From: Granulosicoccus antarcticus IMCC3135
GTDB lineage: Bacteria; Pseudomonadota; Gammaproteobacteria; Granulosicoccales; Granulosicoccaceae
DNA length: 64,000 nt
Assembly: GCF_002215215.1 (NCBI RefSeq)
Contig: NZ_CP018632.1
Coordinates: 5,638,501-5,702,500, forward strand
Reading direction: 5' to 3'
The position numbers were made by a program, and so were the translations under genes. A model generated the notes under the pieces. That model saw nothing but the letters and a program-made list of their open reading frames with translations. It did not search any database and was not told the DNA's origin. Positions within the stretch are counted from its first letter, which is position 1. Every line of letters starts with the position of its first letter. Positions 1 through 64,000 of this stretch are shown here, piece by piece.

Positions 1-2
1 AC

Positions 3-68
3 GAACCCATCGAATCGGCACCGGAATTTATTGACGAAAACAACCGCGAGCCGGGACCTGAAGAATAA
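3..68 (+). CDS. C-terminal tail of an unidentified acidic protein (partial)
   Basis: An open frame runs from the left window edge to a TAA at 66-68 and encodes 21 residues rich in Glu, Asp and Pro, ending in EPGPEE. Its acidic, low-complexity character fits the disordered C-terminus of a larger protein that begins outside the window. There is too little sequence to identify a family, and the open frame could be chance. Confidence 0.35.
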   Translation, partial: EPIESAPEFIDENNREPGPEE

Positions 69-221
69 CGGTAATGTGAACTCTCTATCAAAATGGTTAT
101 CTACCACCACGCTTCACCGGTGTACTAACCGCTATTAAGTCTGGGTTCAGGACCCGGGCGGTATTGTCCGATTCAAGTCGTGACATTGGTGTCAGCGATC
201 AGTCGTCATCAGGAGCAGAGC

Positions 222-917
222 ATGAATCCAGCACTTCCATCCAAGCGGGCAGATAGACTACCCGGCTCAATCAGCACAGCGCGCAAGCTTTTTCTCAGCG
301 CCTTCTTGTCTACCAGTCTGATCGCCATGTCGGCCTCCACGCAGGCCAGTGACCGTCGGGTCGCCACCGAGCGTTTTACCGAGTATGCGCCAGTGGTTGA
401 TGTACAGCCCATCTACAAGAAAGTACGGGCCCGAACTCCTCGTCAGGAATGCTGGACCGAGCAACAGCAAGTGCTCGTCGGTTATGAAGATGTCGTCATT
501 CGTGATGGATCCCGATCCGACAATCACCGTTCACAGAATTCAACAGGCAATGTCATTGTTGGCAGCGTCATCGGTGGTGTCATCGGGAATCGGTTAAGTC
601 GTGGACAGAGTAGCCATTCACGTACTGGTGCTACCGTAGCCGGAGCCATCATTGGTGGAGCCATTGGTAACGAGGCCAGCAATGGCGTGTCACGGCATCG
701 AAGCTACGAGCGAGCACGGCATGTAGAGTCACGCCCGATTTATGAAACACGACCGGTGGAACGCTGCAACAACACAGTAAAAGCCCACTCGGAGCAGCAA
801 TTGCAGTATTACAACGTCACCTATCGATACAAGGGACGGGAATTCGTGACTCAATTGCCACGCGACCCGGGCGATCGTATTGAATTACAGGTATCTGTTT
901 CTCCGGCTCGTCGATAG
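222..917 (+). CDS. Glycine-zipper 2TM-domain envelope protein
   Basis: A 231-residue exported protein of the Rickettsia 17-kDa antigen / glycine zipper 2TM type. I chose the ATG at 222 because AGGAG lies 7 bases upstream; an in-frame GTG at 180 has no such site. The N-terminus is a long signal peptide (basic stretch, then a hydrophobic run ending in an ASTQAS-like cleavage region). Two glycine-rich hydrophobic segments in the middle (GSVIGGVIGN and AGAIIGGAIGN) form the zipper. The flanks are Arg/Tyr-rich, and two Cys (CWTEQ and RCNNT) may pair in the periplasm. Family members are outer-membrane or periplasmic proteins of poorly defined function. It sits alone upstream of a two-component cassette. 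Confidence 0.75.
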   Translation: MNPALPSKRADRLPGSISTARKLFLSAFLSTSLIAMSASTQASDRRVATERFTEYAPVVDVQPIYKKVRARTPRQECWTEQQQVLVGYEDVVIRDGSRSDNHRSQNSTGNVIVGSVIGGVIGNRLSRGQSSHSRTGATVAGAIIGGAIGNEASNGVSRHRSYERARHVESRPIYETRPVERCNNTVKAHSEQQLQYYNVTYRYKGREFVTQLPRDPGDRIELQVSVSPARR

Positions 918-950
918 AGCCGGCATCCGGTTTCACAGGCCCCACACTCT

Positions 951-1238
951 ATGCATCTGCCAACACACATCCTGCCTTCCAAGCAACGGACGAAATCTGT
1001 TGTGCTGGCTCTCTGCCTGCTGCTGGTCATGCTGAGTATTTTTCCCGGCACACCCGCTCAGGCAGCAGATGCTGCAAACCGGCAACAAGCCATCGAGATT
1101 GCGCGACAGCAAAATGGAGGAGATGGAAAGGTGCTGGGTGTTCAGACCATGTCAGATGGCAATGGCCAGACCATCTTTGCCGTCAAAATCCTGAGCAACG
1201 GGCGTGTGCGCGTGTTTCGTATCAGGCAGGCGAAATAG
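951..1238 (+). CDS. Small secreted PepSY-type protein
   Basis: A 95-residue protein with a basic start, a strong hydrophobic signal segment (residues about 17-36) and an AQA cleavage site. The mature part begins with NRQQAIEIARQQNGGDGKVLG and ends with a strand-rich AVKILSNGRVRVFRI segment, the pattern of a single PepSY domain. Its stop is 1 base before the response regulator start, so the two are almost certainly cotranscribed and coupled. PepSY proteins next to PhoPQ/QseBC-like systems are known periplasmic companions. A role in modulating the kinase at 2017-3339 is inferred from position only. Confidence 0.7.
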   Translation: MHLPTHILPSKQRTKSVVLALCLLLVMLSIFPGTPAQAADAANRQQAIEIARQQNGGDGKVLGVQTMSDGNGQTIFAVKILSNGRVRVFRIRQAK

Positions 1239-1239
1239 A

Positions 1240-1977
1240 ATGCGTGCACTGATCGTTGAAGATGAAACCACCCTGCGAGAGCAGTTGGTGAACGAGCTAC
1301 GCACACAGGGTTTCGCCATTGATGAAACCGGTGACGGTGAGGAAGGTCTTTACCTTGCGCTGCATATGCCAATCGATATTGCCATTATCGATCTGGGTCT
1401 ACCCGGTCGAGATGGTCTGTCCCTGATCAGAGCCTTGCGTCAGCAAGACAGGACCTACCCCGTTCTGATACTGACCGCCCGTGATCGCTGGCAGGACAAG
1501 GTTGATGGACTGGAAGCTGGCGCAGATGATTACCTGACCAAACCTTTTCACATCGAAGAACTGTTGGCACGCACTCGCGCCCTGCTGCGACGCACAGGCG
1601 GCTGGAGCGACTCGGTCATGCATTTCGAACGCATGAGCATCAACACACGTACCCAGCAGGTGTCCGTTGATGAAAAACTGATAGAACTGACAGCCTACGA
1701 ATATCGCGTACTGGTCTACCTTGCGACTCAGGATGGCAGTGTCATCAGTAAATCCACACTACTCGATCACCTCTACGACGAAGATACGGACCGTGACCCC
1801 AATGTACTGGAGGTCTTCATTCGCAGACTTCGCCAGAAGCTTGATGCCGACAAGACATTGAATCCGATTGAAACCTTGCGTGGTCGCGGCTACCGACTGG
1901 CCCTGTCACGCAAGCAGGAACAGTCGTCCGAGACATCGCCTGAGACTTCGCCCGAATCACCATCCGATTCCACTTGA
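1240..1977 (+). CDS. OmpR/PhoP-family response regulator
   Basis: A 245-residue regulator. The receiver domain (residues 1-115) has the acidic pair E7-D8, the phosphoacceptor D51 in IIDLGLPG, the switch Thr in LTARD and the conserved Lys in LTKPF. A C-terminal winged-helix domain (about 125-225) ends with the typical FIRRLRQKL and TLRGRGYRL segments. A Ser/Thr/Glu/Pro tail follows (ETSPETSPESP). The ATG at 1240 is preferred because it lies directly after the PepSY stop. The sensor kinase follows 39 bases downstream. It most resembles the PhoP/QseB subfamily; the stimulus is unknown. Confidence 0.92.
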   Translation: MRALIVEDETTLREQLVNELRTQGFAIDETGDGEEGLYLALHMPIDIAIIDLGLPGRDGLSLIRALRQQDRTYPVLILTARDRWQDKVDGLEAGADDYLTKPFHIEELLARTRALLRRTGGWSDSVMHFERMSINTRTQQVSVDEKLIELTAYEYRVLVYLATQDGSVISKSTLLDHLYDEDTDRDPNVLEVFIRRLRQKLDADKTLNPIETLRGRGYRLALSRKQEQSSETSPETSPESPSDST

Positions 1978-2016
1978 GCTCTTTTCTGTCACAGCCGCTA
2001 GCCATATCACCCACTC

Positions 2017-3339
2017 GTGCAATCCATCACCTCTCGCCTGGTAATCGGCACCAGCCTGGTACTCACCGTATTCGTGGTACTCACGGCGCTGTCGGTTTCC
2101 TACTCTGTTCACCAGCGAGCAGAAACCGCCCGCTTTGATCGACTGCAGGGGCTTGTCTACGGCATTCTTGGCGCGACTGAGATCAGCGACAACGCCAGGC
2201 TCACCGTCAATTCGTCCGCATTGCCAGACCCACGACTCAATCAGGCGACCAGCGGCCTGTACGCAGAATTGATGAGCATCGATGGAAAGCGACTGTGGCA
2301 AAGCACCTCGACTGCCAGCTGGGTACCCGACTTTGTGTCACGTCCTATTGGCGACTGGATGTTTGAAAATGTCGAGCGCCGTGGTTACCCTCCTCTGCAT
2401 CGCTTACAACTGGCTACCGCCTGGGAGCTGGACAACGGCACAGAGCTACCCTTCACGGTTCATGTCGTGGACGAGGCTGACAATCTCACAAGCCAGCTCA
2501 AACGCTTCGATCAGACACTCTGGGTGAGCTTGATGATATCGGCTGTCGCTCTGCTGATTGTTCAGCTGCTGGTTTTACGCCAGTCACTCAAACCGCTACG
2601 CAATATCGCAGAAGAGCTCGAACAGATCGAACGCGGAGAGCGAGATGCTCTGAGTGAGTCGGTCCCACGCGAGCTCTCCGCGATGACCTCCGGGCTGAAC
2701 ACACTGCTTCGTACCGAGCGAGAACGTCATGCCCAGTATCGTCACATGCTCGATGACCTGGCTCACAGCCTGAAGACACCCCTGACGGTACTGCGCAACC
2801 TGCTCAAACCCTCTCTGGCTGACAGCGACACCATTCAGGACCAGACCCGGCTCATGCAGACATCAATCGAACGGCATGTACAACGCGCCAATCTGCGCAG
2901 TCCTCGCTACCTGGCACCAGCGATTCCGCTCCGCCCGGTAATCGAACGCATGGCCGGTTCCCTGAACAAACTCTACGATGCATCAACCGTTAGTTTCGTC
3001 ATCAAGGTCGACGCCTATTTTCTGGTTCGAATGGACGAAGCCGACTTGTTCGAAATATTTGGCAATATCCTGGAAAACGCCTGTAAATACGGTGCTCACA
3101 ATATCTTGATTGCCGGTACAGCCGAATCACGCTGTCTGAGCATTGATGACGACGGACCCGGCTTTCCCGATATGGATTTGCAACAACTGGTGCGTCGGGG
3201 CGTCAGGGCTGATAGTCAGACGCCGGGAACGGGCATGGGGCTGGCTGCAGCGGCACAGTTAATGGCCAACCACGGCGGCCGACTGGAACCGGGGCACTCT
3301 GCCAATGGCGGTGCCAGGATTGAACTATGGTTTGTCTGA
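2017..3339 (+). CDS. PhoQ-like sensor histidine kinase
   Basis: A 440-residue membrane kinase partnered with the regulator just upstream. A first transmembrane segment lies at about residues 8-30, then a periplasmic sensor region (about 31-165), a second segment at about 168-187, and a linker. The phosphoacceptor is H250 in DDLAHSLKTPL. The ATPase domain shows the N box (N350 in EIFGNILENACKYG), DDDGPGF at 377-383, and GTGMGLA at 404-410. The layout and the HSLKTPL form of the H box match PhoQ-type kinases. The start is a GTG without a strong Shine-Dalgarno site, so the exact N-terminus is uncertain. Confidence 0.9.
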   Translation: MQSITSRLVIGTSLVLTVFVVLTALSVSYSVHQRAETARFDRLQGLVYGILGATEISDNARLTVNSSALPDPRLNQATSGLYAELMSIDGKRLWQSTSTASWVPDFVSRPIGDWMFENVERRGYPPLHRLQLATAWELDNGTELPFTVHVVDEADNLTSQLKRFDQTLWVSLMISAVALLIVQLLVLRQSLKPLRNIAEELEQIERGERDALSESVPRELSAMTSGLNTLLRTERERHAQYRHMLDDLAHSLKTPLTVLRNLLKPSLADSDTIQDQTRLMQTSIERHVQRANLRSPRYLAPAIPLRPVIERMAGSLNKLYDASTVSFVIKVDAYFLVRMDEADLFEIFGNILENACKYGAHNILIAGTAESRCLSIDDDGPGFPDMDLQQLVRRGVRADSQTPGTGMGLAAAAQLMANHGGRLEPGHSANGGARIELWFV

Positions 3340-3408
3340 TCCGCCCTCTGAATAGCTTTTATCAAGAGGGTGTACTGCAGAGTCAGCAGACCCTGCAGTA
3401 ACGATCAG

Positions 3409-4230
3409 TCAGGGCTTGGCGATGATATAACCGAGCCAGCAGGCGTAGTCCTCTGCCTCATCGGTGGCCACATACTCATCCAGTGCCTCATCCGTTTCAG
3501 CATCGAATTCCTGTCGATAGACGATGGATTCACTGAATCCTGCCTCAGCCAGAATTTCTCGCAGCTCACGAGCACCCCAGACACGCCAGGTATAGCTGAA
3601 GGCTTCCTTTAGCTTGGACTTGTCAGGGAAGTGGAAATGTATATGGCACTTCAGCTCGTTGGTGATGGCGTTGAATTCAGCTTGTTCCCAGATGTATTTG
3701 AAACCATCCACTTTGCGCTTCTCCTTTTGAGTCTGATAGCACTCAGAGCCACCGAACACATCGAGAAAAAGCAGACCATCTTCATTCAAAGCTTCACGGG
3801 TGCGCTTGAAGTAGGCCAGCATGGTGGCCCGCTCCTGAAAGAACCAGTAACTGAAATTGTAGGCCTGCAGCACATCCACTTTTTCCGTGGAAACTCTCAG
3901 CACATCATCTTCGATCAGTTCGAGTCTTTGCTGCTGCGCCACAGTCAGCTTCGCAATATTGTTCTTGCGCGACCAGTCAAGGACTTCAGGGTCGATATCG
4001 ACAGCGATGGCCGTATTGCCACGGCGGCGTTTGACCCACTGACAGGAGGATATGGCCGTACCGGCAAAATCCTCTCGCATTGACTTGGGCTTGCGTCCAC
4101 GAATCTTCTTGAAAGTATCGTCAATGAAGTCCAGCTCGAAGTCCGGATTCTGAACGGAAGCCTGATAGAGCAGATGGCGATCCGCCTGCTCTGCCATGGT
4201 CGGTTGTACTACCTTTTCTGCCTTGGCCAT
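3409..4230 (-). CDS. Class I SAM-dependent methyltransferase
   Basis: A 273-residue cytoplasmic protein. SAM-binding motif I is recognisable as REDFAGTAISS near residue 52, followed by the acidic loop VDIDPEVLDWSR that would hold the ribose hydroxyls. A later LLFLDVFGG strand and the YTWRVWGARELREILAEAGF segment fit the Rossmann-like class I fold. No substrate can be named. It lies 45 bases downstream of the ABC-2 permease on the same strand and may share its transcript. The start lacks a clear ribosome-binding site. Confidence 0.72.
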   Translation of the reverse strand: MAKAEKVVQPTMAEQADRHLLYQASVQNPDFELDFIDDTFKKIRGRKPKSMREDFAGTAISSCQWVKRRRGNTAIAVDIDPEVLDWSRKNNIAKLTVAQQQRLELIEDDVLRVSTEKVDVLQAYNFSYWFFQERATMLAYFKRTREALNEDGLLFLDVFGGSECYQTQKEKRKVDGFKYIWEQAEFNAITNELKCHIHFHFPDKSKLKEAFSYTWRVWGARELREILAEAGFSESIVYRQEFDAETDEALDEYVATDEAEDYACWLGYIIAKP

Positions 4231-4275
4231 GAATGGGTATCCGAAGGAATGGTTGTTGAGGCTTGTTACGACGAA

Positions 4276-5142
4276 CTAGTGTTTTATACCAATACCGCGG
4301 TTGAGCAGCATCATGGCAATGGTACCCAGACTTGCAATGAAGATCAGTATCACGAAAAAGCTTGTCCAGATCGGAATGTCACTGGCACCCAGAATGCCGT
4401 AGCGAAAACCGTTGATCATGTACAACATCGGATTGAACATGGACAGGGTTTGCCAGAAAGGCGGCAGCATGCTGATTGAATAGAAAACACCACCGAGATA
4501 GGTCAACGGCGTCAGGATGAAATTGGGAACGATGGAAATATCGTCGAAGGACTTCGCAAATACTGCATTGATCAGACCACCGAGTGAGAACATCATGGAT
4601 GTCAACACTGCCACGACAATCGTGACAAGAGGATGAACCGGGCTGATATCGGAAAAAAACAGGGACACAATGGCGACCAGCGAGCCTACCAGCAGGCCAC
4701 GTGCCATACCACCGCAGACATAACCGGTAACGATGGTGATATTACTGACCGGCGATACCAGAAGCTCTTCGATGTAGTACTGCATTTTGGAACTGAAGAA
4801 TGAGCTGACAACATTCGAATAGGAATTGATGATAACCGCCATCATGATAATGCCCGGCACAATGAAATCGATATACCGGAACCCGTCCATATCACTGATA
4901 CGCGAACCAATCAGACTGCCGAAAATCAACATGTAAAGCACAGCGTTGATTGAAGGTGGAATGATGGTTTGCACCCAGATACGGGCAAAACGCCGGATTT
5001 CCTTGCGGACAATTGTCTGAAACGCAATGCGGTTGACCGCTATCAGGTCCAGAGCGTACTTGTCTGTGCCACTCTCGGACTGTCCACCTGATTGATTGCC
5101 CACTGCAGAAGCCTGATCTTTGCTACCTGATGATTCACTCAC
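4276..5142 (-). CDS. ABC-2 type exporter permease (YadH-like)
   Basis: A 288-residue integral membrane protein with about six hydrophobic segments after a roughly 50-residue cytoplasmic N-terminus. The segment FIVPGIIMMAVIINSYSNV and the region around SPVSNITIVTGYVCGG are typical of the ABC2_membrane family (YadH / NodJ / drug and polysaccharide exporters). Its ATG overlaps the stop of the ATPase gene as ATGA, so the two are translationally coupled and form one exporter. The substrate is unknown. Confidence 0.88.
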   Translation of the reverse strand: MSESSGSKDQASAVGNQSGGQSESGTDKYALDLIAVNRIAFQTIVRKEIRRFARIWVQTIIPPSINAVLYMLIFGSLIGSRISDMDGFRYIDFIVPGIIMMAVIINSYSNVVSSFFSSKMQYYIEELLVSPVSNITIVTGYVCGGMARGLLVGSLVAIVSLFFSDISPVHPLVTIVVAVLTSMMFSLGGLINAVFAKSFDDISIVPNFILTPLTYLGGVFYSISMLPPFWQTLSMFNPMLYMINGFRYGILGASDIPIWTSFFVILIFIASLGTIAMMLLNRGIGIKH

Positions 5143-6074
5143 GCGCCTGCCTCCGGTTTACGACTGACCAGGCGCAGGAAAAATTCCTCCAGGCGATTGG
5201 TCTTGTTACGCAGGCTCGTCACCTCGATCCCATTGGCGCTCAAGCGACTGAACAGTTCATTGAGAGTATGGCCATGAGGAACATCAACCTCGATTCGGTT
5301 CTGATCTCGCAGCCTGACGGTATAGGGTGAAAGATCGGGTGCGACATCCGGATCGTTCTGGATATCCATGACGAACGTCTCCATCATCGAACGGCTCAAC
5401 AGTTGTGAGACAGCCCCTCTTTCCACAATTTCACCGCCATCAATAATCGCAACATTGCGACACAATGCCTCGGCCTCTTCCAGATAGTGGGTCGTCAGAA
5501 TAATGGTCGTACCATGCTGCTCATTCAATTCTGTCAGAAAGGACCACATGGAGCGTCGAATCTCAAGATCGACACCCGCAGTCGGTTCATCCAGAATCAG
5601 CAATCGGGGTTCGTGCATGAGCGCCCGTGCAATCATCAGGCGTCTTTTCATGCCTCCTGAGAGCTCTCGTGCAGGAGCCTTTCTCTTTTCCCACAGATCC
5701 AGCTTCTTTAGGTAGTACTCTGCCCGGGTCAATGCGACACTGCGGCTGATACCATTGTATCCGGCGACATTGAGAACCGTGGGCAACACAGGTTCAAAGA
5801 CATTGAAGTTGAATTCCTGAGGCACCAGACCGATACTCGCCTTGGCGTATTCGGGCTCTTTGTCGATATCATGACCAAAGACTCGGACGGTTCCCGCAGT
5901 CTTGTTGACCAGTGAACTGATGATACCGATAGCGGTAGATTTACCGGCACCGTTAGGGCCCAGCAGAGCGAAGAAATCCCCATCGGGAACATCGAGATCA
6001 ATCCCTTTCAGGGCATGGACTTTTTCGCCATAGGTCTTGGTCAGACCGGCAATGGACAGGGCATTCATGAGCAT
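5139..6074 (-). CDS. ABC transporter ATPase (YadG-like)
   Basis: A 311-residue nucleotide-binding subunit; a second ATG two codons later is an equally possible start. It shows Walker A GPNGAGKST (39-47), a Q-loop in LVPQEFN, the signature LSGGMKRR (137-144), Walker B LLILDEPTAG (157-166) and the H-loop Thr-Thr-His. The extra C-terminal 80 residues are usual in the CcmA/YadG branch of exporters. It overlaps the permease gene by 4 bases. The pair probably exports a lipid, polysaccharide or drug-like substrate; the sequence does not say which. Confidence 0.92.
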   Translation of the reverse strand: MLMNALSIAGLTKTYGEKVHALKGIDLDVPDGDFFALLGPNGAGKSTAIGIISSLVNKTAGTVRVFGHDIDKEPEYAKASIGLVPQEFNFNVFEPVLPTVLNVAGYNGISRSVALTRAEYYLKKLDLWEKRKAPARELSGGMKRRLMIARALMHEPRLLILDEPTAGVDLEIRRSMWSFLTELNEQHGTTIILTTHYLEEAEALCRNVAIIDGGEIVERGAVSQLLSRSMMETFVMDIQNDPDVAPDLSPYTVRLRDQNRIEVDVPHGHTLNELFSRLSANGIEVTSLRNKTNRLEEFFLRLVSRKPEAGA

Positions 6075-6162
6075 CAGGGGATTACGGCTTGAGCAAGACT
6101 CAGTTTATCAGCAATAGCTGATGACTCGAATCAGGATGGTGTAACTACACAATGTACCTTTA

Positions 6163-7158
6163 TCAGCGTGATGCGAGCTGAGTTGCCGCCACGTAGCGCC
6201 GGTAATGCGCCTGGACCTTCTGGACGTAGGCCTGCGTTTCGGCAAATGGGGGTACACCCTTATATCGACGGACATTACCCGGACCTGCATTATAGGCTGC
6301 GAGTGCCAATTCAAGTGTGTCGAACTGTTCTTGCAAGGCGGCGATATAGCGAACGCCGGCGCGCAAATTATCCATCGGATCCAGAGGGTTCTTGACCTTG
6401 AGCCATTGCGCTGTATCAGGCATCAGCTGCATCAGGCCCAACGCTCCAACCGGCGACACCGCCTGGCTGTTGAAACACGACTCTTCGGTCACGATCGCCT
6501 TGATGAGGCTGACACTGACATCGTATTCAAGGGAGGTTTCCAGTATCAGTGATTCGAAACGATCGGCACGCCTGGCAACCGACTGAGGCGACAAGCCCAT
6601 GCATCTGACGTGCGCTATGGGTTCTTGCAGCTGGCCTTCCTGCGCGCTGTCACGCCAGGTGATCATCGGGTTCCAGTTTGATACTACATCAGGTGTGAAG
6701 CTCACCAGATGTACTTTTTTGTCATGCGTCCTGATATCCGGAAAGCCGACACCATAGAACCGTTCCGGCATCGGGCTTTGCAAATCGGCGAGCACGCGAT
6801 CTGGAGAATACCGGCCTGGCGACGCCCATTCACGATAACTGACCTCACCCAGCACTGGATCCAGCAGCGCCTCTGTCACGAAGCTTGCCAGTCGACGGAC
6901 GGGGACAGCAATGAGCGGTTTTGCCGAGACGTTGTTCTGCAGAGCGGTAGGTTCTTTGATGAAAACAACAGGCTGCTCGACTTCCCAGAGCTTGCGGGTA
7001 ACGCTGGAGTTCCCATCGCCTAGCGGCGCAGGCTTTGAAAAACCCGCCAACGCCATGACAGCCATGCACAGCACGACGTTGCGAATGATCTTCACAGTGT
7101 CGGTTTTCTGTCGAAAATTAAATGGCATCGTCACGGCTTGCAGCGTCTTCCTCTTCAA
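6163..7158 (-). CDS. Lytic murein transglycosylase (SLT domain)
   Basis: A 331-residue exported protein that should cleave peptidoglycan glycan strands with 1,6-anhydro product formation. After a basic N-terminus, a hydrophobic signal segment lies at about 25-40. The catalytic SLT domain occupies about 205-320, with the Glu in IVTEESCFNS (E226 by family alignment), the GLMQLMP motif and the AAYNAGPGNVRRY motif. The region 45-200 is unfamiliar and may be a binding or targeting domain. Several in-frame ATGs exist at the start (codons 1, 11 and 32), so the true N-terminus is uncertain. Confidence 0.9.
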   Translation of the reverse strand: MKRKTLQAVTMPFNFRQKTDTVKIIRNVVLCMAVMALAGFSKPAPLGDGNSSVTRKLWEVEQPVVFIKEPTALQNNVSAKPLIAVPVRRLASFVTEALLDPVLGEVSYREWASPGRYSPDRVLADLQSPMPERFYGVGFPDIRTHDKKVHLVSFTPDVVSNWNPMITWRDSAQEGQLQEPIAHVRCMGLSPQSVARRADRFESLILETSLEYDVSVSLIKAIVTEESCFNSQAVSPVGALGLMQLMPDTAQWLKVKNPLDPMDNLRAGVRYIAALQEQFDTLELALAAYNAGPGNVRRYKGVPPFAETQAYVQKVQAHYRRYVAATQLASR

Positions 7159-7164
7159 TAATAT

Positions 7165-7190
7165 TTGACGGTGCTTGCACCACCCGTCAA
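7165..7190. repeat. Nested inverted repeat upstream of the transglycosylase
   Basis: TTGACGG (7165-7171) and CCGTCAA (7184-7190) form a perfect 7-bp inverted repeat enclosing a second palindrome, GGTGC-TT-GCACC (7170-7181). It lies 7-32 bases upstream of the transglycosylase start on the minus strand. It could be an operator or a leader hairpin. I see no clear promoter to choose between them. Confidence 0.35.
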
Positions 7191-7322
7191 TGAGGATCGA
7201 TCGCGAAGGCCAGATGACAAATGGGGTATCTGAAATCGGCTGGACTTCCTCAAGATCGCTATTGTGAACGACTTGAGCATGTAACGCTCAACTAACCTAT
7301 CCAAACTCTTGTGAAGCGGCTG

Positions 7323-7889
7323 TCAGCTGCTCAGTTCGATAGGCGAACGATCTTTCTGCCAGAGCACCTCACTGCCGCCCTGATGCCGTGCCAATACTCT
7401 AGCGATAACGAATAACAAGTCAGACAGTCGGTTCAGGTACTTGAGACTGAATGGCGGTACGCTCTCCACGCGCTGCAATGATACGACCAGACGTTCAGCC
7501 CGACGACACACAGTACGAGCCAGATGGCAGCTGGCGGCTGACTGACTGCCACCGGGTAAAATGAAATCCTTCAGAGCAGGCAGATCAGCGTTGAAATGAT
7601 CCAGAGTCTGTTCAAGCCAGTCGATGTGGGTTTGCTGGATTGCCTGATGACCCGGGATACACAATTCGCCCCCCAGATCGAACAGATGATGCTGAATTTC
7701 ATGCAACACCCTGGCAACGATTTCCGGCACATCCTGCGCCAGCACCAGGCCGATTACGGAGTTCAGCTCATCGGTGGTACCGTAGGCATCAACCCGTATG
7801 CCATCCTTATCGGTTCGGCTACCATCACCCAGACCGGTCGTCCCGTCATCACCGGTGCGTGTATAGATTTTCGACAGTCTGTTTCCCAT
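7323..7889 (-). CDS. Cob(I)alamin adenosyltransferase, PduO/MMAB type
   Basis: A 188-residue enzyme that transfers the adenosyl group of ATP to cob(I)alamin, making coenzyme B12. The start at 7889 is chosen because the family's conserved N-terminus, KIYTRTGDDGTTGLGDG (the ATP-binding loop), begins six residues later; upstream in-frame codons have no family match. RTVCRRAERLV and LNRLSDLLFVIARVLA in the C-terminal half carry the conserved Arg and Asn/Asp residues of the helical bundle. The gene stands alone and divergent from the HIT gene. I see no B12 riboswitch upstream and no B12-dependent enzyme in the window. Confidence 0.92.
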   Translation of the reverse strand: MGNRLSKIYTRTGDDGTTGLGDGSRTDKDGIRVDAYGTTDELNSVIGLVLAQDVPEIVARVLHEIQHHLFDLGGELCIPGHQAIQQTHIDWLEQTLDHFNADLPALKDFILPGGSQSAASCHLARTVCRRAERLVVSLQRVESVPPFSLKYLNRLSDLLFVIARVLARHQGGSEVLWQKDRSPIELSS

Positions 7890-7995
7890 GAAATATCTCT
7901 GCAGTTGCACAACCGAATTACTCGGGAACGGCGAAGGCCGTTGCGAACACCGCACAGTATAATGCCAAGTGACCCGGCACCTCGAGAATACCCCC

Positions 7996-8352
7996 ATGAT
8001 TGAAGAAACAATATTCAGCAAGATCATCCGCAAGGAACTGCCCTCCGACATGCTCTATCAGGATGAGCTGGTGACCGCATTTCGTGACATCAACCCGCAA
8101 CGACCCACACACGTCCTCATTATCCCGAACCGTCACATTCCGACGGTTGACGATGTCACCCCCGAGGATGAAGCTGCGATGGGCCGAATGATCAGCGTGG
8201 CGCGCAAGATTGCACGCGATGAAGGCATTGATCAGAAAGGCTATCGCCTGATCATCAACTGTGGTGAGCATGGTCGCCAGGAAGTTCCGCATATCCACAT
8301 GCATATGCTGGGTGGCGATGATGTCGGCCCCATGCTAAGCCGCAAAGACTGA
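7996..8352 (+). CDS. hinT: HIT-family purine nucleoside phosphoramidase
   Basis: A 118-residue histidine-triad hydrolase. The catalytic motif is HIHMHM (H99, H101, H103), preceded by GEHGRQEVP. The N-terminal [20 protein letters not shown] segment and [10 protein letters not shown] strand are standard for the HinT branch, which hydrolyses AMP-lysine and related phosphoramidates. The ATG at 7996 gives the usual family length; upstream codons are an unsupported extension. The MoxR gene begins 7 bases after its stop, so the three genes from 7996 to 10453 may be one transcript. Confidence 0.92.
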
Positions 8353-8359
8353 TAAACCG

Positions 8360-9226
8360 ATGAAAGATTCACTACCCAACAACGCAGACAGCACCTATAT
8401 CACCACCGGTGATCTGCAAGAAGCCATTGATGCCGCCCTGATTCTGGAACGCCCGCTACTGATCAAGGGTGAACCCGGCACGGGCAAAACAGAACTGGCC
8501 ATTGACGTCGCTCGCCGACTCAACGCTCCCCTGCATACCTGGCATATCAAGTCGACGACCCGCGCGCAACAGGGCTTGTATGAATACGATGCCGTGTCCC
8601 GGCTACGAGATTCGCAACTGGGAGACGCCCGAGTCGAAGATATCGGCAACTACATCGTTCGAGGCGTGTTGTGGGATGCCTTTGTCAGCGATGAGCGCTG
8701 CGTGGTACTCATTGATGAAATCGACAAGGCCGATATCGAATTTCCCAACGACTTGTTGCAAGAACTGGATCGCATGGCGTTTGAAGTCTACGAGACCCGC
8801 GAAACAATAAAAGCCCGTCAGCGACCGCTGATCATCATCACCAGCAACAACGAGAAAGAACTACCTGACGCTTTCCTGCGCCGCTGCTTCTTTCATTACA
8901 TCAGCTTCCCCGACAGGCAGACCATGCAACGCATAGTCGATTCGCATTTTCCGGACATCAAGCCCGATTTGCTGAGTGCTGCCATGGAAGTATTCTTCGA
9001 TCTGCGTGAGGTGCCCGGATTGAAGAAGAAGCCGTCCACATCCGAATTACTGGACTGGCTGAAACTGCTGATAGCGGATGATCTGCCTGCCGATGCTCTG
9101 GGAGCTGACGACATTCGTACCGTGCTACCCAAAATGCACGGAGCGCTGCTGAAGAATGAGCAGGATGTGCATCTGTTTGAACGCATCATTTTTCTGCACA
9201 AGCAGCAGCAAAACAGAAAACGCTGA
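8360..9226 (+). CDS. MoxR-family AAA+ ATPase
   Basis: A 288-residue AAA+ protein with Walker A GEPGTGKT (37-44), Walker B VVLIDEID (115-122), a sensor-1 Asn in IIITSNNEKELPDAF and an Arg finger region in LRRCFFHYISFP. MoxR proteins act with VWA-domain partners to mature or assemble protein complexes. The gene 3 bases downstream encodes exactly such a partner. The closest described relatives of this pairing are CoxD/CoxE-like genes of carbon monoxide dehydrogenase maturation, but no CODH subunits are in the window. Confidence 0.9.
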   Translation: MKDSLPNNADSTYITTGDLQEAIDAALILERPLLIKGEPGTGKTELAIDVARRLNAPLHTWHIKSTTRAQQGLYEYDAVSRLRDSQLGDARVEDIGNYIVRGVLWDAFVSDERCVVLIDEIDKADIEFPNDLLQELDRMAFEVYETRETIKARQRPLIIITSNNEKELPDAFLRRCFFHYISFPDRQTMQRIVDSHFPDIKPDLLSAAMEVFFDLREVPGLKKKPSTSELLDWLKLLIADDLPADALGADDIRTVLPKMHGALLKNEQDVHLFERIIFLHKQQQNRKR

Positions 9227-9229
9227 ATC

Positions 9230-10453
9230 ATGTTGCTTGAACTGCACGACCGGCTACGCCAGGCCGGCCTACCCGTCTCCATCGGCGAATGGTTGACCCT
9301 GATGCAAGGGCTGCAAGCCGGTGTCGGTACGATGAACATCGACCGGTTCTATTCGTTCGCGCGTCTGTGCCTGATCAAGAATGAAGCTCATTACGATCGT
9401 TTCGATCAGGTTTTCTCACAGTACTGGGCCGGCCAGGAACAACAGTTCGAGCAATTGCTGGAATCATTGAAAAGTCCCATTCCCGAAGAATGGCTGCGCC
9501 AGATGGATCGCAACAAGCTGAGCGAGGCACAACGTGCCGAAGTGGAAGCACTTGGCGGATGGGATGCCCTGATGGAAACTCTGGCAAAACGCCTGCAGGA
9601 ACAAAACGAGGAGCATCACGGCGGCAATCGCTGGATTGGTACCGGCGGCACATCCCCCTTTGGTCAGGGAGGCTACAACCCTGAAGGCATTCGCATAGGC
9701 AACGATGCACCTCGGCAGGGCCGTGCCGTCAAGGTGTGGGAACAGCGGCGTTATCAAGACCTGGATGGTGATCGCGAAATCGGCACACGTAATTTCAAGA
9801 TGGCCCTGCGAAAACTCAGACGTCTGGCACGCGATGGAGGCGCCGAACGCCTGGACCTGGACAAGACCATCCGGGCCACGGCCAACAACGCAGGATTGCT
9901 GGATATCCATATGCGTGCAGAGCGCCGCAATGCCATCAAGGTGTTGCTGCTGATCGATATCGGCGGCTCAATGGACTACCACGCGCAGCTCTCTGAAACG
10001 CTGTTCTCTGCTGCCCGATCGGAATTCAAACGCCTGGATACCTACTGGTTTCATAACTTTGTTTATGAGCGTGTCTGGCAGGACAACGCTCGCCGCCACA
10101 CAGTGCAAACCTCGACCCTCGAGCTGATTCGCACTTATGGACGTGACCACCGACTGATCATCGTTGGCGATGCCACCATGAGTCCCTACGAAATCATGGT
10201 GCCTGGTGGCAGCGTCGAGCACTGGAACGAGGAGCCGGGAGCTATCTGGCTCAAGCGTCTGCAACAGGCTTTTCCACATTGCGTCTGGCTGAATCCGGAA
10301 AACCCGGATTGGTGGCATACGACACCTTCAGTACAGATGACTCGGGAGCTCATGGGCGAACGCATGTTTCCCATGACCGTTGACGGACTGCAGGAGGCAA
10401 TCAATGCGCTGAAAACGCCCATCACGCCCCCTGCCCTCAATCTGCCAGGCTAG
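9230..10453 (+). CDS. VWA-domain CoxE-like protein
   Basis: A 407-residue protein partnered with the MoxR ATPase immediately upstream (3-base gap). The N-terminal 130 residues are helical. A Gly-rich linker follows (about 130-170, including GTGGTSPFGQGGYNPEG). The C-terminal von Willebrand A-like domain starts near 235 with KVLLLIDIGGSMDY. The metal-ion-dependent adhesion site is normally D-x-S-x-S; here it reads D243-I-G-G-S247, so the first Ser is replaced by Gly. Other segments (RTYGRDHRLIIVGDATMSPYEI and ENPDWWHTTPSVQMTRELM) fit the CoxE/YehP-like subgroup. The target complex is unknown. Confidence 0.85.
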   Translation: MLLELHDRLRQAGLPVSIGEWLTLMQGLQAGVGTMNIDRFYSFARLCLIKNEAHYDRFDQVFSQYWAGQEQQFEQLLESLKSPIPEEWLRQMDRNKLSEAQRAEVEALGGWDALMETLAKRLQEQNEEHHGGNRWIGTGGTSPFGQGGYNPEGIRIGNDAPRQGRAVKVWEQRRYQDLDGDREIGTRNFKMALRKLRRLARDGGAERLDLDKTIRATANNAGLLDIHMRAERRNAIKVLLLIDIGGSMDYHAQLSETLFSAARSEFKRLDTYWFHNFVYERVWQDNARRHTVQTSTLELIRTYGRDHRLIIVGDATMSPYEIMVPGGSVEHWNEEPGAIWLKRLQQAFPHCVWLNPENPDWWHTTPSVQMTRELMGERMFPMTVDGLQEAINALKTPITPPALNLPG

Positions 10454-10501
10454 GAAGTCTGCGCCGTACAATAAGGAACATTTCTTGCTGTAGTTCAGAC
10501 C

Positions 10502-10585
10502 GGGCGAGTCAGGTAACGCTTCGGACAAATCATACAGACGGCTAAAACCGAATACTTGTTTCCGCCGAAGTCACCTGCCTCGCCC
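10502..10585. repeat. Long imperfect inverted repeat between the VWA and lipoprotein genes
   Basis: The left arm (10502-10524) and right arm (10565-10585) can pair over about 19 of 21 positions with two mismatches and a 2-base bulge, leaving a loop of about 40 bases. It starts 48 bases after the VWA stop and ends 28 bases before the lipoprotein start. No U-rich tract follows, so it is not a standard intrinsic terminator. It may be a structured leader or processing site. Confidence 0.5.
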
Positions 10586-10613
10586 ATCCTTCATCCTTGA
10601 CGGTAGCAAGGCT

Positions 10614-12317
10614 ATGCGCATGATGCGATCCATCGACCTGTTGCAAGGGCCGTGCTGGCCCATGCTGTGCTGTGCGCTGCTTCTAGGCGCCTGTGAGCAC
10701 AGCCAGCAAGACAAACACAACGATCCTTTGTCAGAGCCTGCCCAGGCTTCAGCAAACCCCGATTTGACACCTGCAGCCCTCTCGCCCCTTGAGGATCTGG
10801 ACGGTGACACTCTTATCCCTCCCAAGCAGCCCGAACTACTGATCTCAGCTCAAGCCGGTGTACTGAACCTGCAATGGCAGCCCATTGACGCTCAGAACAG
10901 CGCCCGTCTGTATCTTCACGACCCTTTGAGCGGCGGGGAAACACTCGTCCATGAAATCAACGATCCGACTGTCCGGACCTGGCAATTGCCAAGTGCCACC
11001 CACCGCAGAGCCTGGCATCGACAGCAGTACCGGATTGAACTATGCACACCGGACGATTGCCTCAGCTCTCCCAGAATGCCTCTTTCGGGGCTGGCGGCTG
11101 AAACAATCAACTCTCTGTCACCCGCCGTTTTCATCAAGGGTGAACGCTATGGAGAAGATATCGCACTTAATCGCGATGCCTCGCTAGCGGTACTGACACT
11201 ACCGCTTGAGGGAAGCCTCGACATTCAGGCTCGTGTCAAAGAGCAATGGGGGAGCATACAATCAGTCTCACTCGACGCTCTGGATCTATCCGCAAGCCGT
11301 ACGCTGCAGGTGGCACTATCGGACTCGGGCGATACGGTAGCGGTATTCGTATCCGACAGCGAGAGCTCAGACTCCCAGATCCGAATTCTTGAACGCCTTG
11401 GAGAAGCGTGGCAGCAGATTGCCCAATGGTCTCTGGAGCTGCAAAACCTCGACAATATTGCACATCAGGCGCTCACTTTATCCTCAGATGGTGAGCAGCT
11501 TCTGCTACATCACGACAACACTTTGGCGATTTTTCGTCAATCAGATATGGGCTGGTCTGCGGTTGCACACACTATCGCAACTAACAATGCCGACGAGCCA
11601 CCCTCTTCCGGGTCCGGGTCCGGACCAGAACGGTTGATGGCCAGCACGGCAAACACGGATATGTCGCGTGTATTCACCGTCACCGAACATAATCAGTTGC
11701 TTTATCTCAACATCTGGACGATGTCCTGGAATATCACGGATTGGATACGCAGCGCTCGTTTCCAACTGCAGAACCTTGATTCAGATTCACAGCTTGCCAT
11801 TATCAGCAATACCAACGGCTCGACTGTGAGCATTGCCGGCTGGGAAGATAGCGCATTGTCCAGCCCTTCCCTTGTCATGTGGCGATACGCTGTCGACTCC
11901 ACAGCTGTGGAAGGCTCAGCTGATCCCGCATTCGATCTCAGAGCGACTGACTCTTTGCGTGCGCCACTACGTGTACCACTGCATTCGCCACCTGCCAATC
12001 ATTCCAATTCCAGACTGATATTTGCAGCTGATGCTGCTCTTGGTATCGTTGCATTGGGATGGCATGCAGTGGACGACTCGGATTCAAGCACCGGCATTAC
12101 AGCCGATGCGGCGCTGAGTACCTATCTTTTCAACCCCCAGAGCAGACAGTGGCTATCGGCACTGGAGCTGCCAGAAAACCTGCCAACGCTTGCCAAACAA
12201 TCCTTCGCCACAGCACTTGCTCTATCGGCTGATGGCAGCACCATGATGATGGCTAGCAAAGCTGGCACAACCGACCCGAACCGAAGCCGCGCTGGCGAAG
12301 TTCTGATCATGCGTTAA
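10614..12317 (+). CDS. Lipoprotein with FG-GAP-like beta-propeller repeats
   Basis: A 567-residue protein beginning with a signal peptide and lipobox LLGAC (Cys at about residue 27), so it is a predicted lipoprotein. Residues 55-150 look like a fibronectin-type strand-rich domain (LLISAQAGVLNLQWQPI). From about 170 the chain contains repeated blades with 'ALS-x-DGE' style turns (LALSADGSTMMMASKAG, LTLSSDGEQLLLHHDN, VALSDSGDTVAVFVSD). The last repeat ends in DPNRSRAGEVLIMR, the typical end of an FG-GAP/integrin-alpha-like propeller unit. Function is unknown; cell-surface binding is the usual guess for such folds. Starts at codons 1, 3 and 4 are all possible. Confidence 0.65.
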   Translation: MRMMRSIDLLQGPCWPMLCCALLLGACEHSQQDKHNDPLSEPAQASANPDLTPAALSPLEDLDGDTLIPPKQPELLISAQAGVLNLQWQPIDAQNSARLYLHDPLSGGETLVHEINDPTVRTWQLPSATHRRAWHRQQYRIELCTPDDCLSSPRMPLSGLAAETINSLSPAVFIKGERYGEDIALNRDASLAVLTLPLEGSLDIQARVKEQWGSIQSVSLDALDLSASRTLQVALSDSGDTVAVFVSDSESSDSQIRILERLGEAWQQIAQWSLELQNLDNIAHQALTLSSDGEQLLLHHDNTLAIFRQSDMGWSAVAHTIATNNADEPPSSGSGSGPERLMASTANTDMSRVFTVTEHNQLLYLNIWTMSWNITDWIRSARFQLQNLDSDSQLAIISNTNGSTVSIAGWEDSALSSPSLVMWRYAVDSTAVEGSADPAFDLRATDSLRAPLRVPLHSPPANHSNSRLIFAADAALGIVALGWHAVDDSDSSTGITADAALSTYLFNPQSRQWLSALELPENLPTLAKQSFATALALSADGSTMMMASKAGTTDPNRSRAGEVLIMR

Positions 12318-12399
12318 ACCAGGCACCTGGAGCAAGCTCAAAAGCGACAACACACGTGCCATGCCTGCATTAAAGGACTGACTTTGCACCCGAGTGGAC

Positions 12400-12424
12400 C
12401 CTGCCACTGCAGGCCCTTTATTTT
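12400..12424 (+). terminator. Possible weak terminator after the lipoprotein gene
   Basis: CCTGC-CACT-GCAGG (12400-12413) is followed by CCCTTTATTTT. The stem is only 5 bp, so this is a weak candidate. It lies between convergent genes, and the downstream minus-strand gene ends within the same stretch. Confidence 0.3.
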
Positions 12425-14127
12425 GTAGGATATGCGTTCAGCATGCGTCGCAGATCCATCAACAGAATCTGATCAGGCCCCTTGGAACTGACCAGCTCAA
12501 CCCCTTTGAATACATGTTTGAGCAGAGTTTCCATCGAGTGCCCCTTTTTGTCGACCAGGCTCAACAAACTACCCGAACAGGTCAAGCCAAGAGTCTTGTC
12601 TTCGTGCTCTAGCTCTATGCACAGCTGCATGATTTTTCGTACCAGCAGATACACCTGCGTCTCTTCACGGTGGCGCAACAAAAATCCGAAACGGTTCCCA
12701 GTCAGCTTGGCAACATGTGCAGGGCGTTTGTGAATTCCCTGTAGCAACGCCTCCACTCTGGCAAACAGCGCCGGGTACTCATTCGCCTTGTGAATCTGAC
12801 CCGAGACGTCCTGTACGAAGACGTCCATCACCATCAGGCTGACTCTGTCATCCAGATTTCCGGCATTGCTCAGGTACCACTGCATCTGCCTGATAAAAGG
12901 CTTGCTGGAAGGCTCCAGCATCAGTGGATTATTCAACGACTCGGTACCGGGTGCCTGACTGTTACCCACCTTTTTCTCAGCCTTGCCAGCACTGCTTGCG
13001 ATAGGAATCTGTGCCCGGGCAAAACGCAGCAAACTACGTCCGGCTGGCTGAGTGAGAATATGCTGGTAATCAATGCTGATCGTTTTGCCACCAGGCAAAC
13101 GCCAATTGGCTGAATGCTGCTCTTCACCGGCACTCTGAGGCCCACCAGTCTCCAGTAGCGCTTCGCACTGTTGCCCTATCAGCAACTTGCGATTGTCCAG
13201 ATACAATTCTTGCAAACCTGCATCGTTGACATAACTGATGCGATGATCAGAATCTATCACTAGCACAGCACCGGCCATGGTCTCCAGGGCCTCTTCCAGC
13301 AAAGCACACTCAGCTTGTAATCCGCGACGCTGACGTACAAAGCGACTGATGGCATCGATTCGGCTCAGAAGCAGCTCACTGGACTCGTTCTTGAACATAC
13401 ATTCCACGGCACCTGCCCGCAGGCTTCGTTTGATGATGTGGTCGCTATAGGTTCCCGTTAGTACCGTGCAGATGATATCGCCGACAGCCTCGCTGGTCAC
13501 CAACTCGCGACACAACAGGTCTCCCGTCGTTTCAGTCAGATAGAAATCCAGAATGGCAATATCGACAGGCTCGGCAGTCGCTTGCTGTATGGCTTCCACC
13601 TGTGTCGCGGCCAGACTGACACGATAGCCCTGCAATTGAAAAAGATCACGCAGTGAGTAACGGATAGTGGCTGAATCGTCCACGATCAATAGATGAATGT
13701 CACTGTTGTCGACCCTGCCGGGAAACGCAACCGTATCGTCGGCGTCAATTTCGATCAAACGTTGCAACAGAGCTTCGAGCCTCTGATATTCTTTCCAGGG
13801 CAGCACTGCGGTGTGCTCGCGCTCTGCCACCCAGGCACGTGTTTCAGCCCGCATATCGGTTGACATGACAACCACTGGCAGCTCTTTGTAAGCAGACTGC
13901 TCCAGCAAGCTGGCCAGCTCATCTGCCTCAATTTGAGGTGCAGTGGGCCAACCAAACAACAAACCGGTGTATTCGGTTCCGAACTGCTGGTATTGCTTGT
14001 CTAATGCCTCAACAGCGCCCTTGTAGCTCTCTGTTGCATCCACGACAAATCCCAGCGACTGCGCGTGCTTGTCAAGTACGTAGCGCATGGTGGCAGAAGG
14101 CTCTACCAGTAATAGTCGATTCGTCAT
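12418..14127 (-). CDS. REC-REC-PAS-degenerate GGDEF signalling protein
   Basis: A 569-residue cytoplasmic protein. Residues 1-122 resemble a receiver domain, but the expected phosphoacceptor position (GLLFGWPTAP, about 55-64) has no Asp. Residues 143-262 are a complete second receiver with DD at 150-151, D194 in AILDFYLTET and a Lys at about 246. A PAS-like domain covers about 282-375 (AGAVLVIDSDHRISYVNDAG). The C-terminal 420-560 region aligns with a diguanylate cyclase fold, yet the signature Gly-Gly-Asp-Glu-Phe is TGNRF (476-480, in LTGNRFGFLL). It should therefore not make cyclic di-GMP and may act as a binding or scaffold module. No kinase is adjacent. Domain boundaries are by eye. Confidence 0.82.
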   Translation of the reverse strand: MTNRLLLVEPSATMRYVLDKHAQSLGFVVDATESYKGAVEALDKQYQQFGTEYTGLLFGWPTAPQIEADELASLLEQSAYKELPVVVMSTDMRAETRAWVAEREHTAVLPWKEYQRLEALLQRLIEIDADDTVAFPGRVDNSDIHLLIVDDSATIRYSLRDLFQLQGYRVSLAATQVEAIQQATAEPVDIAILDFYLTETTGDLLCRELVTSEAVGDIICTVLTGTYSDHIIKRSLRAGAVECMFKNESSELLLSRIDAISRFVRQRRGLQAECALLEEALETMAGAVLVIDSDHRISYVNDAGLQELYLDNRKLLIGQQCEALLETGGPQSAGEEQHSANWRLPGGKTISIDYQHILTQPAGRSLLRFARAQIPIASSAGKAEKKVGNSQAPGTESLNNPLMLEPSSKPFIRQMQWYLSNAGNLDDRVSLMVMDVFVQDVSGQIHKANEYPALFARVEALLQGIHKRPAHVAKLTGNRFGFLLRHREETQVYLLVRKIMQLCIELEHEDKTLGLTCSGSLLSLVDKKGHSMETLLKHVFKGVELVSSKGPDQILLMDLRRMLNAYPTK

Positions 14128-14300
14128 GAGACTGTTCGTCTGATCATAGGCCTTGAACGATAATCCGCGAAAACGGATTCAACGCCCTGTTTGGCGGGAT
14201 TACAGCAGGGTTGCAAGATGTGCACTAGGTTACCGATGTTCGGCTGTCGATAATTGCCTTTGCCCGTGATTCAACTCACAGTTTAGCTCTATCATAAGGT

Positions 14301-15542
14301 ATGAACACTCAGCACTCTCCAAAAAATACCATTCGTCAGGATCCTCGTCAGCCTGAATTCGTACAGAACCCCTATTCTCTGTATCAGCAAATGCATGATA
14401 TGGCTGGTCCGGTTTTCTGGGAAGATTACGGTTTCTGGTGCCTGGCAGACTTCGCATCGGTCAATGCCGTGCTACGTGACCGGCGTTTCGCCCGCTTGCC
14501 ACCGCCCGATCAACCGCTTGCCCCACTGCCCGAACACATGGCCGAATTCTCGGCCGCAGAAAAGCACTCGTTACTGGCACTGGAGCCCCCCGACCACACA
14601 CGCCTGCGAAAGCGCGTCAACCGTGCCTTCGTGAACCGGCAGGTTGAGCTAATGACAGCCGATATTGAAGCATCTGCAAATCGTCGCATTGACGCTTTCG
14701 AACAAGATGGAAATGTTGAGCTGCTATCTAGCTATGCGACGCCCATTCCACTATCCGTTATCACCCAGCTACTGGGAGTACCTGACTCCGCCGGAGATCG
14801 ACTGATCGATTGGTCGCATGCCATGGTCAAGGTTTATACACTGACTCAGACTCCTGAAGAAGAACGTCAGGCTAACCAGGCTGCAGGTGAATTCCGGGCA
14901 TTTTTGCGAACCGTCATCACTGACAAGCGCAGCCAGCCTGGTGAAGACCTGCTTTCACACCTGATTGCACCAGACCCCAAGGGCGAGACACTCAGTGATG
15001 ATGAAATCATCTCTGTCGCCATTCTGTTGTTGAACGCAGGCCACGAAGCGACGGTACATCAACTGGGTAATGCCGTACACACGCTCACCAGACAATACCC
15101 GCTGGGAAAGCCAAGACAGGCACTACTGCAACTACTGGCAGATCCTGCCAGCGCCGATGCCGTGGTCAACGAATGCATGCGATTTGACGCACCATTGCAC
15201 CTGTTCATGCGTTTTGCCCAAGAGACCATCGAACTGTCTGCCGATGTGACGCTACAAGCTGGTGATCAGGTTGGCCTGCTGCTCGGGGCTGCCAATCGGT
15301 GTCCACAACGCTTCAGTCAGGCTGACACGTTCATGCCATTACGACAGGATGCAGGCAATCTGTCATTGGGTGCCGGTATCCACTTTTGTATCGGAGCCCC
15401 ACTGGCCAGGCTGGAATTGCGTATCGCCCTACAGGTCCTGTTCAGTCGTCTGCCGACACTGATTACGACAGGAACGCACGAATATCTGGATGCCTATCAT
15501 TTTCATGGGCTCCGTCAACTGGAGCTAAGCTGGCAGGCGTAA
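14301..15542 (+). CDS. Cytochrome P450
   Basis: A 413-residue soluble bacterial P450. The heme-thiolate Cys is C363 in GIHFCIGAPLARLEL. The I-helix oxygen-activation motif is NAGHEATV, and the conserved EPPDHTRLRKRVNRAF segment (C helix, heme propionate Arg) is present. Length and the PLDHTR-like motif match the CYP107-like group of soluble bacterial P450s. No ferredoxin or ferredoxin reductase gene is adjacent; the only ferredoxin in the window is fdxA, 36 kb away. The substrate is unknown. The gene is divergent from the signalling protein with a 173-base gap and convergent with moeA. Confidence 0.93.
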   Translation: MNTQHSPKNTIRQDPRQPEFVQNPYSLYQQMHDMAGPVFWEDYGFWCLADFASVNAVLRDRRFARLPPPDQPLAPLPEHMAEFSAAEKHSLLALEPPDHTRLRKRVNRAFVNRQVELMTADIEASANRRIDAFEQDGNVELLSSYATPIPLSVITQLLGVPDSAGDRLIDWSHAMVKVYTLTQTPEEERQANQAAGEFRAFLRTVITDKRSQPGEDLLSHLIAPDPKGETLSDDEIISVAILLLNAGHEATVHQLGNAVHTLTRQYPLGKPRQALLQLLADPASADAVVNECMRFDAPLHLFMRFAQETIELSADVTLQAGDQVGLLLGAANRCPQRFSQADTFMPLRQDAGNLSLGAGIHFCIGAPLARLELRIALQVLFSRLPTLITTGTHEYLDAYHFHGLRQLELSWQA

Positions 15543-15556
15543 TTATTTCACGACCT

Positions 15557-16852
15557 CTAACCAGGCAAAAGACCATGAAACGGCTGTACCTGCACCCGAT
15601 CGCCAGCTTGCACACCATCAATCTCGCTGGCGATCACAATCAGACAGTTCGCCAGGCTCATTGAACTCAATCGCCCTGCGCCCTGTTTGCCGGTACTTTC
15701 AACGACCAGTTCGCCCTGCGAGTCCAGACTCATGACACCTCGCTGGTACTCCACACGCCCGGCAGACTTTCTGAGACTGGACAAACTGCGTGCAGGTAAT
15801 AGCAACGGATCCAGCTCACTCATGCCCGCCAGGTGCTTCAATGCCGGTTGCACAAACTCCAGAAAGGTCACCATGACCGCGACCGGATTACCCGGCAAGC
15901 CGAAAAATGCGGCTGAACCGATCTGTCCGTAAGCCAGAGGTCGCCCCGGACGCATGGCAAGCTTCCAGAAGCTTACCTGCCCGATATCATGGAAGGCGCG
16001 AGTCACATAATCTGCCTCACCCGCCGACACACCACCTGAGGTGATGACAACATCGGCTGCTGCCGCAGCATCCAGCATGGCTTGCCGGGTGTCCGCCTCG
16101 TTATCTCTGACAATCCCCATATCGATGAAGTCAACATGCAGGCCAGCCAGCAAGGCCGCCATGGTATAGCGGTTGCTATCGAACAACATGCCCGGCTCAA
16201 GATCGGTGCCGGCTTCATGTTCCTCAAGAGATCTAAGCTCATCACCTGTTGAGAAAAACGCCACCTTCAATGGCCTGATGACACGAACATGTGCAATTCC
16301 CAGCGATGCCAGCACACCGATATCAGCGGCCTGCAGCTTGCGACCTTGTTGCAGGATTACCTGACCACGGGCCACATCTTCACCCGCCTGACGAACATTC
16401 TTGCCGGCCACCACATGATGATCAATATCGATAGAACCTGCTTCGGAGTCAGACGCTTGCCGAGCTCTGACGTGCTCCTGTATCACCACGGTGTCACAGC
16501 CTTCAGGCATGATGCCACCGGTAAAAATGCGTACCGCCTGGCCGGTTTCTACGCGAGTGTCAAAGGGCTTGCCGGCCCAGGCAGTACCAATGACAGTCAG
16601 TGCAGCTTCGCCATTATCGGGAATACTCGTCCGTGAAAGTGCATAGCCGTCCATTGCGGAATTGGCCTGTGGCGGGACATTAACCGCCGAGGTGACATCC
16701 TCAGCCAGAACCCGATTCAGCGCTTGTGCAATGTGCAGCTCCAGCGACTCGTCAATCGGTTGCAAGCTGGCAAACAGGCGGCGGCGCGCCTCTTCAACCG
16801 GCAATAACGCAGGCTCGAGAACATCATCACAAGATGGCTGTTTTTCAATCAT
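15557..16852 (-). CDS. moeA: Molybdopterin molybdotransferase MoeA (copy 1)
   Basis: A 431-residue enzyme that inserts molybdate into adenylylated molybdopterin. It shows the N-terminal ANSAMDGYAL segment, the TGGIMPEGCDTVVIQE region, the FFSTGDEL strand and the catalytic MoCF-domain motif ITSGGVSAGEADYV. FFGLPGNPVAVMVTF and the C-terminal beta-barrel (GRVEYQRGVM) complete it. It overlaps mobA by 4 bases (ATGA) and is the last gene of a gshA-mobA-moeA operon. A second, clearly different MoeA is encoded at 33468-34721. Confidence 0.95.
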   Translation of the reverse strand: MIEKQPSCDDVLEPALLPVEEARRRLFASLQPIDESLELHIAQALNRVLAEDVTSAVNVPPQANSAMDGYALSRTSIPDNGEAALTVIGTAWAGKPFDTRVETGQAVRIFTGGIMPEGCDTVVIQEHVRARQASDSEAGSIDIDHHVVAGKNVRQAGEDVARGQVILQQGRKLQAADIGVLASLGIAHVRVIRPLKVAFFSTGDELRSLEEHEAGTDLEPGMLFDSNRYTMAALLAGLHVDFIDMGIVRDNEADTRQAMLDAAAAADVVITSGGVSAGEADYVTRAFHDIGQVSFWKLAMRPGRPLAYGQIGSAAFFGLPGNPVAVMVTFLEFVQPALKHLAGMSELDPLLLPARSLSSLRKSAGRVEYQRGVMSLDSQGELVVESTGKQGAGRLSSMSLANCLIVIASEIDGVQAGDRVQVQPFHGLLPG

Positions 16853-17436
16853 CGCAACATACCCTGTTCTGTAGCCAATCGCTCTTCTTCAGTATTTATA
16901 TTACGAAACGACTCGATAAAATCACCGGCAGGCACTTCCTGTACTTTCAGTTCATCGAACCAACGATCGATCTTGCGCTGCCCAGAGGCAAGAAACAGAT
17001 CCAGAGACTCTTTGACACGCCGATGTACGACCACGAAAATAGGCTGTAAACGCTCACCATCGTGCGGTACTGACAGGTCGGCATCTGTTTCAATGCACGC
17101 TGACAGAAGCGCCTGGAACAACTCAGCCTGTACGAAGGGTGAATCGCAGGGGCACATGAATACATAGTCGGTATCCAGTGCATCAATACCGGCACTCAAG
17201 CCTGCCAGCGGACCAAGGTGTCCCTCCAGCTGATCAGTGATAACAGGCACACCAAACTGGCTATAGACATCCAGATGACGGTTTGCATTGATGACGCAAC
17301 GATCCACCAGCGGCTGCACAGTTCGCAAGGCGTAGCTGACCATCGGGGACTCTGCCAGCATTACCAGACCTTTATCCTGCCCCCCCATACGCCTGGCAAG
17401 ACCACCCGCTAGAATGAGTGCGCCGGTGCTTGCCAT
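16849..17436 (-). CDS. mobA: Molybdenum cofactor guanylyltransferase
   Basis: A 195-residue nucleotidyltransferase that attaches GMP to molybdopterin to make the guanine dinucleotide cofactor. The GTP-binding loop LAGGLARRMGGQDKGLV is at residues 8-24, and FMCPCDSPFV carries the metal-binding Asp. The start ATG shares one base with the gshA stop (TAATG), and its own stop overlaps the moeA start (ATGA), so all three genes are tightly coupled. Cofactor guanylation implies DMSO-reductase-family enzymes elsewhere in the genome. Confidence 0.93.
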   Translation of the reverse strand: MASTGALILAGGLARRMGGQDKGLVMLAESPMVSYALRTVQPLVDRCVINANRHLDVYSQFGVPVITDQLEGHLGPLAGLSAGIDALDTDYVFMCPCDSPFVQAELFQALLSACIETDADLSVPHDGERLQPIFVVVHRRVKESLDLFLASGQRKIDRWFDELKVQEVPAGDFIESFRNINTEEERLATEQGMLR

Positions 17437-19079
17437 TATGACTCCCTGATTGTATGTATCTGCCCTAGATAAGCAGCCAGGAAAGTTTCGAAATCACCTT
17501 CGCTCTCCGCTTCCATTTCTTCCTGTTTCTGCCGTGATTGCTCAGCCAGATCGAGAAATTGTGCCATCAGAGTTTCATCCTGCTCGGCCCCGTACAGACT
17601 CTCATGATGCTTCACCGAGAGCATTTGCGAGTGTTCGAAAAACGAGCCGGTCTGCTTGATCTGGGCAATCATGAGGGCTGAGGGTGTCAAATCCGGGTTA
17701 TCGAACTTGGCCTGCTGCTCCTGTAGTGCGGCCACATACAGAGGCGTCTCCCGTCCCTGATCCAGCCATTGCGCTATGGGCTGCAAGACCTCCAGTATGG
17801 ATGCTCCCCATTGCTGAAGACCTACCTCGCCATCCGGGCCCTGCAATTGCAACCCGGGTTGACGCCCATAATGCGCCACCGTCTTTACATTCTCGGAGCA
17901 GGCGGCCATCTCTTCGGCTCCCAAGGGCTCCGGGGTTGCTAACCAGGCAAACATCATCAGCATTTCCAGCATCGCAATCTGATGCAGTCCGACTCCGGCA
18001 GGGTCCAGCAGATTGACATCAACCGATCGCAGCTCCAGATAGCGGATGCCTCGCTCGCCCAGGGCATGTATGGGCAACTCTCCGGATTTGGCGATCTGCT
18101 TGGGCCTGACCGTGCTGTAGAACTCGTTCTCGATCTGCAGCCGGCAAGTGCTCAATTGCTGGAATTCCCCGTCTTCATCACGAACGCCCATCGCCTTGTA
18201 TGGAGGGTGCTCGGTGGAGACATGACTGATGATGTCTTCGATATAACTTTGTAGGTCCGTATGCCGGACGCTCAGATCAATCGGCTCATCTTCGCGATAG
18301 CGATAACCTATCTTGCCCATCCGCAATGAAGTGGCATGCTCACCATAACGCGTCGATCCGTTCCAGACATCCAGCTCATCGCCCTCGCCCTCATCCAGAA
18401 AGCTCTGACAGATGGCAGGAGAAGCGCCGAACAGGTAGGGAACAATCCAGCCGATACGCAGCAGATTCTGCATCATCTGGAAATAGCCCTCCGTACGCTG
18501 CAGCTGATTGCCAGGCGTCGAATCCGCCGTATCATTGCCTTGCTCGACACTCGTACCGCTCAGCAATGCATCACGCAAGGGCCACGAGGACTCTGGCATG
18601 GAGAAATTGAAATGTACCCCGGCAATCGCCTGCATACGACGCCCATATCGCAGACCCAGGCCTCGACGATAAGCATGCTTCATCTGCCCGCTGTGGGAGC
18701 TGCCGTATTCACCAATGCGAACACTTGCTCCGCCACGCAGTATGCAAGGCATGCTGGTGTTCCAGATATGCTCCCCTGCTGGCAGGCGATGTACGATGAA
18801 CTGATGGATAGAGGTCAGAAAATGCAAAGCCTCTTCAGCCGAACCGCACGGTGGTGTTACCATTTCAAGCAACGCCTCGGAAAAATCCGTGGTGATGAAC
18901 GGATGCGTCAGCGCGTCACCCAATGCCTCTGGATGATCGGCCTGAGATATGCCACCGTTACCCATGACCCTTAATGATTCTTTTTCGAGACCAACCTTGC
19001 GCTCAGCCAATACCTCAGGAGTCTGGGTTCGGACAAGCTTGTCAGCTCTTTGTTTAATCTCGGAGTACACAATGAACAT
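17436..19079 (-). CDS. gshA: Glutamate-cysteine ligase
   Basis: A 547-residue enzyme for the first step of glutathione synthesis (proteobacterial type 1 family). Supporting segments are RKVGLEKESLRV near the N-terminus, GVHFNFSMPESSW, GRYGxR-like motifs, LQIENEFYSTVRPK, and RGIRYLELRSVDVNLLDP, all conserved with E. coli GshA (518 residues). I chose the ATG at 19079. The frame stays open to 19481, but that extension has no family similarity and overlaps the divergent hydrolase gene. A GTG three codons later is an alternative. It heads an operon with mobA and moeA, an unusual partnership. Confidence 0.93.
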   Translation of the reverse strand: MFIVYSEIKQRADKLVRTQTPEVLAERKVGLEKESLRVMGNGGISQADHPEALGDALTHPFITTDFSEALLEMVTPPCGSAEEALHFLTSIHQFIVHRLPAGEHIWNTSMPCILRGGASVRIGEYGSSHSGQMKHAYRRGLGLRYGRRMQAIAGVHFNFSMPESSWPLRDALLSGTSVEQGNDTADSTPGNQLQRTEGYFQMMQNLLRIGWIVPYLFGASPAICQSFLDEGEGDELDVWNGSTRYGEHATSLRMGKIGYRYREDEPIDLSVRHTDLQSYIEDIISHVSTEHPPYKAMGVRDEDGEFQQLSTCRLQIENEFYSTVRPKQIAKSGELPIHALGERGIRYLELRSVDVNLLDPAGVGLHQIAMLEMLMMFAWLATPEPLGAEEMAACSENVKTVAHYGRQPGLQLQGPDGEVGLQQWGASILEVLQPIAQWLDQGRETPLYVAALQEQQAKFDNPDLTPSALMIAQIKQTGSFFEHSQMLSVKHHESLYGAEQDETLMAQFLDLAEQSRQKQEEMEAESEGDFETFLAAYLGQIHTIRES

Positions 19080-19121
19080 CCCACTTTGCCAACGCGGGAG
19101 TGTAACCCAGGCTATGACTTT

Positions 19122-19895
19122 ATGAGCGGTTTGAACAGCCAACAAGCTGGACAGGGGCCTGTATTTATCATGCTGCACGGCCTGTTCGGCAGTCTGGACA
19201 ATTTTCGGTCCGTCTCCTTGCATTTGGAGCGCAGCCTGACAGTGCTGCGCATGGACCTGCCCGGACATGGTCTTTCGCCCTCGCTGCCAACCTTGTCCAT
19301 TGAGGCCATGGCCGATGCGGTACTGGCAGAAATAGATCAGCTTGGCATCAAGGAATTTCACCTTCTGGGCCACTCGCTGGGAGGCAAGGTTGCGATGTCT
19401 GTGGCCGGCAATCCATCTTGCCAGGGCCTGCAAAGCCTGTGCGTGGTGGATATTGCCCCGCGGCAGTACAAACCACATCATCAGCCGATCATCGATGCCT
19501 TGCAGGCGCTCGACCTACAGCAGATTACGGATCGTCGCGATGCCGACCTGCAATTACGAAATGCCATACCGGATGCTGGCGTTCGTGCTTTCCTGCTCAA
19601 AAGCCTTTACCGCCATGACTCAGGGCATTTCGACTGGCGCTTTGATTTGCAACAACTGGCCACAGATTACCCGTTGATCTGCCGTCCACCGATCGTCAAC
19701 CGGACCATCGAGCCCCCGACCCTGTTCATCAAGGGCGGCGACAGTGACTATCTTGGTGCGGACGATGAAACCGGTATCAAGGCTGTTTGTGCACACCCCT
19801 CTCTCAAGATAATCGTCGGTGCAGGTCATTGGCCACATGCCGAAAAACCCGCACAGTTCACACGTATTTGCCAGGAGTTTTTGAGCCATGTCTGA
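19122..19895 (+). CDS. Alpha/beta hydrolase, YbfF-like esterase
   Basis: A 257-residue serine hydrolase. It has the oxyanion segment FIMLHGLFGSLDNF, the nucleophile elbow HLLGHSLGGKVAM, a late acidic residue after LFIKGGDSDYLG, and the catalytic His in GAGHWPHAEKP. Length and these motifs match E. coli YbfF (254 residues), an acyl-CoA/short-chain esterase. The ATG at 19122 is preferred; the in-frame ATG at 19050 would overlap gshA. It overlaps the DUF2058 gene by 8 bases. Confidence 0.9.
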   Translation: MSGLNSQQAGQGPVFIMLHGLFGSLDNFRSVSLHLERSLTVLRMDLPGHGLSPSLPTLSIEAMADAVLAEIDQLGIKEFHLLGHSLGGKVAMSVAGNPSCQGLQSLCVVDIAPRQYKPHHQPIIDALQALDLQQITDRRDADLQLRNAIPDAGVRAFLLKSLYRHDSGHFDWRFDLQQLATDYPLICRPPIVNRTIEPPTLFIKGGDSDYLGADDETGIKAVCAHPSLKIIVGAGHWPHAEKPAQFTRICQEFLSHV

Positions 19896-20460
19896 TTCAC
19901 TTCGCGATCAGCTGATGCAAGCAGGCTTCGATGCTCCCAAGGAGCCTGTCCGATCGAAACGAGCACCATCCGGTAAATCGCCACGGGGCGGCAGTAAATC
20001 TGGCAAATCCCAGGGCGGTGCAGATGGCAGGCGACAGAGTAAGCCACGGCCCACTCAAAACCCAGCACACGCTGCCAAGACAAATCGACGCGCTGCCACA
20101 ACACCGACAGCCGCCGCGCCCGACGCAGAAGCCATTCGACGTAAGGCTATCAAGGCGGAGATCAAGACTCTCATAGAAGCGGCTGCCATCAAGGAGTACC
20201 AGGGTGAAAGCGTCTATCGCTTTATTCTGAACAAGCGCATTCGCGAACTGCACGTCAAGGACGATATCCGGCAACAGCTGGTCGCAGGCACATTGATCAT
20301 CACTCGTCTCAACGGAACCACATGGCTGGTGCCGGATGAGACCTCTACAGCCATACGCGCACTGAACCCCGACTGGGCCGTGGTAACGCCGGCTCCCGAC
20401 GGACCGGAAGACAACACAGGCTACGAAGATTTTCCAGTGCCTGACGATCTGCAGTGGTGA
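19888..20460 (+). CDS. DUF2058 family protein (YaiL-like)
   Basis: A 190-residue protein. The N-terminal 90 residues are basic and low-complexity (Lys/Arg/Ser/Gly/Pro/Ala-rich), opening with MSDSLRDQLMQAGF, the standard DUF2058 start. The folded part from about 95 to 165 (KTLIEAAAIKEYQGESVYRF and KRIRELHVKDDIRQQL) is the DUF2058 core. E. coli YaiL is annotated as a nucleoprotein or polynucleotide-associated protein; the function is not proven. Its stop codon is interleaved with the start of sbcB, and the order hydrolase-DUF2058-sbcB suggests one transcript. Confidence 0.88.
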   Translation: MSDSLRDQLMQAGFDAPKEPVRSKRAPSGKSPRGGSKSGKSQGGADGRRQSKPRPTQNPAHAAKTNRRAATTPTAAAPDAEAIRRKAIKAEIKTLIEAAAIKEYQGESVYRFILNKRIRELHVKDDIRQQLVAGTLIITRLNGTTWLVPDETSTAIRALNPDWAVVTPAPDGPEDNTGYEDFPVPDDLQW

Positions 20461-21899
20461 GCTTCTACTGGTTCGACTACGAGACCTTCGGCACCCAACC
20501 AGCCTGGGATCGTCCCTGTCAGTTTGCAGGTGTGAGAACTGATGAGGATCTGAACGTCATCGGCGAACCCATGACGCTCTATTGCCGGCAATCGGAGGAC
20601 TATCTGCCACAGCCCGCAGCATGCCGTGTAACAGGTATCACGCCACAGCTTGCCAATGAAAAAGGCCTCTGTGAGGCACATTTCATTCAACGCATACTGG
20701 ATGAAATAGGAGCTCAGGACACCTGCTCGGTCGGCTACAACAGTATCCGTTTTGATGACGAATTCACCCGCCACACGCTCTTCCGCAACCTGCAAGACCC
20801 CTACGAACAGGAATGGAAAAACGGCAACTCCCGATGGGACCTGATTGACGTGGTGCGGCTGACTCGAGCCTTGCGCCCTGAAGGTATTCAGTGGCCATTC
20901 CATGAAGATGGCTCGGCCAGCAACCGGCTTGAAGACCTGAGCGCCATCAACGGTATTGAGCATGGACAGGCGCACGACGCCATGTCAGATGTCTGGGCAA
21001 CCATTGGCATGGCAAAGCTGATCAGGGACACCCAGCCTCGCCTGTTCAACCATGTATTTTCACATCGAGGCAAGGCTAGCGTCGCTCAGTTACTGAACCC
21101 TCAGGAACGTACCGTCAGGCTTCAGGTTTCTGGGATGGTGGCCGGCAGCAGACACAATGTCGCTGCCATTTTGCCGCTGAGCAAACACCCGGACAATGCC
21201 AACGGCGTCATAGTGCTTGATCTGCAAGATGACCCCCGTTATTTGCTGGAACTGGATGCCGACGAGATTGCCCGGCGCCTTTACCAACCAGCCAGCGAGC
21301 GCAAGGACACTGATGCACCTCGCCCCGGCTTGCGTACGGTACAAATAAACAAATGTCCCGTGATTGTGCCGCTTTCCACGCTACGCCCTGTCGATGCCGA
21401 ACGCTTGCAAATAAACCGTGCTCAGATCGATCAGCACGCAGCGTGGGCCCAGGAAGTCTGCAATAACGAGCATGTTCTGGAACAGATCAGACGGGCTCTG
21501 AGCCGACAGTGGCAGGATGATTCCAAGATCGATGTGGATGGCACCCTGTATAGCGGAGCATTCCTGTCTTCATCTGACAAGAAGAGCTTGCAAACCATCA
21601 GGAAATTGTCTCCTGAAAAGCTGGCACTGAAGCTGGAGCAGGTTTCTGGTCATTTCGATGACAAACGTCTTGACGCAATGGTCTGGCGCTATCTGGCCCG
21701 CAGCTTTCCCGATGCGCTGACACCGGAACAATCCTTGCGCTGGCAGCAAGAGTGCGTCACCCGCTTATCTGACAATCACTCAGCCTGGCTGGGTTACGAA
21801 AGCTATCAGCAGGCACTGGATGAGATCGAATGGACGCCCGCGGAAAGGGAACTACAACAGGCACTGAACGTCTATTCCCTGCAGCTGCAATCAACCTGA
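20454..21899 (+). CDS. sbcB: Exodeoxyribonuclease I
   Basis: A 481-residue 3'-5' single-strand DNA exonuclease (E. coli ExoI: 475). The DEDDh active site starts with FYWFDYETFG (D8, E10). The second motif lies in CSVGYNSIRFDDEFTRH, and the third in HGQAHDAMSDVWATIGMAKL. The C-terminal half matches the SH3-like and helical ExoI domains. The start is a GTG at 20454 or 20457 lying over the DUF2058 stop, so translation is probably coupled. ExoI acts in mismatch repair and in trimming recombination intermediates. Confidence 0.95.
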   Translation: MVSFYWFDYETFGTQPAWDRPCQFAGVRTDEDLNVIGEPMTLYCRQSEDYLPQPAACRVTGITPQLANEKGLCEAHFIQRILDEIGAQDTCSVGYNSIRFDDEFTRHTLFRNLQDPYEQEWKNGNSRWDLIDVVRLTRALRPEGIQWPFHEDGSASNRLEDLSAINGIEHGQAHDAMSDVWATIGMAKLIRDTQPRLFNHVFSHRGKASVAQLLNPQERTVRLQVSGMVAGSRHNVAAILPLSKHPDNANGVIVLDLQDDPRYLLELDADEIARRLYQPASERKDTDAPRPGLRTVQINKCPVIVPLSTLRPVDAERLQINRAQIDQHAAWAQEVCNNEHVLEQIRRALSRQWQDDSKIDVDGTLYSGAFLSSSDKKSLQTIRKLSPEKLALKLEQVSGHFDDKRLDAMVWRYLARSFPDALTPEQSLRWQQECVTRLSDNHSAWLGYESYQQALDEIEWTPAERELQQALNVYSLQLQST

Positions 21900-21904
21900 A
21901 CTGT

Positions 21905-21926
21905 GCAGGGACTACCGCAGCCCTGC
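21905..21926. terminator. Hairpin between convergent sbcB and membrane-protein genes
   Basis: GCAGGG (21905-21910) and CCCTGC (21921-21926) form a 6-bp stem with a 10-base loop, 6 bases after the sbcB stop. There is no long U tract on either strand, so termination is only likely by position. Confidence 0.35.
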
Positions 21927-21958
21927 CTTGTTGAAGCTCGATTTGGTATTGATTCGAC

Positions 21959-22540
21959 TTAGTTGGTACGCCGACCACCACCATCCATGAAGTCCGTACC
22001 TGAAATCAGCGGACGCATGGTGTTAGTCACGAAAAAAGCGAAAAACAGAAAAAAGAACTTGAATTTGAGAGTTGCGTAATCGGGCCCGATCCAGTGAGCA
22101 CTAACCATGAATATAACCGCCGCCAACACAAAACCGTAGGCCGAATGGTAATAAAGGTTCATGATTGAATTCGTGATTTCCTGACGATACACCCCGCTCA
22201 GCACCATCGACATCATCATGATGAATACAACCGGCACCATCGGCGCCAGCATGCTCTGCACTGAATGACCCAGGCTGACGTACCCGGCCGCCAGAAAGAC
22301 GCAGCAGAATAGCAATGATTCCACTACAGCTCGGAAAAAGGTAGGAAATCGAACCTGACGAAACGCAGTTCGTTGCACGAAATTTAGAACACTACGTGCA
22401 CTGATTCTATTTAGACTACTTACGCTCATGGCATTCAATCCCGTCAGAAATAGCGCCAGTAACCACCCCGCGCCTAGGTAGGATGGTGATAATAACACTC
22501 TGTTAATGTAACTTTGTAACGCAACGTCACGCAAAGACAT
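21959..22540 (-). CDS. Small integral membrane protein, possible glycosyltransferase-anchor remnant
   Basis: A 193-residue membrane protein. The ATG at 22540 is preferred over an in-frame TTG at 22561. Four or five hydrophobic segments are visible (about 22-40, 80-95, 105-125, 140-160 and 165-185 of the protein). The segment MMMSMVLSGVYRQEITNSI and the abrupt end after FMDGGGRRTN resemble, to my eye, the N-terminal membrane module of XrtA/PEP-CTERM-associated sugar transferases (TIGR03013 type), which would continue into a nucleotide-binding and transferase domain. None follows here. This similarity is weak and unconfirmed; it may simply be a hypothetical membrane protein. Confidence 0.6.
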   Translation of the reverse strand: MSLRDVALQSYINRVLLSPSYLGAGWLLALFLTGLNAMSVSSLNRISARSVLNFVQRTAFRQVRFPTFFRAVVESLLFCCVFLAAGYVSLGHSVQSMLAPMVPVVFIMMMSMVLSGVYRQEITNSIMNLYYHSAYGFVLAAVIFMVSAHWIGPDYATLKFKFFFLFFAFFVTNTMRPLISGTDFMDGGGRRTN

Positions 22541-22599
22541 ATTGTGACGAAGTTCTCGCAATTGAGGGGTTACATGCTGACTCTGCTAGCATCCAAATA

Positions 22600-23307
22600 A
22601 TGACGCAACAACGAATAAAGCTGTACCAGGGTTCAGCCAGTCCTTGTAGTTATCTGGACAATCGGCAGGCCGTGAACATCTATGCAGATCCACATCACCC
22701 ACACCCCAGGGCTGTCTATAACCAGCTGATAAAAAAGGGTTTTCGGCGATCTGGAGAATACGTATACCGCCCTGGATGCACTCACTGCTCGGCCTGTGTA
22801 CCCGTTCGTATTCGTTGTGAGAACTTCACGCCACGGCGTACCGATCGACGCAATCTGAAACAAAACAACGATCTGAGAGTGGACTATCAGCCAGCTTGCT
22901 TTACGGAAGAATATTTTCAGCTTTACAGACGTTATCTTGCAGCCCGTCACACCGATGGCGGTATGGACAATCCCGAGCCTGAAGATTTTGAACGTTTCCT
23001 GCTCAACCCCTGGGGAGAAACCCTGTTTGTCGAAGCCAGACTGGATGGGCAAGTAATCGCTGTTGCCGTCACGGATGCCACCTCTGATGGCCTGTCGGCG
23101 GTCTATACGTTTTTCGACCCGGACCATGGCCATCGTGGCTTGGGAAGGTACTGCATTCTGCAGCAGATCGAGCTATGCGGATCCATCAACATTCCCTATT
23201 TGTACTTAGGGTATTGGGTGGATGGATGCCAGAAAATGCAGTACAAGACTGATTTTCGACCTCAGGAACACTTCGACGGTCAGGAGTGGATAGTCACACC
23301 GTCCTGA
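22600..23307 (+). CDS. bpt: Aspartate/glutamate leucyltransferase
   Basis: A 235-residue aminoacyl-tRNA-protein transferase of the Bpt branch, which adds Leu to proteins starting with Asp or Glu and so marks them for ClpS/ClpAP degradation. The N-terminal ATE domain carries YRPGCTHCSACVPVRI with its Cys cluster. The C-terminal ATE domain has AVAVTDATSDGLSAVYTFFDP, LGYWVDGCQKMQYK and the FRPQE end. No aat, infA or clpA gene neighbours it, unlike Pseudomonas. A 59-base gap separates it from the divergent membrane-protein gene. Confidence 0.94.
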   Translation: MTQQRIKLYQGSASPCSYLDNRQAVNIYADPHHPHPRAVYNQLIKKGFRRSGEYVYRPGCTHCSACVPVRIRCENFTPRRTDRRNLKQNNDLRVDYQPACFTEEYFQLYRRYLAARHTDGGMDNPEPEDFERFLLNPWGETLFVEARLDGQVIAVAVTDATSDGLSAVYTFFDPDHGHRGLGRYCILQQIELCGSINIPYLYLGYWVDGCQKMQYKTDFRPQEHFDGQEWIVTPS

Positions 23308-23386
23308 GAAGTCCCCAGGGACACCGCATTGGCACAACTCAACTCACAAAGTCACGCCACACTGAGCACCGGTGCAGACAAACTGA

Positions 23387-24676
23387 TCAGCCACGCCGGG
23401 CCTGCTCGATCCCCCGCAGATAAAGCTCGTACATGCTCTGAGGCCCCCAGTCATCTCGCAGACTGGAAAACAACGACTCCGCAGTGCCCCAGTCTCCGGA
23501 CTTGCTTGCCGCCATCGCTTTATCATGCCTGACCAGCAGCTGCATGACCTGCTCATTGAGCTGTTCCTGCGAGCCCAGAGGCTGATACATTGTCACCGAC
23601 TTGCTGCGTCCTTTCACCATCACCGTATCAAGCTCGCGAAACAGCATGCCGGGCAGCTCAGCCACGGTATTGTCACCGACAATGATCGGCACATGATATT
23701 TGCGCGTTTGAGCTTCGAGCCGCTGAGCAACGTTGACACTGTCGCCGACCACCGTGTAATCCATCCGGTACTCGGATCCGAGCGGACCGACCATAGCAGG
23801 ACCCGTACTGATACCGATACCCATGCTTACCTGCGGCAGCTGCCGATCGCGATATCGACCATTCAGTGTATCCAGCTCCGCCTGCATGTCCATGCCAGCG
23901 CACAGTGCATCATGAGCATGTGTCTCGCTACGGATACCGCCCCCCCACACCGCCATCACACTGTCTCCCATGTACTTGTCGATAGAGCCCCGATAACGAA
24001 CCACAATGCGACTGATATAGGTGAAATACAGGTTCAGCCATTCGGTTAATTCGTTAGGCTGCAACTGCTCTGATATGGCAGTGAAGCCGATGACATCGCA
24101 AAACAACACACTGATATTGCGCTGCTCTCCGGACAAACTCACCGCCTGAGGATCACGACCGTATTCTCTGGCTAATTCGGCTGGAACATACTGACTCAGC
24201 AAGCGGTGAACTCGCTTGCGATCTCGCACTTCACCGATATAACTCAGCAAGACATACATGCCATAGAGTACGAATACCGTCAGCAATTCGAACTCGATAG
24301 GAATGCGCGGCACATCCGAACTGAATTTGTAATGTAACAGCCCCACACCCACTGCAGCTGCAATCGCCAGAACCGTTGCAGCTGGCAACCGAAACAAGGG
24401 CATCAATGCACATTGCATGATCAGAATCAGCAAGCCGGTCCAGAAGGTGCGGCCAAATGAGCCTGCCTCGAAGAGATTGAAAGACTTCCCACCACGTACA
24501 TTCAATGCGAACAGCTGGCCAGAATCATTATCACCGGCCAGCCATTCAAAACCAAAATACAGACGAAAGACCCCCAGACCGGTCAACACCAGCAACGTGA
24601 GTACCAGCAGCAACAGCAAGGAAAACGACAGGCTGCGAGGACCAGGTCTGTAATAAGGTAGCTTCACGCTATTCAA
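23387..24676 (-). CDS. Membrane-anchored class III adenylate/guanylate cyclase
   Basis: A 429-residue protein. The N-terminal 150 residues have about four hydrophobic segments and a short extracytoplasmic loop. The cyclase homology domain (about 185-345) has both metal-binding Asp residues: D194 in LFCDVIGFTAISE and D238 in YMGDSVMAVW. The SEYRMDYTVVGDSVNVAQRLE segment carries the nucleotide and transition-state residues. A C-terminal helical tail of about 65 residues follows. It probably makes cAMP in response to a membrane signal. It lies 26 bases downstream of the IMPase-family gene on the same strand. Confidence 0.92.
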   Translation of the reverse strand: MNSVKLPYYRPGPRSLSFSLLLLLVLTLLVLTGLGVFRLYFGFEWLAGDNDSGQLFALNVRGGKSFNLFEAGSFGRTFWTGLLILIMQCALMPLFRLPAATVLAIAAAVGVGLLHYKFSSDVPRIPIEFELLTVFVLYGMYVLLSYIGEVRDRKRVHRLLSQYVPAELAREYGRDPQAVSLSGEQRNISVLFCDVIGFTAISEQLQPNELTEWLNLYFTYISRIVVRYRGSIDKYMGDSVMAVWGGGIRSETHAHDALCAGMDMQAELDTLNGRYRDRQLPQVSMGIGISTGPAMVGPLGSEYRMDYTVVGDSVNVAQRLEAQTRKYHVPIIVGDNTVAELPGMLFRELDTVMVKGRSKSVTMYQPLGSQEQLNEQVMQLLVRHDKAMAASKSGDWGTAESLFSSLRDDWGPQSMYELYLRGIEQARRG

Positions 24677-24702
24677 TTCTTACGAGTGTCTAGTCGTCGA
24701 CA

Positions 24703-25521
24703 CTAGCCGTGCAACAAGTCTAGCGCCTGCTCGTGCAGAGCTACCGAGCAGGCTGCCAGAACCGAAGTTGTTGCCTCGTTAACAGCCTGTCCGTGCATAT
24801 CCGTGATGATGCCTCCCGCTTCTCTGACAGCGACGGTCAGGGCGGCAATATCCAGGATATTCACATCCGATTCGAGTATCAGGTCTGCCTGACCGCTACA
24901 CAGCTGATGGTAATGACAGAAGTCACCATAGCCTCTGACGCGGCGCACGCGACCAACAATCTGCGCATAGCGAGACCAGGCGTCCGCATCACGCGCCAGA
25001 GTCGTCAGGTTACCGGATGAGAAAAAAGCATCATCGATGGACGTGATGTCATTGCAATGAACCTGTCGTCCGTCCAGCCAGGCTCCCTGCTCATGAACAG
25101 CAACCATCTTCTCGCCATAAGCAGGTGCATTCGAGACGCCCAGGCGTAACTCATCGTCCACTTCAAGCGCAATCTGCGTGGAGTAATAACGCGATCCTCG
25201 AATAAAACTCTTGGTCCCGTCAATCGGATCAACCAACCATCGCAGCCCTGCCCCTTTCCCAGACTTTTCAGTCGCAGCGCTCTTACCCGTTTCTTCCCCA
25301 AAAAAAGCAGCATTGGGCAACGCTTTCGTCAGAACCTGCTTGATTGCCTTCTCGGCCGCCACATCTACTTCAGTCACCGGTGACTGATCCGATTTCAAAG
25401 TCACATGCCAGTCGCCACGCGCCAGAAAATCGCTGATGACCTGCTGAGCTGCCTCAACCGCCTCTTCTGCAGCCTTACGCGCTACCGTCATATCCAGTTC
25501 CACACTCACTCCATGCATCAT
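24703..25521 (-). CDS. Inositol monophosphatase-family phosphatase (HisN-like)
   Basis: A 272-residue Mg-dependent sugar or polyol phosphatase. Metal-binding motifs are the Glu pair in AFFGEETGKS, the WLVDPIDGTKSFIRG motif, and the late Asp in VNILDIAALTVAVREAGG. The DGTKSFIRG form is common in histidinol-phosphatase (HisN) relatives; suhB/cysQ-type activity cannot be excluded. An ATG 10 codons further in (25491) is an alternative start. It precedes the cyclase gene by 26 bases. Confidence 0.88.
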   Translation of the reverse strand: MMHGVSVELDMTVARKAAEEAVEAAQQVISDFLARGDWHVTLKSDQSPVTEVDVAAEKAIKQVLTKALPNAAFFGEETGKSAATEKSGKGAGLRWLVDPIDGTKSFIRGSRYYSTQIALEVDDELRLGVSNAPAYGEKMVAVHEQGAWLDGRQVHCNDITSIDDAFFSSGNLTTLARDADAWSRYAQIVGRVRRVRGYGDFCHYHQLCSGQADLILESDVNILDIAALTVAVREAGGIITDMHGQAVNEATTSVLAACSVALHEQALDLLHG

Positions 25522-25797
25522 TGTTTTGTTACTGCACAGTATACGGTGCCCACGTGTGCCAGATCACGTACTCAGACTCCGCCGAACACAGGTAACTGAC
25601 TTCCACCTATCGAGCATGAACAATGCCGTAATCGTAATTGACATGAACAGTTTTCAACAAATCTGCCGAGCGCCCCTACAGAACGTATTTAACGATTCGG
25701 CAAACAATATTGGCATCGTTACTGTCAAGCCTGAACATTCTTCTCGGAAAGCAGTAGACTTGCCGACCCGTCAATGCCACAAGCACCCTCTTTAAGA

Positions 25798-27807
25798 ATG
25801 GGACTGAATCCGCAACAACTGGCAGCCGTCAAACACTTCGAGACACCCTTACTGGTGCTGGCCGGAGCTGGCAGTGGCAAAACCGGTGTTATCACCCAGA
25901 AAATAGCCTGGTTGATAGAAAAGCAAGGCTACTCCCCTACATCGATAGTAGCCGTCACCTTTACCAACAAAGCATCCAACGAGATGCGCGCCCGACTCAA
26001 GAAGCAACTCGGGCCAGCGCAGATGAAAGGCTTGACCATCTCGACGTTTCACCGCCTGGGCATGGACATACTGCACAAGGATGGTGAAGCCATGGGTTTG
26101 CGCAAGGGTTTTACTATCCTTGATCAGGGCGATTCTCTGAGCACAATGCGTGAGCTGATACGTGAGGACAACGCTGGCATTGAGGAGCGAGACCTCCAGA
26201 ACATCATCTCCAACTGGAAGAATGAGTTCATCACGCCCGCCGGCGCACTAGCCAGTGCCACCGAAGACCAGGATCGCATCGCAGCACTGCTCTATGCAAA
26301 GTACAACGAATTGATCAGAGCCTGTAACTCGGTGGATTTTGATGACCTGATCAGTCTGCCAGTTGAGCTGCTGCGTGAGCACACCGAAATACGCGATAAA
26401 TGGCGCGGCAAGATTCGGCACATGCTGGTCGATGAATACCAGGATACCAATGCGGCACAGTACGAGCTGGTGCGCCTGCTGGTCGACAAGTTCGGCGCAC
26501 TGACAGCGGTTGGCGACGACGATCAGTCGATCTATTCCTGGCGCGGTGCCAAACCGGAAAACCTGATGAACCTCAAGGTGGATTACCCCAACCTGCGGGT
26601 CATCAAGCTGGAGCAGAATTATCGATCCAGCCAACGGATTCTACGTTGTGCCAACGCGGTCATCAGTCACAACCCGCACGAGTTTGAAAAAGCGCTCTGG
26701 AGTGATCTGGGCATTGGCGACATGCTGCGTGTTTCCACCTGCAAGCACACCCTTGATGAAGCTGAATGGGTGGCGGCCGAAATTCTCACCAGGCACTACC
26801 AGAAAGATACCCGCTGGGGAGACTTTGCCATTTTGTATCGCAGCAACTTCCAGTCGCGCGCATTCGAACAATCCATGCGTGAAAAACAGATCCCCTACAC
26901 AGTCAGCGGCGGCAGCTCCTTTTTCGACAAACCCGAAATCAAGGACATGCTGGCCTACCTGAAACTGCTGGTGAATCCGGATGATGACACCGCCTTTCTT
27001 CGATGCATCAATACCCCACGTCGTGAAATAGGCCCGACAACGCTGGCCAAACTGGGCCAACACGCGCGTAACCGCAACATCAGCATGTTTGCCGCCTGCC
27101 ACGACATGGGACTGGAGACACAACTGGATGGTCGTCCACTGCATCGACTGCAACGTTTCGCGAACTGGCTGACCCTCAATGCCGACAACGCAGAACGGGG
27201 CGATACGCTAGCCGTGGTTAAAGGTGTTTTCGAAGACATCGAGTACAACGACTGGATCCAGACTCAATACGAGACCCCTGGCAAGGCTCAACGGGCCATT
27301 GAAAATACGGTGGAACTGTTTGCCTGGATCGAGCGCCTGCTGACCAATAATGAAGATCAGAAAGATCAACCCCTGTCTGATGTGGTTCGCTCTTTGTGCC
27401 TGCACGACATGCTGTCACGCCAGGATGATGAATCGGACAGCAACGAAGTACAGATGATGACGCTGCACGCCGCCAAGGGACTGGAGTTTCCGCATGTCTT
27501 CATGGTCGGCATGGAAGAGGACCTGCTGCCACATCGCAACAGTATCGAAGGCGAGACCATCGAAGAAGAGCGTCGCCTGGCCTATGTGGGTATGACACGA
27601 GCTCGTCACACCCTGACCTTCACCCGTTCTCGTGCACGTCAGCAGTTCGGCGAAACCGGTGCCTGTGAGCCCAGCCGCTTTCTGGATGACTTGCCACCAG
27701 AAGATGTCACCTTCATGGGTGAACTGGACAGTGCCACGGCCGAACAGACTCGGGCAGCCGGAAAGAGCGCACTCAAGGGATTGATGGATCTGCTATCGGC
27801 CGATTGA
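25798..27807 (+). CDS. rep: ATP-dependent DNA helicase Rep
   Basis: A 669-residue superfamily 1A 3'-5' helicase. I chose the ATG at 25798 because MGLNPQQLAAVKHF lines up with the E. coli Rep start; an ATG at 25774 would add 8 residues. Motifs in order are Q motif, Walker A AGAGSGKT, FTNKASNEM, TFHRLG, Walker B LVDEYQDTN, GDDDQSIYSWRGA, LEQNYRSS, TLHAAKGLEFPHVF and VGMTRARHTL. Rep removes proteins ahead of the replication fork together with DnaB, which is also encoded in this window. Confidence 0.95.
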   Translation: MGLNPQQLAAVKHFETPLLVLAGAGSGKTGVITQKIAWLIEKQGYSPTSIVAVTFTNKASNEMRARLKKQLGPAQMKGLTISTFHRLGMDILHKDGEAMGLRKGFTILDQGDSLSTMRELIREDNAGIEERDLQNIISNWKNEFITPAGALASATEDQDRIAALLYAKYNELIRACNSVDFDDLISLPVELLREHTEIRDKWRGKIRHMLVDEYQDTNAAQYELVRLLVDKFGALTAVGDDDQSIYSWRGAKPENLMNLKVDYPNLRVIKLEQNYRSSQRILRCANAVISHNPHEFEKALWSDLGIGDMLRVSTCKHTLDEAEWVAAEILTRHYQKDTRWGDFAILYRSNFQSRAFEQSMREKQIPYTVSGGSSFFDKPEIKDMLAYLKLLVNPDDDTAFLRCINTPRREIGPTTLAKLGQHARNRNISMFAACHDMGLETQLDGRPLHRLQRFANWLTLNADNAERGDTLAVVKGVFEDIEYNDWIQTQYETPGKAQRAIENTVELFAWIERLLTNNEDQKDQPLSDVVRSLCLHDMLSRQDDESDSNEVQMMTLHAAKGLEFPHVFMVGMEEDLLPHRNSIEGETIEEERRLAYVGMTRARHTLTFTRSRARQQFGETGACEPSRFLDDLPPEDVTFMGELDSATAEQTRAAGKSALKGLMDLLSAD

Positions 27808-27819
27808 ATCCCCGATAGC
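27792..27819. repeat. Inverted repeat over the rep stop codon
   Basis: GCTATCGG (27792-27799) and CCGATAGC (27812-27819) form a perfect 8-bp stem whose loop contains the rep TGA at 27805-27807. No U run follows. It may stabilise the 3' end of the rep mRNA. Confidence 0.35.
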
Positions 27820-27824
27820 CACAT

Positions 27825-27871
27825 GCGACACTCGTGTAAACGCTAGAACATGGGTAAATGAGGAGTGTCGC
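27825..27871. repeat. Perfect 9-bp inverted repeat in the rep-lon gap
   Basis: GCGACACTC (27825-27833) and GAGTGTCGC (27863-27871) are exact inverse complements separated by 29 bases. The right arm ends at the first base of the heat-shock-like -35 box of lon. It could be a terminator for rep, an operator for lon, or both. Confidence 0.4.
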
Positions 27872-27896
27872 TTGAAAATGTCGATCCATGGCATAT
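27871..27896 (+). promoter_or_regulatory. Candidate sigma-32 (heat-shock) promoter of lon
   Basis: CTTGAAA (27871-27877) matches the heat-shock -35 box. After 12 bases, GGCATAT (27890-27896) matches 5 of 7 positions of CCCATNT. It lies about 100 bases upstream of the lon start. lon is a classic sigma-32 target, which supports the reading, but the -10 match is partial and the spacer is slightly short. Confidence 0.4.
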
Positions 27897-27998
27897 CTTC
27901 TTGGGTACTCCTATGCCTTCTGCCTGCTCCAGCCACTTCTCCGGTGACTAAGCACAGGGCTGCATGTTTTCCGGATCAATCCTCCAAGACGACTATCC

Positions 27999-30428
27999 AT
28001 GGCCTCCAAAAAAAGTGACGAACCGCTGATCGTCGAATCCGAGCAGGACGACGCCAACGATACTCGCAGTTCAACCGGCACAGGCCTGGTCTTGCCAGAT
28101 CAGAACCTGCCCAACAAACTGCTGCTTCTGCCGATTTTCGAACGACCATTCTTCCCCGCCCAGGTACAACCACTGGTCATCGACGAAGAACCCTGGGAAG
28201 AAACCTTCACACGTCTGGCCAAGATGGATCACCATCTGTTAGGGCTTTGTTACGCCGGTGACCAGGACGATCAGGCCAGCGCCTCACCCGGAGACTTTGC
28301 CGATACTGGCTGTGTGGTCAGATTGCACAATGTCGTACGGGGTAATGGCAAGATCCAGTTCATCGCCCAGGGCATGCAACGCTTTCGCATTGATGGCTGG
28401 TTGAACAAGAGCGCCCCGTTTGCGGCTGAAGTGTCCTACCCTTCCGAACGCACTCGTAATACGCCAGAGATCAAGGCCTATGCCATGGCACTGATTCAGG
28501 CGATCAAGGAACTGATTCCACTGAATCCCTTGTACAACGAAGAGCTCAAGAATTTTCTCAATCACTTCAATCTGAACGACCCATCACCTCTGGCTGACTT
28601 TGCAGCGGCGATCACGACGGCACCTGGCCCTGATCTGCAGCAAATACTGGATACGATCTCACTGCAGAAACGCATGGAACGTGTCCTTATCCTGCTGCAC
28701 AAGGAACTCGAGGTAGCTCGCCTGCAAGCCGAGATTCGTTCGGAAGTTGAACAGAAGATGTCCAAGCACCAGCGAGAATTCTTTCTGCGTGAGGAGCTGA
28801 AGGTCATACAACGAGAGCTTGGCCTGGCAAAGGACGACAGAACGTCTGATATCGATGAATTTCGTGGCCGCATGGAAACGCGAAATCCGCCCGCCCATGT
28901 GGAAAAGCGGTTTGATGAAGAAATCAACAAGATGTCGATTCTGGAAACCGGCTCGCCTGAGTATGGGGTAACCAGAAACTACGTAGACTGGCTGAGCTCG
29001 GTGCCTTGGGGAAATTACTCCAAGGACAAGCTGTCGCTCCGCAATGCCAAGACTGTACTGAATCGTGATCACGCAGGACTTGATGACATCAAGGAACGCA
29101 TCCTTGAATTTCTTGCCATGGGTTCGTTTCGAGGCGAGATCAGCGGATCCATTCTCCTGTTTGTTGGCCCACCCGGAGTCGGCAAGACATCCATCGGCAA
29201 ATCCATCGCAGAATGCCTGGGACGCAAGTTCTATCGTTTCAGTCTGGGTGGCATGCGTGACGAAGCTGAAATCAAGGGGCATCGCCGTACCTATATAGGC
29301 GCCATGCCCGGCAAGCTGGTTCAGGCTCTGAAGGAGGTCGATGTCTCCAACCCGGTCATCATGCTGGATGAAATCGACAAGATGGGCAACTCCTACCAGG
29401 GTGACCCGGCCTCAGCCATGCTGGAGGTACTGGATCCAGAGCAGAACGGAGAATTCCTCGATCATTATCTGGATCTGCGTGTCGATTTGTCGAAGGTACT
29501 GTTCGTCTGCACCGCCAATCAACTCGACACGATTCCTCGACCGCTGCTCGATCGCATGGATGTCATTCGCCTGGGCGGTTACATTGCCAGTGAAAAACTG
29601 GATATTGCCCGCCAGCATCTGTGGCCAAGACTGTTGCAACGTAACAACGTCAAACCTTCACAAGTGAAGATCAGCGACTCTGCCATCAAGGCACTGATCG
29701 AGGGCTACGCGCGTGAAGCCGGTGTCAGAAGCCTGGAAAAGCTGCTGCACAGAGTGCTGCGAAAATCTATTGTAAAACTGCTGGGCAAGACCAAATCGAT
29801 CAGTATCAGTAACCGCAATCTGGTTGAATTTGTGGGTGAACCTCCGTTTCGCGTGGAAAAGCAATTGGGTGGCGTTGGGGTCATTACGGGCCTTGCCTGG
29901 ACAGCGATGGGTGGTGCTACCTTGCCCATCGAGGTGACCAGTGTACATGCGAGTGATCGTGGCCTGAAACTGACAGGCCAGCTGGGTAAAGTCATGAGTG
30001 AATCAGCACAGATCGCACACAGCTTCGTCACAACCAACAGCGAACACTACGGTGTCAGCGAAGACTGGTTCATGCAGCACAGTCTGCATTTACATGTTCC
30101 CGAAGGCGCCACTCCCAAGGATGGACCCAGTGCTGGTATCAGCATCACCAGTGCCCTGCTTTCTCTGGCACTCAACAAACCGGTCAGAAAATCTTACGCC
30201 ATGACCGGTGAGATCACACTGACCGGCGAAGTTTTGCCTGTGGGCGGAGTTCGCGAGAAGCTCATTGCTGCCCGACGCATTGGGGTCAAAGAGGTGATCC
30301 TGCCCGATGGCAACAGACGGGATGTCTCAGAGCTTCCAAAGCATATCGTTGCGGGGCTGAAGATTCACCATGCCAGTCACTACGATGATGTATTTGCCAT
30401 TCTGTTCAGCGCCAGCAAACGCAAGTAG
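27999..30428 (+). CDS. lon: ATP-dependent protease Lon
   Basis: An 809-residue AAA+ serine protease. The LON substrate-binding domain covers about 38-240 ([21 protein letters not shown]). The coiled-coil and AAA+ modules follow, with Walker [13 protein letters not shown] near residue 390, Walker [12 protein letters not shown] and [13 protein letters not shown]. The proteolytic domain has the catalytic Ser in [11 protein letters not shown] (about residue 711) and the partner Lys about 40 residues later. A hydrophilic extension of about 35 residues ([12 protein letters not shown]) precedes the LON domain. Divergence in the N-terminal LON domain hints at a gammaproteobacterial Lon paralogue; this is a guess. 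Confidence 0.95.
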
Positions 30429-30437
30429 CCTCATAAC

Positions 30438-30475
30438 CGAATTGCATAACCTTGTCACAAGGTTGTGCAATTTCG
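30438..30475. terminator. Strong bidirectional hairpin after lon
   Basis: The arms 30440-30454 and 30458-30472 pair over 15 bp (one G-U) with a 3-base TCA loop, starting 12 bases after the lon stop. The stem is flanked by AA and TTT, so it can act in both directions between lon and the convergent DUF3187 gene. The U tract is short. Confidence 0.55.
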
Positions 30476-30510
30476 GTGTCCAGAAGAAAATCTGGCGGTT
30501 ATCAGACGCC

Positions 30511-31560
30511 TTAGCGGCTCGGGCGAAAAACCCACGCAAGCCTGGCAACAATATCCGGTGCTGTATCGACCGCAATATCCTCTGCGATAGAGAATTCGAA
30601 CGACTGATTACCTCGCATCAGATAGCGCACGCCACCACTCATGACGACAGTAGCATCACTCAGCTCTGCCAGAGCACTGTCGTAGAACGGCGTATGCCAG
30701 TCAACTTGCAGCAAGAGCCGATACCGGTGCTGCAGAATGTACTGTATACCCAACGCACCAAATCCGACTACTGAGCGCTGCGGGGCAAGTCTACTACTCT
30801 GCCCGACGGCCAAGAGACCTGCGCTCATGCCTCCACGCCATCGCTCGCCAAGGCTCCAGATCGGCGACTGTATATCCACGTAGGCATCCGGCTTGCCACT
30901 ACCTCGCAGCTCGCTGAGCGAGCCCGTGGGCAGCTTTATTCCAACTCGTACGATAGCTTCTGAGGCTGTTGAATCTGCAGTCGCCTGACACCCCAGGGAG
31001 CGTTGCACAGAGAGTTGGATATCACCCAGACCCGACTCGGGCACATCGACCTGAACTTGCTGACCGGACTCCCCGACGTAGCTATATGTCAGTTCATCGA
31101 AAGGGACGTTACTGCGATTAGCATCCGGCAAACCGAAGAACTGGTGCCAGTCATCAATGGCACGATCGAATAGTCCGCCGCTGTGTTGAATGAAGGGTAC
31201 GAGCAGCTCACCTTGCCAACACGACATTAGTCGTTGTCGATGCCTGAAGGTCAGCTCACTGGTTTCACCATCGAGCCTGAGCTGCTCATTACCAGCCATG
31301 CTGCCGATGAACTGATTGGAGTGCTCCAGTGACAATTGCCATTCACGAGACTGCACCGGTCTGGCAGCAGCTCCCGGCAAGCCAAAGATCGCATTAAAGG
31401 CATGCTGGGAGTGAATCTGCAGCAGTGGTGAGTCATCACTCTGTTCTGCCTGTACGAAAGTACTGGCACTCAGACAGATCGCCAGAACTGCAACAGGTAT
31501 CTCCCATCGAGTTCCGGCCTTAGCTGCGAGCCCCCCTCGGCGGAAAAACTCAGGCACCAC
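30511..31560 (-). CDS. DUF3187 family outer-membrane-like protein
   Basis: A 349-residue exported protein with a signal peptide at about residues 20-38 (VAVLAICLSASTFVQA). The mature part starts with a conserved stretch (FNAIFGLPGAAARP) and contains alternating strands typical of a beta-barrel (WQLSLEHSNQF, DWHQFFGLPDANRSNVP, GVRYLMRGNQSFEFSIAED). It ends with hydrophobic strand residues. This matches DUF3187, whose function is not established. The gene begins 25 bases after dsbC on the same strand and may be cotranscribed with it. Confidence 0.78.
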   Translation of the reverse strand: MVPEFFRRGGLAAKAGTRWEIPVAVLAICLSASTFVQAEQSDDSPLLQIHSQHAFNAIFGLPGAAARPVQSREWQLSLEHSNQFIGSMAGNEQLRLDGETSELTFRHRQRLMSCWQGELLVPFIQHSGGLFDRAIDDWHQFFGLPDANRSNVPFDELTYSYVGESGQQVQVDVPESGLGDIQLSVQRSLGCQATADSTASEAIVRVGIKLPTGSLSELRGSGKPDAYVDIQSPIWSLGERWRGGMSAGLLAVGQSSRLAPQRSVVGFGALGIQYILQHRYRLLLQVDWHTPFYDSALAELSDATVVMSGGVRYLMRGNQSFEFSIAEDIAVDTAPDIVARLAWVFRPSR

Positions 31561-31585
31561 CGTAGGCCATTACCGTCTGGTCTGT

Positions 31586-32338
31586 CTAGTTAGTGGTGGT
31601 CAGTGGCTTGGAATCATTGACCATTCCCGCCAGTACCGCAGCTTCACGATAGCCAGGAATTTTGACGCCACTATCCGTATAGATCAAAGGCGTGCCGCGC
31701 AGTCCCAGGCGCTCTGCCAGGGCAACGTGCATTTCTATGGGGTTGTCGCAAGACTTCGGTTCGACCTTGCCGCCTGATTTAGCATTGGTCATGGCTGCCT
31801 GTGGATCATCGGCACACCAGACGCTTTCCAGATCCTTGTGTCCCTGAGAACCCAGGCCTGCGCGAGGAAACAACAGGTAGCGCACCTTCACACCGGCATC
31901 GAGCAATGTATCAATTTCACCATGCAGACGACGGCAATAGCCACAGCTGATATCCGTAAAGACGGTTATGGAGCGATTCGACGGTGTTTCTGGTTCGTAG
32001 ACAAGCATGTTTTCTTCGCCTACCTCATTGATCAGAGCCATCTGAATGCCGCCAAGCCTGGCATCAGTCATGTTCTCTCGATCACTCAGACGGATGAGAC
32101 TGCCATCTACAAGGTATTCGGCTGATTCATCAACGTAATAGATTTGTCCATCAGTAACCAGTTCGAACAGACCAGGTAGCTCGGACTTGACCAGACTGGT
32201 TACCGAGATGCCCGGAAGCTTCTCGGAGATCCTCTCCTTGACTTCGTCAATAGATGACTCTGCCAGAGCATGGGAGCTGATTGCCATGGAAATGACAATG
32301 AAGGCGATTAGAGATCTGAATTTTATACGGATGTTCAT
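31586..32338 (-). CDS. dsbC: Thiol:disulfide interchange protein DsbC
   Basis: A 250-residue periplasmic disulfide isomerase. The ATG at 32338 directly precedes a clean signal peptide ending in SHALA; the in-frame GTG at 32371 has no signal-like start. The N-terminal dimerisation domain (about 27-90, with VDESAEYLVDGSLI) is followed by the thioredoxin fold. The active site is CGYC in FTDISCGYCRRL, and the cis-Pro loop is in RGTPLIYTDSG. A second Cys pair (VWCADD and SCDNP) is structural. It follows xerD, the same order as in E. coli. Confidence 0.93.
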   Translation of the reverse strand: MNIRIKFRSLIAFIVISMAISSHALAESSIDEVKERISEKLPGISVTSLVKSELPGLFELVTDGQIYYVDESAEYLVDGSLIRLSDRENMTDARLGGIQMALINEVGEENMLVYEPETPSNRSITVFTDISCGYCRRLHGEIDTLLDAGVKVRYLLFPRAGLGSQGHKDLESVWCADDPQAAMTNAKSGGKVEPKSCDNPIEMHVALAERLGLRGTPLIYTDSGVKIPGYREAAVLAGMVNDSKPLTTTN

Positions 32339-32489
32339 TGTGAGATATTCGCAGGAAACAGGCCAGTTCACAGGTTTTGATGTCAGATCCGAACTTGCTA
32401 TCGTCAGATCCTTGCTAATTCTTGATTATTAGTGCCTTGATGATGCCGTAAGTTCCATCTAAAAACACAAAATATTGCGCCGTAGCACA

Positions 32490-33452
32490 TTACCCACGTG
32501 GATGATGTGCACGATGCAAGGACTTCAGTCGCTCGCTCGCCACGTGCGTATATATCTGAGTGGTGGACAAGTTACTGTGTCCCAGCAACAACTGAACGAC
32601 ACGAAGATCGGCGTCATGATTCACCAGATGCGTAGCAAAGGCATGTCGTAGAACATGAGGCGAAAGCGGTGTACGAATGCCCGCACTGATCCCATGCGCC
32701 CGGATGCGATACCAGAAAGCCTGCCGGGTCATCGCAGCACCACGATTGGATAGAAACAGTACATCAGTGCTATCGCGCATCAATGATGGTCGAGCGACAC
32801 TCATATAACGTGTTATCCAGTCAATGGATACATCCCCCATAGGGATGAGTCGCTCCTTGCTGCCTTTGCCCCAGACACGCATGACACCCTGATTCAGGTT
32901 CACCTGATCAACGGTCAGACCCACAAGCTCTGAGACTCTCAGCCCACAGCCATAAAGTAGTTCCAGCATGGCTCGATCACGTAAACCCAGATCCTCACTA
33001 GCGAGAGGCGCCTGAAGAAGTGCCTGCACTTCTGATTCGGTAATCACCTTGGGCAAGGGCCTGCCCATACCGGGGGAGCTGACCAGAGCGGTCGGATTCT
33101 CAACAATCAATTTCTCGCGCAAACACCAGGCGTAGAAACGTCGCAATGCAGATAACAGTCGTGCAGCACTACGCGCACTGCTGCCATCGCTGATGCGGCT
33201 ACTCAGAAAAGCCATGACATCGGCCCGTTGGGCCGCCAGTAATCCGGTGTCACTTGACTGCAAGGCGATGGCAAAGAAACGCAGATCACTGCCATAGGCA
33301 TTGATCGTATGGGTGCTCAAGCCTTGCTCGACCAACTGGCTGTCGGCAAATCGCAATAACAGATCTGCATCTTGTGCAGGCAGTTCAGGTTTTTTTACAC
33401 GCCTGCGATCGCGCGCTCCAGTCGACTTGGCGTTAGCATAGGGTTTGCCCAT
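32490..33452 (-). CDS. xerD: Tyrosine recombinase XerD
   Basis: A 320-residue site-specific recombinase for chromosome dimer resolution at dif. The N-terminal SAM-like core-binding domain (about 15-105) has TINAYGSDLRFF. The catalytic residues are the Arg in LYGCGLRVSELVGL, the Lys in WGKGSKERLIP, the HxxR in SPHVLRHAFATHL, the His in LLGHSNLSTTQIYTH and the terminal Tyr in that motif. The ATG at 33452 is preferred over a GTG at 33467 that would abut the divergent moeA start. Only 15 bases separate the two divergent start codons. XerC is not in the window. Confidence 0.93.
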   Translation of the reverse strand: MGKPYANAKSTGARDRRRVKKPELPAQDADLLLRFADSQLVEQGLSTHTINAYGSDLRFFAIALQSSDTGLLAAQRADVMAFLSSRISDGSSARSAARLLSALRRFYAWCLREKLIVENPTALVSSPGMGRPLPKVITESEVQALLQAPLASEDLGLRDRAMLELLYGCGLRVSELVGLTVDQVNLNQGVMRVWGKGSKERLIPMGDVSIDWITRYMSVARPSLMRDSTDVLFLSNRGAAMTRQAFWYRIRAHGISAGIRTPLSPHVLRHAFATHLVNHDADLRVVQLLLGHSNLSTTQIYTHVASERLKSLHRAHHPRG

Positions 33453-33467
33453 TGAACAAGCATACAC

Positions 33468-34721
33468 ATGAAGTTGCCACCACGCCCTATCTGCGATGCA
33501 GATCCATCAGCCTTGAGTATCGAGCAGGCGCTGGAACGTATCCAGAATGGATTACCACGCATAACAGAGACGGAGGATATCGACTGCAGCAATGCACTGG
33601 GCCGCATCTGTGCACAGGATGTGATCTCCCCCATGTCGGTTCCCTCATTCAGGGCCTCCGCCATGGACGGCTATGCCGTACGAGCTGCCGACTGCGAAAA
33701 CCCCCTGCGACTGGAAGGCCGGTCGATTGCCGGACACCCAGGCACCGACCACATGCCAGCTCAAAGCTGCCAGCGAATCACAACAGGTGCACGGGTACCC
33801 GATGATGCAGATGCAGTTGTTCAACAGGAGAATGTCGAACGTTGCGATGACATGATCGTGGTCAAGGTCGCACCCCACGCTGGACTACACGTACGCAACC
33901 CCGGCACCGACAGTCAAGAGGGCGACATACTGCTCAGCAAAGGCAGTCGAATAGGCCCCTCCGAACTTGCACTGCTTGCCGCTCACGGCATCACCCACCT
34001 GGTGGTCTTCAGAGTCCTGCGTATCGCTTTGCTCTCGACGGGCGATGAACTCCGAGAACCGGGAAACCTACTTGAACCGGGACAGATCTATGATGCCAAC
34101 CGCCCGTTGTTGCAGGCGATGCTTGCCAGCAGTGCCGTTGAACTCATTGATCTGGGTATCTGCAAGGACTCAGAAGAAGCACTGGAAGAAACACTGAATG
34201 CCGCAAGTGAGGTTGATATCATCATATCCAGCGGCGGCGTATCTGTCGGCGATGCCGACCATGTACGCAGTGTGCTCGAACGTACAGGCCAGGTAGATTT
34301 GTGGAAAATCGCCATGAAGCCCGGCAGACCGCTGACATTCGGCTTCAGTCGCCCCGGACAATGCTATTTCGGCTTGCCTGGTAATCCAGTATCGGCTGCC
34401 ATCACGGCACTGATATTCGTCAATCCCTCAATTCGATACATGCTGGGCCATGAGCTTCCACTGCCTGCGCCATTGAGATTGCCAGTGACCGACTCGCTAC
34501 GCAAGAATCCTGGACGCGTCGAATATCAGCGAGCCATCATGCAGAAGGACAGTCAGAATAATTGGACGGTGGGTACCACAGGGCTGCAGGATTCACATGT
34601 GCTTAGCTCACTGCACAAGGCAAACTGCCTGATTGCACTCGAACTCAACTCAGAGGGTGCTCAGATCGGGGATCAGGTAGAGGTATACCCATTCACTCAC
34701 TTTTCATCGCCAATACTCTGA
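33468..34721 (+). CDS. moeA: Molybdopterin molybdotransferase MoeA (copy 2)
   Basis: A 417-residue second MoeA. It has FRASAMDGYAVRAAD, the ITTGARVPDDADAVVQQENV region, ALLSTGDELREPG, the MoCF motif ISSGGVSVGDADHV, KIAMKPGRPLTFG, YFGLPGNPVSAAIT and GRVEYQRAIM. It is clearly homologous to the protein at 15557-16852 but differs throughout, so the two are not a recent duplication. Paralogues may serve molybdenum and tungsten or different cofactor end-forms. It starts 15 bases from the divergent xerD start. Confidence 0.93.
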   Translation: MKLPPRPICDADPSALSIEQALERIQNGLPRITETEDIDCSNALGRICAQDVISPMSVPSFRASAMDGYAVRAADCENPLRLEGRSIAGHPGTDHMPAQSCQRITTGARVPDDADAVVQQENVERCDDMIVVKVAPHAGLHVRNPGTDSQEGDILLSKGSRIGPSELALLAAHGITHLVVFRVLRIALLSTGDELREPGNLLEPGQIYDANRPLLQAMLASSAVELIDLGICKDSEEALEETLNAASEVDIIISSGGVSVGDADHVRSVLERTGQVDLWKIAMKPGRPLTFGFSRPGQCYFGLPGNPVSAAITALIFVNPSIRYMLGHELPLPAPLRLPVTDSLRKNPGRVEYQRAIMQKDSQNNWTVGTTGLQDSHVLSSLHKANCLIALELNSEGAQIGDQVEVYPFTHFSSPIL

Positions 34722-34783
34722 AGCATCGGGAAAATTTCCGCACCAGGGAATCCTCAACCGGTTCACTTCCCGCTCAAGATCCA

Positions 34784-34824
34784 GTCCAATAGCTGTTCAA
34801 TTTAAAACTGATCAGCTGCTGGAC
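34784..34824 (-). terminator. Possible terminator hairpin of the Lys/Ala-rich gene
   Basis: Arms 34784-34795 and 34813-34824 pair at 10 of 12 positions around a loop rich in A and T. An outer 7-bp match (34778-34784 with 34835-34841) overlaps the stop codon of the upstream gene. No U run follows on the minus strand. Confidence 0.35.
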
Positions 34825-34839
34825 CGGATGATAGCTGGA

Positions 34840-35352
34840 TCAGCTGGCTGAGCTGCTTGCTTTCTTCTTGGTAGCGCGTTTCTTGGTAACAGCCTTTTTC
34901 TTGCTTACTGGCTTTTTTGCGACGGCCTTCTTGGCGACAGCTTTTTTTGTTACCGCTTTTTTCGCAACAGCCTTCTTGGCAACAGCCTTTTTTGCGACAG
35001 CTTTCTTGGCAACGGCCTTTTTTGCTACCGCCTTCTTGGCCACTGCTTTTTTCTTGCCAGCTGCCTTCTTTTTACTGACAGCCTTTTTGGCAACTGCTTT
35101 CTTGGCAACGGCCTTTTTCTTGCCGACTGCCTTCTTCTTGCCAACGGCTTTTTTACTGGTAGCCTTTTTTGCCACAACTTTTTTCTTGGCTACTGCTTTT
35201 TTCTTGGCTACAGTCTTTTTCTTGCCTACTGCTTTCTTCTTGCTGGCAACTGTTTCACCGGTTGCTGTTTTCTTGGTAACGCGCTTTTTACTGCTAGCCT
35301 TCTTGGCGGCTTTAGCAGGTTTAGCTGCAGCCGGTTTGCTCACTCGAGCCAT
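34840..35352 (-). CDS. Histone H1-like Lys/Ala repeat protein
   Basis: A 170-residue, extremely basic protein built almost wholly of Lys, Ala and Val. After [20 protein letters not shown] and a short Thr/Gly-containing stretch, the chain is tandem copies of a five-residue unit of the AVAKK type (variants [15 protein letters not shown]). It ends [18 protein letters not shown] lies 5 bases before the ATG. Similar proteins (bacterial H1-like, AlgP/HctB-like) bind DNA or RNA without sequence preference. The same unit forms the tail of RNase R at 58160-59683. The opposite strand is open over nearly the same span (34868-35365), a by-product of the repeat. Confidence 0.82.
34870..35245 (-). repeat. 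15-bp-period coding repeat of the Lys/Ala-rich gene
   Basis: The coding strand repeats about every 15 bases, one unit per AVAKK pentapeptide, for most of the gene. Synonymous codons vary between copies (Lys AAA/AAG, Ala GCA/GCC/GCG/GCT), so the period is imperfect at DNA level and clean at protein level. Confidence 0.7.
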
Positions 35353-35771
35353 GGTTCACTCCTGACCTTGAATTAAAAATCAAATAACAAGGAGCCATGA
35401 CGTCGGACTCCCACTACAGCCAAACAGACTGTCCCTATTCATTCGACTTCGATGTTCACTGCACTCTCAAATGATATTCAAGTGTCATGCTTCATCTCGT
35501 TCGAACTTGATACGAAATCTCAAGACTTACGCCTCAAAGCCCCGCAAACTTCAGTTGCAAATCAAAACAACTTATGCCCTATGGGCGCATTGTCCACATA
35601 GTGCATTACTATTTCAACTGCAACATACAATTGAATCAAAAATACACATTGCAAAACTTTTGCTAACACCATCTGTTTTGCAAATATCAAGACAAGCACC
35701 GCCTGCTTATCGCATATGTTGTGCCTGCTTTATTAACCGACCTTTACCCAGCACATTCACACATTCAATCA
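35353..35771. other. AT-rich intergenic region without a supported gene
   Basis: About 420 bases between the H1-like gene and the RDD gene. The stretch from about 35460 to 35770 is visibly richer in A and T than its surroundings. Open frames here (for example from 35471) have no family resemblance and would overlap the RDD gene in another frame. It holds the divergent promoters of both genes, though no convincing -35/-10 pair is seen, and the repeat cluster at 35649-35683. Confidence 0.6.
35649..35683. promoter_or_regulatory. Palindromic GCAAAA/TTTTGC cluster upstream of the RDD gene
   Basis: GCAAAA-C-TTTTGC (35651-35663) is a perfect 6-bp palindrome. Its left part also belongs to a perfect 9-bp inverted repeat, TTGCAAAAC (35649-35657) with GTTTTGCAA (35675-35683). 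Three half-sites in 33 bases, about 90-120 bases before the RDD start, suggest an operator. No known regulator is assigned. Confidence 0.4.
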
Positions 35772-36188
35772 ATGCAAATGGAAAACGTAAAACCCACCCT
35801 ATCTCTGATGTTTCGACGCGCCGCATCATTTCTTTACGATGGGCTCTTGTTAATAGCAATTTTTTTTATCATCACGGCCATTGCCATCGCGTTCAATCAC
35901 GGTCATGCCATTCAGAGTTTCGCCTTCTACCTGTTTCTTTTCATCGTCGCTTTTCTGTTCTTCGACTGGTTCTGGAGGCATGGTGGGCAAACACTCGGCA
36001 TGCGTGCCTGGCGCCTCAGAGTAGAGGCGTTGGACAGTGAGACAATCACCTTGAAGCAGTCTGTTGCCCGCTACCTGACAGGCTTTCTTCTATTTGGTAT
36101 TTCGTTACTGTACATGCCTTTTTCAAAGCAAGGACTCGCCTTGCACGACAGCTTAAGCAGAACGAAAATAATCAAGTATTACAAATAG
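35772..36188 (+). CDS. RDD family membrane protein
   Basis: A 138-residue membrane protein. I start it at the ATG at 35772 (another ATG lies two codons later), since the upstream extension is unlike the family. The RDD signature is the Arg-Arg / Asp pair in RRAASFLYDGLLL and the later WRHGGQTLGMRAWRLRV. Three hydrophobic segments are visible (about 20-40, 50-68 and 95-115). The neighbourhood RDD-lptG-lptF-pepA-holC-valS is conserved in Pseudomonas. The function is unknown; transport has been suggested for other RDD proteins. Confidence 0.85.
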   Translation: MQMENVKPTLSLMFRRAASFLYDGLLLIAIFFIITAIAIAFNHGHAIQSFAFYLFLFIVAFLFFDWFWRHGGQTLGMRAWRLRVEALDSETITLKQSVARYLTGFLLFGISLLYMPFSKQGLALHDSLSRTKIIKYYK

Positions 36189-36241
36189 TTATAGGAATAT
36201 TGCAAGACCGGCTTCAGCCTTGAAACAGAACTCGCAGAGAG

Positions 36242-37369
36242 TCATGTTGTCCGCTTTATACCTACTAGCGCAATACCCAGAAAGACAATCAATGGCAGCA
36301 GCGCACTGAGCAAGGGAGATAGGCCGTTCGCCAGCGCAAGCTGCGTCAGCAGTTTGTTCAAAAGCACATAGATAATGCCAAGCATGATACCGATGAAGAT
36401 CTTCTGCCCTGCTCCACCAGTGCGCTGCGATGCAAACACGAATGGCAGTGAAAGCATCAACATGACAAGCGTCGACAGCGGACTTGCTATTTTCACCCAA
36501 AAAGCAAGTTCAATACGTCTACTGTCCAGTTGATTCTCTTTGAGATACTGAATCTGATCATGCAGATTGTTCGCTGAAAGACTCTCCGTTGACACCGAAA
36601 TGCTCTTGAGCACATCAGCACTTACCAAGTCCGGCACGTCAGAAATTTTGACATCATCAGCCGTGGTGCCGGCATTTCGACGGACAAACTCCGTCCAGGT
36701 GATGCTCTTCAATTGCTCGCTGACAACATCGGACGGGGTCAGTCGAGTCAGTTTGACATCTTCAAGCAACCAATCGTCATCGTCTTGCAATTGAGCTCTG
36801 GCAGCACTCATTGACATGCTCAGAGCATTACTATCGAAGCGATGAACGCTGACATCCAGCAGCGTAAAGTCAGGCATGACGGTACCCACATTGACATACT
36901 GATCTGCCGATTTCAGCCAAAGCCCCCGACTTCCCTTTACTGACAGGCGTTTTTCAAGTGCCGTCAGCCGAAGCTCTTCAGCTATCTGTTCAGCTCGCGG
37001 CATGATCGTCTCACCCAGCAAGGCGATCAACAACATCAGCCCTACGCCTGTAATAACAACAGCCCGAATAATCCTGCCGCCCGAGATTCCGGCAGCCCGC
37101 ATGACAGTCAATTCGCTATTGGATGCCAGACCTCCGAGCCCCAGCAAACTACCCAGCAACACCGCGGGTGAAAACAACATATAGGCCTTGCCTGGTATCG
37201 TCAGGAAAACATACTGCACAGCATCGGTCACTGTATAGCTGCCTTTGCCGACATCATCCAACTCACTGATGAAGGCAAAGATACTGGCCAGAGTGACTAG
37301 CGTCATCAGCACCAACAGACTCGTCAGCAGAATTGAACGCCCAATGTAACGGTCCAGAATGCCGAACAT
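36242..37369 (-). CDS. lptG: LPS export permease LptG
   Basis: A 375-residue inner-membrane subunit of the LptB2FG exporter, which extracts lipopolysaccharide and passes it to LptC. Starting at MFGILDRYIGRSILL (ATG at 37369) gives the normal length. There are three N-terminal and three C-terminal transmembrane segments with a periplasmic beta-jellyroll domain between (about 135-290). The coupling helix region is SNSELTVMRAAGIS. The A of its ATG is the last base of the lptF stop codon (TGATG), so the two are coupled. Confidence 0.94.
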   Translation of the reverse strand: MFGILDRYIGRSILLTSLLVLMTLVTLASIFAFISELDDVGKGSYTVTDAVQYVFLTIPGKAYMLFSPAVLLGSLLGLGGLASNSELTVMRAAGISGGRIIRAVVITGVGLMLLIALLGETIMPRAEQIAEELRLTALEKRLSVKGSRGLWLKSADQYVNVGTVMPDFTLLDVSVHRFDSNALSMSMSAARAQLQDDDDWLLEDVKLTRLTPSDVVSEQLKSITWTEFVRRNAGTTADDVKISDVPDLVSADVLKSISVSTESLSANNLHDQIQYLKENQLDSRRIELAFWVKIASPLSTLVMLMLSLPFVFASQRTGGAGQKIFIGIMLGIIYVLLNKLLTQLALANGLSPLLSALLPLIVFLGIALVGIKRTT

Positions 37370-38490
37370 CACGCAACTCCTCGAAGAGCAGGGTTTTGAT
37401 GAATGCGATTTCTGGCGAACAACCACGTCCATCCCACTCTTCTAGCCAGTAGAAATATGATCAGACAAACAACCGCCACATGCACTGGCCAGAGCCCGAC
37501 CCAGGCAGGTATTGCCCCTGCGGCAATCCATTTACGCATCAGCACTAGCAGATTTGCATAGGGAATATAAATCAGTATGGCGATTGCAATTTTCCCGAAG
37601 CGGCCTTCGCGAGGAGACGTATAGCTCAACGGCACAGCCAGTAAAGCCAGCAACAATGCAGCTAGCGGTATGGAAATTCGCCATTGCAACTCAGCCTGAT
37701 CGGCACGATCACCCGTTCCCCACAACTCTGAAAGGCGTTTGCCTTTAACGATCAGGTGCGGCTCGCCAGGAGTCTCACGAGGCCTGAGGATACCCTGACG
37801 CTTGAAATCGGTAATCGTATATTCATCGTCCCCAGGTGTACCGACACTGGTTTGTCCATCAGTAAAAATGAGGTATTCATCACCGCTATCAGGATCCACT
37901 TGATAAGAGGCTATACGAGCAGAGTCCACGGCCGGTGGCTTGTCGCCTTTCTGCCGAAACATGAAGACATCGTTGAACTGGGTTTTTTCAGGATTACTCT
38001 TACGTGCGAAAAATACGGTATTGCCATCACTGGATTCTATGAACTTACCCGGCGTCACCAGACTCAACGCCGACTGATCGCGGATCGTCTGCTTGAGCTG
38101 CTGTTCGTAACGAGCAGCCCAGGGTGAGGCAAAAACAGTCAGCACGCCGATCATCACCACCCCCAGCACACCAATGACAGCAGTCGGTCGGAGCAGATCC
38201 ATCCAGCCCACACCACAGGCTTGCATGACAGTCATCTCGTTATCCCTGTAGAACCTGCCATGGGCAAGCAGAATACCCAGGTAGAGCCCCAGAGGAATCA
38301 AGGTAACCAGAAGACTGATCGATTTTACTCCGACCAGCACCAGCAGCATGTCTGCCTGTATGGCGCCATCGGTCACGCTCGACAAGCTACGCCCCAGCAC
38401 GTTGCCAATCATGATCACCAGCAGGACGATCAGCACCGCCAGCCAGGTAACCAGCATTTCCTTCATCAGGTAGCGATCAAGTATGCGCAT
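37369..38490 (-). CDS. lptF: LPS export permease LptF
   Basis: A 373-residue partner of LptG in the LPS exporter. It has the N-terminal MRILDRYLMKEMLVTWLAV, three leading transmembrane segments, and the coupling motif YRDNEMTVMQACGVGWMDL. A periplasmic domain with DSARIASYQVDPDSGDEY follows, then three C-terminal segments. LptB and LptC are not in this window. The gene is divergent from pepA with a 159-base gap. Confidence 0.94.
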   Translation of the reverse strand: MRILDRYLMKEMLVTWLAVLIVLLVIMIGNVLGRSLSSVTDGAIQADMLLVLVGVKSISLLVTLIPLGLYLGILLAHGRFYRDNEMTVMQACGVGWMDLLRPTAVIGVLGVVMIGVLTVFASPWAARYEQQLKQTIRDQSALSLVTPGKFIESSDGNTVFFARKSNPEKTQFNDVFMFRQKGDKPPAVDSARIASYQVDPDSGDEYLIFTDGQTSVGTPGDDEYTITDFKRQGILRPRETPGEPHLIVKGKRLSELWGTGDRADQAELQWRISIPLAALLLALLAVPLSYTSPREGRFGKIAIAILIYIPYANLLVLMRKWIAAGAIPAWVGLWPVHVAVVCLIIFLLARRVGWTWLFARNRIHQNPALRGVA

Positions 38491-38589
38491 ATGAAAACAG
38501 GTTATCCATGGACGGGCTATCGACGTTCAGTTTGTCTATATGACTGCCTGACACCGCAGACAAGTGTGCAGTAATGCTTGTCAGTTGCA

Positions 38590-38616
38590 AGTGTACTTCA
38601 TAAGCTGAAGTACACT
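38590..38616. promoter_or_regulatory. Perfect 11-bp inverted repeat upstream of pepA (candidate operator)
   Basis: AGTGTACTTCA (38590-38600) and TGAAGTACACT (38606-38616) are exact inverse complements with a TAAGC spacer. The repeat ends 33 bases before the pepA ATG. A TTGCAA element (38585-38590) abuts it on the left. It could be a repressor operator over the pepA promoter, or a hairpin in the 5' leader. Confidence 0.6.
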
Positions 38617-38649
38617 AAGCGCACTAACCATTCAAGGATAATAGACCGA

Positions 38650-40140
38650 ATGCAGATCAACGTTGCCACCCGATTGCCGCGTACAGCGGAGAATGCCTGC
38701 CAATTGGTTTTCCTGAATGCCGATGGCAAGCTCAAAGGAGCGGCTCGCAAGATAGACAGTGAGTCTCAGGGCCGTATCAAAGCCTTGTTTGCCAGTGGCG
38801 ATTTTTCTGGCAAGAACGCAGAGACGCTCATGCTTCATGGCCTTGCAGGCACGCCTGCTTCACGTGTTCTATTGGTGGGCCTGGGCGATCGCGCTGCCGG
38901 AGCCGCCTCGCTCTGGCGCACCGCCAGCAAGGCGGCCAGCAAAGCCTTACTGGCAAGCCCTGCCACTCTGGCTATCAGTGATTGTCTCAATACGGTCAGC
39001 ATGGATGGCATTTCAGCGCCTGCCATGGCAGAGCAACTGGCGATCGATATTGTCGGCTCCAGCTATGTATTCACACTTCACACACGCAGCAACATGCCTG
39101 CACAGGCATCGCTGAACGAGGTGATACTGAGCACAGACAAAGCCCGGCTGGAAGCTGTCAGCGAAGCGGTTGATCGCGGTCAGTCCACAGCAGCAGGCAT
39201 GTCTGTCGCACGAGACCTGGGCAATCTTGCACCTAATACCTGTACGCCGAGTTATCTGGCAGACCAGGCTCTGGCACTGGCCGATGAACATGAGAATCTT
39301 GCGACCACCATCGTCAGCGAAGAGGAAATGGAATCGCTTGGAATGGGTGCTTTTCTGGCAGTATCACGCGGCAGCAGACAACCGGGCAAACTCATTGTCA
39401 TGGAATATCAAGGTCGTCCGAAGGCGGGTAAACCAATCGTATTCATTGGCAAGGGGGTGACATTCGACACCGGCGGCATCTCCATCAAGTCCTCCGAGGG
39501 CATGGATGAAATGAAGTACGACATGTGCGGTGCGGCCAGCGTATTCGGTGTGATGAATGCCGTTGCCATGCTCGGCCTGCCCTTGAATGTCATTGGTATC
39601 GTGGCGGCTGCTGAAAACATGCCGGACGGCGATGCCTGCAGACCCGGCGATGTCGTGACCTCGATGTCGGGACAGACCATCGAGATACTTAACACCGATG
39701 CCGAAGGCCGACTGGTGCTTTGCGATGCCCTGACCTATGCTGAACGCTTCAAGCCAGACACGGTCGTCGACATGGCAACACTCACCGGAGCCTGCATCGT
39801 TGCATTGGGCAAAGTTGCCAGCGCCGTGCTTGGAAATGATCAGAACACCATCAACGCCTTGTTATCTGCCGGCGAGCAAACGGGAGATCGATGCTGGTCT
39901 CTGCCATTATGGGACGAATACCAATCTCAGCTGGACTCCAACTTTGCCGATATGGCTAATATCGGCGGACGTCCGGCAGGTACCATTACCGCGGCCTGCT
40001 TCCTGTCCCGATTTGCCAAACAATTCAACTGGGCGCATCTGGACATTGCCGGTACCGCCTGGAACAGTGGCAAGGAGAAAGGCGCAACAGGTCGACCCGT
40101 TCCACTACTGATGCAATTTCTCTACAACCGACTGGATTGA
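38650..40140 (+). CDS. pepA: Leucyl aminopeptidase PepA
   Basis: A 496-residue M17 metallopeptidase that removes N-terminal residues. In E. coli PepA is also a DNA-binding architectural protein for carAB and Xer recombination. The ATG at 38650 follows AAGGA (38634-38638). Metal-binding and catalytic segments are FIGKGVTFDTGGISIK, MKYDMCGAASVFG and ILNTDAEGRLVL. The N-terminal domain (about 1-165) is the regulatory half. XerD, a functional partner of PepA in plasmid Xer systems, is encoded 5 kb away. holC follows 4 bases later. Confidence 0.95.
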   Translation: MQINVATRLPRTAENACQLVFLNADGKLKGAARKIDSESQGRIKALFASGDFSGKNAETLMLHGLAGTPASRVLLVGLGDRAAGAASLWRTASKAASKALLASPATLAISDCLNTVSMDGISAPAMAEQLAIDIVGSSYVFTLHTRSNMPAQASLNEVILSTDKARLEAVSEAVDRGQSTAAGMSVARDLGNLAPNTCTPSYLADQALALADEHENLATTIVSEEEMESLGMGAFLAVSRGSRQPGKLIVMEYQGRPKAGKPIVFIGKGVTFDTGGISIKSSEGMDEMKYDMCGAASVFGVMNAVAMLGLPLNVIGIVAAAENMPDGDACRPGDVVTSMSGQTIEILNTDAEGRLVLCDALTYAERFKPDTVVDMATLTGACIVALGKVASAVLGNDQNTINALLSAGEQTGDRCWSLPLWDEYQSQLDSNFADMANIGGRPAGTITAACFLSRFAKQFNWAHLDIAGTAWNSGKEKGATGRPVPLLMQFLYNRLD

Positions 40141-40144
40141 TTCA

Positions 40145-40579
40145 ATGACAAGGATCGACTTCTACGTGCTGGCAAATAACGATCCGCTTGCTCGCCTGCA
40201 ACTTGTCTGCAAGCTGGCTGAAAAGGCGATCGGCCAGAACCAGAAGGTCCTCATCCATAGCGATTCGGATGAGCAGCTGATAACGCTTGATCAAACACTG
40301 TGGGATTTCCGGGCATTGAGTTTCATCGCCCATCAATTATTACCCGCAAATCATGTTTTCAGCACATCGGACAACGATCCAGTCCACTTGTCGACGGGTG
40401 CACCAGCACCCGATCGAACCTTACTGATCAATCTGGCAGAACAGGTTCCCCCCTTCTTCTCGCGTTTCGAAAGAACCCTGGAAGTCATCAATGAAGAGCC
40501 TGACGTGCAGAGCGCGGGCCGCTTGCGCTACCGCTTCTATCAGCAGCGCGGCTATCCGCTACATCATCACAAAATCTAG
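40145..40579 (+). CDS. holC: DNA polymerase III chi subunit
   Basis: A 144-residue clamp-loader accessory protein that links the complex to SSB. RIDFYVLANNDPLARLQLVCKL at the start, the LITLDQTLWDF segment and the C-terminal RLRYRFYQQRGYPLHHHKI match HolC. It starts 4 bases after pepA and lies upstream of valS, the standard gammaproteobacterial order. Confidence 0.92.
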   Translation: MTRIDFYVLANNDPLARLQLVCKLAEKAIGQNQKVLIHSDSDEQLITLDQTLWDFRALSFIAHQLLPANHVFSTSDNDPVHLSTGAPAPDRTLLINLAEQVPPFFSRFERTLEVINEEPDVQSAGRLRYRFYQQRGYPLHHHKI

Positions 40580-40699
40580 ATCTATACTCATACTCTGGCC
40601 ATTCCAAACATCTGTCAGGTGGTGACACCTCCTACAGTGAAGTGACTTGTGCCGTTGACACACAGCCCCTAGACGCTACTGAAGAAGTACACTATCAAG

Positions 40700-43498
40700 A
40701 TGGATAAGACATACAACCCGAAAGCCATCGAAGAGCGTTGGTACGACATCTGGGAACAGAACGGCTATTTTGCCCCCCAGGGTGAAGGCGAACCCTACTG
40801 CATCATGATCCCGCCTCCCAATGTAACCGGCACGCTGCATATGGGGCATGCGTTTCAGGACACCATCATGGATGCCCTGATTCGTTATCACCGCATGCTG
40901 GGTGACAAGACACTGTGGCAACCTGGCTGCGATCATGCTGGTATCGCCACACAGATGCTGGTCGAGCGCCAGATCAACAAGGAAGGCAAGACACGCCACG
41001 ACCTGGGTCGCGAAGCTTTTCTCGAACGCGTCTGGAAATGGAAGGAGGAATCCGGCGGCACCATTACTAAACAGTTACGCCGTCTGGGAGCCTCACCTGA
41101 CTGGCAAGCCGAACGTTTCACCATGGATGAAGGCATGTCCGCAGCGGTGCAGGATGTTTTTATCCGCCTGCATGATGATGGCCTCATCTATCGTGGCAAA
41201 CGACTGGTCAACTGGGACCCTGTCTTGCACACAGCCCTCTCCGATCTGGAAGTACTCAGTGAAGAAGAAGATGGCAGTCTCTGGCATTTCCGCTACCCAC
41301 TCACTGACGGCAGTGGCTCACTGGTCATTGCCACCACACGACCTGAAACACTGCTCGGTGATTCTGCAGTAGCCGTGCACCCAGAAGACGAGCGTTTCAG
41401 CCACCTGGTGGGCAAAACCATCACGCTGCCACTGGTTGGTCGTGAGATCCCCATCGTTGCCGATGACTATGTCGATCCCGAATTCGGTTCGGGTTGCGTA
41501 AAGATCACACCGGCACATGACTTCAATGACTATGCACTCGGACAGCGCCATAATCTGGAAGTCATTAATATCCTGACCGACGATGCCGCCATGAATGATG
41601 TGGTGCCTGAGGAATATCGTGGGCTGGATCGCTTCGAGGCCCGGAAGAAAGTAGTCGCTGCCATGAAAGCGGCCGGCCTGCTGGTCGAGATCAAGCCACA
41701 CAAGCTGATGGTACCCAGAGGCGATCGTTCAGGTGTCGTGGTTGAACCCTATCTGACCGACCAGTGGTACGTTGATCTGACAAGTGAAAAGCAAGCTGAT
41801 GGACGGCCCGGTGGACACGCGGCCATTATCCAGCCATCTCTGGATGCGGTCTCGAATGGCAGCATCAACTTCGTGCCGGACAACTGGACTCACACCTACA
41901 ATCAGTGGCTGGGGAATATCCAGGACTGGTGCATCAGTCGCCAGATCTGGTGGGGACACCGCATTCCTGCCTGGTATGACGAGGCTGGCAACATCTATGT
42001 TGCTGAAAACGAAGCTGCTGTACGTACCAAATATTCACTGAGCGATGATCTGGCACTGCGTCAGGACGACGATGTACTGGATACCTGGTTCTCATCAGCT
42101 CTCTGGCCTTTTGCCACACTGGGCTGGCCGGAGAAGACCGACAGACTCGAGGAATTCTATCCCGGCTCTGTATTGGTCACCGGTTTCGACATCATTTTCT
42201 TCTGGGTTGCCCGCATGGTTATGTTCGGCACCTATTTCATGGATGGCAAGGTGCCCTTCCGCGATGTCTATATGCATGGACTGGTACGCGATGCATCGGG
42301 CCAGAAAATGTCCAAGTCCAAAGGTAATGTCCTGGACCCACTGGACATCATTGATGGCATCGAACTGGAAGCTCTGGTAACCAAGCGCACCGCCAACCTG
42401 ATGCAGGAGCACAAGGCACAGGCCATCGAAGAGCAGACTCGCAAGGAATTTGCCGACGGCATCCCGGGCTACGGTACCGATGCATTGCGCTTCACCTTTG
42501 CTTCACTCGCCTCTAATGGCCGAGACATCCGCTTTGACATGAAGCGCGTCGAAGGCTATCGCAACTTCTGTAACAAGCTGTTCAATGCGACCCGCTACGT
42601 GCTGATGAACACTGAAGGCCTGATAGCAGACGACGTGCCTGCTACCTTGAATCCGATTGATCGATGGATAACAAGCCAGCTTCAACACACCGAGGCAGCC
42701 GTTGCTCACCATATTGCGGAGTACCGCTTTGACCTGGCAGCAACCGCCCTGTACGAGTTCATCTGGAATGAATACTGTGACTGGTATCTGGAAATGGCAA
42801 AACCCATTCTGACGGGCAATACCAGCGATGAACAGAAACAGGCAACCCGCGTAACTCTGGTCAGAGTGCTCGAAACCACACTCCGGCTGGCACACCCCTT
42901 CATGCCATACATCACTGAAGAACTGTGGCAGCAAGTTGCGCCGTTGGCAGACAAGTCCGGCCCTACAATCTCATTGCAACCTTATCCTCTCAGCGATACA
43001 CAGCTCATCGACCAGCAATCGCTGGATGAAATCGAGTGGGTCAAACAGGTTGTCATGGGCGTGCGCCGCATCCGCTCGGAAATGAATATCAATCCGGGCA
43101 AGCGTTTGCCTCTGATACTTGCAGATTCATCAGCCACAGATATCGAACGGCTGGAGCAGCATCGAGAGTTACTGGTTTTCCTGGCCAGACTGGACACTAT
43201 CGAATTGCTCGACACCAACACCGAGGCCCCTGATTGCGCTGTTTCTCTGGTGGATCAACTCAAACTGATGATCCCGATGGCAGGCTTGATCGACAAGCAA
43301 GCTGAATTGGCGCGATTGACCAAGGAGACAGACCGGTTAACCAAAGAAGTCGCACGTCTGAGCGGCAAACTGGGTAATCCCGGCTTTACGGCCAAGGCAC
43401 CTGCCAATGTGGTTGAATCAGAGCAGCGCAAACTGGATGATGCCAGAAGCTCTTTGACACAGCTTGAAGAGCAGCGTCAACGTATCGCGGCCATGTAA
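40700..43498 (+). CDS. valS: Valyl-tRNA synthetase
   Basis: A 932-residue class I synthetase (E. coli: 951). The HIGH-equivalent motif is HMGH in [15 protein letters not shown], and the KMSKS motif is in [14 protein letters not shown]. The editing (CP1) domain has [19 protein letters not shown]. The [15 protein letters not shown] region and the C-terminal coiled-coil arm (about 865-930, [19 protein letters not shown]) are typical of ValS. It is separated from holC by 120 bases that include a small AGGTG-GTGA-CACCT inverted repeat (40617-40630). Confidence 0.96.
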
Positions 43499-43518
43499 CA
43501 GGATTGATCATACCGCCG

Positions 43519-43544
43519 CCTGAGAAATCGGTCGATTTCTCAGG
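43519..43544 (+). terminator. Hairpin downstream of valS
   Basis: CCTGAGAAATCG (43519-43530) pairs perfectly with CGATTTCTCAGG (43533-43544), 20 bases after the valS stop. TTCT follows. The stem is very strong but the U tract is poor. Confidence 0.5.
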
Positions 43545-43578
43545 TTCTGATCTGCCTACTGACTTATAACGTTCGATT

Positions 43579-43611
43579 GCCGGAGGCGAATCTCCGGCCC
43601 TGCAAAGCAGG
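43579..43611 (-). terminator. Two tandem hairpins downstream of the DUF2970 gene
   Basis: GCCGGAG/CTCCGGC (43579-43598, 6-base loop) and CCTGC/GCAGG (43599-43611, 3-base loop) lie back to back immediately after the DUF2970 stop on the minus strand. Neither has a U run. Confidence 0.4.
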
Positions 43612-43866
43612 TTAGCTCGTTGCGAGCAGGTACTGCACGATCAGCCAGACGACAAACAGGAACACGAACGTTCCGATAAAGCCACCAATAATGAAATGCA
43701 GTGGTTTTCCCTGAGTGAAATCACGCTCGCGGTTCTTTTTCGACTGAACACCAATTAGCCCAGCCCCAACGCTCTGAACAATGTTCCAGAAGCTTGTTCC
43801 GGAACGTTCGCTGACACCACCATCACCATCGGTATGGGAACTGCTTTTTTCTGGACTCTGCGTCAT
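43612..43866 (-). CDS. DUF2970 small membrane protein
   Basis: An 84-residue protein with a hydrophilic N-terminus, the family core FWNIVQSVGAGLIGVQSKKN followed by ERDFTQGKPLHFIIGGFIG, and one clear transmembrane segment at about 57-80. DUF2970 proteins are small inner-membrane proteins without a known function. It is 18 bases downstream of the barrel gene on the same strand and is probably the last gene of the ABC-F / barrel / DUF2970 unit. Confidence 0.85.
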   Translation of the reverse strand: MTQSPEKSSSHTDGDGGVSERSGTSFWNIVQSVGAGLIGVQSKKNRERDFTQGKPLHFIIGGFIGTFVFLFVVWLIVQYLLATS

Positions 43867-43884
43867 ATTGCCTCTTGTACTACT

Positions 43885-44625
43885 CTAGAAACGTAACCCT
43901 GCTTTAGCAGAGTAGGACTGATAATCCCCAGTTTGATCCGCTTCAACGGTTATCGCAACCCCCAGATTGATAGTCAAACCGACATACAGTTTGTTCTGTT
44001 CGACCGTTTCCGAATCCAGACCACCCTCGCCGTCAAGCTTGGCTCTTGTCTGCACGATTCCAACGCCTGCAAAAGGTGTCAGCATCACAAAACCCTTTGA
44101 GACAGTCAGCTCCAACGCGCCGTTGCTAAGGTCCAGGTCGTCAACCCCTTCCATCTGACTGTAACTGGCACGAACGGCCAGAGACGGAGTCAGGATTCCA
44201 CCATCGATCAAGCTGTAACGCACTTCCGCACCCACAATGGATATGTCCGTATCAATAGACTTGGTGAGTGAGGCGCCGATATCCAGACCGAAAGGCAGGC
44301 CTTTCAAGACCTGAACTCGCGCCAGATTGATCTGACCGCTGTCAAACGAGCCATTGCTGCCAGCATCGAAAAGATTTTCATCAATTTCAGTGCTGGACAA
44401 TACGACACCAACATCAAAACCCAACAGACCTTGACCCTCACCTGGTGAGACGCCTTTGTAATGAGTGCCTGCACCCAGATTTTCAGTCAGATCGCTGAAT
44501 TGATCCTGATTCAAGGCACCCAGTGAATCCAGCGTACCTGCCCTTGAAAGAGCGGGCAATAACAGGATACTGGTGGCCACCACAGTGGCACACAATCGGG
44601 TGACGTTCGACATTCTGAATTTCAT
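43885..44625 (-). CDS. Predicted outer-membrane beta-barrel protein
   Basis: A 246-residue exported protein with a signal peptide (ATVVATSILLLPALSRAG). The mature sequence alternates hydrophobic and polar residues as strands (GLLGFDVGVVLSSTEI, LDIGASLTKSIDTD, LAVRASYSQMEG, LYVGLTINLGVAITVEAD) and ends in YSAKAGLRF, with a C-terminal Phe suited to BAM recognition. I do not recognise a named family; it resembles small DUF6588-type barrels. It lies between the ABC-F gene and the DUF2970 gene. Confidence 0.75.
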   Translation of the reverse strand: MKFRMSNVTRLCATVVATSILLLPALSRAGTLDSLGALNQDQFSDLTENLGAGTHYKGVSPGEGQGLLGFDVGVVLSSTEIDENLFDAGSNGSFDSGQINLARVQVLKGLPFGLDIGASLTKSIDTDISIVGAEVRYSLIDGGILTPSLAVRASYSQMEGVDDLDLSNGALELTVSKGFVMLTPFAGVGIVQTRAKLDGEGGLDSETVEQNKLYVGLTINLGVAITVEADQTGDYQSYSAKAGLRF

Positions 44626-44644
44626 TATTTCTCGGCCTCTTGTT

Positions 44645-46591
44645 TTAACTTGCCGACTCGAGCGCCTCCATGCTCTCTAGTAGCTTCTCTTCTATGTCGT
44701 CCACAGAGCGACGCGCTTCAAGCTCTTCGGCCAGTAATTGCGTCAATTCAGACTTGCGTTCTTCATTGTACAGGCCATCAGCGCCCAATTTCTCTCTGAC
44801 TTTGGCAAGACGGTCCGTTGCCTTGTCCAGTGCTTTCTCATGCAAGGATACGGCCTTCGTCAACGGTGCCAGGCGGGCTCGACGGTCGGCATCCAGTCGT
44901 TTCTGCGCTTTTCGGTCTAACATCCCGTCCATCGGAGCTAACCCGGAGGCGCTCTCGACACCAGCAGCACCACCGTTCATTGCAGATTGTCCAGAATTAG
45001 TACTGACATCCCCTGATACCGCTTGGCGCTGTGCTGCCAACCAGCGCGCATATCCATCCAGATCGTCATTGAAAGGAGTCAAAGAACCCTTGGCGACCAG
45101 CCACAATTCATCCACCACCGTCCTCAGCATGGTTCGATCATGTGAAATGACAAGCAAGGCACCTTCGAAAGCCACCAAAGCATCTGCCAAAGACTCACGC
45201 ATGACAATATCCAGATGGTTAGTTGGCTCATCCAGCAACAGCAGATTAGGCTTGGACTGAACAATCAACGCAAGTGCCAGCCTGGCACGCTCGCCCCCCG
45301 ATAGTGTCTCTGTTATTTGCAATGCTCGATCACCGGCAAAGCCGAACGTTCCCAGGAAGGTTCGCGCCTGCGTTTCGCTCAAAGACGGATCGTGTGTCAG
45401 AAGCGCCTGCAATGGCGTCTGATCAGAGCGCAGCTGATCTACCTGATGTTGTGCAAAATAGCCGATACGCAATTTCTGAGCAGGTATCCGACTTCCAGCC
45501 TGCAGCTCAAGCGAGCCTACCAGCGCTTTGACCAAAGTCGATTTGCCTGCGCCATTGACACCGAGCAAACCGATACGGTCGCCGCTCTGCACCGTCAGAT
45601 TCACCTTGTTAAGTATCGTGTTCTCTCCGTATCCCAGATTGGCCTGCTGCAACACCACCAGCGGACTGGGCATGGTATCCGGCGTCTGAAAACTGAAGGT
45701 AAAGGGCGATTCGGGACGCACAGCCTGAGTATCACCCAGCCGTTCCAGCATCTTCAAACGACTCTGGGCCTGCCGGGCTTTACTGGCTTTCGCCCGAAAA
45801 CGATCGACAAAACCCTGAAGCTCCTTGCGTCGGGCCTGAGCCTTTTCGTGCTCTGCTTGCTGATTGCTGAGACGGGCAGATCGCCAACGTTCAAATGCAC
45901 TGTAATTACCCGTAACCAGAGAAACCGCTTCCGATTCGATATGCATTGTCGTATTGGTCACTGCATCGAGAAACTCACGATCATGCGAGACCAGTATCAG
46001 CGTACCTTCTCGCTGGCGCAGCCACGTTTCCAGCCACAGCACGGCATCAAGATCCAGGTGATTGGTAGGCTCATCCAGCAACAGTAATTCATTCGGACTC
46101 ATCAAGGCCTGGCCGAGATTGAGCCGCATGCGCCAACCACCTGAGAAACGCGAAACCGGCCATTGATGTTGTTCAGTGGAAAAACCGAGACCATTGAGCA
46201 GCGATCCAGCTCTGGACTGAATGGTATATCCGCCCGCCTGCTCCAGGTCCGACAGATGAACGGCCAGACGCTCGCCCTCCTGGTCGGAACACTGATCAAT
46301 GGCTGTCTGTATCAGGCGCAATTTCTGATCACCATCAACAACATAGTCGAGAGCACTTCGTTCCGAGGATTGCGTTTCCTGCGCAACATGCGTTATTCCG
46401 ACATGTTGCTGCAGGCTGATGCTGCCGGTGTCCGGCTCCAGGGTTCCCTGGATCATTGCAAAAAGGCTGGATTTACCGGTGCCATTGGCACCCGTCAACC
46501 CCACCTTCTGGCCAGCATGGATAACGCAATTAACATCGCCAAACAGGCGTTTACCGTCGCGTCTACAGGCGACATCATTAAGACTGAGCAT
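44645..46591 (-). CDS. ABC-F ATPase (YheS-like)
   Basis: A 648-residue cytoplasmic protein with two ATP-binding domains and no membrane segments. ATG 46591 (MLSLNDVACRRDGKRLF) fits the family start. Domain 1 has TGANGTGKSS, FSGGWRMRLNLG and LLLDEPTNHLD. Domain 2 has LGVNGAGKST, LSGGERARLAL and LLLDEPTNHLD. Between them lies the basic P-site linker (KAQARRKELQGFVDRFRAKASKARQAQSR). A C-terminal coiled coil of about 75 residues matches YheS. ABC-F proteins act on ribosomes, relieving stalled or antibiotic-bound states. Confidence 0.93.
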   Translation of the reverse strand: MLSLNDVACRRDGKRLFGDVNCVIHAGQKVGLTGANGTGKSSLFAMIQGTLEPDTGSISLQQHVGITHVAQETQSSERSALDYVVDGDQKLRLIQTAIDQCSDQEGERLAVHLSDLEQAGGYTIQSRAGSLLNGLGFSTEQHQWPVSRFSGGWRMRLNLGQALMSPNELLLLDEPTNHLDLDAVLWLETWLRQREGTLILVSHDREFLDAVTNTTMHIESEAVSLVTGNYSAFERWRSARLSNQQAEHEKAQARRKELQGFVDRFRAKASKARQAQSRLKMLERLGDTQAVRPESPFTFSFQTPDTMPSPLVVLQQANLGYGENTILNKVNLTVQSGDRIGLLGVNGAGKSTLVKALVGSLELQAGSRIPAQKLRIGYFAQHQVDQLRSDQTPLQALLTHDPSLSETQARTFLGTFGFAGDRALQITETLSGGERARLALALIVQSKPNLLLLDEPTNHLDIVMRESLADALVAFEGALLVISHDRTMLRTVVDELWLVAKGSLTPFNDDLDGYARWLAAQRQAVSGDVSTNSGQSAMNGGAAGVESASGLAPMDGMLDRKAQKRLDADRRARLAPLTKAVSLHEKALDKATDRLAKVREKLGADGLYNEERKSELTQLLAEELEARRSVDDIEEKLLESMEALESAS

Positions 46592-46741
46592 GCGCAGTAT
46601 TTTACGCTGTCCAAGGACCCAGGCGCTCACTCAATCCATCTACTTACCCCGATAGTTTCCAAATAAGGCGGATCCAGAGTACCAATCAGCCATTCTGGGC
46701 GGTTCTGCTATCATCCGCCCCATGAAATCGGAGAACATATC

Positions 46742-47338
46742 GTGACCAGCAAGCGTTTTCGAATCACTACCACGCTCCTTGCCCTGCTGTTACTCAGCGG
46801 ATGTGGCATCAATAACATTCCGACTTACGATGAAGCGGTCAACGGGCGCTGGAGTGAAGTACAGAACCAGTACAAGCGCCGTGCCGACCTGGTTCCCAAT
46901 CTGGTAAACACAGTCGAAGGCTTTGCACAGCAAGAGCGTGACGTGCTGACAGAAGTCACTGAAGCCCGTACTCGCGTTTCTCAAATGAATATCTCGCCTG
47001 AAATGCTGACCGATCCGGAAGCTTTCCAACAATTCCAGGCCAATCAGGGCGAACTGACCTCTGCACTGCAGCGTCTCATGGTTGTCGTGGAAGCCTATCC
47101 CGACCTGAAGTCCAATGAAAACTTCCTTGCCTTGCAACAGCAACTCGAAGGAACAGAGAATCGCATCAGTGTCGCTCGACGAGACTACATCCAGGCGGTT
47201 CAGACCTATAACACGGAGCTGCGAACCATACCCGGACGCTGGTGGCATCGATTCATGTATTCGGACATGCTGACCAAGGAAAATTTTTCGATCAGTGAAG
47301 CTGACGCAGCTAATCCGACTGTCGAATTCAAGAACTGA
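46742..47338 (+). CDS. lemA: LemA family lipoprotein
   Basis: A 198-residue protein starting with GTG; GGAG lies about 7 bases upstream, and the nearby ATG at 46722 is closed by a stop. A signal segment ends in lipobox LLSGCG. The mature part has the LemA signature EVQNQYKRRADLVPNLVNTV and long helices with LQQQLEGTENRISVARRDY, then the conserved end PGRWWHRF. LemA is an envelope protein with no settled role. The next two genes are TPM-domain proteins, a common partnership. Confidence 0.93.
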   Translation: MTSKRFRITTTLLALLLLSGCGINNIPTYDEAVNGRWSEVQNQYKRRADLVPNLVNTVEGFAQQERDVLTEVTEARTRVSQMNISPEMLTDPEAFQQFQANQGELTSALQRLMVVVEAYPDLKSNENFLALQQQLEGTENRISVARRDYIQAVQTYNTELRTIPGRWWHRFMYSDMLTKENFSISEADAANPTVEFKN

Positions 47339-47381
47339 TCTTGTCTGCACGAATGCCACTTGCAAACCATGCTGAATATTC

Positions 47382-48311
47382 ATGCTTGATTCACTGATCA
47401 ACCGCAGATTCTTCTGGCTGTGCAGCCTCTGGCTGGCATTCGTATTTGTCTGTTCAGGCGTTATCCCGAAGGCCTACGCCCAGGACGACCTTCCGGCCTT
47501 GACAGGCAGAGTGGTCGACCTGGCCAAGCTGCTCGACAGTGCTCAGGAAACCGCTTTGAGCGCACAGCTGGAAGCCCATGAAAGCCAGACCAGCAATCAA
47601 TTGGTCGTCGTCACCTTGCCATCACTGAACGGCAACCAGATTGCCGATTACGCCAATCGACTAGGGCGATTCTGGGAAATTGGCAGCGCCGAAGATGACA
47701 ACGGAGTTTTACTGCTAATCGCCCCCAGTGAGCGCAAGGTTCGCATCGAGGTCGGCTACGGCCTGGAAGGTGCGCTGACCGATTCTTTGTCAAGCATCAT
47801 CATTCAGCGAGAAATTCTTCCGCCCTTCCGGAGCAATAACTATGCGCTGGGTATTCAGCAAGGGGTGGATGCGATCATCGGCGCCATCGCAGGCGAGTAC
47901 AAGGCACCGGCCAACTCAGGCTCAGCAAGCAATAACTCTGATCCATTCTCCGAAAAAGTCGGAAACTTCATACCCTTGATTTTCATTGCCATGGTTGCCG
48001 TACCAGAACTACTGCGTCGCCGAGGGCTGACCAAAGCGGCAAAAGGGGCTTTTCCGGCAGGCTTTGCGGGACTAATGATATCGGTTGTAACAGGCAATTT
48101 TCTCATAGGCCTGGCGGTTGCTGTGGTGGCATTCCTGTTTGTCTATTTCTTTGGCTCTGGCAACGGCAAAGGCGGCGGCGGAACCGGTGGACGGCATTCA
48201 GGTGGTTTTGCTGGAGGTGGCCGCATCGGTCGCGGCGGCTTGGGTGGTGGTGGCGGATTTAGTGGTGGCGGCGGCAGCTTCGGCGGCGGCGGTGCTTCGG
48301 GAGGATGGTAA
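47382..48311 (+). CDS. TPM-domain membrane protein (YgcG-like)
   Basis: A 309-residue exported protein with a signal peptide (LWLAFVFVCSGVIPKAYAQ). The TPM domain (about 40-165) has GRVVDLAKLLDSAQETAL, QLVVVTLPSLNG and the RKVRIEVGYGLEGALTD motif. Two hydrophobic segments follow (about 192-245). The C-terminus is a Gly/Ser-rich tail (GGGGFSGGGGSFGGGGASGGW). The next gene begins 2 bases after its stop, overlapped by the GGGAGG ribosome-binding site. The domain was first described in photosystem II repair; the bacterial role is unknown. Confidence 0.9.
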   Translation: MLDSLINRRFFWLCSLWLAFVFVCSGVIPKAYAQDDLPALTGRVVDLAKLLDSAQETALSAQLEAHESQTSNQLVVVTLPSLNGNQIADYANRLGRFWEIGSAEDDNGVLLLIAPSERKVRIEVGYGLEGALTDSLSSIIIQREILPPFRSNNYALGIQQGVDAIIGAIAGEYKAPANSGSASNNSDPFSEKVGNFIPLIFIAMVAVPELLRRRGLTKAAKGAFPAGFAGLMISVVTGNFLIGLAVAVVAFLFVYFFGSGNGKGGGGTGGRHSGGFAGGGRIGRGGLGGGGGFSGGGGSFGGGGASGGW

Positions 48312-48313
48312 CC

Positions 48314-48967
48314 ATGTCATTTTTAAGTGAATCCGAGAAAGCCCGACTGATCACCAAGATCAACGAAGCTGAATCAAGAACACACGCCGAAATCGTCACC
48401 GTTATTGCACAACAGAGTGATGGTTATCGCTACATCCCCATTCTTTGGGCAGCCTTGCTTGCCCTAAGCGTACCAGGCCTGTATTACGCATGGCTGAACT
48501 TCTATGCCAGTGGCTGGTTGCCGGCCGAAGAAACGTTAAGCCACACTTACTGGTTATACCCGATCCAGGTACTGGTTTTTCTCGGTCTGGGCATGGTTTT
48601 CCAGATTCCAAAGGCAAGACTATGGATGATTCCGGCGTCCGTCAAACGCCAGCGCGCGGCACGCCATGCCAGAGAACAATTCTTTTTACAAAATCTCCAT
48701 CAAACCCGTGGTCGTACTGGCGTACTGATTTTTGTGTCAGTAGCAGAGCATTACGTGGAAATCATTGTTGACTCAGCCATTGCCGAGGTGGTGGACAATT
48801 CATTGTGGGAAGCAACCGTGCAAGAATTTATCGAACACATCAGCAAAAACGAAATTGCAGCAGGGTTCGAAAACACGATAGAACATTGCAGAGAAGTCCT
48901 GTGGGAGCACTTCCCTGCCCCAGATGGTCGTCCGGATGAGCTTCCCAATCATCTGATTGAAGTCTGA
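48314..48967 (+). CDS. Second TPM-domain membrane protein
   Basis: A 217-residue protein. The ATG at 48314 follows GGGAGG in the end of the preceding gene. It has no signal peptide; a short N-terminal TPM half (SEKARLITKINEAESRTHAEIVTVIA) is followed by two hydrophobic segments (about 42-62 and 80-100). The second TPM part has TGVLIFVSVAEHYVEIIVDSAI. It forms a LemA / TPM / TPM cassette with the two genes before it. Confidence 0.85.
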   Translation: MSFLSESEKARLITKINEAESRTHAEIVTVIAQQSDGYRYIPILWAALLALSVPGLYYAWLNFYASGWLPAEETLSHTYWLYPIQVLVFLGLGMVFQIPKARLWMIPASVKRQRAARHAREQFFLQNLHQTRGRTGVLIFVSVAEHYVEIIVDSAIAEVVDNSLWEATVQEFIEHISKNEIAAGFENTIEHCREVLWEHFPAPDGRPDELPNHLIEV

Positions 48968-48991
48968 GCTCTGTTCTCGTCGCAGCCGCTC

Positions 48992-50236
48992 TTACGCCTC
49001 AGACCGGCTGTCAGGTTCTTTTTTCGTCACCACTTCACCGGCAAGCACGAAGGTCATGAAGGCAACGGGTGCCAGGCAAAGCAGAGCAATTCTCAGCCCG
49101 AATACTTCAGACATGAACCCAATCAGCGGCGGGGCAACCAGAAAGGCACTGAATGAGATCATGTTCAATGAGGCAACATTGTCCGCAGGTCGCCCGCCCG
49201 GTCTGTTGGCGGCAGCACTGACCGCCAGAGGAAAAACGATGGCGACACCTGCACCGGATAACGCCGCTGCCAGAAATGCCCAAGGCACAGTTGGCGCCAA
49301 TGCAAATAATACTATTCCGACACACGAGGCAAGTCCTGACACCTGAACAATACGCAAATCACCAAACTGCGTTGCCAGCCTGTCTCCTGCCAGTCGAACT
49401 GAGGCCATAACCAGTGAAAATGATGAATAGGCTATCGCGATAACCCATGGCCCGGCTGCCAGCACGTCACGCATGAAAACTGCAGACCAGTCAATGAAGG
49501 CACCTTCAACCATCATGATTCCCAATGGCATCATGCACAGCAAGACAATTGCTCTGGAGGGAAGTCTGAACAATTCTGATTGGCCTTCAGCAACAACTTC
49601 GCCGCCGCCATCGTCCCCGGACACCTGCAAGCCTTCACCCACAGAGCGCTCCTCATTCAGAATTGCCGCCTTGTTTGTCCGGCGACTCAGTACCGGTAAG
49701 GCAGTTGCCGCAAAGTAGCCACAGACGGCAATCACAGGCATGGTTATCAGAAAGTGTGTGGAGACTGATAGCCCGTATTGTGCGACCCCACCACCCAGCA
49801 GTGCACCGAACATGGTCCCCAGACTCCAGAAACCGTGACAGCGAGACATGAGTCGTTTGCCGGCGACTTTCTCGATACGAGCCGCCTCGGTATTCATGGC
49901 CGTCTCTATCATCCCGACAGCGAAGCCGCTGAATACCAGTGCAATGGCCAGCTGTGTAAAGTCGGTGGCCAACGCGGGACCAAGAAACAACAGTGCCCAG
50001 AGCGGCAGAAAGGTTCGACAGGCGTTACGCAAACCCGTCATTTCGATGAGCTTGCCAGCAATGGAAAAACTGACAAGTGTGCCCAAGGGCATCATCAGCA
50101 GAGCCAGACCCAGGCTGCCATCGGACAGCCCCAGTGTATTTTTTATGTCAGGAATTCGTGGAATCCATTGTCCGAGGACAGAGGATTCAAAGAAAAACAC
50201 ACTGAATATAGCCCAAGTGGCCTTACTGGATTGCAT
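48992..50236 (-). CDS. Major facilitator superfamily transporter (YbjJ-like)
   Basis: A 414-residue membrane protein with about 12 hydrophobic segments and a central hydrophilic loop (about 190-220). FFESSVLGQWIPRIPDIKNTLGL at the N-terminus and the loop SRCHGFWSLGTMFGALLGG match the YbjJ/fucose-permease-like group. AGVAIVFPLAVSAAANRPGG near the end is also typical. The substrate is unknown. It stands alone, convergent with the second TPM gene. Confidence 0.85.
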   Translation of the reverse strand: MQSSKATWAIFSVFFFESSVLGQWIPRIPDIKNTLGLSDGSLGLALLMMPLGTLVSFSIAGKLIEMTGLRNACRTFLPLWALLFLGPALATDFTQLAIALVFSGFAVGMIETAMNTEAARIEKVAGKRLMSRCHGFWSLGTMFGALLGGGVAQYGLSVSTHFLITMPVIAVCGYFAATALPVLSRRTNKAAILNEERSVGEGLQVSGDDGGGEVVAEGQSELFRLPSRAIVLLCMMPLGIMMVEGAFIDWSAVFMRDVLAAGPWVIAIAYSSFSLVMASVRLAGDRLATQFGDLRIVQVSGLASCVGIVLFALAPTVPWAFLAAALSGAGVAIVFPLAVSAAANRPGGRPADNVASLNMISFSAFLVAPPLIGFMSEVFGLRIALLCLAPVAFMTFVLAGEVVTKKEPDSRSEA

Positions 50237-50245
50237 ACGATCAGA

Positions 50246-50290
50246 CGAAAGACAAGACTAGGAAACGGCAGCATAACGCGTTGTCTTTCG
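50246..50290. repeat. 10-bp inverted repeat upstream of the MFS gene
   Basis: CGAAAGACAA (50246-50255) and TTGTCTTTCG (50281-50290) are exact inverse complements with a 25-base spacer. The left arm lies 10 bases upstream of the MFS start, so it may be an operator for that gene or a second element of the galU 3' end. Confidence 0.4.
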
Positions 50291-50291
50291 A

Positions 50292-50317
50292 CAAGGTGGA
50301 GCTCAGGCTCCACCTTG
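50292..50317 (-). terminator. Terminator-like hairpin downstream of galU
   Basis: CAAGGTGGAGC (50292-50302) pairs perfectly with GCTCCACCTTG (50307-50317) around a TCAG loop. It lies 60 bases after the galU stop on the minus strand and before the MFS gene. The minus-strand sequence after it is not U-rich; the plus side has TTATTTA. Confidence 0.55.
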
Positions 50318-50376
50318 TTATTTACTGGCAGTCGATCATTCTTGCCAGTGGGACAAATTACAGAACAAAGAGCCCG

Positions 50377-51294
50377 TTATTTGGACTTGTTCATTGAAAT
50401 GACTTTTTTGTCTTGTGGCGTAGATAAGGTGTTGAGAAACTCACGGAACTCCTCGCCCACTTCCTCGTGCTCAAGTGCAAATTCCACTTGAGCCTTCAGA
50501 TAGCCCAGCTTGCTTCCACAGTCAAATCGTCGACCCTTGAAGTTGTAAGACAAAACACGTTGCTCTTTCAGTAACTCGGCGATGGCATCGGTCAGCTGGA
50601 TTTCGTTACCCGCACCGCGTTGTGTGTTTTCCAGCAGGTCGAAGATACGAGGTGTGAGTATGTAACGACCCACTACAGCAAGATTACTGGGTGCTTTATC
50701 AACGGCAGGCTTCTCAACGATACCGGACACTTCCATCAAACCGGGTTTCACTTCGGTTCCAGCCACAATTCCATAGGAACTAACATCTTCCTTGGGCACT
50801 ATTTCAGTACCCAGAACCGAGCAATGCTGGAAGTTGAACACATCGACCATCTGCGACAGGCAAGGCTTTTCGACCTTGCCAGAGTTGATCAGGTCATCGG
50901 CCAATATAACGGCGAAAGGTTCATCATTGACTACGGGGCGAGCACACAAAACCGCGTGGCCCAGGCCAAGTGCTTGTGACTGTCGAATGAAAACACAATT
51001 GACATGGCTGGGCAGAATATTGCGCAGCACTTCCAGCATCTTGACCTTGGACTTGGCTTCCAGTTCGCGCTCCAGCTCGTAGGCAGTATCAAAATGATCT
51101 TCGATAGAACGCTTGTTACGCCCGGTCACAAAGATCAATGTCTCGATACCTGCAGCAACTGCCTCTTCTGCGGCATATTGGATCAGCGGCTTATCGACAA
51201 CCGGCAACATTTCCTTGGGATTTGCCTTGGTGGCGGGCAGGAAACGTGTACCCATACCAGCTACTGGAAATACTGCCTTCTTAATCGCTTTCAT
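50377..51294 (-). CDS. galU: UTP-glucose-1-phosphate uridylyltransferase
   Basis: A 305-residue enzyme making UDP-glucose for surface polysaccharides and osmoadaptation. The nucleotide-binding start is [19 protein letters not shown], followed by [24 protein letters not shown] holds the metal-binding Asp, and GIVEKP and the [12 protein letters not shown] segment are conserved. AGGACT lies directly before the ATG. A 7-bp hairpin (51316-51335) lies in its 5' leader. Confidence 0.95.
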
Positions 51295-51437
51295 AAGTCC
51301 TATATATCCTTGCTCGCGACAGTCATACCTGTCGCTGCGTTATCATCGAGTCAGATGGAACAACTCGCACGTATCATACGAACGTCCGCGAATTTGCTAA
51401 CATTTGCAACAGTCAAGCCAATAAAAGAGACCTGCTC

Positions 51438-51761
51438 ATGACCTTCGTGGTTACCGAAAACTGCATTAAATGCAAATACACTGATTGTGTGGAAGTCTGC
51501 CCTGTCGACTGCTTTCATGAGGGTCCGAACTTTCTGGTCATTGACCCCGATGAATGTATCGACTGCTCATTATGCGAACCTGAATGCCCTATCAACGCCA
51601 TCGTGGCTGAAGAGGATATGAAGCCCGAAGATGAGCCATATCTCGCTTTGAACGCCGAACTCTCGCTTCTCTGGCCGGTCATAACCATCCAGAAAGATCC
51701 TCCTGCGGATGCAAAAGAGTGGGAAAACAAGGAAGACAAGTTACAGTTCCTGGAACGATAG
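51438..51761 (+). CDS. fdxA: 7Fe ferredoxin FdxA
   Basis: A 107-residue ferredoxin with one [3Fe-4S] and one [4Fe-4S] cluster. The Cys ligands are in [18 protein letters not shown] and [12 protein letters not shown]. The C-terminal extension ([15 protein letters not shown]) is characteristic of the FdxA type. AGAGA lies about 9 bases before the ATG. It is divergent from galU and could serve as an electron donor to redox enzymes such as the P450, though nothing links them directly. Confidence 0.95.
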
Positions 51762-51930
51762 TCGACCAGTACACGTTACAGTAAGGATCATAAGGGCACA
51801 CCGCTCGGGACATTGTAAAACCTTGTTCCGTTGCGGCAAAGATCGACAGCATCATGAAGCATGATTGACCATCTCTCCGGCTTTATCTTAGGCCATCTGA
51901 AGCAGAGATAGCCCGACCTTGCAGAACCGT

Positions 51931-51958
51931 AAAATTTCAAACTGCCAATCTGGCAGTT
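51931..51958 (-). terminator. Intrinsic terminator of alr
   Basis: On the minus strand an 8-bp perfect stem, AACTGCCA-GAT-TGGCAGTT (51940-51958), begins within the alr TAA and is followed by TGAAATTTT. The short loop, good stem and T-rich 3' flank fit an intrinsic terminator. Confidence 0.6.
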
Positions 51959-53168
51959 ATTGATCGATGTAAACGCGTTTGCCACGCACGGATGTCAGCA
52001 GTTCGTAGCTGATGGTTCCAGCAGCCTTTGCCAGATCATCGACACTGGCGGTCTCACCAAACAGCTCTACGGGCTCCCCAACCGACACCTCGGGCACCTG
52101 CCTTACATCGATAGCAAACGAATCCATGGAGACGCGACCGATAATGGGACAGCGTATGCCACGGACTGCAACCGTGGCTGAGCCATCAAGCACGCGCGGT
52201 ACACCGTCACGATACCCCATGCCAACATAAGCAACAGATATGTCTTCCGGACAAATCCAGCTCTGTGCATAACCGATCCCTGCGCCTCGTTTCATTGCTT
52301 TCACAGAAATCACTGGTGCTTGCACGGTCATGACCGGCGAAAGTACTGTCTCTTGGGGCAGTGATCTGTCCAAGGGGTTACAGCCGTATAGCATGATGCC
52401 CGGGCGTGCCCAGTCTGCTCGCGTTTGCGGCCATGCCAGAATCGCGGCGGAATTAGCCAGGCTTCTTTCCAGTGGCAAATCGGTCTGCACGGTGCCAAAG
52501 GCTGCCACCTGCTGCTCTGTAAAGGCACTACCAGTCTCATCTGCACAGGCAAAATGCGTCATCAGGCCAGACCAGGTGATACCGTCCTGAGACGCCAGTA
52601 TTCGGCTGGCCTCTGCCGGCTCAAAACCGAGCCGCCCCATACCCGTATCCACCTTCATCCAGGCTCGCAACTTGTCACGGCTGGTGTGCTGCCTGTACCA
52701 CTCGTACTGATACGAATCATGAATGACCGGCCAGAGCTGATGACGTAGCATCTGACTAGCAGCGTCAGGAGTTTGCGGCCCCTGTAGAACCAGAATGGGC
52801 TGCTTGATACCAGAATGTCGAAGCTCGAGCGCCTCACCCAGCGTGACAACTGCAAAACCGTCAGCCACTGCGTCCATGGGCTGATTATCAGCCGCAATCG
52901 GCACCCCATAGCGTCGTTTGATTGTACGAGCCGACAGCGCATGTGCAACTTCTACCGCACCGTGACCATAAGCATCAGCCTTGATCGTTGCGAATTGTCG
53001 TGAACCGGCGCTCAGCTCGCGTGCCGTTGCAAGATTCCTGCGTAACGCCCCCAGATTGACTGTGATTGTTACCGAACGGCGATTCTGAGTTGAATGGCCA
53101 TGCCCCAGTTTTCTGGAAGCAGAAAAAGCTTGTTTCATCGAATACGGTTGTCCATCAGGAGAATTCAC
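51957..53168 (-). CDS. alr: Alanine racemase
   Basis: A 403-residue PLP enzyme supplying D-alanine for peptidoglycan. The PLP Lys is K63 in FATIKADAYGHGAVEVA. The second-base Tyr is in GAGIGYAQSWI, and SVAYVGMGYRDGVPR and GRVSMDSFAIDV are conserved. The first 30 residues exceed the usual start; an ATG at 53138 would give 393 residues and remove the 14-base overlap with dnaB. The order dnaB-alr is standard. Confidence 0.94.
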   Translation of the reverse strand: MNSPDGQPYSMKQAFSASRKLGHGHSTQNRRSVTITVNLGALRRNLATARELSAGSRQFATIKADAYGHGAVEVAHALSARTIKRRYGVPIAADNQPMDAVADGFAVVTLGEALELRHSGIKQPILVLQGPQTPDAASQMLRHQLWPVIHDSYQYEWYRQHTSRDKLRAWMKVDTGMGRLGFEPAEASRILASQDGITWSGLMTHFACADETGSAFTEQQVAAFGTVQTDLPLERSLANSAAILAWPQTRADWARPGIMLYGCNPLDRSLPQETVLSPVMTVQAPVISVKAMKRGAGIGYAQSWICPEDISVAYVGMGYRDGVPRVLDGSATVAVRGIRCPIIGRVSMDSFAIDVRQVPEVSVGEPVELFGETASVDDLAKAAGTISYELLTSVRGKRVYIDQ

Positions 53169-54741
53169 CGGTCATCACTTCCGGCGAGTAATTTTCGAAT
53201 CGTGTGTACTGACCGAGAAAGGTCAGATTGACGGAACCGATAGGTCCGTTACGCTGCTTTCTGATCAGGATCTCTGCCCGTCCCTTACTCGCTTCATCAT
53301 CGGGATTGTAGACCTCATCCCGGTAGATGAACATGATGACATCAGCATCCTGCTCGATAGCGCCCGACTCACGCAGATCTGACATGACCGGACGTTTGTC
53401 AGGTCGTTGCTCAAGACTTCGATTCAGCTGCGACAGTGCAATAACCGGTACCTGGAGTTCTTTGGCCAGCGATTTCAGAGAGCGGGAAATTTCCGAAATC
53501 TCATTGGTACGACTCTCGCCACTGTTGGCAACCGTCATCAACTGCAGGTAATCGATAACAATCAGGCTCAAACCATGCTCACGAGCCAGCCTTCGGCACC
53601 TGGCGCGCAGATCTGTCGGCGTCAGCCCGGGAGAATCATCAATGTAGACATTACGCTTTTGATTGAGCAACGTGATCGCCGAGGTAATTCTTGGCCAATC
53701 CTGCTCACCCAGGCGTCCGGTTCGCAGTTTTTGCAGCTCGACCCGGCCAAGCGATGAAATCATTCGCATACCCAGCTGTTCGGCTGGCATCTCCATACTG
53801 AATATGGCAACCGGAGCATCAGCTTCCATCGCCGCGTTTTCAGCGATATTCATGGCGAAAGTGGTTTTTCCCATGGATGGGCGACCCGCCACGATCACCA
53901 GATCGGCCTTCTGCAAGCCACTGGTTTTTTCATCAAGCTCTGTGAAGCCGGTGGAAAGACCAGTAATGGCAGCGTCGGATTCAAACAGCAGGTTTATGCG
54001 CTCAATGGCTCCCGACAACACACTTTTAATGTCCTGAAATCCACCGGCACCTTTTGCTGTCTGATCGGCAATGGCGAATACTTTTGTTTCCGCCTCATCC
54101 AGCAAGTCTTTGGAGGTGCGGCCATCAGCATCATAGGCGCTGTCAGCAATCTCGTTAGCCACGGAAATCAATTGTCGTAATACCGAGCGCTCTCTGACGA
54201 TCTCGGCGTAGGCTTTGACATTGCTGGCACTGGGAGTGACTTCGACCAGTGCACCGATGTAATTCAGACCACCGGAATCTTCAAGATTTCCATGGGTTTG
54301 CAACCAACCCGTAACGGTTACAACGTCCGGATGCCGACCTTCAGTGGCCAGTGCCGATATAGCACGAAATATCAACCGGTGATTGTGCTGGTAGAAGTCA
54401 ACCTCTCCGACCGTTTCGGCAACCTTGTCGAATGCTTCGCTGGCTTCGAGCATCAGACAGCCAAGAACTGCCTGTTCGGCTTCCAGCGATTGTGGAGGGG
54501 CATTATTCCTGCGCTGACCCAGCTTTTCCATCAGCTGCTTGGTGGATTTACCTCGTCCCCGGAATTTACCCTGGCCGCCGCCATGCGAGTCGAAGCCGCC
54601 ATACTCACTCGCGGGTGCCGTGGCAGGTCCGAAAGCGGCTAGATCAACACCAAAATCCTCTGGGGAGACGTCTATGGGTGCTCCATATTCGTCGAGTTCC
54701 ATCGCCTCTGGAAAACCGAAATCTTCGGGCGTATGAACCAT
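53155..54741 (-). CDS. dnaB: Replicative DNA helicase DnaB
   Basis: A 528-residue hexameric helicase (E. coli: 471). The conserved N-terminal domain starts at PPQSLEAEQAVLGCLML (residue about 82). The RecA-like domain has Walker A GRPSMGKTT near residue 285 and LIVIDYLQLM. LSQLNRSLEQRPDKRPVMSDLRESG ends the core. The 81 residues before the core are longer than in E. coli, acidic at first (PEDFGFPEAMELDEYGAPID, then SPEDFG again) and then Gly/Lys-rich. No intein is present. GGAGTG lies about 10 bases upstream of the ATG. Confidence 0.95.
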   Translation of the reverse strand: MVHTPEDFGFPEAMELDEYGAPIDVSPEDFGVDLAAFGPATAPASEYGGFDSHGGGQGKFRGRGKSTKQLMEKLGQRRNNAPPQSLEAEQAVLGCLMLEASEAFDKVAETVGEVDFYQHNHRLIFRAISALATEGRHPDVVTVTGWLQTHGNLEDSGGLNYIGALVEVTPSASNVKAYAEIVRERSVLRQLISVANEIADSAYDADGRTSKDLLDEAETKVFAIADQTAKGAGGFQDIKSVLSGAIERINLLFESDAAITGLSTGFTELDEKTSGLQKADLVIVAGRPSMGKTTFAMNIAENAAMEADAPVAIFSMEMPAEQLGMRMISSLGRVELQKLRTGRLGEQDWPRITSAITLLNQKRNVYIDDSPGLTPTDLRARCRRLAREHGLSLIVIDYLQLMTVANSGESRTNEISEISRSLKSLAKELQVPVIALSQLNRSLEQRPDKRPVMSDLRESGAIEQDADVIMFIYRDEVYNPDDEASKGRAEILIRKQRNGPIGSVNLTFLGQYTRFENYSPEVMTGEFS

Positions 54742-54880
54742 CTGACAGTCACTCCGACTATGCGCTTAACAGCGTAAGATCTTAACCTGAAGGATTTCCG
54801 GCAAGCCAAGTATGCCTGAGAACTTCGAGGAATCTTGAAGTAACATTCGTGCACCAGGTAATGATTCGAGCTGGCGCAAC

Positions 54881-54903
54881 AAAAACGGTATCAGAGAGAT
54901 ACC
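54881..54903 (-). terminator. Intrinsic terminator of the rpsF-rplI operon
   Basis: On the minus strand GGTATC-TCTCT-GATACC is followed directly by GTTTTTGTT, 70 bases after the rplI stop and before dnaB. This is the clearest intrinsic terminator in the window and separates the ribosomal operon from dnaB. Confidence 0.82.
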
Positions 54904-54972
54904 AAGCACCTGGACATTGCTGTCAAGCGTGTGCCTGAACGACAGATGTCGTCCAGACACACCCAAAGTCAA

Positions 54973-55425
54973 TCAGACTTCTTCGCCAACTACATTAACG
55001 ATTACATCAGCATTCACTTCCGGATGCAGATGCAGTGTCACTGTGTGCTCACCGACATTGCGCAACGGACCTTCAGACAAGCGGATTTCCTTCTTGTCAA
55101 CAGCCTGGCCTGCAGCTTCGAAAGCAGCCCGGATCTCGTCAGAACCGATAGATCCAAACAACTTGCCTTCACTACCGGCACGCGATGTGATGCTGACAGT
55201 CGTTCCGTCAAGTGCCGCCTTGCGAGAGTTGGCATCTGCCAGAGCTTCAGCTTGTTGCTTCTCAAGCTCGGCACGTCGCTGTTGAAATGCTTCGATATTG
55301 TCAGGTGTTGCCATTTCAGCTTTGCCTTGTGGCAGCAGAAAGTTGCGGGCAAAACCGGATTTCACATCTACAAGATCACCCAGCAGGCCTACCTTGTCGA
55401 TTTTCTCAAGCAGTATGACTTGCAT
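54973..55425 (-). CDS. rplI: 50S ribosomal protein L9
   Basis: A 150-residue ribosomal protein. The start at 55425 ([17 protein letters not shown]) matches the universal L9 N-terminus and follows GGAG; the frame stays open further upstream without similarity. [15 protein letters not shown], the long central helix ([18 protein letters not shown]), and the C-terminal domain ([22 protein letters not shown]) are all present. Confidence 0.97.
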
Positions 55426-55439
55426 TATAAATTCTCCAA

Positions 55440-56450
55440 TCAAACATTCTTGGTACGCCGGAGGCCGAACAGACAATCTGCCAGACCCAGCGCCGCCAGT
55501 AAAAGCAAAGTTTGCGGTAGCAATAACAGCACGTATATTCCGTGCAGCCAGTATCGATGCATACCGCGTAGTTTGACCAACGCGTGAGTCACGGCCAGTC
55601 CTTGAACAAAAAATACATAAATCACGATCATCGCTATGGCACTAGCCAAGGACCCGCTCGCGAAGAAACACATCAGAACCACCAACACACCGATGAGAGC
55701 TGCATTGAACCCCAGTGAAAGCTCATGGAATTCTTTCTGAAACCCACCCGGATTGAACAAACGTGCCTGCCAGGAGCGTGCAAAAAACAAAGCTCCCAGT
55801 GCGATACAAAAAATCGACTCACCGAGCACTCCTGTCAGCATCTGAGCCACAACATCGATGAGTGCCTCTTTCTGCTCGGCACTCAGCGCTGCGGATGATT
55901 CGCCCTGCTCCATGACGACAGCACCCAGCACCTTGGATGATTCGCCCTGCTCCAAGGCAGCGGCGCCTGAGCTACCGTACTGAGACTTCCAGAATTCAGC
56001 ACTGTCGCCGGTTATCATCGTCAATCCAACGACAACGAAGACACAACACAGGCCAATTGACAGAATTGCCTTATCCAATCCGGCATTTCTAGCCAGCACC
56101 ATCGCTGCCAATATTGTTGCCAATATCGCCGGCAACCAGAGAAGAGTGGGTACCAGTGGTATCAGATTCGTTGATTGATTCAGCACCATGGACACCACAA
56201 TCAATAGAACCAGACACCCGCCTGCTACCTGCAACACCGCGCTTTCACCTCGTCTTAAAACAACAAAGGCTAGCACTGCAGCACTGGCAACCAGACAGAT
56301 CATAGTCACAAGACTGCTGAGCACCAAAAGACCTAATGAGAGACCAGCCCCCATAAGGACAGGTAACCACAGTGCAGATAACAATAATGCAGCAGCCAGT
56401 CCCGTAGCGATAAAAGGGCCACGATCAGCAATTTTCGCTAGACCTATCAA
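55440..56450 (-). CDS. DUF2232-like polytopic membrane protein
   Basis: A 336-residue membrane protein with about nine hydrophobic segments. It sits between rpsR and rplI, the place held by a DUF2232-like hypothetical membrane protein in Pseudomonas, and I assign it by position and general build. The loop around residues 165-195 contains a 14-residue unit repeated in tandem (EQGESS occurs twice), an in-frame duplication. The C-terminal [23 protein letters not shown] segment is strongly hydrophobic. The function is unknown. Confidence 0.75.
55893..55954. repeat. 42-bp-period tandem duplication inside the DUF2232-like gene
   Basis: The 20-base string beginning GGATGATTCGCC occurs at 55893-55912 and again at 55935-55954, exactly 42 bases apart. 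The duplication is in frame and adds 14 residues to an extramembrane loop. Confidence 0.75.
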
Positions 56451-56597
56451 CTGCTCGAACCCCTATCGCAACGTTCTATCAAATTTGCCCCAGACGGGCC
56501 AGATTCAGTTCTTGAGAAATATCGACAGCTCACCCTGGAATGGGAGAACTGTCAGAAATGAATTTACCTAGCCTTAATCCGGCAACAAAAAACCTAC

Positions 56598-56822
56598 TCA
56601 GTGTTGGTCAGTGTAAGGCAGCAAGGCAACGTAACGTGCCCGCTTGATGGCAGTTGCCAATTGACGCTGGTAACGAGCTTTAGTACCTGTAATACGGCTA
56701 GGTACAATCTTTCCAGTTTCAGTGACAAAACCCTTGAGCAGTTCAAGGTCTTTGTAATCGATTTCAGTGATGCCTTCGGCAGTGAAACGGCAATATTTAC
56801 GACGACGGAAATAACGTGACAT
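56598..56822 (-). CDS. rpsR: 30S ribosomal protein S18
   Basis: A 74-residue ribosomal protein. [20 protein letters not shown], the [18 protein letters not shown] motif, and [19 protein letters not shown] are canonical S18. AGGAG precedes the ATG. It begins 19 bases after rpsF. Confidence 0.97.
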
Positions 56823-56841
56823 TTAAATTCTCCTGGCTAAA

Positions 56842-57267
56842 TCAGTCAGCGGCTGCTGCGGGCGCTGCGGGTGCTGCTGCTGGTTCAGCATCAGAGCTTG
56901 AATCATCATCACCCGTGCGGGTACGACGCTCTTCATCACCACGTGACTCATCTTTCTTGATCAGATGCGACGCTTCAACAACTGCATTATCTTGCAGAAG
57001 AACCATATGACGAATAACTGCGTCATTAAATTTGAACGCGCTGGTGAGTTCGTCAAGAGCCTGCTGACCACACTCGATATTCAACAGTGTGTAGTGGGCT
57101 TTGTAGATCTTGTTGATTGGGTAGGCAAGCTGCCGACGGCCCCAATCTTCCTGACGGTGAATAACACCGTCTTGAGCTTCAATGATGCCACGATATCTTT
57201 CGATCATCGCAGGCACCTGCTCACTCTGGTCAGGATGGACCAGAAACACTATTTCGTAATGACGCAT
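56842..57267 (-). CDS. rpsF: 30S ribosomal protein S6
   Basis: A 141-residue ribosomal protein. [37 protein letters not shown] and [13 protein letters not shown] are canonical S6. After residue 100 there is an acidic tail and then an Ala/Pro tail ([14 protein letters not shown]), similar to the Glu tail modified by RimK in E. coli but different in composition. It is first in the rpsF-rpsR-DUF2232-rplI operon; the promoter is at 57359-57387. Confidence 0.97.
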
Positions 57268-57358
57268 TATTGCTCCCTATGGGATTACGCCCGACGATAC
57301 GCAGTGTTGCGAAAGTCTGGACGAGGAAGTTGGCCTTGCCGATTGACAAAGCCTTTCG

Positions 57359-57387
57359 AGTATAACTTTATTTTTTAGTTTCGACAA
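57359..57387 (-). promoter_or_regulatory. rpsF: Sigma-70 promoter of the rpsF operon
   Basis: On the minus strand TTGTCG (57387-57382) and TATACT (57364-57359) are separated by exactly 17 bases that are A/T-rich. The transcript would have a leader of about 85 bases, long enough for the S6:S18-binding autoregulatory element known in other bacteria. I cannot confirm that structure by eye. Confidence 0.7.
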
Positions 57388-57401
57388 TCACCGGCAAAAC
57401 T

Positions 57402-58154
57402 TCAATCTCTTTGTCTCACAACCTCAAACAGACTGATTCCGGCGGCCACTGACACATTCAGACTGCTAACCGCCCCTTTCATCGGTAATTTGTAAAGCTG
57501 GTCACAACGTTCACGCGTCAGACGCCGCATTCCACGGCCCTCTGCGCCCATGACAAGAGCGACATGCCCGGTCAGATCGAGCTCAAACAGACTTTCACTG
57601 GCCTCGCCCGCCGCCCCGTAAACCCAAATTCCAGCATCCTGCAGCTCGCCTAGAGCACGCTGCAAGTTTGTAACCTGAAACAAAGGCACCGTTTCAGCAG
57701 CTCCGGAGGCTACTTTGCGCACCACTGGAGTCAGACCGACACTGTTATCGGCAGGAACAACCACCGCATCCACACCTGCCGCATCAGCACTACGCAGGCA
57801 AGCGCCCAGGTTATGTGGATCCTGAACCTCATCAAGCACCAGAATCAGCAGATTTTCTGTTCGCGGCCCAGCCAGGAGCTGCTGGACAAACGCCTGCAGA
57901 TCCTCCCTGACGCCGCTGGAGGTAGTCCGCAACAGAGCAACTACCCCCTGATGCTGCACATCTGAAACCAGCTCATTGAGCATGGATCGATTGACTTCCC
58001 GCGTTTCTATGGCGTGCTTACTTGCCAGAGCTTGCAGATCCCGAAGCCGTGTATCGCGCCGATCCTTCTGCACATACAGACACTCGATCTCACTGGCCGA
58101 GCTCTTCAACGCAGCCTTGACACTATGCAAGCCACCTACATATGAGCGATTCAT
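57402..58154 (-). CDS. rlmB: 23S rRNA (guanosine-2'-O-)-methyltransferase RlmB
   Basis: A 250-residue SPOUT methyltransferase that modifies Gm2251. The N-terminal substrate-binding domain (1-80) begins [14 protein letters not shown]. The knotted catalytic domain has [54 protein letters not shown] and [16 protein letters not shown]. The gap to rnr upstream is only 5 bases, so the two are one operon, as in E. coli. Confidence 0.96.
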
Positions 58155-58159
58155 GGAAA

Positions 58160-61100
58160 TCAGCTCGAAGAACCGGGCTTCTTACCCGAGCGTTTTTTCG
58201 CGGCGACTTTCGACACAGCTGCTTTCTTGGCCGTGACTTTCCTGGCTGTCACTTTTGATACAGCGATTTTTTTGGCGGTTACCTTCGTCACTGCAATCTT
58301 TTTAGCGATCGCTTTCTTGCCTACCGATTTTTTGGATATGGACTTGGAGGCCACAGCTTTCTTTGCAATTGCTTTCTTTGCTACTGGCTTGCTGGCGACG
58401 GCCTTCTTTGCAACGGCCTTCTTTGCAACGGCTTTCTTTGCAACGGCTTTCTTTGCAACTGGCTTGCTGGCGGCGATCTTCTTACTGCTTACTTTTTTAC
58501 CGATTGCCTTTTTACTGCTTATCTTGTTGCTGCCTGTTTTTTTCGCTGCAACCTTGCCTGCCGCCGGACGAGTCACTGCTGGTACTGCCGCTGCGATCTT
58601 TTTACTCACAACCTTGGTAGCCGTCTTTTTGGCCGCCACTTTTTTCGCCACCGCTTTGCCAACGGCCGCTTTTGGGGCCACTACCCGAGTAGCAGCTACC
58701 TTTTTGGCGCTCACTTTTGCAGATGCCTTTTTAGCGACAACCTTGCTGACTACCGCTTTTTTCGCAACAGCTTTCTTTGCTACCGCTTTCTCGGCAACAG
58801 CTTTCTTGGCTACCGCTTTCTTCACTATTGCCTTCTTGCTCACCGCCTTTTTGGCAATTGCTTTCTTAGCCAACGCCGGCTTGACAGCAGTCTTGCTTGA
58901 AGTGGACGCTATGGTTGCCGCTTTCTTGGCAACTGCTTTCTTGGCTACAGCCTTTTTGGCGACAACCTTGCCAACCGCTGGCTGGCTTACCGACGCCTTC
59001 TTGCGAACGATGGCCTTTTTCTTCGCGGCAACCTTGCTGACAACCGGCTCCTGAGCAACCACATCCCTTGCAACAGTCTTGTTGCGCAAGGCTTTGCCGC
59101 TCGCAACCTTCTTCACTGCGTCCGAATGATCACCCTTCTTGTCGGTATCCCGCTGGCTCGTTATCACCGGCACAGACGAAGCCTTGTTCGCAACTTTCTT
59201 GCGTGCCACCTTCTTCGCCGTCACAGGCTGCTTGTGGGCAGCAGCACCAACGTTTGCAGCATGGTCATCGACCTTGACAACGGTTGGCTCAGAAGCCACC
59301 GGCGCCGCAGTAGCATTTCGATTTGCATCATCTGCATGAGCTACATTCTGTGTCGCTGGCTTGCCATTTCTGCGCCTCTTAGACGCTCTCTTGCTGGAAT
59401 GCTCCGCAGCGAGTTGCGCCTCAACAACCGGTGCTGCTTGCTGTGAGGCTGTCGCTCCAGAAGCTGCTGCGGCTTTCCTTGCAGCTCGCGCTGCCGCCCG
59501 CTTTCTATCTCGTTGCTTCTGCTTGCGTCGACGTTTGTCCTGACGTCGCTGCTCAGCAGATTTGACGACATCCTGATTCTGCCCGTTTTGCTGAGGAGCA
59601 GCGCTCTCCTGCTCGATCACCGGCTTCACATATTCCGGTGCGCGCGCTTTTCTGGATTTCGCACGCGAGCTATCACTTTCAACTTCATTGAAATCGATCT
59701 TGCGATCTTCCAGATTGACGGCAGCTACGCGAACAACAATGGACTCACCGAGACGGTATTTCCGACCGGTACGCTCGCCGATCAAAGCCTGTGCGGCCTG
59801 ATCGAAACGATAATAATCACGCGACAGATTAGTGATGTGTACCAATCCTTCAACGTGAATACCGGTCAGCTCGACAAACAATCCGAACGATGTCACAGCT
59901 GAAATCACGCCTGGAAATTCACTACCGACATGCTCCTGCATGTACTCACACTTGAGCCAGGAGACCACTTCTCTGGACGCCTCCTCAGCCCGCCTTTCGG
60001 TCATTGAACAACTCTCGCCCAATGCTTGCATTGCCTCCAGCGAGTAGCGGTAATCCGATGACTTTGCCCGCGTCAGGGCATGTTTAATGGCCCTGTGAAC
60101 CAGCAGATCCGGATAACGACGAATCGGTGAGGTGAAATGCGCATACTGATCCAGCGCCAAGCCGAAATGACCTTCATTTTTCGGCTGATAAACGGCCTGC
60201 TGCATGGAGCGCAACATGACGGTCTGGATGACACTGCGATCTGGAAGATCAACAATCTGCTCTGCCAGCACGGCGTAGTCCAATGCCCCAGGCGCATCAC
60301 CACCGCCTAACGAAAGACTTCGCAAAGCGAGAAACGCTCTTAAATCTTCAAGGCGATCGGCCTTCGGCCCCGCATGCACTCGATACAACGCCGGTATCTG
60401 ACGCTCTTCCAGAAAGGCTGCCGCCTCAATGTTTGCCAGAATCATGCATTCTTCGATCAGCTTGTGAGCATCATTGCGCTGAATCGGCACAATCTCGCGA
60501 ATTTTCTTGTTCTCATCGAAGATGATGTGCGTTTCATTGGAATCAAATTCTATAGCACCACGCTTCTTGCGCTTTTTCGCCAACGCCTTGTAAAGCCTGT
60601 GCAACTCCTCAATCATCGGCACCAATGGCTGATGCTTGTTTCTCAAATCAGATTCCGGCTGAGTGAGCATTTCGCTAACCTGATCATAGGTCAGACGAGC
60701 ATGCGATCGCATGATGCCGTTGTAGAAACGGGTCTTCTTCACAACTGCCTTGTCATCGAGCGTCAGCTCACACAACATGCACAGACGATCTACATCCGGA
60801 TTCAACGAGCACAGCCCGTTGGAAAGCACTTCGGGCAACATGGGAACAACACGTCCAGGGAAATAAACTGAGGTGCCTCGATCAACCGCTTCCTTGTCCA
60901 AAGGAGAATCAGGTGAAACGTAGTGAGCTACGTCAGCGATGGCAACAATAAGGCGCCAGCCGTTCTCCAGTGATTCACACCAGACAGCATCATCGAAATC
61001 ACGAGCATCTGCGCCATCAATGGTAATCAGGGACAGGTCCCGGACGTCCTTGCGCTCTTTGGCAGCCGTCGGGGCGACTGTGGGTGAGAACGATGCCGCC

Positions 61101-61864
61101 TGCTCAACAACTTCATCCGGCCATTCTGTTGGTATGCCGTGACTGTGCAAAGCCACATCTATTTCCATCCCTGGTCGCAAATGCTGCCCCAGCACCTCGA
61201 CGACCCGCCCGACGGGCTGATGGCGACGAGTCGGCTGTTCGGTAATTTCGGCAACCACCATGTCACCATTGACGGCGTTGCCCAATTCACCGTGAGAAAT
61301 CAGTAAATCCTGGTGAATACGCTTGTTATCAGGCAGAACGACAACCGTGCCACGATCAATTGAAAGACGACCTACCAAGGATTTATTGGCCCTTTCGACC
61401 ACTTCTACGACTCGACCTTCGCGACGACCGCGCTGATCCGTACCCGTGACACACACCACGACACGATCACCGTGCAGTACTTGACGCATTTGCTTGCCGT
61501 TGAGATAAACATCCTTGTCATCGTCATCCGTGATGACAAATCCAAAACCGTCGGGGTGCGCACTGATTCGACCCGCAATCAAGGCTTCGGTGTCTACAGG
61601 GATAAGCCCACCTTTGCGATTCTTGATAAGTTGTCCATCTCGCAACATGGCGCCGACACGACGACGCAGAGCTTCGAGGCCGACGTCATCTCCAGTCAAA
61701 GAAAGCTTCTCGGCCAAAGCCTCGAAGTCCATCGGGCCTTTCTCTTCTTTCACAACTGTTGTGATGAATTCGCGACTGGCGATCGGCGATTCGTATTTCG
61801 ATTGTTCGCGCGAGCTGAACGGATCGCCGCTAGCGCCTGATTTTCCGCGTTTTTTTACGCTCAT
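58160..61864 (-). CDS. rnr: RNase R with a very long H1-like Lys/Ala-rich C-terminal tail
   Basis: A 1234-residue 3'-5' exoribonuclease; E. coli RNase R has 813. The winged-helix and cold-shock domains cover about 30-230. The RNB core has the catalytic Asp cluster in [14 protein letters not shown] (283-295) and the [19 protein letters not shown] motif (about 575-593). The S1 domain is about 645-727. The remaining 507 residues are low-complexity: Arg/Lys/Gln/Ala-rich to about 840, then mixed, then AVAKK-type pentapeptides from about 880 to 1230. This resembles the separate protein at 34840-35352. The frame is uninterrupted, so the tail is part of the protein. It probably binds RNA, DNA or ribosomes. 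rlmB follows 5 bases later. Confidence 0.95.
58163..59227 (-). repeat. 15-bp-period coding repeat of the RNase R tail
   Basis: Roughly 350 codons encode [15 protein letters not shown] and related units in register every 15 bases, broken by short Ser/Thr/Pro-containing spacers such as ATIASTSS and RPAAGK. The opposite strand is open through much of this span only because of the repeat. Confidence 0.7.
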
Positions 61865-61953
61865 TATTTTTTATTTAATTTCATGATGCGGGGAGAGTAC
61901 GCCAAAGCGAAGCCCTCAAGGGAGCAGTTTTTATAAATGTTATGTAGAAGTTG

Positions 61954-61982
61954 TTGACTATCCATTAAAACCTGTGTACATT
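61954..61982 (+). promoter_or_regulatory. Sigma-70 promoter of tRNA-Leu
   Basis: TTGACT (61954-61959) and TACATT (61977-61982) are separated by 17 bases. A TTCGCGC stretch follows the -10, the GC-rich discriminator seen in stringently controlled stable RNA promoters. It ends 37 bases before the tRNA. Confidence 0.75.
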
Positions 61983-62019
61983 TCGCGCTTCCCACGAAGT
62001 AGTTGGGAACGCACTTCAT

Positions 62020-62104
62020 GCCGAGGTGGCGGAATTGGTAGACGCGCATGCTTCAGGTGCATGTATCTTAGGATGTGGAGGTTCAAGTCCTCTTCTCGGC
62101 ACCA
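62020..62104 (+). tRNA. tRNA-Leu, anticodon CAG
   Basis: An 85-base tRNA including an encoded CCA. The acceptor arms GCCGAGG and TCTCGGC pair with one G-U. The D-arm has the class II leucine form (TGGCGGAATTGGTAGACGC). The anticodon stem CATGC/GCATG encloses the loop TTCAGGT with anticodon CAG at 62054-62056. A variable arm follows, then the T arm GGAGG-TTCAAGT-CCTCT. It reads Leu CUG codons. Its place between rnr and the purA side is conserved in Pseudomonas. Confidence 0.97.
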
Positions 62105-62330
62105 CTTGGTTCTGTGTACAGAACAAGTGAATTCAGGATCAAGAATCCCGATCAGATTTGCCACACCAGTCTCACCATTCAGACTGCACAAGGCGCTACA
62201 ATCGCAACTCACCAACCGTAAATGTAACCACTTGGCTGCTTCTGCATCCATTCAAGTGTTGCCTCTTGCGGATTTAAAATAGTTGCGAACAAGTTCTCAG
62301 TATATATCGACCGAGAACAAAGGTACCCAA

Positions 62331-63419
62331 ATGGCTTCTTACGCGCTGTATCTGTTACCGGCCCTGGCCATCATCATACTAATCGAGGGATCCCACGTTT
62401 CGGTCAAGGGCAATCTTGCCTACCGCTCCAGAAAAATCCAGCGACAAATCCGCAACCGGGTGCTGTTCTTTCGCGCTCTGGTCATCTCACTCATATTGGC
62501 AACAGTGCTGACCAGGGTAGCGCCCCTCGAATCTCTTTCGCAAATAGCGCAGGGCGTACTTTTCACCATTATCATAATGGCCCCGGTCTGCCTGTTTATC
62601 CTCATCAGCAATTGGTGGGAAAAGCGCCACCTCAGACTCGAAGATGAACCCGGGCAACTCGACACCACACCTGCCAACGCAGCCGCTCTTGATTTGCGTG
62701 CAGCATCTGCCCCGTCAAAACCGCCGACAGATATTCCAGCTACAGCAACACGACCACCTGCAGCAGCCACAACCCCACAGCCATCCGCAGCCAGAAAAAA
62801 CACTTCCAGGAAGGCCGAGAAGTTCTCAGCAGCAAACCTGCAAACGCAGCAACCTCCTGCCCCCGAACAGGAGTCCGCACTCGATCAGACACTCAGTGTT
62901 GGCGAACAACTAGAAACTCTGGACGAGCTGGTCGATTTTCACGACATTGGCGATAGCCGCTTTGGAGCGCCAGGCGCCGATGAACCAAACTCATGGCTTC
63001 TACACAACCCGCTCGAGAAAGCGATCGCCATTGCCCGTGAAGGCATGCTCGAAGAGCCGGGCATACAGGACTACTCTACCGAGAATCTACCCGCCAAGAG
63101 CCGCATAGAGCTCTCTGAGATGGTGGTTCGTCTGCGCAATGACAAAATGAAACTGCAAAAGCTGATCATTGCGCAAAAAGCGGTTATCGATTCAGAGAAA
63201 CAAGCCCACGAACGCACTCGCGTCGTAGTTAAGGATGCAATCTCTGTCATGCGCCATGCCCGCCATGGGCAGCGCATTGCCGAGAAAGTTGCTCGCCGTG
63301 AACGCGCACAGCGCCTGCGAGTGGAGAAGGACTACATCAAGGTACGACGCCAGCTGGACAACGCCCTTTCCACATTGAAGCCAGAACAACACGCTCAAGT
63401 GGAAAAAGAGAAAGCCTGA
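62331..63419 (+). CDS. Hypothetical membrane-anchored coiled-coil protein
   Basis: A 362-residue protein that I do not recognise. The ATG at 62331 follows AAAGG; a TTG 16 codons earlier is unlikely. Three hydrophobic segments lie in the first 115 residues (about 5-20, 45-65 and 75-100). A Pro/Ala/Thr/Gln-rich linker follows (about 120-200, with PPTDIPATATRPPAAATTPQ). The conserved-looking block ELVDFHDIGDSRFG comes next, then a basic C-terminal coiled coil (about 250-350). It is the only gene between tRNA-Leu and purA. The function is unknown. Confidence 0.7.
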   Translation: MASYALYLLPALAIIILIEGSHVSVKGNLAYRSRKIQRQIRNRVLFFRALVISLILATVLTRVAPLESLSQIAQGVLFTIIIMAPVCLFILISNWWEKRHLRLEDEPGQLDTTPANAAALDLRAASAPSKPPTDIPATATRPPAAATTPQPSAARKNTSRKAEKFSAANLQTQQPPAPEQESALDQTLSVGEQLETLDELVDFHDIGDSRFGAPGADEPNSWLLHNPLEKAIAIAREGMLEEPGIQDYSTENLPAKSRIELSEMVVRLRNDKMKLQKLIIAQKAVIDSEKQAHERTRVVVKDAISVMRHARHGQRIAEKVARRERAQRLRVEKDYIKVRRQLDNALSTLKPEQHAQVEKEKA

Positions 63420-63445
63420 CCCGGATTCAAGAGCGCCAAGGGCCT

Positions 63446-63485
63446 CCCCTCGCACTGGCAAAAGACAAGCCAGTCGAGGGGCTTT
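63446..63485 (+). terminator. Terminator after the coiled-coil gene
   Basis: CCCCTCG plus ACTGGC (63446-63459) pairs with GCCAGTCGAGGGG (63469-63481) with a one-base bulge, followed by CTTTG. The stem of about 13 bp and a short U run lie 27 bases after the stop. It also lies downstream of purA on the other strand. Confidence 0.6.
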
Positions 63486-63613
63486 GATCAGAGCGACTTC
63501 ACCTCTGCACAGCCCAAATCAAAAAGGCCGGCTGCAACTGCACCTAAAACCCTGAGGCTATAAGTGCCGTCGCTAACCGGCCTTGAACTTCTCTCAATCA
63601 AACAAAACCAGAC

Positions 63614-64000
63614 TTACATGGCACCTGGCAGATCGCCATATGGCCACTGGATAACAATGTTCTCGTTTCGCTCCCGGCCCGTTGATACAAGATGCACGGG
63701 AACACCCGTAAGCTCAGCCAGACGCGCAATGTAATTTTGAGCAGCAACAGGCAGATCTGACATCTCTGTAGCGCCTTCGGTATCTGACTGCCAACCAGGC
63801 ATGGATTCGTAGACAGGCACACAACGATCAAAATCATCAGCACCGATCGGTGGATGGTCAATCTGCTCACCGTCCAGCTCATAGGCGATGCAGATCTTGA
63901 TAGTTGCCAGCGTGTCCATGACATCAAGCTTCGTCAAACACAAACCGGTGATGCCATTCAGGATGGCGGCACGACGCACAGCAACAGCATCAAACCAGCC
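63614..64000 (-). CDS. purA: Adenylosuccinate synthetase, C-terminal part (runs off the window)
   Basis: The last 128 codons of PurA, which joins IMP and aspartate in AMP synthesis. The frame enters from the right edge reading GWFDAVAVRRAAILNG and continues NGITGLCLTKLDVMDTL, then the DLPVAAQNYIARLAELTGVPVHLVSTGRERNE segment that holds the GTP/IMP loop. It ends LPGAM. The upstream part, including the GTP-binding P-loop, lies outside the window. Confidence 0.96.
   Translation of the reverse strand, partial: GWFDAVAVRRAAILNGITGLCLTKLDVMDTLATIKICIAYELDGEQIDHPPIGADDFDRCVPVYESMPGWQSDTEGATEMSDLPVAAQNYIARLAELTGVPVHLVSTGRERNENIVIQWPYGDLPGAM

Follow-up and report, generated by a model that had tools for sequence, protein, structure and literature searches.

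What a response regulator can do once its cyclic di-GMP (c-di-GMP)-synthesizing domain has lost the residues of an enzyme is the question raised by a gene of Granulosicoccus antarcticus IMCC3135. The gene lies in the window, namely, the whole 64,000-nucleotide stretch of DNA analyzed (NZ_CP018632.1, positions 5,638,501 to 5,702,500), which belongs to a genome comprising a single contig of 7.78 Mb. It occupies positions 12418..14127 of the minus strand, ATG start and stop codon included, as judged from the open reading frame and from orthologues, and encodes a 569-residue protein of the order REC1-REC2-PAS-GGDEF*, where REC denotes a receiver and GGDEF* a degenerate GGDEF domain. The first-pass annotation of this DNA had placed the gene correctly.

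REC1 (residues 1-128; 13744..14127, minus strand) was delineated from the sequence, the predicted beta-alpha pattern and structure matches spanning this region. REC2 (residues 144-265; 13333..13698, minus strand), assigned by Pfam and alignment, contains the phosphoacceptor D194 and the motif AGAVECMFKNE at residues 238-248. A long helix found in the predicted structure (residues 250-283; 13279..13380, minus strand) links REC2 to a PAS-like domain at about residues 275-372 (13012..13305, minus strand), the latter recognized from sub-cut-off Pfam scores and the fold pattern of the model. GGDEF* spans residues 412-569 (12421..12894, minus strand). When the protein was scanned with Pfam, a single Response_reg domain was reported (residues 147-257; E 2.5e-17). 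No Pfam match was obtained for REC1, while PAS_4 scored 21.1 bits against a cut-off of 23.1, Pfam PAS likewise fell below its cut-off, and GGDEF scored 12.3 bits, under the curated cut-off of 23.8. Ten orthologues were also scanned, six of which bear an EAL domain; in five of these six, Response_reg, a PAS family, GGDEF and EAL all scored above cut-off, and in the sixth (L065, cut by a contig end), Pfam EAL was slightly under. Pfam PAS passed its cut-off in the EAL-less orthologues L051 and L113. A second receiver was reported by Pfam in none of the ten, such that REC1 went unrecognized in all 11 proteins scanned. Searches against NCBIfam yielded no equivalog at cut-off among the matches listed (best 25 of 74); in the same search with the REC-REC-PAS-GGDEF-EAL proteins (E 1e-40), again no equivalog was at cut-off among the matches listed, with the GGDEF domain model alone passing.

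An AlphaFold model of the whole protein, based on 58 aligned sequences (mean pLDDT 87.3), consists of two receiver-like units, the helix at residues 250-283, a PAS-like unit and a GGDEF-like unit; given a pTM of 0.44, the relative placement of the domains is unreliable. Two structures of tandem receivers, 3mf4 and 3luf, could be aligned to model residues 2-266 and 2-267, respectively (Z 18.8), at an rmsd of 9.3-9.4, and therefore match as separate domains rather than as one rigid body. The domain arrangement is not due to chance, since 24 named orthologues align with the protein over its whole length at 33-69% identity, those at 55-69% identity being from Granulosicoccus.

To place the protein within its family, 109 orthologues were compared, 60 with and 49 without an EAL domain (96 rows plus 14 added, minus L072, which is cut by a contig end); as these were mainly retrieved with the window protein as the query, their proportions are no census. 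Rows corresponding to other receivers of the same genome (L002-L010), to presumed copies of equal lengths and identities (L011-L029, L116, L126-L128) and to proteins sharing their first 40 residues with L051 and L052 (L129, L130) were dropped, and L065 and L099 were retained despite being cut by contig ends. Outside the branch of the window protein, its relatives are REC-REC-PAS-GGDEF-EAL proteins of Gammaproteobacteria of about 850 residues. These share with the window protein the domain order, the REC2 motif and, mostly, the Gly-Trp-Pro of REC1, and are 26-38% identical to it in the best-matching segment, which mostly covers about residues 4-325. The window protein differs from them in having no EAL domain, no active GGDEF site and no canonical I-site, and in presenting a weak PAS domain and new conserved residues. 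An EAL profile was derived from the long relatives, six of which were checked with Pfam EAL (all but the contig-end-cut L065 passing); searched with it in six frames, neither the window protein nor the 6 kb downstream of its gene contained an EAL domain. Among the EAL-bearing rows, the E-x-L motif is present in 58/59 and DDFGxG in 57/59, such that, by these motifs, the domain looks workable.

Separate encoding of the missing domain was also considered. Across up to 6 kb downstream (less at contig ends) of 37 loci, L072 included, an EAL domain was encountered only at L051 and L052, where the next gene encodes a separate GGDEF-EAL protein. At L052:9861-13448, this is a 1195-residue protein encoded on the same strand after the EAL-less gene and containing PAS-like repeats, with the same arrangement being seen in L051; its GGDEF and EAL motifs are, by eye, apparently intact, making it a possible enzyme partner. 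A second, enzyme-bearing copy in the window genome was likewise discounted, as the other nine matches are confined to the REC2 region, and no plasmid copy of the gene was matched at E 1e-15.

Because Pfam GGDEF scores below cut-off, assignment of the C-terminal domain relies on profile comparison and predicted structure. Comparison with the GGDEF domains of the EAL-bearing relatives gave a probability of 97.7 and an E of 1.7e-12, and the profile matches include GGDEF proteins of known structure. As the fold search with the whole model was dominated by REC2, the C-terminal domain was folded alone (25 sequences; pLDDT 91, pTM 0.87). All 50 matches listed by Foldseek for this model, the best at E 1.2e-6, are to diguanylate cyclases or other GGDEF-domain proteins, DosP, ImcA and SiaD included. 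With VIA-align, DgcZ ranked first (Z 16.8, 150 residues aligned, rmsd 2.7), and the GGDEF domain of FimX (3hva), degenerate and catalytically dead as in the window protein, was also matched (Z 13.9, 148 aligned, rmsd 3.6). The first-pass annotation had named structure prediction as the analysis that could overturn its GGDEF call; what came out was a GGDEF-like fold.

Within this fold, the residues of an active diguanylate cyclase have been replaced. The signature reads TGNRF (residues 476-480), as earlier reported, and F437, G443, P452, S547 and P551 stand at other canonical positions; D435, the first Asp of DxDxF, persists, as in 22/36 EAL-less rows. Whereas the GGDEF motif is intact in 56/60 EAL-bearing orthologues, this is so in 0/49 of those without EAL (L134 having no aligned residue there). 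The enzyme sites were compared residue by residue in 36 EAL-less and 59 EAL-bearing rows at the metal, guanine and phosphate positions. The second Asp of DxDxF was found in 3/36 as opposed to 59/59 rows, the guanine Asn in 2/36 as opposed to 57/59, the guanine Asp in 3/36 as opposed to 59/59, the Lys of AKxxGRN in 3/36 as opposed to 59/59, and the Glu of GGDEF in 0/36 (Arg in 30) as opposed to 56/59. Across all 49 EAL-less members, Arg replaces this Glu in 33. Remnants persist in the EAL-less rows, both of the signature (first Gly in 19/36, Phe in 16/36 with Tyr in 15) and of AKxxGRN (Gly in 28/36, Asn in 24/36). Overall, the EAL-bearing proteins conserve the metal, guanine and phosphate positions examined, most of which the EAL-less proteins have lost. 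Three EAL-bearing proteins that group together in the tree, L089, L108 and L120, also have a broken GGDEF motif (EGDRY, EGDRL and SADKF, respectively), and two of them share the Glu-to-Arg change with the EAL-less branch.

Tandem receivers followed by a GGDEF fold are also found in the diguanylate cyclase PleD (REC-REC-GGDEF), in which the first receiver takes the phosphate and the GGDEF domain is active. PleD chains were the first Foldseek matches of the whole model, albeit with low TM-scores (0.23-0.31), since the placement of the domains differs. The window protein, by contrast, presents G59 rather than Asp in REC1, with the second receiver being the intact one, an intervening PAS domain and a dead GGDEF domain reading TGNRF. 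Dead GGDEF domains are already known as receptors or interaction partners (PMC10333796 and PMC8779298), with several well-studied examples being c-di-GMP receptors by virtue of the I-site, while FimX binds c-di-GMP through a degenerate EAL domain (PMC10333796), a domain that the window protein does not have. A degenerate GGDEF motif is in itself no proof of inactivity: in CbrR of Campylobacter jejuni, the two sites read KGRD and SAEKI, yet GTP and c-di-GMP are still bound, and low c-di-GMP production was seen with this protein in E. coli (PMC8779298).

The window protein could be a receptor of the PopA or CbrR type, with a dead GGDEF domain whose I-site has retained c-di-GMP binding and thereby serves to recruit a partner. 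PopA, a REC-REC-GGDEF c-di-GMP receptor, follows the same general plan of two receivers and a dead GGDEF domain with non-enzymatic output (PMC10333796), and CbrR likewise joins a response-regulator input of two receivers to a variant GGDEF domain (PMC8779298). The messenger, moreover, is very probably present, given that the window genome contains 51 GGDEF and 40 EAL matches, with the window gene not among the former. Yet PopA retains RxxD, whereas the window protein reads KRPA at residues 467-470; CbrR has the RxxD-like KGRD, and its c-di-GMP binding is lost once the I-site is replaced (PMC8779298). In the 36 EAL-less rows, the Arg of RxxD is found in ten, the Asp in seven and both in only three, rendering such a receptor unlikely. 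The window protein further differs in having a PAS domain, absent from the PopA plan and nowhere mentioned for CbrR in the portion of PMC8779298 consulted, where phosphorylation sites are predicted in both CbrR receivers (D53 and D174).

Turning to the input side, the first-pass annotation had described REC1 as lacking the phosphoacceptor Asp and REC2 as intact, and both descriptions stand. In REC1, G59-W60-P61 occupies the Asp site; in REC2, the acidic pair D150/D151, D194, T224 and K246, that is, the full residue set of a response regulator, are all present. The window protein also contains both family hallmarks, Gly-Trp-Pro in REC1 and AGAVECMFKNE in REC2, the latter being exact in 80/109 orthologues; a degenerate DNA pattern for GAVECMFKNE occurs in the window only once, at 13385-13413. 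At the position of D194, Asp is found in 105/109 orthologues (60/60 with EAL and 45/49 without, Glu being present in the remaining four), Lys246 is kept in 109/109, and the acidic pair reads DD in 59/60 EAL-bearing and 40/49 EAL-less proteins. Given the Glu in 4/49 and the altered acidic pair in 9/49, REC2 phosphorylation may not be universal. The four proteins with Glu (L125, L136, L137 and L141) belong to g4, a genus group of divergent orthologues (L122, L125, L135-L143) within f1, the family of the window genome; by these substitutions, ordinary phosphorylation may have been lost in this group.

A dead REC1 is a family-wide trait, seen also in relatives with intact GGDEF and EAL motifs. The Asp position is Gly in 103/109 orthologues, with or without EAL alike (58 Gly, one Glu and one Val in the 60 EAL-bearing proteins; 45 Gly, two Asp, one Ser and one Val in the 49 EAL-less proteins). 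As it is common to both branches, the inactive REC1 probably predates the loss of enzyme activity. Residues E9, S11, T13, R103 and W111 are at least 97% identical across 95 rows. In the core EAL-less rows, Arg93, Arg97 and Lys112 (window numbering) were gained, position 112 being Glu or Asp in 44/60 EAL-bearing rows, which suggests a new basic face on the EAL-less REC1. It could be proposed that REC1 is a ligand sensor, similar to the c-di-GMP-binding pseudo-receivers of Caulobacter Cle and ShkA, with GGDEF* being only a dimerization or docking piece. That REC1 is conserved in both branches while mostly without Asp, that R93, R97 and K112 were gained, and that pseudo-receivers binding c-di-GMP exist (PMC10333796) speak for this proposal. 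Against it, the EAL-less proteins L131 and L132 of family f57, with a dead GGDEF reading GKGLF, present IIDWP in REC1, thus placing Asp at the phosphoacceptor site, as befits an ordinary receiver origin; a sensory role for REC1 is considered improbable.

The relation between the two forms was addressed by phylogeny. In a tree of 95 rows (36 EAL-less), all EAL-less rows fell on one side of a branch with an SH-aLRT support of 99. The same was true, with a support of 100, in a tree of another 95 rows that included 37 of the 49 EAL-less proteins and was calculated without 14 rows, mostly long branches (L123-L125, L134-L144); the first tree, containing L123-L125, gave the same split. Both trees considered residues 1-270, were obtained by a quick method and were rooted at the midpoint, and so give no direction. 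Loss of EAL and of activity is instead inferred because regain of all active-site residues is unlikely. The EAL-less branch spans at least four family-level groups (f1, f52, f57 and f157), with L134 of f61 being a doubtful member. In family f1, a match at E 1e-20 was obtained in 43/48 genomes, the open frames being 547-743 residues long and the matched regions free of stops. When 274 gammaproteobacterial genomes were sampled evenly, the family turned up at E 1e-20 in 33: eight in the EAL-less form, one doubtful (G241) and 24 with open frames of 841-1320 residues (EAL being checked in four). The claim that this domain order without EAL is uncommon hence holds only in part, as it accounts for eight of the 33 carriers.

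Whether the EAL-less protein is decaying was considered by comparing constraint on its domains. Mean REC2 identity is near-equal within the EAL-less and EAL-bearing groups (0.588 and 0.593), while that of REC1 is higher in the former (0.475 vs 0.341) and those of GGDEF (0.325 vs 0.536) and PAS (0.259 vs 0.496) are lower. At matched REC2 identity (0.6-0.7 bin), GGDEF identity is 0.31 in the EAL-less as compared to 0.55 in the EAL-bearing group; PAS and GGDEF* of the EAL-less branch evolve faster than in the EAL-bearing relatives. This would be expected of a remnant drifting toward loss after its EAL domain had gone. However, the gene persists with open frames in the f1 genomes, and purifying selection is evident, dN/dS being well below 1 wherever dS is measurable: 0.03-0.13 for REC1 in 16 close pairs, and 0.03-0.12 for GGDEF* in 6/16 pairs, dS being saturated in the other ten and the values rough. 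Moreover, when 35 core EAL-less rows were compared with the 60 EAL-bearing rows, leaving aside 14 divergent EAL-less rows (L122, L123, L125, L133-L143), 32 positions proved to be newly conserved (a single residue shared by 85% or more of the former and by under 30% of the latter), namely, 11 in REC1, nine in REC2, nine in GGDEF* and three elsewhere, with one, Met1, reflecting start choice. Conversely, 65 positions were lost (at least 90% vs under 30%): 32 in GGDEF*, 18 in PAS, ten in the linker, four in REC2 and one in REC1. Common descent may account for part of these gains, although the two groups scarcely differ in mean REC2 identity. Given the low dN/dS where measurable and the 32 positions gained against 65 lost, the EAL-less protein is not simply decaying, and a remnant is very improbable. 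The input module is at least as tightly conserved, and the output has been rebuilt. Nor, despite the Arg at the GGDEF Glu position in 33/49 members, the H486, R497, K498 and D558 of GGDEF* newly conserved in the core rows, and a report of a highly degenerate GGDEF domain with ATPase activity (PMC10333796), is a residual or unusual enzyme turning over another nucleotide in an altered pocket any more probable, since most metal and guanine positions are unconserved among the EAL-less members.

The reading that we favor, with somewhat better than even confidence on the basis of sequence and models, is that of a response regulator that signals without c-di-GMP synthesis and in which phosphorylation of REC2 controls a docking output. 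The first-pass annotation had proposed a REC2-controlled protein-protein output; the receiver residues and a GGDEF fold that has lost its metal, guanine, phosphate and I-site residues agree with this, whereas REC2 phosphorylation and docking are themselves conjectural. As the fold is stripped beyond the signature, a protein-protein output is the best reading. In such a scheme, a histidine kinase encoded elsewhere would phosphorylate REC2 at D194, with REC1, having no phosphoacceptor, presumably providing REC2 with a fixed partner for interaction or dimerization. The signal may then travel through the predicted helix at residues 250-283 and the predicted PAS-like fold to the GGDEF fold. There, GGDEF*, which by its sequence lacks the substrate and metal residues of a cyclase, would offer its newly conserved residues as a docking site for a partner protein. 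In evolutionary terms, a branch of REC-REC-PAS-GGDEF-EAL proteins would have lost EAL and dismantled the GGDEF site, all the while keeping the input module and gaining new constraint.

In the open-licence PMC literature, no paper treating Granulosicoccus and c-di-GMP together was found, nor was a description of the REC-REC-PAS-GGDEF order, although this is no proof of absence. What is new here is the family-wide dead REC1, an EAL-less branch with a dismantled GGDEF domain, and new constraint in place of plain decay. A natural series is formed by relatives whose enzyme motifs are intact and a branch that has shed EAL, the active site and, for the most part, the I-site but has come under new constraint. 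The EAL-less branch hence offers a testable case of a second-messenger enzyme turned protein-docking regulator with its phosphorylation module kept, and comparison of the family singles out D194, R479, R497/K498 and D558 for mutation.

Candidate partners were sought in the gene neighborhood. No kinase was found among six neighboring proteins scanned with Pfam. Downstream of the signaling gene, on the opposite strand, lie genes for an AAA ATPase (8360-9226, plus strand; Pfam AAA), which we take to be MoxR-like, and a VWA_CoxE protein (9230-10453, plus strand; Pfam), together possible functional neighbors. The pair is found near the EAL-less gene in f1 (g4 excepted), f52 (L133) and f157 (L051, L052). 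Eight genomes of the 274-genome sample contain both the family gene and a VWA gene. In five of the six such EAL-less genomes, the VWA gene shares a contig with the signaling gene at a distance of up to about 6 kb; in the sixth (G031), it is on another contig, that of the signaling gene being only 5.7 kb. In the two long-frame genomes with both (G049, in which EAL was checked, and G290), the VWA gene is not on the contig of the signaling gene. The EAL-less f57 genomes G103 and G239 returned no VWA match at E 1e-30, and in ten g4 genomes with both genes, these are on different contigs. As the pair is convergent with the signaling gene, there is no operon. Since the pair stays within about 6 kb in f1, f52 and f157, where the remaining neighborhood differs, it may be ventured, as a long shot, that the EAL-less branch as a whole was turned from c-di-GMP enzymes into a non-enzymatic, phosphorylation-controlled docking protein partnered by the adjoining AAA (MoxR-like)/VWA (CoxE-like) pair. 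The genes gshA-mobA-moeA were rejected as partners, as they lie ahead of the gene in most sufficiently flanked f1 loci yet are absent at f52, f57 and f157 loci; being limited to f1, this looks like inherited order.

Of the remaining surroundings, a scan for promoters gave two promoter-like sites as opposed to 1.9 expected, and terminator-like sites numbered five as opposed to 2.0 expected. Outside the signaling gene, the divergent neighbor encodes a cytochrome P450 (14301..15542, plus strand) from a cluster with members in 27 loci. The convergent neighbor (10614-12317, plus strand) encodes a 567-residue protein that, by eye, starts with a lipobox-like sequence (LLGAC) and that Pfam leaves unmatched at E 1e-4; ten loci, that of the window among them, contain members of its cluster.
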